This document shows, piece after piece, positions 1 through 24,655 of a stretch of DNA of 24,655 nt. The stretch comes from a virus. The translations under genes were made by a program, and so were the position numbers. The notes under the pieces were generated by a model that had not been told where the DNA came from, searched no databases, and was given only the letters and a program-made list of their open reading frames with translations. The stretch's first letter is position 1. Each line of letters starts with the position of its first letter. Where the stretch lies: the IMG/VR virus record IMGVR_UViG_3300009104_000119, positions 1 to 24,655 of that record; one strand, given 5' to 3'.

Positions 1-2
1 CA

Positions 3-446
3 TTAGGAACCCGCCATAAACTTACGCCATTCAATGGTATTCTTAATAGTTTGGTGTCTCCATGTTATATTTTCCATACACCTCTTTAAGAAATCAATCG
101 TTATCTGTGCATACTCGGTCTGTGCATTTATAGTTTGCAAGTCTTTATCTGCATTAAAGAATATCTGCATATCGTTTTTCATAATTTTAAGTCCGTCAAA
201 TGGGTCGTCTGACCAACCAAGTTCTTTGATTCTGTCTTCGTCCATTTTACCATTGAACCATAACCATTTATCTTTAAGAAGTATAGAATATCTAAGGTTT
301 AGATTCTTATGCCTAATAACAGCGTCAGTTAAGAGTTCGGAGTATTTTGCGTGGAGTCTTGGAAGTTCTAAAGACGACTTATCTAGTTCGATATCGTCAA
401 TTTCACAATCCTTCTTCCACTCTTCTTTCAATTCATCTAGAGTCAT
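3..446 (-). CDS. uvsY: UvsY-like recombination mediator
   Basis: 147 residues against 137 for T4 UvsY. UvsY loads the UvsX recombinase onto gp32-coated single-stranded DNA in phage recombination-dependent replication and repair. The N-terminus (MTLDELKEEWKKD) parallels the T4 start (MRLEDLQEELKKD). The central NADKDL segment parallels T4 SADKDV, and the C-terminal WRKFMAG parallels T4 MRAFEAG. A late-type box (465-472) and a TGGTATAAT extended -10-like sequence lie just upstream, so it may have both late and host-type transcription. It follows the gp19-like tail gene. Its stop (3-5) overlaps a minus-strand ATG at 1-3, so another gene probably starts at the window edge. The family call is strong; activity is inferred. 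Confidence 0.9.
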   Translation of the reverse strand: MTLDELKEEWKKDCEIDDIELDKSSLELPRLHAKYSELLTDAVIRHKNLNLRYSILLKDKWLWFNGKMDEDRIKELGWSDDPFDGLKIMKNDMQIFFNADKDLQTINAQTEYAQITIDFLKRCMENITWRHQTIKNTIEWRKFMAGS

Positions 447-464
447 AATATACCTATTATACCA

Positions 465-472
465 TATTTATG
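465..472 (-). promoter_or_regulatory. late promoter box CATAAATA, uvsY
   Basis: On the minus strand the sequence reads CATAAATA, one mismatch from the T4 late -10 element TATAAATA, 18 bases before the uvsY ATG. An overlapping TGGTATAAT motif resembles a sigma70 extended -10, but I see no convincing -35 element. Confidence 0.6.
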
Positions 473-491
473 GTCTTTAGGGAAGGGGATT

Positions 492-1037
492 TTAGGAAGT
501 GGTAGCTATGTCGTAATATGTAAATCTGAATTCAACGGTTGCAACAACGGTCTCACCGTCTGCACCTGATTCTAATTCTATACCACTTAAGGATATGGGG
601 AATGCGTCATGGAATCTAAAGTATCTATTTGGTATATTTTTGTTTGTGTTTGTAACCAATGTGATATCTGAATACTGATTAACATCTGCATCAATAGAAC
701 TTAACTCCCCTGTAGTAGTTTTCTGAGCTTGAACTAAGTCACGAAACTTAGTTGGGTCGGAAACTGGAACAATTTGATCCATCCAATCGAAAATTTCTTT
801 GAAGTTTGTAAGGTCTTCGTCTACTAAGAATCCAACTGATAATGAATCAAAGGTAATCTTATCGCCGGGAAAATATGCGTCTAAACCAATTCCCGCTGCA
901 AGAACTGTCTCGGTAAATTGAAGGCCGGGAATATTTACAGTCTTAACAAAGAATTCTGTATTAGGAACCTTATCAATAAGTAACCTAAAGTTATTCTTAC
1001 TTAATAATGATTTATTAATTAGTGAAGTATCAGCCAT
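492..1037 (-). CDS. gp19-like small tail protein (tube/tail-completion type)
   Basis: 181 residues. The start (FRLLIDKVPNTEFFVKTVN, then IPGLQF) is the N-terminal pattern of the gp19/tube-fold family common in marine T4-like phages. A conserved PGDKITFDSLSVGFLVDEDL stretch and a C-terminal VEFRFTYYDI strand also fit the tube fold. It is a paralogue-level relative of the true tube protein at 7034-7531, with little direct identity. In marine T4-like genomes a protein of this type after gene 23 is often annotated as gp3 (tail completion/sheath stabiliser) or as a tube initiator; I cannot choose between them from sequence. Its ATG overlaps the stop of the 45-residue gene by 8 bases, so translation is probably coupled. 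The upstream AAAAAAG gives no classical Shine-Dalgarno. Confidence 0.7.
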   Translation of the reverse strand: MADTSLINKSLLSKNNFRLLIDKVPNTEFFVKTVNIPGLQFTETVLAAGIGLDAYFPGDKITFDSLSVGFLVDEDLTNFKEIFDWMDQIVPVSDPTKFRDLVQAQKTTTGELSSIDADVNQYSDITLVTNTNKNIPNRYFRFHDAFPISLSGIELESGADGETVVATVEFRFTYYDIATTS

Positions 1038-1167
1038 CTTTTTTCTCTAAATGATAGGGTATATCGTTATACCTGTAAAATTTCCTAGTCGGCCAAAACC
1101 AAAACCAACCCCTATACTTGTGTTGGTCTAAAGGTATTTTCGATTCTACATAATTTTTTCGTTCCAT
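1030..1167 (-). CDS. 45-residue basic, aromatic-rich small protein
   Basis: A very short open frame fills an otherwise empty gap. It starts MERKNYVESKIPLDQHK, has a Trp/Phe cluster (RGWFWFWPTRKFYRY) and ends HLEKKDG. Support comes from context. A CATAAATA box sits exactly 5 bases before its ATG, the same spacing as at gp20 and the membrane coiled-coil gene. It fills nearly all the space between promoter and next gene, and its TGA overlaps the next ATG (ATGGCTGA). There is no Shine-Dalgarno, so a leaderless transcript is plausible. The aromatic core between basic residues could be membrane-interfacial or bind another virion protein. I recognise no family and assign no function. Confidence 0.6.
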   Translation of the reverse strand: MERKNYVESKIPLDQHKYRGWFWFWPTRKFYRYNDIPYHLEKKDG

Positions 1168-1172
1168 AGAAC

Positions 1173-1180
1173 TATTTATG
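1173..1180 (-). promoter_or_regulatory. late promoter box CATAAATA, 45-residue gene
   Basis: The minus strand reads CATAAATA then GTTCT then ATG. With T4 late spacing the transcript would begin at or within a base or two of the start codon. It lies only 4 bases beyond the terminator stem of the upstream gene. Confidence 0.7.
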
Positions 1181-1184
1181 TAAA

Positions 1185-1202
1185 GTGGGGCCGAAGCCCC
1201 AC
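1185..1202 (-). terminator. hairpin terminator after the 71-residue gene
   Basis: Minus strand: a 7-bp stem GTGGGGC/GCCCCAC with a TTCG loop, then TTTACAT. The stem is GC-rich and very stable. The T-run is short, so it may be a partial terminator or an mRNA 3' end stabiliser. It starts 12 bases past the stop of the 71-residue gene. Confidence 0.75.
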
Positions 1203-1213
1203 AATCTCGACAC

Positions 1214-1429
1214 TTACTTCTCGTTTACAAACTCGTTAAGTTGTCTAGCAGTCGCAATGACTTCTTCCGTAGAAACGAATTGGTCACCTAATGGTTTCTT
1301 ATCGTTTGGGAAGTTTTCATTATGAATACCAACGGACTCATTGATTCTGTAGATGTTTCCTTCTAACAGACCTTGAGCTTGAGATAGTAAGTCGGCTCGG
1401 ATTTCGAACCCTGATTTTGTTGTTGACAT
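1214..1429 (-). CDS. conserved small protein of marine T4-like phages
   Basis: 71 residues, beginning MSTTKSGFEIRADLLSQAQG and ending ARQLNEFVNEK. I recall this opening (KSGFEIR.DLL.QAQGLLEGN) as common in T4-like marine phages, where it is annotated only as hypothetical. It looks like a small soluble helical protein with no membrane segment. The start is firm, because AGGAGG sits 5 bases before the ATG. The gene is isolated as its own unit: the gp23 terminator and a late promoter lie upstream, and a hairpin terminator lies downstream. That arrangement suggests strong independent late expression after the major capsid gene, compatible with a virion or assembly role, which is inference. Function is unknown. 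Confidence 0.8.
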   Translation of the reverse strand: MSTTKSGFEIRADLLSQAQGLLEGNIYRINESVGIHNENFPNDKKPLGDQFVSTEEVIATARQLNEFVNEK

Positions 1430-1531
1430 AATTTCCTCCTGTGTGTGTGTTTTCTGTCAATAATAAGGGGCATCCTGTTGTGATGCTCGGAAATATTGTG
1501 GTAACTTTAGCAATGTCACCCCCCTGTATTA

Positions 1532-1539
1532 TATTTATA
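1532..1539 (-). promoter_or_regulatory. late promoter box TATAAATA, 71-residue gene
   Basis: Perfect T4 late consensus on the minus strand, 102 bases before the start codon. It lies directly after the gp23 terminator, so it restarts transcription at once. The leader is unusually long for this phage. It holds a run of six Gs, a possible GCATC/GATGC hairpin, and a 20-codon GTG-initiated frame (1457-1519) of doubtful reality. Confidence 0.8.
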
Positions 1540-1541
1540 GC

Positions 1542-1570
1542 AAAAAAAAGGTCTCCGAAGAGACCTTTTT
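1542..1570 (-). terminator. rho-independent terminator of gene 23
   Basis: Minus strand: AAAAAGGTCTC, a TTCG loop, GAGACCTTTTT, then further Ts, giving eight Ts in all. An 11-bp stem with a UUCG tetraloop and a U-tract is a textbook intrinsic terminator. It begins 20 bases past the gp23 stop. Confidence 0.92.
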
Positions 1571-1589
1571 CACTCGAAACGAAATTCGA

Positions 1590-2894
1590 TTACAGAATAT
1601 TGCTTACTGCCATTTTTCTGTAGTATTGATTTGTTCCTGCCGTAGCCATTCCATTTGATGGAGTAGAGCCAACGAAAGGATTACTAACCATACCGTAACG
1701 GGTTTTGAAACCAATTTTTGGTTGGAAAGTGTTTTCGCCAACTGCTCTCACCATTTGAAGTGGAACATATGGGCAATAGAACATACCAGCGTCATAAGGA
1801 TTTGAACCCCTGTAACCAACTGTCATATAATCAACACCAGCATATGGGTCGATGTATACTTTAACTCTTCCGTTAAGAACTCCAGCAAATGTATTGCCAG
1901 TGTCATCAACATTAAGTCCAGTTGATAGAGCAGGTGCATAATCCAATACTCCACTCATAGAAAGAGCAGATGCAACATCACTAGAACAAAGAATAAAGTT
2001 ACCTTTACCTCTTCGTGTTTCTTGTGCTATTGTATTAGCTTCTCTTTCGATTTGGAATAATAGACCTTTGAATTTCTCAACAGACCATCTACCGTTGGCA
2101 TCAACATCTAAGTTGAAAGTTCCAGCAGTAGCAGTGTCAGCAGCACCAGTCTTCGCTTGAAGATTGACATTACGGACTACTTCTCTGTTGATTTCAGCCA
2201 GAATCTCACTTGAAAGAATATTTGCAAGTTCTGATTCTGCGTCAAGACCGTGGATTGCTTTGAGGTCTTGTGCTAATTCTAATGTGTACTCTGCTTTGAG
2301 TGCTCTTGACTTCGCTGTCACAGTTGCTTTCTCAATAGTGAAAGACATCTGTGCAAAGTGATTACCCGCTGCGTCACCTAGACTTTCTGCAGCTGCAGTG
2401 GTCATACCACTACCAGTTGTATCTGCATAAGAAGGTGAAGAAGTGTCGAATGGATCACTTATTGGGTCTGAACCAGCTGGGCCAGCTGTTGGGTCTGCAC
2501 CACTTGAATAAGCTGAACGAGCTTCACCGTGTAGGGCTTCACTGTTATTCAGTCTAGTTTCAGTTGGATAATCGTTGTATCTTGCTTTCATAGCAAAGAT
2601 AAGACCTGTAGGGCCTGTCATTGGTTGAACACCGCAAATGTCGTATGCAACGAGATTTGGCATAGCTCTACGCACTAATGAGATCAAAATTGGATCCCAG
2701 TTAGATATAGAACTACCAGTAGAGTTTAAAGGTGCAGCTTCCTCAAGAGTTGCTCTGTCTTCGTTAAGAGCTTTCTCTTGGTTTTCAAGTATTACTGCAG
2801 TGACGGCCTTCTTGTAGTTGTCTTCGATCTTAGGTAGATCGGAGTGCTCTAGAATTGGCTCCCACTTCTCTTGTAAGTTTTCTGATAAAAACAT
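1590..2894 (-). CDS. gp23: major capsid protein gp23
   Basis: 434 residues (T4 gp23 has 521). It forms the hexameric HK97-fold capsid shell. Diagnostic segments are LVRRAMPNLVAYDICGVQPM and GPTGLIFAMKARY near residues 70-105, then IEREANTIAQETRRGKGNFI and the C-terminal YRGSNPYDAGMFYCPYVPLQ. In T4 the first 65 residues are removed by gp21. Here LEE at residues 50-52 matches the LxE cleavage consensus and lies before the conserved core, so the mature chain would start at Ala53 and be about 382 residues; this is inferred. The gene follows gp22 by 19 bases with AAGGGG before the ATG. I see no late box in that gap, so it is probably co-transcribed with gene 22. A strong terminator follows. Confidence 0.98.
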   Translation of the reverse strand: MFLSENLQEKWEPILEHSDLPKIEDNYKKAVTAVILENQEKALNEDRATLEEAAPLNSTGSSISNWDPILISLVRRAMPNLVAYDICGVQPMTGPTGLIFAMKARYNDYPTETRLNNSEALHGEARSAYSSGADPTAGPAGSDPISDPFDTSSPSYADTTGSGMTTAAAESLGDAAGNHFAQMSFTIEKATVTAKSRALKAEYTLELAQDLKAIHGLDAESELANILSSEILAEINREVVRNVNLQAKTGAADTATAGTFNLDVDANGRWSVEKFKGLLFQIEREANTIAQETRRGKGNFILCSSDVASALSMSGVLDYAPALSTGLNVDDTGNTFAGVLNGRVKVYIDPYAGVDYMTVGYRGSNPYDAGMFYCPYVPLQMVRAVGENTFQPKIGFKTRYGMVSNPFVGSTPSNGMATAGTNQYYRKMAVSNIL

Positions 2895-2913
2895 ACTGTT
2901 ATACCCCTTAAAT

Positions 2914-4290
2914 TTAACCTAATGGTTTTAGTTTAGTTAATGCCTCGGAATACCTAGCAATAGTTGGGTCAAGGACTTCTTCTACAGTAGTAGAGAATTC
3001 ACCTGTTCCTTCCTCTTCCTTGGTTTCTTCCGAGATGGATTCACCGTCAACACCGAAATAAGCTTCTTTGATTTCTGCAACTTTCTCTTCGAAATCTGCT
3101 TCGTCAGTGAAATCTATTCCATTTGATAATGATTCCATTTTCTCTTTTTGTGATTCAGACAAGTCTTCACATGCCTTTCTCACAACATTTTGTCTTTTAA
3201 GACCACCAATCTCTTCTGTTATTTCCATATTCTTGGAAACTTCAGCATCAAGTTTGGATTCCATCTCGTCAAGACGATTTGCGAGTTCGTCAACGACATT
3301 ATACTTATCTTCGGGAACTTCAACATAATGTTCTACGAACAATTTTTTGAGTCCTTCAATAAAGTTTTCAGTCATTTCTGATCTCAAACCCCTTTCTATT
3401 GCGAGTTCGTTTTCTTTCGACCACTCTTCAGCACAATATGTTAAGTATTTGTCAACAGAACCAGTTAGTTCTTCTTTGACAGTCTCAACTTGGGTTTTTA
3501 AATTCTCTGAATACTGCTCTTCTAGCTCTTTCTTGACTTCGTCAACTTTGCTATGAACTGCAGCTTTGAAGATAGTTTTTGCTTTTTCAGCATTCTCTTC
3601 TGATAAATCTAGTGATTCCGAGATTTTAGATAGGTCGTCATCTATTTCAATCTCAACTAATGAAGATTCTACTTCAGCGGAAGCTTCTTCTTTGACGGAT
3701 TCTTCTTTCTCGTCTTCTTCATCTTTTGATTCAGTTTGTTCTGCAGAAAGTGATTCTACAAACTTTTTAACTTCTTCTTGAGATGAAGCCTTTAATGCTT
3801 CTACTATTTTTCGTGCAACTTCTGCCTTAGTCAAGGATTCATCGACCTCGTCTTCTGACAATGAAGCGAACAACTTGTTCATTTCTTCTTTGTTCAGACC
3901 TTTCATACTGTCGACTGCAGCCTTGATTAGTTCCATTTTAGATTCAACTGGAGCTTCTTCTTCTTTAGTTTCTGCTACAACCTCGTCTTCTTCTGAACTT
4001 TCCTCATCTTCTTTGAGTTTCTCGGGCTTCTCTGCTTTGCCAGCATTCTTGTTTACTGCATCTTTAGCTTCTTTCGAACCTTTTTCTGCAGCTTTAATAC
4101 TTGCAACAGCTTTGTCAACAGGATTTTCATCAGGTTTGACGACTTCGCCTTTACCGCTTTCGATTTTCTCTTCAGCAGACGAACCTTGTTTGTGAGCAGA
4201 CTTGTCACCCTTTTCGGCACCTTTAGTAGGTTCTTCCACGATGGAATCAACCTCTTCGGTGTTCTCTACTTGGTTTTCTAAATCTGACAT
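2914..4290 (-). CDS. gp22: prohead core scaffolding protein gp22
   Basis: 458 residues, against 269 in T4. gp22 is the main internal scaffold on which the prohead shell assembles; it is later degraded by gp21. Position between the protease and gene 23, extreme Glu/Lys/Ser content, and long predicted helices support the call. The N-terminal 115 residues are low-complexity acidic and basic sequence. Residues 119-148 and 157-186 are a degenerate duplication ending SLSEDE and SLSAEQ. Residues 230-410 look coiled-coil, and the C-terminus (DPTIARYSEALTKL) resembles that of marine T4-like gp22 proteins. The ATG is set by AGGAG 7 bases upstream, and a perfect late box lies 37 bases before it. Several plus-strand open frames here are shadows of the Glu-rich codons. 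Confidence 0.92.
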   Translation of the reverse strand: MSDLENQVENTEEVDSIVEEPTKGAEKGDKSAHKQGSSAEEKIESGKGEVVKPDENPVDKAVASIKAAEKGSKEAKDAVNKNAGKAEKPEKLKEDEESSEEDEVVAETKEEEAPVESKMELIKAAVDSMKGLNKEEMNKLFASLSEDEVDESLTKAEVARKIVEALKASSQEEVKKFVESLSAEQTESKDEEDEKEESVKEEASAEVESSLVEIEIDDDLSKISESLDLSEENAEKAKTIFKAAVHSKVDEVKKELEEQYSENLKTQVETVKEELTGSVDKYLTYCAEEWSKENELAIERGLRSEMTENFIEGLKKLFVEHYVEVPEDKYNVVDELANRLDEMESKLDAEVSKNMEITEEIGGLKRQNVVRKACEDLSESQKEKMESLSNGIDFTDEADFEEKVAEIKEAYFGVDGESISEETKEEEGTGEFSTTVEEVLDPTIARYSEALTKLKPLG

Positions 4291-4327
4291 AAATTTCTCC
4301 TGTTTATGTAATAATTGATTACTTTTT

Positions 4328-4335
4328 TATTTATA
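4328..4335 (-). promoter_or_regulatory. late promoter box TATAAATA, gene 22
   Basis: Perfect late consensus on the minus strand, 2 bases past the gp21 stop and 37 bases before the gp22 ATG. It likely drives the scaffold and major capsid genes together. Confidence 0.9.
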
Positions 4336-4337
4336 TG

Positions 4338-4991
4338 TTACAGGCTTTCAACAAACCTTTTCCATAGTTCCAATTTGGTTTCTTCCAACTGATTTAGCTT
4401 TGCAGTCCTCAATTCTGACTGCATTTTGTCTAAATCCTTTGCTTTTAAGATACCACTCTCATAGACCCATTCAACTCCTTCCATTATTCCTTCAACGAAG
4501 GCTTCAGGTGCAGAAGGGTCTGCTACGATATCAGCAGCAGTTGCTAACTGAAAATCGTCTTTTACATACTGAGCATTTCCTTTAGACTCTAGTGAACCTA
4601 GTCCTCTAGAAGAAACTCCCAGTTTAGCACCATCATCAATCAAGTTTTTAACTATCTGTCCGTTTGGTGTTGATAAAATCTTTGCTCTTCCCACATAGTT
4701 GTTTCCATCTTCTTCCAACTTGGTTATCATGTGAGATACTTTGTCAAGATTGATCGTTGGGCCTTCGGGGTGTCCTAGTTCTCCAAACGCTCTATCTTCT
4801 TTTATGAATTCTTTGTTATACCTTTTAACTTCTGTTTGTATAACTTCTTTGGGGTATATGCGGCCATTACGATTCTTAATTTCAGCTTGCATAAAGATAC
4901 CTTCGATAAAGTAATCTTTCTTACCGTCTTTGTTTTCTTCTACAATTACAGGACTAACCCCGTAATCTTGAAATTCAGATATTAATTTCAT
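4338..4991 (-). CDS. gp21: prohead maturation protease gp21
   Basis: 217 residues (T4: 212). A serine protease (MEROPS family S77) that cleaves scaffold and shell proteins at LxE/IxE sites during capsid maturation. Visible motifs are FIEGIFMQAEIKNRNGRIYP (residues 28-47), the His motif GELGHPEGP with His74, and the nucleophile motif GVSSRGLGS with Ser127/128. The segment DIVADPSAPEAFV (154-166) matches T4 DAVWGPSAPDAWV. The first 17 bases overlap the preceding gp68-position gene. GAGG 9 bases before the ATG supports the start. A TATAAATA match inside that upstream gene (5154-5161) could add a promoter. Confidence 0.97.
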   Translation of the reverse strand: MKLISEFQDYGVSPVIVEENKDGKKDYFIEGIFMQAEIKNRNGRIYPKEVIQTEVKRYNKEFIKEDRAFGELGHPEGPTINLDKVSHMITKLEEDGNNYVGRAKILSTPNGQIVKNLIDDGAKLGVSSRGLGSLESKGNAQYVKDDFQLATAADIVADPSAPEAFVEGIMEGVEWVYESGILKAKDLDKMQSELRTAKLNQLEETKLELWKRFVESL

Positions 4992-5268
4992 TCGTAATTT
5001 CCTCTATTGATATACCTTCTTCGGACATGTCTTGCAATATTTGCTTCACACTCTGCATACCAATTTTTAAGGACTCTTCGTCCCCGAAGGTTTCTTGTAT
5101 TTCATGTCCGTTAAGAAATACTGAAATACCCTCTTTACACTCGGTGTAATATATATTTATAGCTTCTGCACCAAGTTTTAAACTTTCTGTTCGAATCAAC
5201 TCATGCCCATCGGGACAAACAAACTTTGCCTCATGGAGCTCCTGAGCCAACTCCTTAAAATCTTTCAT
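4975..5268 (-). CDS. prohead core protein at the gp68 position
   Basis: 97 residues, beginning MKDFKELAQELHEAKF and ending IEEITNEINI. It lies between the gp67-like gene and gp21, where T4 has gene 68 (prohead core). It is acidic with a helical N-terminus, a CPDGHELIR motif, and a long helix from about residue 60. T4 gp68 is 141 residues and I see no clear sequence match, so the gp68 call rests on position, size class and charge. The start ATG overlaps the upstream stop as TAATG, with AGAGGAG before it, so translation is probably coupled. It overlaps gp21 by 17 bases. Confidence 0.65.
   Translation of the reverse strand: MKDFKELAQELHEAKFVCPDGHELIRTESLKLGAEAINIYYTECKEGISVFLNGHEIQETFGDEESLKIGMQSVKQILQDMSEEGISIEEITNEINI
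5154..5161 (-). promoter_or_regulatory. possible internal late box TATAAATA before gene 21
   Basis: Perfect late consensus on the minus strand but inside coding sequence (Ile-Asn-Ile-Tyr-Tyr codons), 162 bases before the gp21 ATG. It could boost gp21 and is equally explained by codon content. Confidence 0.35.
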
Positions 5269-5456
5269 TAAGACTCCTCTGTTTCAGAAGGTTCGGGTTG
5301 ATTATCTGCCCAATTAACAGACTTCTCAACTCGTTTCATATCAACAACTTCTGCAGCTTTCTGTTTGATTCCGTCAAAAACATCTGTCTTTGCTTGTTCT
5401 AACTTTCCTGCTTCAATTCCGTCAACTATCTTTCTTGATATGTTTTCTTCGCTCAT
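5268..5456 (-). CDS. gp67: gp67-like prohead core protein
   Basis: 62 residues from the chosen ATG. An alternative ATG two codons upstream at 5462 would give 64. I prefer 5456 because it forms a TAATG overlap with the gp20 stop and lies about 5 bases after GGGGGA. The pattern ISRKIVDGIEAGKLEQAKTD, then a VVDMKRVEKS helix and an acidic tail ending ETEES, parallels T4 gp67 (IEAIKSNDLVAARKLFAEAM, then an acidic tail). gp67 is a small scaffold component affecting head shape and vertex assembly. Order after the portal and before 68/21/22 agrees with T4. Confidence 0.75.
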   Translation of the reverse strand: MSEENISRKIVDGIEAGKLEQAKTDVFDGIKQKAAEVVDMKRVEKSVNWADNQPEPSETEES

Positions 5457-6991
5457 TACCATCCCCCGTCATCTTGAGAACTATCGTCACCGCCTTCCGC
5501 TTCACCTTCACTGGCAATTTGTTTGTCGATGAGTTTAATATCCTCTTCGGTTTGTCTTAACACATACTTTCTAATGTACTCATTAGAGTAGTATTTACCA
5601 ACATAGTCTCCTATGTTTGAAAGAGTATCTAATCTCTCTCTTAAAATTTCTGCTTCTTTCAACTCTGTAAAGTGGTTGTCAGTCGCAAAATCAAACTGTA
5701 TGAAGTCTTTGACTTTATCAAACTCTTCACCAGTTAAAATTTCCTTAAGAACCAAATGTGTCTTAAGGACATCTGTAAAAATTCTTGCAAACTTCTTTTG
5801 AAGTCTGTTTGTGAACTTATTAAACTTAAGTTCATCTCTTGAGATTTCAGAAGCACGACCCATATTGAATCCGTTATCTGCTTCCATTCTCGTTGCAGGC
5901 ACATTTAAAGATTGATATAACTTCTTCTTGAAGTATTCAATATCATCTATGTCTGCAAGGTTTTGACCGCCTGGCAATGTGGTAATCTCTGTTCCTCTAC
6001 CACCTTCTCTCCGAGGCAACCAAAAGTCCTCTAGCATTGACATGTGTTTTCTATCGTCCTTGATTTCACCTGTCTCTGCATTATACACGAGTTTATTTCT
6101 ATACTTGTGCATAACATCTGTAAGGTATTGTTCTGCCTTTGCTTTTGGCAAGTTACCAACATCAATGTAGAAGATTCTCCTCTCAGGAGCCCTTGAAATC
6201 CTATAGATAACAAGTGCATCTTCCATCATTGCTAACTGGTTTGCAGTCTTCAATGCCTTGTGTAGATAACCTATGACTACATTCCTTGTGTAGTCTAGTA
6301 ATCCACTGGTTGTGTAAGTTACTGCTTCAGGTGCAATCTTAACGGTTGAACCTTCCATTGCAGATGTCTTATCAAAACCTTTGTCGTTAAAGACATAGAA
6401 CTCTTCGACTTTCTCTACTCGTTCTATCTTCGTCTTTGGGTCTTTACCCTTTTCGACATTTCTAACCTTCTTAATTTTAAGAGGGTCAATGTTCCTTAAA
6501 TCTACGATACCTAGTTTTGGGCGTTTAGTATCAACGACTTTATGGAAATAAATCCTGCCGTCAACATACCACTTTCTGAAAATTTCATGAGAGTTCGAAT
6601 TGAACTTCATTAGGGATAAGATGTGTGCAAACTCGTCTTGCATCTTGTTCTTGATGCTGTCCGAGAGTTTGACATCTCGGAGGTCGAGTGCAACTATTCT
6701 ATCCGAAGTATCAGAAGTAATACACTCATTAACTATATCTTCTATTGCTGAGTCACATTCGGGAACTAATGATGTCTCTCTGTATCTTCGAATGAGCTCA
6801 GCCTCATTCTTGATACCACCTTCCATATCAACATAAGCACCATATGCTCCGCCAGATATATATCCAGCTTGTTGTTGAATGACTGGAGTGCCATCATCGT
6901 CAATAGGAGGCACAAACGATTTTGCCGTTTGTGTTTCCTTGACTCGTAACTCGTCTTTCTTCCGAGTTATTTCAAACCCAAATAATTCCAT
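5456..6991 (-). CDS. gp20: portal vertex protein gp20
   Basis: 511 residues (T4: 524). It forms the dodecameric portal through which DNA is packaged, at the head vertex that joins the neck. Conserved T4-portal segments include ELIRRYRETSLVPECDSAIE (residues 64-83), RKWYVDGRIYFHKVVD, YRISRAPERRIFYIDVGNLP, EDFWLPRREGGRGTEITTLP and ASEISRDELKFNKF. The ATG at 6989-6991 keeps the expected N-terminus. Only 5 bases separate a CATAAATA box from this ATG, and the nearest GAGG is 13 bases away inside a small hairpin, so initiation may be leaderless. The acidic C-terminus (GGDDSSQDDGGW) overlaps the gp67 start. Confidence 0.97.
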   Translation of the reverse strand: MELFGFEITRKKDELRVKETQTAKSFVPPIDDDGTPVIQQQAGYISGGAYGAYVDMEGGIKNEAELIRRYRETSLVPECDSAIEDIVNECITSDTSDRIVALDLRDVKLSDSIKNKMQDEFAHILSLMKFNSNSHEIFRKWYVDGRIYFHKVVDTKRPKLGIVDLRNIDPLKIKKVRNVEKGKDPKTKIERVEKVEEFYVFNDKGFDKTSAMEGSTVKIAPEAVTYTTSGLLDYTRNVVIGYLHKALKTANQLAMMEDALVIYRISRAPERRIFYIDVGNLPKAKAEQYLTDVMHKYRNKLVYNAETGEIKDDRKHMSMLEDFWLPRREGGRGTEITTLPGGQNLADIDDIEYFKKKLYQSLNVPATRMEADNGFNMGRASEISRDELKFNKFTNRLQKKFARIFTDVLKTHLVLKEILTGEEFDKVKDFIQFDFATDNHFTELKEAEILRERLDTLSNIGDYVGKYYSNEYIRKYVLRQTEEDIKLIDKQIASEGEAEGGDDSSQDDGGW

Positions 6992-6996
6992 AATAT

Positions 6997-7004
6997 TATT
7001 TATG
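6997..7004 (-). promoter_or_regulatory. late promoter box CATAAATA, gene 20
   Basis: The minus strand reads CATAAATA, ATATT, ATG. T4-like spacing would put the transcript start at or beside the gp20 ATG. It lies between gp19 and gp20, next to the hairpin at 7005-7019. Confidence 0.75.
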
Positions 7005-7019
7005 CCTCGCTAACCGAGG
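7005..7019 (-). terminator. small hairpin between gp19 and gp20
   Basis: Minus strand CCTCG/CGAGG, a 5-bp stem with a 5-base loop, starting 15 bases past the gp19 stop. It has no U-tract (CATAAATAAT follows), so it is at best a weak terminator. On read-through mRNA it would sequester the only GAGG ahead of gp20. Confidence 0.4.
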
Positions 7020-7033
7020 TTATGTCACTGTAA

Positions 7034-7531
7034 TTACTTGACTCTTTCCCAATGAGAATATGTGAAATCAACTGTAAACTCCTCTAATGCATCTACTGTT
7101 TCGTAATTTAATTCGATAGCAGCAATGTTTTTAGGGAACATGTTGAAGAACTCATATCTCGCGAGAACAGCGTCGTCTTTACCTAATTGTTCGACAAACG
7201 CTCTTGAGAGTAGGTAATCATTACTTGCCATACCTACACCTGAATCAAGTTCTTGAATGTCTTGTTGCCAAGCTTCGAGACCACTTCTAGCACTGAATTC
7301 AGAATCATTGATTACGGTAATTGACCAATCTTCGAATGTCCTGTCTCCAGCTAATTTGAGAATATGTCCTCTAAAGTTTAATGCAATTTCACCTAGGGTC
7401 GCAGCTGGTATATTTGCAGCCTTACATAGGAACTCAATCCTATTGCCTGCTCTAGGAATGAAGACTCTGAAACGGTTAGGTCTTGGGCCACCACCAATCA
7501 GTTGTGCTTTAAATTCATCTATTGTTGCCAT
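7034..7531 (-). CDS. gp19: tail tube protein gp19
   Basis: 165 residues (T4: 163). It forms the stacked hexameric rings of the inner tail tube. RPNRFRVFIP, then FLCKAANIPAATLGEI and the signature LAGDRTFEDWSITVINDSEF, match T4 FTFQCKATALPAG and VAGDRTFDDWTVTVMNDE closely. The C-terminal LEEFTVDFTYSHWE matches T4 IQTFEVTLALDYWE. GGAGT 6 bases before the ATG supports the start. It follows the sheath gene by 10 bases, so both are likely on the transcript from the late box at 9554-9561. Confidence 0.97.
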   Translation of the reverse strand: MATIDEFKAQLIGGGPRPNRFRVFIPRAGNRIEFLCKAANIPAATLGEIALNFRGHILKLAGDRTFEDWSITVINDSEFSARSGLEAWQQDIQELDSGVGMASNDYLLSRAFVEQLGKDDAVLARYEFFNMFPKNIAAIELNYETVDALEEFTVDFTYSHWERVK

Positions 7532-7541
7532 TCTTTACTCC

Positions 7542-9515
7542 TTAAACTGCTCCGTAGATTTCTTCAAACTCAACCCCTGACCTTGCAGCCACGAAGTTAA
7601 GAGTGATAAAGTTAATACTTCTAGCAGGTTTAACAAAGATAGAACAAACAAATTCGTTTCTATCAATAACACTATCCGTGTTGTTTGTTTCGTCACATAA
7701 TACTGTGAAATCTACTAGGCCTCTTCTGTTCTTAACATCTCTTAAGAAAGGTTCTACAGCAGCTCTAAACTGTGCTCTTGTGAATGCATCATTGAATTCA
7801 AAGAGTTGTGATTTAGCAGCTGTTGCTATTGCCTTCTCTAAAACGATGAACAGCCTTCTAACATTTATTCTGTCAAATGCTGAAGGACTTGTTAATGCAG
7901 TCTTATCTCCGAAGAGAACTGTTCCTTGGCCGGGAAATGTGCATATAGGATTGATTCTTGCACTGTATAAATCATCTCTAGATGATTGTGATGGGTTAAA
8001 TGCAAGTTTAGTTATTCCTAGATACTGACCTCTAGAGAATCCCGCTGGTGAATACCAAGGGTCTCGTAATAGGTCTGCTCTGGCCATGATACCTGCTGTA
8101 TGTCCGTTGCCAGGCACCCAAACATATCTGTCATTGTATCTGTCATACTGGTATACCCAGCCTGAATCTAGAACTGCATAAGAACTTGAAGTTACACTTG
8201 AAAAATCAGTTGTAACATTTGAACTTTGAGTTGATTCAGAAGTGACATTAACGACTGATGCTTTTCTAGGTGAAGCAATTACCATACAGTCTTTTCGGTT
8301 TTCTGCAATCTGAATTAATTGATTGACGATAGTGTTGTGGTCTGCTACTATGTCTCCGTTAGAGGTTCTAGTTGAACCTGTTACTAAGAAACTAACATCT
8401 ACTGTTTCGGAATCTCCGAAATTATCTACATATCCAGCATATTTTACTGCTGGTGTAGGTAATGTTCCGTCAGCTCCGTTTGCCAATGATGAGGATATTG
8501 GTGCTGAAGGTCTGCCGAATGCAGTGCTTCCTGAAGCTGCGTGAGTGGTCACACTGTTATTTGCAGCGTGAGTTGATGTTGAGTGACCAGTCCACCAAAT
8601 CCATTTGGATTGATTATTGATTACAGTTTTGTAGTAGTTTGAAGCACCTTCTGAATTTTTTGCATCAGAAGCACAAGAAACAAATCCGTAAGATTCTAAA
8701 ATCTCGTTTTGTTTTCCTGAAATTACTCCGTCTTCGTCTACTACGACTACATGAATCTCGTCTGCACTACCTGATACTGCTGTTGCAGATGCAGATGTGC
8801 CGGGTGCTTTATCAAATTTGTTATAAAACTCCCAATATCTGTGAACTTGTGTTGCGTTAGCTACTGCGGTAACTAACCCAGTTCCAGCTGGTTGGTTAAG
8901 GGCTTCTACGGTTATTGTTCCTGTTGCTTTTGCTGTCACTCTATATTCTTGAGTGTCAGTCCCAAACCTAACTATATCTCTAATTTGGAAACCTGTTTCA
9001 GCAGTTACACTGATAACAGTTTGTCCTATAGCTTCTGCTTCGTCAGTAGTAGTCACATTGTCATTGTAATATGCATCACTTGATGCACAAACACTAACCT
9101 TTAATGAATTACCGATTGCGCCGGGATATTTTGCAGTCCATGCCCCAACCGTTCCAGCAGCACCACCGTCTTCATGAGACGATTGATACCCTGAAAGGTT
9201 TTTAATACTTGCATCGGTGTCTCCACCTATGTTTGCATTGTAAGCTGTTGAACTGGCAACACGAACAACTCTTAATGATGAACCATATCGTAAGAAAGCC
9301 TCTGCAGAATAGAAATCCTCTGCACCAGCGTCTGTGTCTGCTGGTGTAAAGAAGGTATCTACTAAACCTACGCTATCTGAAACTGATACTACTTCATCAA
9401 CAGGGCCCCATCTAAATGAACCCGCGAATCCTCCAGTTGTGGAAGATACTGCAGGCACAACATTTGTCAAGTCTACTTCTTTGACCTGAACGCCTGGTGA
9501 TACTTGAAATGCCAT
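7542..9515 (-). CDS. gp18: tail sheath protein gp18
   Basis: 657 residues (T4: 659). The contractile sheath subunit around the gp19 tube. The start (SPGVQVKEVDLTNVVPAVSS, then TTGGFAGSFRWGP) and C-terminal half (SRGQYLGITKLAFNPSQSSR, RINPICTFPGQGTVLFGDKT, RINVRRLFIVLEKAI, VEPFLRDVKNRRGL) are classic T4 sheath core sequence. The C-terminus ends VAARSGVEFEEIYGAV. The middle (about residues 80-400) is Ser/Thr/Ala-rich and more divergent, as expected for the surface domains. AGGAG 7 bases before the ATG, and a perfect late box 38 bases upstream. Confidence 0.98.
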   Translation of the reverse strand: MAFQVSPGVQVKEVDLTNVVPAVSSTTGGFAGSFRWGPVDEVVSVSDSVGLVDTFFTPADTDAGAEDFYSAEAFLRYGSSLRVVRVASSTAYNANIGGDTDASIKNLSGYQSSHEDGGAAGTVGAWTAKYPGAIGNSLKVSVCASSDAYYNDNVTTTDEAEAIGQTVISVTAETGFQIRDIVRFGTDTQEYRVTAKATGTITVEALNQPAGTGLVTAVANATQVHRYWEFYNKFDKAPGTSASATAVSGSADEIHVVVVDEDGVISGKQNEILESYGFVSCASDAKNSEGASNYYKTVINNQSKWIWWTGHSTSTHAANNSVTTHAASGSTAFGRPSAPISSSLANGADGTLPTPAVKYAGYVDNFGDSETVDVSFLVTGSTRTSNGDIVADHNTIVNQLIQIAENRKDCMVIASPRKASVVNVTSESTQSSNVTTDFSSVTSSSYAVLDSGWVYQYDRYNDRYVWVPGNGHTAGIMARADLLRDPWYSPAGFSRGQYLGITKLAFNPSQSSRDDLYSARINPICTFPGQGTVLFGDKTALTSPSAFDRINVRRLFIVLEKAIATAAKSQLFEFNDAFTRAQFRAAVEPFLRDVKNRRGLVDFTVLCDETNNTDSVIDRNEFVCSIFVKPARSINFITLNFVAARSGVEFEEIYGAV

Positions 9516-9553
9516 ACTTTTCTCCTGTTAATGTAAAAAGTTGTTTACTGTTT

Positions 9554-9561
9554 TATTTATA
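9554..9561 (-). promoter_or_regulatory. late promoter box TATAAATA, gene 18
   Basis: Perfect late consensus on the minus strand in the gap between gp17 and gp18, 38 bases before the gp18 ATG. It likely drives sheath and tube. Confidence 0.92.
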
Positions 9562-9581
9562 ACTTTCTTAACTCTAATGAA

Positions 9582-11186
9582 CTACCAATTTATTTCGTTT
9601 TCCATATCTTTGTTAAACCAACGGTCTCCTTCATCATCAACGAAGGTAGTCTCTTCGGGTCTTTCTTCTCCGAAAACACCAGCTGGTAAGACATCATCTT
9701 CTATCAACTTCTGTTGTTCGGCATACAATAAGTCTTTGACTTGTGTATCCGTAAGGTGATAAAAGTATTCAGTAGTAATAAACCAACTGAATAATACGAG
9801 ATTCATAACCATATCATCATGGTATCCTCTGTCAGCTTCAAAGGAATTTCCTTTTGTGACAAAGGTCATAAGTTCTGTTATAGTAGCACGGTCTACAACT
9901 GTTAGTCGGGTTTCTTCTAATAATTCTTTAAGAGTAGAACAACCGACTCGTTTAATTTTTCTGTTTACTGTGACCCCAATATCTTCTGCTTTTAATAAAC
10001 CTTGAGTAAAAACATTGGGATATTCTATATCATAGTGCAACTGATTTGCTACCATTGCACCTTCTGCGTTGTTTTCTATAATAACTAACGCCTCATTATA
10101 TGTCCTTACATACTTATTTATAATATCAGGAAACAGCATGGGACTTATCATACTATCCCTGTATGTTGCAACCTGTTCAAAAGGTTTCGTAGATACATCA
10201 ATTACGGTAAAGGTGGAGTGATCCATACCTCTTCCTTTTGCAACATCTACTGTGCAGATGTATTCATGACCTTCCTTTGGTCTTTTATATATGTTGACCC
10301 CGTCTCTATGCCATTCAGGTTCCCATGCTTTCATACCTAACAAGGTATCTGCATTAATAAGTGTATTTCCTGTTCCTAAGAAACTATTACCATACTCTTG
10401 TTCGAACTGAGCCTCCGAGGTATTTGCAATGGTCATTGCTTTCCATTCTTCATCTCGGTCTGGCACATCAAACCAGTTTATAATAAAATGTCTATATTCT
10501 GATTGTTCATGTACTGCAGATTCATATATTTTATGAAACATATTACCCACACCATTTGCAGTTGAGGTTATAATCACCTTTGAATCTTTACCTGATGTGA
10601 TAACGGGATATGTTGCAGTATAGAATGTATCTGCATCTTCTACGAAAGCGAACTCATCTAGATACAACATATTGATTGACATACCACGAATTGAACTTGA
10701 ACTCGTTGCAGCTGCAACTACTTTAGAATCATTTGAAAATTCTATTGAACCCTTGTTAAGAATCTTAACGCCGGGCTGTAAGAAAAATGGAACAGACTCT
10801 AACATGGTCACGATTCTCGCAATCATTTCCCTCGCAATAGCACCTTTGTTTGCAAGAACAGCAACAGTTACTTCGGGGTGAAATAAGAGATACCACAATA
10901 AGAATGCACAAGAAGTGATTGATTTGCCTGATTGTCTTGCAGCCAATACTACACTAAATCGATTATCATTATAATGGTCTATTAAGTCTTCTTGATATCC
11001 ACGAAGTGCAAAAGGAACCATACCTTCGTCTAGGGATATAATCTGTGTATATGATTCAATGAAATGTTTAGGGTCTTTAGAACACTTCATATATTCTTCC
11101 AACTGTTCTTTGGTATACTGCTCTTCAACACCAGCTCGTTTAATGAGTGTGTTTCCGAGGTATCCTTCGTTAGTTGGTTTAACCAT
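9582..11186 (-). CDS. gp17: terminase large subunit gp17
   Basis: 534 residues (T4: 610). ATP-driven DNA packaging motor and headful nuclease docking on the portal. Walker A is AARQSGKS (about 82-89); Walker B is NMLYLDEFAF (Asp177, Glu178); the coupling motif is ITSTANG (206-212). The RNase H-like nuclease acidic residues fit Asp314 (CTVDVAKG), Glu371 (VIIENNAEG) and Asp457/458 (GYHDDMVM). All catalytic residues look intact. Its start overlaps the methyltransferase-like gene by 8 bases. A TATAAATA match at 10115-10122 lies inside the coding region (Ile-Asn-Lys codons); in T4, gene 17 makes internal products, but here I would not claim that. Confidence 0.98.
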   Translation of the reverse strand: MVKPTNEGYLGNTLIKRAGVEEQYTKEQLEEYMKCSKDPKHFIESYTQIISLDEGMVPFALRGYQEDLIDHYNDNRFSVVLAARQSGKSITSCAFLLWYLLFHPEVTVAVLANKGAIAREMIARIVTMLESVPFFLQPGVKILNKGSIEFSNDSKVVAAATSSSSIRGMSINMLYLDEFAFVEDADTFYTATYPVITSGKDSKVIITSTANGVGNMFHKIYESAVHEQSEYRHFIINWFDVPDRDEEWKAMTIANTSEAQFEQEYGNSFLGTGNTLINADTLLGMKAWEPEWHRDGVNIYKRPKEGHEYICTVDVAKGRGMDHSTFTVIDVSTKPFEQVATYRDSMISPMLFPDIINKYVRTYNEALVIIENNAEGAMVANQLHYDIEYPNVFTQGLLKAEDIGVTVNRKIKRVGCSTLKELLEETRLTVVDRATITELMTFVTKGNSFEADRGYHDDMVMNLVLFSWFITTEYFYHLTDTQVKDLLYAEQQKLIEDDVLPAGVFGEERPEETTFVDDEGDRWFNKDMENEINW

Positions 11187-11631
11187 TTATTCGTTCCATT
11201 TCTTTAAATGCTCTTTGGTGCTTTTGATAGAATTCGCTCATAAAATCGTTACCCTTTATCTGTAGTTTATCACCATACAAATATAAATTAGCTTTGGGCA
11301 ACTCTCCTTGGTTATAATCTCCCCACCTTATATCCCAATTAGGATATAAACCTCTAGTATATACTACTGGCCAGAATTCCTTTTCCACTCCTATAATCTT
11401 TTTTGCACCATATATGTCTGCAATGTGTCCTAATAAACCAATCCCACTTCCTAAAATACATACAATTTTATCTTTAAAATCAAACTCTCTTTCAAGTTTT
11501 GAAATATTTACGGTCTTGTTCCAGTAGTTTGTATACTTTCTTGTCATAAATCCAAGAGACATTACCCACAATGGGTGGTCTTCTGTTACTGGTGGTATCT
11601 TAGTTTGGTAGTCTTTAGCTATCCTGAACAT
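11179..11631 (-). CDS. methyltransferase-like Rossmann protein between gp16 and gp17
   Basis: 150 residues. After an N-terminal region (PPVTEDHPLWVMSLGFMTRK), residues 55-85 form a strand-glycine loop-helix-strand unit: KIVCILGSGIGLLGHIAD, then KKIIGVEKE. This looks like motif I and the acidic ribose-binding end of strand 2 in class I SAM-dependent methyltransferases. GDYNQGELPKANLYLYGD could be the following loop and strand 4. At 150 residues it lacks the C-terminal half of a usual class I enzyme (about 200-250), so it may be minimal, degenerate or non-enzymatic. It overlaps gp16 by 17 bases and gp17 by 8, so it is locked between the two terminase genes, which are adjacent in T4. Function is unknown. 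Confidence 0.6.
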   Translation of the reverse strand: MFRIAKDYQTKIPPVTEDHPLWVMSLGFMTRKYTNYWNKTVNISKLEREFDFKDKIVCILGSGIGLLGHIADIYGAKKIIGVEKEFWPVVYTRGLYPNWDIRWGDYNQGELPKANLYLYGDKLQIKGNDFMSEFYQKHQRAFKEMERING

Positions 11632-12028
11632 CTTTTTTAGACTCTTTCTTTAAGAACTTCTGCAACTCATGAGTTGACCCCACATATAAGTGATTGTGCT
11701 GTGTTCTTACAGAATCATTCTCCTTTTCTAAATCCTTTAATTTCTTTTGTATGTCTATTAACTTTTCAGCAGTTTCAGATACAGTTTTAATTAACTGGCC
11801 GGCAACCTCATATGCACGAGGGTGTTCCGTTTCTTTGGAGAGTTCTAGTATGCCGTCTATGGCGTCTTGGCCCCGTTCTACAAGGTCGTAGAGGTTCTCA
11901 CGGGCATACCTGTAGTCTGTTTCAATGTTCTTTTCTCTATCAGGAACCTTGACTAACTTGGTTTCTTGTTTGATATTAGAACTAATATCTAGAAGATCAT
12001 CTAATTTTTCGTCTATTTCTTTTGCCAT
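11615..12028 (-). CDS. gp16: terminase small subunit gp16
   Basis: 137 residues (T4: 164). gp16 regulates gp17 ATPase/nuclease activity and DNA recognition in packaging. The N-terminal LDDLLDIS corresponds to T4 INKLLDIS. The central coiled coil begins DYRYARENLYDLVERGQDAI and includes HPRAYEVAGQLIKTVSETAE and IQKKLKDLE. The C-terminal YVGSTHELQKFL corresponds to T4 FMGSPTELMDEI. The tail is shorter than in T4. It follows gp15 by 2 bases. The Shine-Dalgarno is weak (GGTGAT about 9 bases before the ATG), so coupling to gp15 translation is likely. Confidence 0.93.
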   Translation of the reverse strand: MAKEIDEKLDDLLDISSNIKQETKLVKVPDREKNIETDYRYARENLYDLVERGQDAIDGILELSKETEHPRAYEVAGQLIKTVSETAEKLIDIQKKLKDLEKENDSVRTQHNHLYVGSTHELQKFLKKESKKDVQDS

Positions 12029-12030
12029 AA

Positions 12031-13074
12031 TTAACTATCACCAGCCGTATCCTCAGCATATGTAGAGGTCGTGCCTTCATCATAAAAAGTCACCGTTTCA
12101 GCAACCACAAATGTATCGGTTGGGTCAACTGAACCAACAAACTTCAATGTAGTGCCTGCATCAATAGTAATTGCACTACTCAATACCATATTAGTTCCAT
12201 TTTCAGCTCTAGAAACAATGGTTGGGTTAGTTGCTAAGTTTGTTCCAAACACTTCATCACCTACACTTATCTTACTATTTATTGCCGTAGCAAAGGTCAC
12301 TGTCGTGGAATTGGATACTGCATTTGCAGTCTCACCAAAAGCTGGTTCATAATGTTTAACTTCTTTAACCAACCCTGAACCTTGAATTTCACTTGTAGTA
12401 AATCCAGTCTGAACTTGGTCATTAATATATGTTCTTTCAATAACATTTTTAATAACTTCTCCAGTATAAACTGGGCCGAAGAAGTATAACTTCATAGTAA
12501 ACTCTAGGGTATATTCTATAACCCTTCTTTCTTCGAATGCACCTTCATACATATCTTCCATTGTTACAGAATTTAATATGACTGGAACATCTCTCACTTC
12601 GTCCATGCTGTCTACCATTTTCATTGCAACGGTATACTCGGGTTGGAAATATGGAAGTATTTGTTCTACTACCTGAATTGCATCAATAACATTCTTTGCA
12701 AGAACAGAAAGGGAAAAAGATAAATTATAAGGTGCTGGTTGATATTGGAAACCTCTCTTTCCACCAGTTTCTAATAGTCTTTTTTCAGCTCTTATTAATT
12801 TGTTTTGTTGTCTTGTTGAGTCGTATTCTAATCCTGTAAGTTCAAATGCAATCCGAGGTAATGAGATAGAAGTCACACTTCCGTCTCTTGCTTTTGCATC
12901 GTCTTGTAGTCTTAATAAAAACTTTTGCTTTGGGCCATAGGATATCGGGACAATTTGCTGTGTTAATACAGTTCCGTCTGATTGTGTTTTCTTAATGTAG
13001 ATATTATTAAATAGAGTTCCAAAGATTGATATGGCTCTTTTAATAGTCTCGTTGTAAAAATATGTTCCGAACAT
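12031..13074 (-). CDS. gp15: proximal tail sheath stabiliser gp15 with C-terminal extension
   Basis: 347 residues (T4: 272). gp15 caps the tail at its head-proximal end and joins it to the neck. MFGTYFYNETIKRAISIFGT, then LFNNIYIKK, matches T4 MFGYFYNSSFRRYATLMGDL and LFSNIQIKR. VVEQILPYFQPEYTVAMK matches T4 IVEQILPYFQPHFNTTM. Residues from about 247 to 317 (STTVTFATAINSKISVGDEV, ending ITIDAGTTLKFVG) have no T4 counterpart I can see and read as a small beta-rich module, possibly surface-exposed. Start and upstream stop overlap as TAATG. Confidence 0.96.
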   Translation of the reverse strand: MFGTYFYNETIKRAISIFGTLFNNIYIKKTQSDGTVLTQQIVPISYGPKQKFLLRLQDDAKARDGSVTSISLPRIAFELTGLEYDSTRQQNKLIRAEKRLLETGGKRGFQYQPAPYNLSFSLSVLAKNVIDAIQVVEQILPYFQPEYTVAMKMVDSMDEVRDVPVILNSVTMEDMYEGAFEERRVIEYTLEFTMKLYFFGPVYTGEVIKNVIERTYINDQVQTGFTTSEIQGSGLVKEVKHYEPAFGETANAVSNSTTVTFATAINSKISVGDEVFGTNLATNPTIVSRAENGTNMVLSSAITIDAGTTLKFVGSVDPTDTFVVAETVTFYDEGTTSTYAEDTAGDS

Positions 13075-13934
13075 TATGGTTCACCAAATGGATTTACTTC
13101 ACTAAAGTCTAGATATGAACTATCCTTATCTTCAAATTCTTTATTCTGTGCAGAAGATAAATTGTGGAATGTTTGAGTATCTACTATCGCCCCAATCACT
13201 CTTGCAGTTGAAGAGCTCTTACCCGTGAGTGTATCTCCAACTTGTAGTGTCTTGGTGTTATCCTTAATTGTAAGTTTATTTGATTGTGGTTGCCACAAGA
13301 CTACCTCACCAACTGTATATGTGACTGAATCAATAACCGTAGTTAATTCCTCTCCATGTGTAAAGTTTCCAGCACCAGTATTCATAGTCATTTCGATTGT
13401 GTAAGCTTGGTCTGCTTCTACCAAGTCTGCAGAAGTTCCAGTATCGAAATCTTCTCCACTGTATTCGAACAATGAACATCTCAACTTGAATACAAACATT
13501 TTTCCTAACTGGAAGAATGGGTCTTGGTCTTCTACAAATCTAATTTCAAATAATGACCCTGTTAATGGGAAGTATATAAGGTCTCCTTCATTGGGTCTTA
13601 ATGCAACTGCAAGATTTGAGTCTAGGGAAATAAATCTTTCCCAAGTTCTTAATGATATTATGAATGTTGCTTCTTCTTGAATTTGAACACCGAATTTCGA
13701 GACTAGGTCTCCTTCTCCTTCGAACCCCTCCGTATTCTCCAAATACATATCAACACTGTATGAGTCTCCAAATCTAGCTTGGACATCTTCGGTAAATATA
13801 GTGTCTTCTTCTACTATCGTGCGAGGGAGATATAGAACATCATGACCATAGAATCGTAATGATTCAACGGTTAAGTCTTCATAGAGATGCTGTTCTGATT
13901 TTACAGCATGGTTAAAGTAAACATTCGTAGGCAT
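13074..13934 (-). CDS. gp14: neck protein gp14 with inserted beta module
   Basis: 286 residues (T4: 256). With gp13 it forms the neck under the portal. [18 protein letters not shown] matches T4 [38 protein letters not shown] matches T4 GYEGQNSFFSAFGMQVQDEV, and [20 protein letters not shown] matches T4 [20 protein letters not shown]. Residues about 180-252 ([20 protein letters not shown], then [15 protein letters not shown]) look like an inserted beta domain. The C-terminal NPFGEP echoes T4 NPFDNDF. GGGGT lies about 7 bases before the ATG. It sits 4 bases after gp13. Confidence 0.95.
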   Translation of the reverse strand: [286 protein letters not shown]

Positions 13935-13938
13935 TTAA

Positions 13939-14754
13939 TTACCCCATTAAGTCCATGACAGGAAGTTCGTAGTTAAGTCGCGACTCCTCTTCTAATCTTG
14001 TTATCTCCTCTTGTGCCTGTGATTTCATTTCTGTCGAATCCATAGTCACTCCGCCTGGCAATGCAACTCCTTGAAACTTCGAGAGATTCTCTGCCCATTG
14101 GTATTTGACTAATGCAGTTGAATATCTTTTCAACCACATATCATCATAGATATCTGTCATGTCTGTAGGGTCAATCTTTCTAAAGCATTCTATAATAAGA
14201 TACTCGCCTGCTACAAAACTGTCCATATCACCGTCAATGTATAGTCTATTCATATGTTGCTTATATCTAACAGGCATTTGACCTACTAAAATACTATCCA
14301 TCATACTAATGTGTTGTTGCACTTGTTCGTAATATAAAATATTGGTTGCAGTTAAGTCATATAAATCATTTAACCTCATTTGATATCTAAGGTCAAACAT
14401 GTTAAGATTGTGTTTATCGTTGAAAGGGAATATCTTATTTACACCCAAAACAAATTCGGGAAGAACAATATAGTTCTTTTGTTGTTTAACTACTTGATTA
14501 GCATAGTCATGAGTCCCAGCTACATTCTCTACGAATGACTCGTCTGTCTTCATGGTGGCGAGATTGTCTGCGGTAAGTTGGTGTTTTAGATAACATCTTA
14601 TTGAACCGTCATAATGATACTCTTGGAAGTATTGTAATGCTTCGTCCAGTCTATCATCAAACTGCTCATCGTCCACATTAATATCAAGGACGGGCGCACC
14701 CAATTTCCTTTTTACATATTCTTTTAGTGTTGCTTTACTGTTCGGTTTTGCCAT
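13939..14754 (-). CDS. gp13: neck protein gp13
   Basis: 271 residues (T4: 309). It completes and seals the filled head and joins head to tail with gp14. The N-terminal LKEYVKRKLGAPVLDINVDD, then QFDDRLDEALQYFQEYHYDG, is the T4-like gp13 signature. The C-terminus (MKSQAQEEITRLEEE) also fits. It is the first gene of the 13-14-15-16-17 block, with a perfect late box 27 bases upstream. The start lies near AAAGGG, 12 bases before the ATG, a rather long spacing. Confidence 0.94.
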   Translation of the reverse strand: MAKPNSKATLKEYVKRKLGAPVLDINVDDEQFDDRLDEALQYFQEYHYDGSIRCYLKHQLTADNLATMKTDESFVENVAGTHDYANQVVKQQKNYIVLPEFVLGVNKIFPFNDKHNLNMFDLRYQMRLNDLYDLTATNILYYEQVQQHISMMDSILVGQMPVRYKQHMNRLYIDGDMDSFVAGEYLIIECFRKIDPTDMTDIYDDMWLKRYSTALVKYQWAENLSKFQGVALPGGVTMDSTEMKSQAQEEITRLEEESRLNYELPVMDLMG

Positions 14755-14781
14755 AATAGTAGTATCCCTTTCGTATACTAC

Positions 14782-14789
14782 TATTTATA
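14782..14789 (-). promoter_or_regulatory. late promoter box TATAAATA, gene 13
   Basis: Perfect late consensus on the minus strand, 27 bases before the gp13 ATG. It likely drives the whole neck-terminase block. Confidence 0.9.
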
Positions 14790-14795
14790 CCTTTT

Positions 14796-15056
14796 CTACT
14801 CTTGGAAAAAAGTTTTATGCTGTAGACGGTCAAGTTTCTCGTCAATCTTCTGAATTGAAGATAAAACTCTCTCAAAATCAGCCTCAATTTGTTCTCTTGT
14901 TGCGTAGTCTCTTGCTATCTCTTCACGAGTTTTATTGACAAGAATGTCTAATCTTTTTTGTTCTGATAATACATTACGAATCAAAAACCCAAGAGGGAGA
15001 ATGATTATAGTCATTATAAGATTCCATAAGATGTATGGTGATATCGTGATTTCCAT
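14796..15056 (-). CDS. small membrane-anchored coiled-coil protein
   Basis: 86 residues from the ATG at 15056. An upstream in-frame GTG (15077) would give 93, but the promoter box lies between them, so the ATG fits better. One N-terminal hydrophobic helix (residues about 9-28, LWNLIMTIIILPLGFLIR) is followed by a charged coiled coil (residues 30-80: REEIARDYATREQIEADFER, IQKIDEKLDRLQ). This is a type II-like topology with a cytoplasmic or periplasmic helix. Small proteins of this plan occur in many marine T4-like phages without known function. A lysis-related or membrane-tethering role is possible but unsupported. CATAAATA lies exactly 5 bases before the ATG, and no Shine-Dalgarno is visible. 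Confidence 0.7.
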   Translation of the reverse strand: MEITISPYILWNLIMTIIILPLGFLIRNVLSEQKRLDILVNKTREEIARDYATREQIEADFERVLSSIQKIDEKLDRLQHKTFFQE

Positions 15057-15061
15057 ATGGT

Positions 15062-15069
15062 TATTTATG
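15062..15069 (-). promoter_or_regulatory. late promoter box CATAAATA, membrane coiled-coil gene
   Basis: The minus strand reads CATAAATA, ACCAT, ATG. It lies just past the stop of the upstream oxygenase gene and has the same 5-base spacing as at gp20 and the 45-residue gene. Confidence 0.7.
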
Positions 15070-15073
15070 GAAT

Positions 15074-15754
15074 TCACTTCGTCAGTTCGCCGTCTTCTCC
15101 TATTTCAAACCTGTCCCAAGCTGTATCAATTTCTAAAGGTTCTGACCTTCCTCCAGTCAAATATCGGGTATCTGTATTAAATGCAACACTATATCTATCC
15201 TTATTGGTTGGATTAGGTTCTACCATATGCATCATAGCACTAGGGAACATAAGAAGGGTTCCTGATATTGGTCGAACTTCATGTGATTCACGCTGTCTCA
15301 TGTTATGTGGGAAGTCTGAAACAACTTTTGGGTCTGTATTAATTGCAACAAAATTTCCTTCGTCACCTTCAGCATGAATATATAATGCACCACTATACCA
15401 ACAACCGTTATGCAAATGTGGTTTATTCCACGCAAGGTGGTCATTAATATTAGCCCAAACATTACCAATAGTTACCTGAACTTTACTTAAATCAATACCA
15501 TGAAATCGAACAATATCTTGGTTCAATTTATCTTTCATGACTCTCAACATTTTATTCCATATTGGTCTCCGCTCAACCCCGTCATTAGATTGCCAGCCCG
15601 TATATGCGTTAGATATTCTCCGTCCTACGGGGTCTTTGGCTCTCATGCTATCCATATCTGCTTTCAGTTGTTGCAGATATGTCTCCGTCACTAAACCTTC
15701 TTCAAGTAAGTTATACTCAAACAAAAAGGTAGGAAATAATAATCTAACTGCCAT
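15074..15754 (-). CDS. 2OG-Fe(II) oxygenase (PF13759-like)
   Basis: 226 residues from ATG; the frame also has a TTG two codons earlier that overlaps the upstream stop. Members use Fe(II), O2 and 2-oxoglutarate to hydroxylate substrates. The NKPHLHNGCWYSGALYIHAE segment (His near 113/115) and GTLLMFPSAMMHMVEPN (His176), with RYSVAFNT (Arg187 for 2-oxoglutarate), form the pattern of the 2OG-FeII_Oxy_5 family often found in cyanophage and pelagiphage genomes. N-terminal LLFPTFLFEYNL is also typical. It ends the fibre-adjacent cassette, overlapping the GTG of the membrane protein frame by 2 bases. The substrate is unknown; fibre, repeat-protein or host targets are all possible. Confidence 0.85.
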   Translation of the reverse strand: MAVRLLFPTFLFEYNLLEEGLVTETYLQQLKADMDSMRAKDPVGRRISNAYTGWQSNDGVERRPIWNKMLRVMKDKLNQDIVRFHGIDLSKVQVTIGNVWANINDHLAWNKPHLHNGCWYSGALYIHAEGDEGNFVAINTDPKVVSDFPHNMRQRESHEVRPISGTLLMFPSAMMHMVEPNPTNKDRYSVAFNTDTRYLTGGRSEPLEIDTAWDRFEIGEDGELTK

Positions 15755-15756
15755 AA

Positions 15757-16695
15757 TCAATCTCTGTCTATATTTTCGTTAGACTCCGCACCGTCCCAGT
15801 TTAAATCTGTTTGACTTCTTTGCTTCTCAACGAAATCCATCTCTAACTGATTTTCGTCCTTTTCATGCATAGGACATTCAGGTGGAGGTGATTCTCCTTC
15901 TTTCATATGCTGAAAGAATTTACTTTTTGGATTCCATATCTTAGCCTGTCTATATCCACCAATATTTAATCGAGAGTTCGGAAGTCCAGTTTCTTCGTCC
16001 ACTAACTTTAAATCTCTTTGCCATTTTTGCATCGAATTCTCTGCTATTGCATGTTCATTAAACCAAGTCTCGGACTCCCCATAGAAGTATGTCGATGCCC
16101 ATTCTTCTCTTTTAAAAGGTACTACCTGTAGTATAGGAGTTCCAGTTGGAATTATGAACGAGTAATCTACCCTAGGATAGAATATGATTTGTCCGTTATC
16201 TACGCCAACATTAAATTTATCGGTATCGATAACCCCTTGCCATACTGCAAAGTATTTATTCTGAAATAAAAACGGGTCTATAAACAAAACAGAATAGCCC
16301 GGCGGAGTTGTCATATTCCAATGAGAAGATATTTTAAATGCATCTTTAACTGGTGAATCATCAATATATTGAATAGTATCTGCAAGTTGTGCCGAAGGGT
16401 GTGATTGTGATACTTCTGTTATACCTTCTTCGACTTGCATTTCCTGACTACCGTCTGGCCAATTCCAATCTACTCCGTTTCTTACTGGAATATCCTTAGT
16501 GCAAACAATGTAATAACCCATTGTTAACCAGTCTTGCATTGCTGGACAAGACCTAATAGTTTGAGTCAATCTACCTCTATGGTCAATTCTGACTTTCATC
16601 TTCTTCCACCATTCTGGCTGATAGTCTCTAGCTGCTATTGGTCTAAAGCTTGCATAAGACTCTTCGTCATAAGTTCTAAATTCAATCGTTGGCAT
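15757..16695 (-). CDS. conserved phage protein of unknown function (RDYQPEWWKKM type)
   Basis: 312 residues. N-terminal IEFRTYDEESYASFRPIAAR, then YQPEWWKKMKV, TIRSCPAMQDWLTMGYYIVC and PPGYSVLFIDPFLF. C-terminal half has FIIPTGTPILQVVPFKREEW and ends with charged residues. I recall proteins of this pattern in marine phages and cyanobacteria near oxygenases and glycosyltransferases, without assigned activity (perhaps DUF6065-like; not certain). No membrane segment or signal is evident. It overlaps the upstream P4H-like gene by 14 bases and its stop is 2 bases before the next ATG, so it is part of the same translational chain. That argues for a shared role with the two flanking oxygenases, which is inference. 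Confidence 0.7.
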   Translation of the reverse strand: MPTIEFRTYDEESYASFRPIAARDYQPEWWKKMKVRIDHRGRLTQTIRSCPAMQDWLTMGYYIVCTKDIPVRNGVDWNWPDGSQEMQVEEGITEVSQSHPSAQLADTIQYIDDSPVKDAFKISSHWNMTTPPGYSVLFIDPFLFQNKYFAVWQGVIDTDKFNVGVDNGQIIFYPRVDYSFIIPTGTPILQVVPFKREEWASTYFYGESETWFNEHAIAENSMQKWQRDLKLVDEETGLPNSRLNIGGYRQAKIWNPKSKFFQHMKEGESPPPECPMHEKDENQLEMDFVEKQRSQTDLNWDGAESNENIDRD

Positions 16696-17389
16696 ATCTT
16701 CTTTTCTCGTCTAATACTGCAATCTCATCTCCTCGTAATACGATTGACCGTCTGTCTAAGTATTTAGCTTTTTTATGAGGTGCCTCTGCACCGTGTGGTA
16801 TTCTTCCGTCAAACATTAATAATCTATTTGGAACAAAATCAACAGAACCAATTTCAAGGCGATCCATTTCTTTTAAAATCCCCATAGGAATAGTATCTTT
16901 ATAAAATCTTAATCTTCCACCAAAATTTGGGTTCCAAAAACTATTTGAGTAGTATAAAAAAGAAAGGCTCCATTCATCTTCTTGAGAAGCATCTGAATGA
17001 CATGTTCCATGTTGTCCATGTGTTTGAGAATTGCCACCCATATATTGAAACCTAACCCAATCAAAACCAAAATCAGTTCGGATTTTTCTATCTAACCACC
17101 TCATTAAAGGTTTATTTGGATTGTCTCCAGCTGGAGTGAAGTCTATCCCAGCAAAATAAGAACAACCCCATAATTGGTGATTTGGTAAACCACCTCTATT
17201 AGGAATGTTACCGTTTACTTGATTATTTTTAGACCAAGCAGTTCTTCTGTGTAATTCATCATCTACATTTTTCCACAATGAAGTTTCTAGATAATTATCT
17301 AGAACATAAACATTGTTCTCTAATGGAAAACTGTCCTGAATATAGAAAGGCTCGTCTATAAAATGGACATTGATATTATCCAGCGTCAT
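16682..17389 (-). CDS. prolyl-4-hydroxylase-like 2OG-Fe(II) oxygenase
   Basis: 235 residues from the ATG at 17389. An in-frame GTG at 17407 would give 241 and overlap the previous gene by 32 bases rather than 14. Double-stranded beta-helix motifs are clear: QYMGGNSQTHGQHGTCHSDA supplies the His-x-Asp pair (His137, Asp139 counted from the GTG), LSFLYYSNSFWNPNFGGRLR is the family core, and NRLLMFDGRIPHGAEAP supplies the distal His205, with Arg220 in RRSIVLRG for 2-oxoglutarate. All cofactor residues look intact. The P4H-like fold suggests protein hydroxylation, but some relatives act on other substrates. The neighbouring Pro-rich repeat proteins are candidate substrates. Confidence 0.88.
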   Translation of the reverse strand: MTLDNINVHFIDEPFYIQDSFPLENNVYVLDNYLETSLWKNVDDELHRRTAWSKNNQVNGNIPNRGGLPNHQLWGCSYFAGIDFTPAGDNPNKPLMRWLDRKIRTDFGFDWVRFQYMGGNSQTHGQHGTCHSDASQEDEWSLSFLYYSNSFWNPNFGGRLRFYKDTIPMGILKEMDRLEIGSVDFVPNRLLMFDGRIPHGAEAPHKKAKYLDRRSIVLRGDEIAVLDEKRRYAND

Positions 17390-17954
17390 TTGGTTGTAAC
17401 CCACCACTGCTTCTCAAATGAGAAGGTGGAGGCAGCTGCATTAAGTATTCCTCTAAAGGTTTAAGAGTATCTTCTCTTGTTATCGATATCTCTCTGAATA
17501 CTTCTTCAGCAACACAAGCCAATGCGTCTGTATATTCCAAAACCCTTCGGGCATTTGATCTGTGTGGATGCGCTGACCCTTCACGAGCAGCAATAGAAAC
17601 TTCTACTATATCATCAAAACCATACTGTTCGACTTGTTGATAAGTGTTTCTTCTAACCCCTTCTGCAACTCGACCAGCATATTGTTGATTTAAACTAACC
17701 CCACTTGGTGGTTCAGAATTTTCAATATAAGCTTCGATTGCGTCCTTTTCATTTTCAGATAAAGGAAGTTTTGCTTGTTCGTCAAGCTCTTTACCGTCTT
17801 CCCATTCTTCAACTTTGCATTCAATATCATCATATATTATAACTTGATAGTCAAATCCTAAGTCAGGAGCGTCAACACTTTCATGTCTCCACTCTAATCC
17901 ATTTGGTTTTCTTATAAAAAGATTTCCGTTTTCGCAGTAAACTAATGCATTCAT
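17376..17954 (-). CDS. unknown protein in the fibre-modification cassette
   Basis: 192 residues. MNALVYCENGNLFIRKPNGL starts a compact N-terminal strand-rich part. Residues about 60-80 are acidic, and SAHPHRSNARRVLEYTDALA, then CVAEEVFREI, forms a helical C-terminal part. The last 25 residues are Pro/Gly-rich. I do not recognise a family. The layout (beta N-terminus, ARRV-type helix near the C-terminus, beside fibre genes) faintly recalls tail-fibre assembly proteins, but I see no diagnostic motif. GGAG 7 bases before the ATG supports the start. Possible promoters are a CATAAATA match at 18009-18016 and a TATAAT 13 bases upstream, neither strong. Confidence 0.6.
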   Translation of the reverse strand: MNALVYCENGNLFIRKPNGLEWRHESVDAPDLGFDYQVIIYDDIECKVEEWEDGKELDEQAKLPLSENEKDAIEAYIENSEPPSGVSLNQQYAGRVAEGVRRNTYQQVEQYGFDDIVEVSIAAREGSAHPHRSNARRVLEYTDALACVAEEVFREISITREDTLKPLEEYLMQLPPPSHLRSSGGLQPNDAG

Positions 17955-17964
17955 ATTAACTCCA

Positions 17965-19593
17965 TTATACCTTTAACATTCTTTTATATGTTTCATATAC
18001 TTCTAACATATTTATGTGTTCACAATCCATGCCTTTTATCCATGGGCCACCTCTTGTATAGTGAACTGCATGGTGACTATTTAACATGGTTTTTTCATAT
18101 CCTTCGGTTGCAATTTTATCATGTGGTATCTTACTAATTTGATTAGTCCATTCAAACTGGTGTAAAAACTGACCACTTGCAGTATTAACTACTTCGGGTG
18201 TTAATTTCCTACAATCTTCATGACCATTATTAAATATCATCATACTAGACCACAATTTTTTAGGATATGAAACATTCTTTTCTCCACCCATTTTTGTCTC
18301 GTCATGCTCTTTAAAATCATATTGAACACATGCAATAGCATGATCAGGGTCTAAGAAATAAAATAAAGACATAGGTGAATATTTCCATATGTAGTCATCG
18401 TCTATAAAGAAACTAAATCCTTCATAGTTTTCTAAATATGGAATTAAGAATCTACTGTAAGTAAACTCTGTCGATTGATTTGCGTAGTCCCTATTATATT
18501 CGGGAATTTGGCTTATGTCAAGTTTCTTAACTTCTACTTTGTAATCATTAAAAAACTCTTGGCCATCGCCACCGCTTCTACATTTATCTATTGAATCGTG
18601 TATAGAATTCTCTGCAATTTTAAATATATCACTATGAGAAGAATCATAGCCAAGATAGATATTAACTGGTTTCTTTTTACATAATTTAGTTACTTTTTTA
18701 TTAAAATCATAAACATAATCTCTAAAATTTAACCCACCAACATTACTAGGAGACCATTCAATCTTACCGTCTCTAGTGTATATAGCTGTGAGTGAGTCTC
18801 CCTTTACTGTGTCTTTCCAATAATCTAAGATATCATCTAAAGTCATTGAGTCAATGTTAGGAAATAAATTTGTATAATCTGTAACTAAAATAGGAAGTTC
18901 AGGTATGTCTATTGTTTCAAATACCTTTGAACGAATCGAGCCGGGATGAATGCTTATCTTAGGTATAATATCGTGCTCTTCTCCATCGGCCCCAAGGTAT
19001 TTACCACCAGCTGCAGTATGTCCTTGTATGCATTGCCAGAGACCTTCTTTTTGTATATTATTAATCAACCAGTGTGCTTTTGCAGCGTGATAATATTGTG
19101 CTTGTAATGCATTTTCTTCGTCTATATTTAACTTATTACAATCAGGGTGGTCACTAACAGTTGATAACCATTGATACTCATCATCTGTATTTTTAAAATC
19201 CATAGAACCACCTTTTACAGGGTGGTCGGGTCTAGGTTCTTGAGAATATCCTAAATGAAGGTATCTATGATATTGTAATGAATTATGATGCAACTGTTGA
19301 TATCCCATCAACTTCCCAGCATCTATTAATTTTTTAACTTCTGACCATGGAACCATTCGTATCGGAGGTTGTTGTGAGACAACATACTCCATTATCTTAT
19401 AAGTTTCTGTCTCTTTATACTTGCCCGGCAGAACGGGTGCATCGTGGGGATTAATAAAACTTATAGAACCTAAGTTAAATTCCTGAACCTCACCGCGTGA
19501 CGGAGACCCGTGAGAATTTTTTACCTCATCGAGGTCTCTACGGAATGTGAATTTGCGGGCTTCCTCAAGTGTTTCTATCTTCACCATAGTCAT
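17965..19593 (-). CDS. glycosyltransferase-like protein with large N-terminal domain
   Basis: 542 residues in two parts. Residues about 308-525 resemble a GT8-type nucleotide-sugar transferase: KPVNIYLGYDSSHSDIFKIA, then FTYSRFLIPYLENYEGFSFF, a DxD-like IDDDYIW (Asp398-400) for metal/sugar nucleotide, WSSMMIFNNG, and C-terminal VHYTRGGPW. Residues 1-300 are a separate domain (RMVPWSEVKKLIDAGKLMGY, HHNSLQYHRYLHLGYSQEPR, ISIHPGSIRSKVFE) that I do not recognise. A HPGSxR motif gives a faint ParB-like impression only. It follows the two octapeptide-repeat proteins by 21 bases and precedes the P4H-like gene. The acceptor could be phage fibres, the repeat proteins, or host surface glycan. No Shine-Dalgarno is obvious, and CTAAATATAAT upstream may be promoter-like. 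Confidence 0.7.
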   Translation of the reverse strand: MTMVKIETLEEARKFTFRRDLDEVKNSHGSPSRGEVQEFNLGSISFINPHDAPVLPGKYKETETYKIMEYVVSQQPPIRMVPWSEVKKLIDAGKLMGYQQLHHNSLQYHRYLHLGYSQEPRPDHPVKGGSMDFKNTDDEYQWLSTVSDHPDCNKLNIDEENALQAQYYHAAKAHWLINNIQKEGLWQCIQGHTAAGGKYLGADGEEHDIIPKISIHPGSIRSKVFETIDIPELPILVTDYTNLFPNIDSMTLDDILDYWKDTVKGDSLTAIYTRDGKIEWSPSNVGGLNFRDYVYDFNKKVTKLCKKKPVNIYLGYDSSHSDIFKIAENSIHDSIDKCRSGGDGQEFFNDYKVEVKKLDISQIPEYNRDYANQSTEFTYSRFLIPYLENYEGFSFFIDDDYIWKYSPMSLFYFLDPDHAIACVQYDFKEHDETKMGGEKNVSYPKKLWSSMMIFNNGHEDCRKLTPEVVNTASGQFLHQFEWTNQISKIPHDKIATEGYEKTMLNSHHAVHYTRGGPWIKGMDCEHINMLEVYETYKRMLKV

Positions 19594-19614
19594 AATTATA
19601 TTTAGTGATTTACT

Positions 19615-20541
19615 TTAAGAGGTAATCGGAGTCGCAGGCCACTGTTGTTGTAATACGCCATCCCATCTTGGAACTGGTGTTCGACCAGCCCTTTGATAAG
19701 TGAATGGACTTCTATGATCATATGTTGTAGGAGTTTGACCTTGTCTAGCATAGGTAAACGGAGACCTATAATTATAAGTGAACGGGGTTTGTCCAGTTCT
19801 CTGATAAGTAAACGGAGACCTATGTTGATATGTATCAGGAGTTTGTCCAGTTCTCTGATAAGTAAATGGACTCCTATGGTCATAGGTATAAGGTGACCTA
19901 TGGTCATATATTACTGGTTGTCTTGAATCTCTAATATTAGGTTCTTGAATGTTCCTGATATTAGGTTCTTGTTGGTTCCTGATATTAGGTTCTTGTTGAT
20001 TTCTAATGTTAGGTTCTTGAGCTGACCTAATGTTAGGTTCTTGTGCATTAGAAGGACTTTGAGCATTCTTAATAGTCGGTTGTTGAGCAGACTTAATCGT
20101 AGGTTGTTGTGCCGCAACTGGATTCCTATAGGTAAACGGTGACCTATATTGATAAGTATTCGGCTGTCTTGCCGCATTTTGATAAGTAAACGGCGACCTA
20201 TGGTTATAGGTAAACGGTGACCTATGGTTATATGTGCCTGGCGACCTCCAAGTGTAGGTAAACGGCGACCTATGGTTATAGGTAAACGGTGACCTATGTT
20301 GATAAATGGTCGGTTGTCTTGCTTGTGCGATAAATGGTTGTCTCGCAGGTGCTTGATAAGTGGTCGGTTGCCTTGCCTGTGCAATAAAAGGTTGTCTCGC
20401 AGGTGCTTGATAAGTGGTCGGTTGCCTTGCCTGTGCAATAAATGGTTGTCTCGCAGGTGCTTGGTATATTACAGGCTGCCGTGCCTGTGCAATAAACGGC
20501 TGTCTTGCGTTTCCGATAAATGGTGATTGATAAAAAGGCAT
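19615..20541 (-). CDS. octapeptide-repeat protein 2 (Pro/Tyr/Arg-rich)
   Basis: 308 residues made almost wholly of about 33 units with consensus x-[HAQ]-R/Q-[SQE]-P-x-[TI]-[YR]-x, such as HRSPFTYN, ARQPFIAQ and QEPNIRN. Order: an ARQP block with alternating 8- and 10-residue units (1-75), an HRSPFTY block, an (A/Q)QEPNIR block near 155-200, then HRSPFTY alternating with GQTPxTY. Only the last 20 residues (WDGVLQQQWPATPITS) are unique. Repeats of this type occur in marine phage proteins near tail fibres; I know of no assigned function. It probably forms an extended, fibre-like or solenoid structure. Its ATG overlaps the upstream stop as TAATG with GGGGAG before it. The reading frame is chosen by motif, as other frames are also open. 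Confidence 0.8.
   Translation of the reverse strand: MPFYQSPFIGNARQPFIAQARQPVIYQAPARQPFIAQARQPTTYQAPARQPFIAQARQPTTYQAPARQPFIAQARQPTIYQHRSPFTYNHRSPFTYTWRSPGTYNHRSPFTYNHRSPFTYQNAARQPNTYQYRSPFTYRNPVAAQQPTIKSAQQPTIKNAQSPSNAQEPNIRSAQEPNIRNQQEPNIRNQQEPNIRNIQEPNIRDSRQPVIYDHRSPYTYDHRSPFTYQRTGQTPDTYQHRSPFTYQRTGQTPFTYNYRSPFTYARQGQTPTTYDHRSPFTYQRAGRTPVPRWDGVLQQQWPATPITS
19663..20532 (-). repeat. 24-base coding repeats in octapeptide-repeat protein 2
   Basis: DNA units of 24 or 30 bases encode the octapeptides. Many HRSPFTYN units are nearly identical at DNA level, which points to recent homogenisation or slippage rather than old divergence. Confidence 0.9.
20341..20502 (-). repeat. three tandem 54-base repeats
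   Basis: Units begin at 20341, 20395 and 20449, exactly 54 bases apart (plus-strand tctcgcaggtgcttg at each). Each encodes an 8- plus 10-residue pair (ARQPFIAQ, ARQPTTYQAP). The first two are almost identical; the third has diverged in its second half. Confidence 0.9.
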
Positions 20542-21488
20542 TATTCTTTCTCCCCGCCTGGCGGTTGTCCACTATAATATAGTGGAATCCTTGCTTGATA
20601 AGTAAACGGGTTCTGTGCATTATGCGTAAACGGATTCTGTTTACTCGCAGAATAGGTAAACGGGTTCTGTGCATTATGTGTAAACGGATTCTGTCTATTT
20701 CTACTATTCGGTTCCTGTCCTGACCTAATGTTAGGTTCCTGTCCTGACCTAATGTTAGGTTCTTGGAAATTCCTAATGACAGGTTGCTGACTTGACCTAA
20801 TGTTAGGTTCTTGAGCATTCGCTGGATAAGTAAACGGAGTCTGACTTGACCTAATGTTAGGTTCCTGTGCATTTACAGGATTTCTATATGTAAATGGAGA
20901 CCTGTGATTGTAAGTAAATGGAGACCTGTGATTGTAAGTAAACGGGTTCCTATATGTGAACGGAGACCTATGGTCATAAGTAAACGGCGACCTGTGATTG
21001 TAAGTTAAAGGACTTCTGTGGTTATAAGTAGTAGGACTTCTGTGGTCGTAAGTATACGGTGACCTATGGTCGTAAGTAAACGGACTTTGTTTACTCCTAC
21101 TATTCGGTTGTTGAATATTTCTTATGTTTGGTTCTTGAGCATTCGCAATATAAGGATAGGGATTTTGTCTATCCCTTATATTAGGTTCCTGTGCAGCTGC
21201 AATATAAGGATACGGTTGTTGTGCATTTCTTATATTAGGTTCTTGACCATTCGCGATATAAGGATAAGCATTTTGCCTATTTCTTATATTAGGTTCTTGA
21301 GCTGTTGCAATATATGGATAAGGGTTTTGAACTGCTTCTTGCCCAGACGCATCATTCCATGTCGCCGGGCCGGTTTTTGCATATATTTGATCAACAGCCT
21401 TCCAAGTAGACGCACCTGTCTTTACCCAAGCACCTTGAGTTGCGTTCCAACCTGTAGGGGTCTTAACCTTCTGATTACCTGATGCCAT
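20541..21488 (-). CDS. octapeptide-repeat protein 1 with N-terminal KTGxxTW module
   Basis: 315 residues. The N-terminal 55 residues hold two short related units, AWVKTGASTWKAVDQ and YAKTGPATWNDASG, a pattern seen in phage structural proteins and likely the anchor. Residues 58-300 are about 30 repeat units in three flavours: NPYPYIAN, AQEPNIRN and HRSPFTYN, with a NPFTHNAQ variant near the end. The last 15 residues (LYYSGQPPGGEKE) are unique. Composition is rich in Pro, Tyr, Asn and Arg, with no Cys. It looks like a virion appendage or adhesin-like protein, by context with the upstream fibre genes. GGTGAGG 6 bases before the ATG supports the start. Confidence 0.8.
   Translation of the reverse strand: MASGNQKVKTPTGWNATQGAWVKTGASTWKAVDQIYAKTGPATWNDASGQEAVQNPYPYIATAQEPNIRNRQNAYPYIANGQEPNIRNAQQPYPYIAAAQEPNIRDRQNPYPYIANAQEPNIRNIQQPNSRSKQSPFTYDHRSPYTYDHRSPTTYNHRSPLTYNHRSPFTYDHRSPFTYRNPFTYNHRSPFTYNHRSPFTYRNPVNAQEPNIRSSQTPFTYPANAQEPNIRSSQQPVIRNFQEPNIRSGQEPNIRSGQEPNSRNRQNPFTHNAQNPFTYSASKQNPFTHNAQNPFTYQARIPLYYSGQPPGGEKE
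20589..21317 (-). repeat. 24-base coding repeats in octapeptide-repeat protein 1
   Basis: 24-base units encode alternating PYPYIAN-, QEPNIRN- and HRSPFTYN-type octapeptides. Adjacent copies near 20720-20770 are identical over a full unit, and units are shared with the neighbouring repeat gene. Confidence 0.9.
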
Positions 21489-21511
21489 TTATCCTCACCT
21501 ACTCTTAACTA

Positions 21512-23134
21512 TTAAGAGTATAAAATCCACAAGTCACCAACGGCCCCATCTCCTCCTGTAGGTGCTGAAGTTGACTGATACACATTTCTTGCTGTCCCAC
21601 CACTATTTGTGGCATTTGTTATTGTCACCGCACCAACCGACAATGGAGCTACAGAAATAGTTAAACCTCCTGTTGAAGCACCCGTGTCTGTTGTGGTTCC
21701 TAATATGAAACTATCTGCAGATTCGTCCCAACCCATAAATCCGTTATTACCTGTTGACCCTCTTTCAAGAATCAAACCAAGGTCATTAGAGTTAGAACCT
21801 GTATTACCTGAACCAAGTTCGATTAATGCATCTTCAATAGTAGTATTAGTTGCACTATTAGTAACGGTTGCACCATTAACTGTTAAATTTCCTGATACTA
21901 TGACATCATCAAATGTTACATCGTCTGATGTGCCAACTGCCTGTCCGATACTGAACTGGCCACCTGAATAGGTAACACCTGTTCCAGCACTTAAATGTGC
22001 TCTTACTTCTGCAGCACTCGGGCCTGTATATGTGAATACACCTGTTGAATTATTATATGCAAGTGAACCATCTCCACCAGCATCTGTGACTGATACATCT
22101 GCTCTTACTAAAGCTTCTGTGTATTGTGTTATTGTAGTTGCAAGTGTTAAAGTTCCCGCTGCATCATCATATGTTGCTGTTATTCCTGTTCCAGCAGTTA
22201 CCAAAGCAGCGACTCTATCGTCTACTCTTTCTGATGTATGGTAAAGGTTACTTGAACCTTCTGATAATGCATCTGTGTCTGCAAGAACAGTTCCACCTAA
22301 TGAAGTTGCAGAACCAGCGATTGTTATACTTGAATTTGAAAGTTTTGAATTTGAGATAGAACCTGCCAACATGGCATCTGTTATACCTAATGCTTTAACT
22401 CGAACTGCATCTGAACTTAATTCTACTGAACTTCCGTCTACACCTACTGCAAGAACACCACTTGACGCTGCAAGTCCGTTTCCTGCTATTGCTGTAACTA
22501 CATCTGCTATTGCTTCTTTCTTACTTGAGTTATCTGTTGCATCTACTATTGCAAAACTGTCAGCTGCAACATCTACTGTAGCTGCTGTTAATTCGTTTAA
22601 GTCTAGTGCTAATGATACTGCACCACTTGTTCCACCACCTGATAAACCGTCACCTGCTGTGACTCCTGTTAAATCTGCAGTTGTGGATAAAACACCATTT
22701 GTTGCAGTTATGTTTGTACCTGCCATTGCTGTAGCAAGGTCTGCGATTGATTCTTTTCTCGAACCGTTACTGTCGTTTGCATCAATAATTGCAATACTAT
22801 CGTTTGCAACATCTACTGAAGCTGCTGTTAATTCACTTAAGTCTAATGCAAGTGTGGCATCACCTGATGTCGCACCACCTGAAAGACCGTCTCCAGCAAC
22901 AACACTTGATATGTCACCTGTTTCTGCATCTCTTGTGATTGTTAGGGTTCCGGCTCCATCATTATATGATAATGATATACCCGAACCAGCTGTCATTAAA
23001 GTGTTTACTTGGTCATCGATTGCTTCTAATGCAGCGGTTCCAAATGCAGCTGCAGTTAAGTCTCCTGAACTGTCAATTACTTCGGTTGCACCTACATTCA
23101 GCCCGTTTTTTATTCTAAAATTCTGCGCTGCCAT
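21512..23134 (-). CDS. tail fibre-like structural protein with duplicated modules
   Basis: 540 residues. The N-terminal NFRIKNGLNVGATEVIDSSG is the attachment-type start seen in marine T4-like fibres. Residues 75-151 and 155-230 are a tandem duplication of about 80 residues (AGDGLSGG, LALDLSELTAASVDVANDS, ESIADLATA). A second motif, TAGSGISLSYNDGAGTLTIT near 48, recurs as TAGTGITATYDDAAGTLTLA near 318. Next comes VTFDDVIVSGNLTVNGATVT with DALIELGSGNTG, a module common in marine phage fibres. The C-terminus GDGAVGDLWILYS is a typical fibre ending. Ser/Thr/Gly/Ala-rich with almost no Cys. GGAGGAAC about 6 bases before the ATG; its ATG overlaps the mini-fibre stop. Confidence 0.85.
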   Translation of the reverse strand: MAAQNFRIKNGLNVGATEVIDSSGDLTAAAFGTAALEAIDDQVNTLMTAGSGISLSYNDGAGTLTITRDAETGDISSVVAGDGLSGGATSGDATLALDLSELTAASVDVANDSIAIIDANDSNGSRKESIADLATAMAGTNITATNGVLSTTADLTGVTAGDGLSGGGTSGAVSLALDLNELTAATVDVAADSFAIVDATDNSSKKEAIADVVTAIAGNGLAASSGVLAVGVDGSSVELSSDAVRVKALGITDAMLAGSISNSKLSNSSITIAGSATSLGGTVLADTDALSEGSSNLYHTSERVDDRVAALVTAGTGITATYDDAAGTLTLATTITQYTEALVRADVSVTDAGGDGSLAYNNSTGVFTYTGPSAAEVRAHLSAGTGVTYSGGQFSIGQAVGTSDDVTFDDVIVSGNLTVNGATVTNSATNTTIEDALIELGSGNTGSNSNDLGLILERGSTGNNGFMGWDESADSFILGTTTDTGASTGGLTISVAPLSVGAVTITNATNSGGTARNVYQSTSAPTGGDGAVGDLWILYS

Positions 23135-23367
23135 TAAAAGGTTCCTCCGTCAATAGTAGCACCCCGAATGGTCTTCGCCTCTGATGCATCCGCTAGATGG
23201 GTGTCAACTCTAGTAGTCGTGAAGTAAAGTTTAGTAGAACCTTCTGATATGTCATCAGTATCCAAGGTAGAGACGGCAGAAGATACTACCTTCCCACTTG
23301 CATTGATGACTTCGGTTGATCCACTATTATATCCATACTCTGATCTGAAATTTTTTGTGTCTGCCAT
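23134..23367 (-). CDS. 77-residue mini-fibre, paralogue of fibre modules
   Basis: NFRSEYGYNSGSTEVINASG matches the start of the next protein (NFRIKNGLNVGATEVIDSSG). DTDDISEGSTKLYFTTTRVD matches that protein's DTDALSEGSSNLYHTSERVD near residue 290. The gene is thus an N-terminal fibre domain joined to one downstream module, then ending ATIDGGTF. It is either a genuine short collar/adaptor or the stump of a fibre split by deletion or frameshift. A late box lies 46 bases upstream and its stop overlaps the next start (TAATG), so it is expressed and coupled. No good Shine-Dalgarno is visible at its ATG (AGGG is 17 bases off). Confidence 0.7.
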   Translation of the reverse strand: MADTKNFRSEYGYNSGSTEVINASGKVVSSAVSTLDTDDISEGSTKLYFTTTRVDTHLADASEAKTIRGATIDGGTF

Positions 23368-23413
23368 TTTTAGTGTGTCCCTAAATTATGTTTCATTTAG
23401 TTGATTATAAGAT

Positions 23414-23421
23414 TATTTATA
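23414..23421 (-). promoter_or_regulatory. late promoter box TATAAATA, fibre operon
   Basis: Perfect late consensus on the minus strand, 46 bases before the mini-fibre ATG and 25 bases past the preceding terminator. It likely drives the mini-fibre, fibre and repeat-protein genes. Confidence 0.88.
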
Positions 23422-23446
23422 GGAATGGACTCCCTAAGTAAAAAGA

Positions 23447-23468
23447 AAAAGGGCCCGTAGGCCCTTTT
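23447..23468 (-). terminator. rho-independent terminator after the 136-residue gene
   Basis: Minus strand AAAAGGGCC, TACG loop, GGCCCTTTT then TCTTTTT. A 9-bp stem with a UNCG-type loop and a T-rich tail, 19 bases past the stop. Strong intrinsic terminator. Confidence 0.92.
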
Positions 23469-23487
23469 AATTTAGATTATTTTAAAC

Positions 23488-23898
23488 TTATGCATCTATT
23501 AGCGTTCTTTCAAACTTAATTGTAGTTGAGTTTGCAGAAGCGGGTGTGCATTTGAGTCTAACATCTGAACCACTGATGTCTGCATCAAAGGTCGCAAGTG
23601 CTGTATCTAACAGTGTCCCATATGAAGTCAATGTGACTGTAGTTCCGTCATGAACTAACATAATTTCCGTAGAATGGAAATTAGTTCCTTCTGACATTGC
23701 AACGATATACCGTGCAGCTCTAAAGCTTGCATGTGCAAAAGTGTCAAGATTAAACTGTGATGTAGAAGTTTTGCTTGTAGCAGCCTTCTTACTGTTTTTA
23801 TCATGCATTTTTTTGCTGGTTTCGATTACATCGTCTGTAGAATTATAAGTCAAATGACGGACAAGTTCTGCAAGTTTAAATGCGTTTGTTATAGCCAT
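23488..23898 (-). CDS. small appendage-like protein sharing the fibre C-terminal module
   Basis: 136 residues. N-terminal AITNAFKLAELVRHLTYNST and a Lys/Ser/Thr-rich linker are followed from about residue 58 by RAARYIVAMSEGTNFHSTEI, LVHDGTTVTLTSYGTLLDTA and DISGSDVRLKCTPASANSTT, ending FERTLIDA. This second half aligns with the C-terminus of the preceding protein (KYVINATHASAGTHAAEVLL, INDG, YGDIFSTASL, DISGGNMRLLVTPANTNTT). Both are probably exposed virion proteins of the fibre/collar region, which is inference. GGAGG 8 bases before the ATG supports the start, 11 bases after the upstream stop. A strong terminator follows. Confidence 0.75.
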   Translation of the reverse strand: MAITNAFKLAELVRHLTYNSTDDVIETSKKMHDKNSKKAATSKTSTSQFNLDTFAHASFRAARYIVAMSEGTNFHSTEIMLVHDGTTVTLTSYGTLLDTALATFDADISGSDVRLKCTPASANSTTIKFERTLIDA

Positions 23899-23909
23899 AT
23901 CTTATCCTC

Positions 23910-24655
23910 CTACGAATGTCTTATTTGGAATGTGTCAATCGTTGTATTAGTGTTTGCTGGAGTCACGAGAAGTCTCATGTTTCCACCACTAATGTCACTA
24001 CTTAAAGTGAACAACGATGCGGTTGAAAATATATCTCCGTATTGAACGAAGTGTGCATTCGAACCGTCATTGATTAAAAGAACTTCTGCAGCGTGTGTGC
24101 CCGCAGAAGCATGAGTCGCGTTAATTACATACTTAATTGCTTTATTAGCAACTGCATTTGCAGATAACACTTGGTCGGCCGTTGTAGCAGCAAAGGAGCC
24201 TGCAGTATAATAACCTTGGACTAAGTCCGCAGCAGTTACACATACAATCTCGACAACATCTCCTGATATTGCGTTAGCAGCTAAAGTAACGGTGGTAGTG
24301 TTTGTAGCCGTATAGTCTGTTCCAGCATCAACAAGTTTTACACCATTTAAGTATACTTGTTCAGACCCTACTGTGTAGGATAAAGAAGCTCCGTCATCAT
24401 CGTTTCCAGTGATGGCAGTAGTATTACTTGTAATTGTGTATTTAAATATTGATATGCCTGAACCACCAATGTCTCCAAAAGACAAGGTTCCTGAACCATT
24501 CGTCTTCATAACCTGACCGTTGGTTCCGTCACTCGTAGGAAATGTTATAGCATCATTGATTGTTAGAGAAGCTGGATTAGAACCGATTTCTGAAATTGCA
24601 GCTGACCCATCATTTTTTTCGGTATACATTCTACCATGATAGGTGTTTATTGCAA
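23910..24655 (-). CDS. fibre-like structural protein, 5' end cut by window edge
   Basis: At least 247 residues. An ATG at 24629 is available, but the frame stays open to the window edge (GRMYTEKNDG with more sequence before it), and no Shine-Dalgarno precedes that ATG, so the real start is probably outside. NDAITFPTSDGTNGQVMKTN resembles fibre repeat sequence. SEQVYLNGVKLVDAGTDYTA, then NTTTVTLAANAISGDVVEIV, is a beta module widespread in marine phage fibres. The last 80 residues (KYVINATHASAGTHAAEVLL, DISGGNMRLLVTPANTNTTI) are a module repeated in the next gene. It is probably a tail fibre or fibre-like structural protein. Function in binding is inferred. Confidence 0.75.
   Translation of the reverse strand, partial: AINTYHGRMYTEKNDGSAAISEIGSNPASLTINDAITFPTSDGTNGQVMKTNGSGTLSFGDIGGSGISIFKYTITSNTTAITGNDDDGASLSYTVGSEQVYLNGVKLVDAGTDYTATNTTTVTLAANAISGDVVEIVCVTAADLVQGYYTAGSFAATTADQVLSANAVANKAIKYVINATHASAGTHAAEVLLINDGSNAHFVQYGDIFSTASLFTLSSDISGGNMRLLVTPANTNTTIDTFQIRHS

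Follow-up and report, generated by a model that had tools for sequence, protein, structure and literature searches.

The chlorovirus PBCV-1 encodes a capsid glycosyltransferase and a prolyl-4-hydroxylase (P4H) whose substrates are PAPK-type repeats. This enzyme hydroxylates proline peptides in vitro, and hydroxyproline was not found in the virions (PMC7019647). In pelagimyophages, host LPS has been proposed as the target of a class of GT8 glycosyltransferases (PMC7029224). In the literature that we searched, no match was found for hydroxylation or glycosylation of phage fibres. Here we analyzed a DNA stretch of 24,655 nucleotides, hereafter the window, that corresponds to the IMG/VR virus record IMGVR_UViG_3300009104_000119. 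The T4 structural gene set, its order and the late promoter motifs identify the source, at the level of sequence, as a T4-like marine myovirus (Kyanoviridae-like). Like PBCV-1, this phage encodes a predicted P4H and a proline-rich repeat protein, in this case in one putative operon. We consider it reasonably probable that the locus is a late virion-appendage operon encoding Pro/Tyr repeat fibres together with their own maturation set, that is oxygenases, helper proteins and, mostly, a glycosyltransferase.

Gene layout and late promoter motifs

The features of the block and of its two borders are as follows.

23414..23421, minus strand: T4-type late promoter motif TATAAATA (exact match), which opens a probable late transcription unit of fibre, repeat and enzyme genes
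21512..23134, minus strand: fib540, fibre-like structural protein of 540 aa, PHROG 697 (phrog_697, E 1.2e-17), directly upstream of the repeat genes
20541..21488, minus strand: REP1, repeat protein of 315 aa (open reading frame and repeat-unit count)
19615..20541, minus strand: REP2, repeat protein of 308 aa (open reading frame and repeat-unit count)
17965..19593, minus strand: GT542, GT8-like protein of 542 aa (Pfam matches of homologues, AlphaFold2, Foldseek and invariant motifs)
17376..17954, minus strand: U192, 192 aa, without Pfam match, present in 84 loci (AlphaFold2 pLDDT 92)
16682..17407, minus strand: P4H241, prolyl-4-hydroxylase-like 2OG-Fe(II) oxygenase (Pfam 2OG-FeII_Oxy_3 and alignments)
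15757..16695, minus strand: U312, 312 aa, PHROG 7084 (phrog_7084, E 9.2e-34)
15074..15760, minus strand: OX228, second 2OG-Fe(II) oxygenase, 2OG-FeII_Oxy_5 (Pfam E 1.2e-16 and alignment)
14796..15077, minus strand: s93, small membrane-anchor-like protein, PHROG 462 (phrog_462, E 1.2e-7), the last gene of the block
14782..14789, minus strand: following late promoter motif of T4 type, which lies 28 bases ahead of gp13 and marks the block end

The cassette layout given in a preliminary description of this DNA was confirmed, with all open reading frames at their positions on the minus strand and 30 repeat units in each of the two repeat proteins. Junctions within 15074-21488 are overlaps or gaps of at most 21 bases, and 23 bases separate fib540 from REP1. 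The window contains seven exact matches to TATAAATA, all on the minus (coding) strand, when 2.0 are expected, and none of 100 shuffles reached seven. No late promoter motif was found in the window between the fibre genes and the block end. In most relatives the block also has no internal motif, the remainder having about the number expected by chance, and the motif position before gp13 is shared by 34 of 59 related lineages. The fib540 family is conserved in 81 related loci and s93 in 79, and gp13 of the window is 51% identical to that of HTVC008M and 49% identical to that of Melnitz.

Repeat proteins and the enzymes encoded beside them

REP1 is composed of a KTPTGW-type N-terminal region followed by 30 Pro-centred units (AQEPNIRN, NPYPYIAN, HRSPFTYN), and REP2 of 30 such units (HRSPFTYN, ARQPFIAQ, QQEPNIRN) with the C-terminus RWDG..QWPATPITS. 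Successive prolines lie exactly 8 residues apart in 24 of 38 gaps and 23 of 41 gaps in these two repeat proteins. Over the REP family, 92% of the Pro-Pro gaps are even-numbered against 47% ± 0.6% in shuffles, and the identity autocorrelation of the main repeat type is raised at even lags and near baseline at odd lags. Because of this excess of even gaps and of the same architecture in many other contigs (REP1 relatives occur in at least 80 viral contigs), the repeats cannot be attributed to chance. Three other motifs, RPTSYEVTIP, RRRPVQQSYQYHNRVP and RYPANARG, replace the octapeptide in relatives. Even Pro-Pro spacing is found across all repeat versions (about 75-95%, and 88-94% when taken by motif, versus about 47% in shuffles), and Tyr or Phe is placed mostly at odd offsets in each motif (81-98% versus about 57%).

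A rule of two residues indicates beta-strand-like fibres rather than the three-residue helices known from extensin and collagen, and the proline spacing did not fit a three-residue (polyproline II or triple-helix) repeat. The analogy with extensin drawn in the preliminary description, and likewise that with collagen, thus fails structurally: since the repeats follow a two-residue rule, they are not collagen- or extensin-like substrates and the P4H parallel with these proteins is a loose one. A tblastn search of named phages with the repeat proteins and the N-terminal anchor, in which low-complexity filtering limits the repeat-protein part, gave no match. Neither did a megablast search of phages with the DNA of the region, and a direct search of the PDB with the repeats returned a chance-level match only. 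Screening parts of HTVC008M, Melnitz, Mosig, Syn9, P-SSM2, P-TIM40 and S-CAM1 for proteins with even-spaced prolines gave a maximum of 0.65.

P4H241 matches Pfam 2OG-FeII_Oxy_3 (PF13640) with E 2.5e-7 and 32 bits, for a cut-off of 27. All of 31 homologues retain its residues H137-x-D139, H205 and R219-x-S221, and the equivalent active-site residues were still invariant when the two most divergent members were added (17 aligned homologues). The nearest solved relatives are prolyl hydroxylases (profile E 3.6e-4 to 0.05 overall), including PDB 6t8m, "Prolyl 4-hydroxylase subunit alpha" (E 0.0013 and 3.6e-4). With its metal triad and co-substrate residue in place, P4H241 is a predicted P4H-like oxygenase. 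OX228 matches 2OG-FeII_Oxy_5 (PF13759) well above the curated cut-off (E 1.2e-16; 61 bits versus 27) and carries the invariant residues H115-x-H117, H178 and R189-x-S191, which assign it to this family as a predicted oxygenase. Its profile also matches PDB 3bvc (E 3.1e-13), and the H-x-H ... H ... R-x-S pattern is common to 3bvc and 2rg4. The preliminary description held that its reading would fail if the enzymes were equally frequent in relatives lacking the repeats, and the OX228 type does occur in such relatives: enzymes of this type are present in 109 phage records, and many cyanophages and pelagiphages carry them without Pro/Tyr repeats.

GT542 combines a GT8-like GT-A domain at the C-terminus with an N-terminal domain without assigned family. 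Pfam Glyco_transf_8 matches 18 of 29 homologues (best E 2.5e-5), not the window protein itself. The predicted structure (AlphaFold2 pLDDT 85) matches LgtC, GlyE, LARGE1 and glycogenin in Foldseek with E 1e-5 to 1e-3, and both the DxD at 398-400 (D398-x-D400) and HYTRGGPW at 511-518 are invariant in homologues. By its modelled fold, the DxD and the C-terminal HxxGxxKPW-like motif, GT542 is a predicted GT-A enzyme. A ParB-like assignment of the N-terminal domain was dropped after no PDB match was obtained. Where present, the GT542 gene always adjoins a repeat gene. It is replaced or absent in the lineages with RPTSYEVTIP repeats and missing from one contig, L200. As a consequence the fixed scheme of hydroxylation followed by glycosylation that had been put forward is not general, the glycosyltransferase being dispensable, and we found no evidence for glycosylation of tyrosine.

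The structure predicted for U192 (pLDDT 92) has a small beta N-domain and a helical bundle. Foldseek gave no significant match for it, only weak ones to uncharacterised phage proteins, and neither Pfam nor tblastn against named phages gave a match. There was no support for U192 as a Pfam tail-fibre assembly or chaperone protein (PF16778, PF02413). With Pfam support absent and Foldseek matches weak, we infer no more than a possible fibre-assembly factor. U312, which is conserved in all complete cassettes, is related to hypothetical proteins of haloviruses, with tblastn matches in 50 phage records, mostly Halorubrum and Haloarcula viruses. A dUTPase- or cupin-like assignment of U312 was dropped (best PDB E 0.84; dUTPase in 1 of 34 members at E 0.26).

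Linkage of repeats and enzymes in related phages

When lineages were defined at 97% gp13 identity, 88 were found to carry the block, in a clade of uncultivated marine T4-like phages. Of those whose contig extends into the region upstream of the block, all but one encode a Pro/Tyr repeat protein in it. About 80 loci selected by their repeats share the order REP-REP-GT-U192-P4H-U312-OX-s93-gp13, and so do loci selected solely by gp13, P4H or U192. The co-occurrence that the preliminary description had proposed as a check is nearly perfect: among cassette loci with an upstream gene, a Pro/Tyr repeat protein is the nearest one in 225 of 229, whereas none of the 55 sister loci that lack the cassette has one. 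Two of the other four have the repeat protein behind a small inserted gene. The remaining two are a single contig, L200, which retains U192-P4H-U312-OX with neither a glycosyltransferase nor a repeat gene beside them. In the gp13 tree the carriers form essentially one clade, so that the linkage could reflect shared descent and the statistics rest on few independent events, namely a handful of repeat rewrites. Through these rewrites P4H, U192, U312 and OX stayed. In all, the view that enzymes and repeats are inherited as one late block stood, while universality of the glycosyltransferase, likeness to extensin or collagen and exclusivity of OX did not.

The proximity to fibre genes could also mean that a host-recognition region gathers genes of this kind, the oxygenases and the glycosyltransferase acting on surface polysaccharide or other targets of the host. 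Such a variable cluster in pelagimyophages carries GT8 enzymes that its authors ascribed to host LPS modification (PMC7029224), in cyanophages the fibre genes are followed by genes for oxygenases and tryptophan halogenases, and OX-type enzymes occur in the 109 phage records mentioned above. However, the pelagimyophage cluster was described as hypervariable, whereas the five-gene order seen here is invariant across the clade even though the proteins diverge to about 42-47% identity. Moreover, tblastn and profile searches with P4H241, U192 and GT542 gave weak matches or none in sister phages and named phages, and the enzymes remain with the repeat gene as its motif changes. We regard a host target as unlikely.

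Still less probable to us is a reading in which the substrate is a different virion protein of the late block, such as fib540, with the repeat protein a mere neighbour. In nearly all loci a gene of the fib540 family does immediately precede the repeat genes, and L200 keeps its oxygenases without an adjacent repeat gene. However, sister phages that lack the cassette often carry fib540-like genes too, which is not true of the repeat proteins, and the repeats are the Pro-rich product of the late block. It is very improbable that only the glycosyltransferase acts on the repeats, or that these are unmodified, and that the oxygenases serve an unrelated, more general phage function. GT542 always lies beside the repeat gene, both are missing in L200, and loci of the RPTSYEVTIP type lack GT542, while the other four genes persist throughout. 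This distribution would fit such a division, yet the oxygenases and both helper genes are common to all repeat types, and a P4H-like fold with a Pro-rich neighbour makes a natural enzyme-substrate pair.

Proposed role and known systems

The late virion-appendage operon that we favour would work as follows. It would produce one long Pro/Tyr repeat protein, or two, of beta-strand-like structure; these probably serve in fibres or whiskers, anchored via their non-repeat ends. P4H241 and OX228 may hydroxylate repeat residues, most likely proline for P4H241, with U192 and U312 as putative helper proteins, and in most lineages the GT8-like enzyme would put sugar on the fibre. Such modification could tune stiffness or receptor contact. 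The repeats and their two-residue periodicity, the intact active-site motifs, the gene order, the linkage across rewritten repeats and the bracketing late promoter motifs are read from the DNA itself. We infer the virion location of the repeat proteins, their role as substrate, the modified residues and the effect on stiffness or receptor contact. This suggests a phage that chemically finishes its own fibres. A more specific version, which we put forward tentatively and regard as doubtful, is a protein-maturation system of bacterial viruses in which dedicated oxygenases would hydroxylate the exposed side, bearing the prolines, of beta fibres built on a two-residue repeat, with a linked GT8 enzyme adding sugar to that side in most lineages. 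The motif could change freely provided that the two-residue register was preserved, the system would be a non-helical counterpart of collagen and extensin maturation, and in one lineage the glycosyltransferase would have been swapped for a kinase/nucleotidyltransferase.

If the proposal is true, these phages carry out the post-translational finishing of their appendages themselves, for which few examples have been documented in viruses so far, and bacterial viruses would offer a compact source of fibrous protein that is Pro-hydroxylated and possibly glycosylated. The proposal would also provide a concrete substrate hypothesis for the many fibre-near 2OG-Fe(II) oxygenases and GT8 enzymes of marine phages, which tend to be catalogued as auxiliary metabolic genes. 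Similar fibres could be sought with the two-residue rule as a simple sequence test.

The likeness to extensin, collagen and Dictyostelium Skp1 lies in short Pro repeats beside P4H-like and glycosyltransferase functions. Extensin and collagen, however, follow a three-residue helix rule, whereas the window repeats follow a two-residue, beta-like rule and the glycosyltransferase is dispensable. The Kyanoviridae Syn9, P-TIM40, S-CAM1, HTVC008M and Mosig likewise have several 2OG-Fe(II) oxygenases near tail-fibre genes, but the regions examined contain no Pro/Tyr repeat protein with even spacing, and U192 and GT542 are missing. The clusters of cyanophages and pelagiphages differ in oxygenase sets and gene order, with halogenases in cyanophages. 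The GT8 of Mosig is a direct homologue of GT542 (33% identity) with a GT8-like fold in common, but it sits with methyl- and sulfotransferases and not beside a repeat protein. Finally, PBCV-1 is a eukaryotic algal virus whose P4H is not in one operon with its substrate, whereas in the phages described here a single late block holds the predicted P4H, a second oxygenase, a glycosyltransferase and the candidate substrate.

Gene block and late promoter motifs

The window, a viral contig of 24.7 kb from a T4-like marine phage, encodes a gp13 with 51% identity to that of Pelagibacter phage HTVC008M and 49% to that of Methylophilales phage Melnitz. The preliminary description of two repeat proteins followed by a GT8-like protein, two oxygenases and two proteins without assigned function was confirmed in the window, and the block recurs in related loci. 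Adjacent genes overlap or are separated by at most 23 bases, in this order:

minus strand, fibre-like protein, 540 aa
minus strand, repeat protein REP1, 315 aa
minus strand, repeat protein REP2, 308 aa
minus strand, GT8-like protein (GT), 542 aa
minus strand, protein without assigned function (U192), 192 aa
minus strand, P4H-like 2OG-Fe(II) oxygenase (P4H)
minus strand, protein without assigned function (U312), 312 aa
minus strand, second 2OG oxygenase (OX)
minus strand, 93-aa protein
minus strand, gp13

The T4-type late promoter motif TATAAATA occurs seven times in the window (2.0 expected), always on the coding strand. One copy precedes a short gene at 23367 and the next precedes gp13, the window scan detecting none between them. 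The motif before gp13 is kept in 34 of 59 related lineages, and 46 of the 59 have no sense late motif from the repeat genes to the gene for the 93-aa protein, the remaining 13 being probably at about chance level. With late motifs at both ends and none between, the fibre genes and enzymes probably form one late unit.

In P4H, residues H137-x-D139, H205 and R219-x-S221 are kept in 31/31 aligned homologues, and equivalent residues are also invariant in a set including the most divergent members; the solved structures closest to it are those of prolyl hydroxylases (6t8m, E 3.6e-4; 6ey1, E 0.015). OX belongs to 2OG-FeII_Oxy_5 and shares the H-x-H ... H ... R-x-S pattern with 3bvc. The confident AlphaFold2 model of GT (pLDDT 85) matches GT8/GT-A enzymes, among them LgtC, GlyE, LARGE1 and glycogenin, in its C-terminal part, and the DxD and HYTRGGPW motifs are invariant; a PDB search gave no match for the N-terminal 300 residues. 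U192 also has a confident predicted structure (pLDDT 92), for which a structural search returned no significant match, and U312 belongs to PHROG 7084 and is kin to halovirus proteins.

Two-residue register of the repeat proteins

REP1 and REP2 of the window each contain 30 Pro-centred units. Among 170 distinct repeat proteins, gaps between successive prolines are 8, 6, 10, 12, 14, 16 and so on, 92% of them being even versus 47% in shuffles. Sequence identity between positions is higher at even lags and, in the main repeat type, near baseline at odd lags, and Tyr/Phe lie at an odd distance from the nearest Pro in 95% of cases. So strict a two-residue register would mark an extended beta-like chain in which prolines and aromatic residues line opposite faces.

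Three further repeat types are found at this position in the block, each with an N-terminal KTP-GW region of the same type:

RPTSYEVTIP, loci L239-L265 and L384-L392
RRRPVQQSYQYHNRVP, loci L266-L270, about 1380 aa
RYPANARG, loci L336, L358 and L401

In all three, even Pro spacing is 75-95% per protein versus 49% +- 10% in controls (n=891 proteins), the controls exceeding 75% being themselves repeat proteins, and Tyr/Phe offsets are mostly odd (81-98%).

Some relatives (for instance at L003:2321-4153) encode one or two additional repeat proteins some 6-8 kb upstream of the REP pair, for a total of three or four. The REP1 of some relatives continues into a poly-Gly stretch and a terminal Hint/intein-like domain (PF14890, E 2.5e-7; PF01079; L049:10001-12100, L075:2505-3908, also L027, L030, L032, L034, L044, L045, L055, L056, L219 and L402), a hint that the fibre protein may cleave or splice itself; this domain is missing from REP1 of the window.

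Linkage of the enzymes to the repeat genes

Nearly all of 80 loci selected by the repeat protein have every enzyme in unchanged order. Selecting loci by gp13, P4H or U192 instead gave the same picture. Of the cassette loci, 229 have a gene upstream on their contig, and in 225 of these the nearest one encodes a Pro/Tyr repeat protein, counts that include overlapping loci from the same contigs; the figure is 0/55 for sister loci that lack the cassette and have 2 kb or more of genes upstream. Among the four exceptions, L250 and L252 have the repeat gene behind an insert, and L200 and L312 are one contig. The insert (L250:2002-2604; L252), between the repeat gene and U192, is a Gcw_chp-family (PF09694) outer-membrane-like gene.

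The co-occurrence proposed earlier is thus borne out, within what is essentially one clade of carriers (88 lineages at 97% gp13 identity). It therefore does not represent hundreds of separate events; what counts as independent evidence is a handful of rewritten repeats, together with L200 as the one exception. Non-carriers interspersed among carriers are mostly contigs beginning below the cassette, and L222 is a genuine non-carrier, whose upstream region holds a different set of oxygenase-like genes and a gene for a Gly-rich protein. In public MAGs, contigs that carry the cassette (L399, L400, L401, L402) fall in bins of Flavobacteriales/Flavobacteriaceae, of Sphingobacteriales and, in one case, of Synechococcus; the hosts may be Bacteroidota, but MAG binning of phage contigs is unreliable.

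P4H, U192, U312 and OX are retained across all repeat rewrites. The RPTSYEVTIP lineages lack GT, and a cytidylyltransferase-like/APS-kinase-like protein sits between P4H and U312 (L230:1272-2057; nucleotidyltransferase part alone, L264:10848-11279). L200 (contig IMGVR_UViG_3300020374_000097) has U192-P4H-U312-OX, with baseplate gp53 and a 503-aa protein directly upstream of U192; reading of the locus found neither GT nor a repeat gene nearby. Since GT is missing in both cases while the other four genes stay, the putative core pair of oxygenases and Pro/Tyr repeat fibre is, judged from gene content, separable from an optional decoration step. Of the hydroxylate-and-glycosylate cassette first proposed, the oxygenase part accompanies every repeat type and the glycosyltransferase part does not.

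Proposed function and known systems

Many cyanophages and pelagiphages that lack these repeats have OX-type oxygenases, and fibre-adjacent oxygenases are a general habit of this phage family, accompanied in cyanophages by halogenases. This speaks against a tie of oxygenases to the repeats, whereas the lack of repeat proteins in cassette-less sister loci speaks for one. On balance we lean towards a late appendage operon, in which the oxygenases would be dedicated to maturing the Pro/Tyr beta-like repeat fibres, their candidate substrate, with glycosylation of the fibres as an added step in most lineages. The idea that the phage modifies its own repeat appendages in two steps is partly supported: it keeps the conserved repeat-enzyme linkage and loses both an obligatory GT and the extensin/collagen parallel in fold. 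Polyproline-II and collagen helices have three residues per turn, unlike the two-residue Pro register of the phage repeats, and the parallel therefore fails as to fold.

In the cyanophages Syn9 (L403:12966-16071) and P-TIM40 (L405:11772-14868), paired tryptophan halogenases and several 2OG oxygenases directly follow the tail-fibre assembly genes, possibly a parallel appendage-modification cluster. Hydroxyproline was not detected in PBCV-1 virions, and the P4H of this virus hydroxylates Pro peptides in vitro (PMC7019647); that enzyme is the best precedent.
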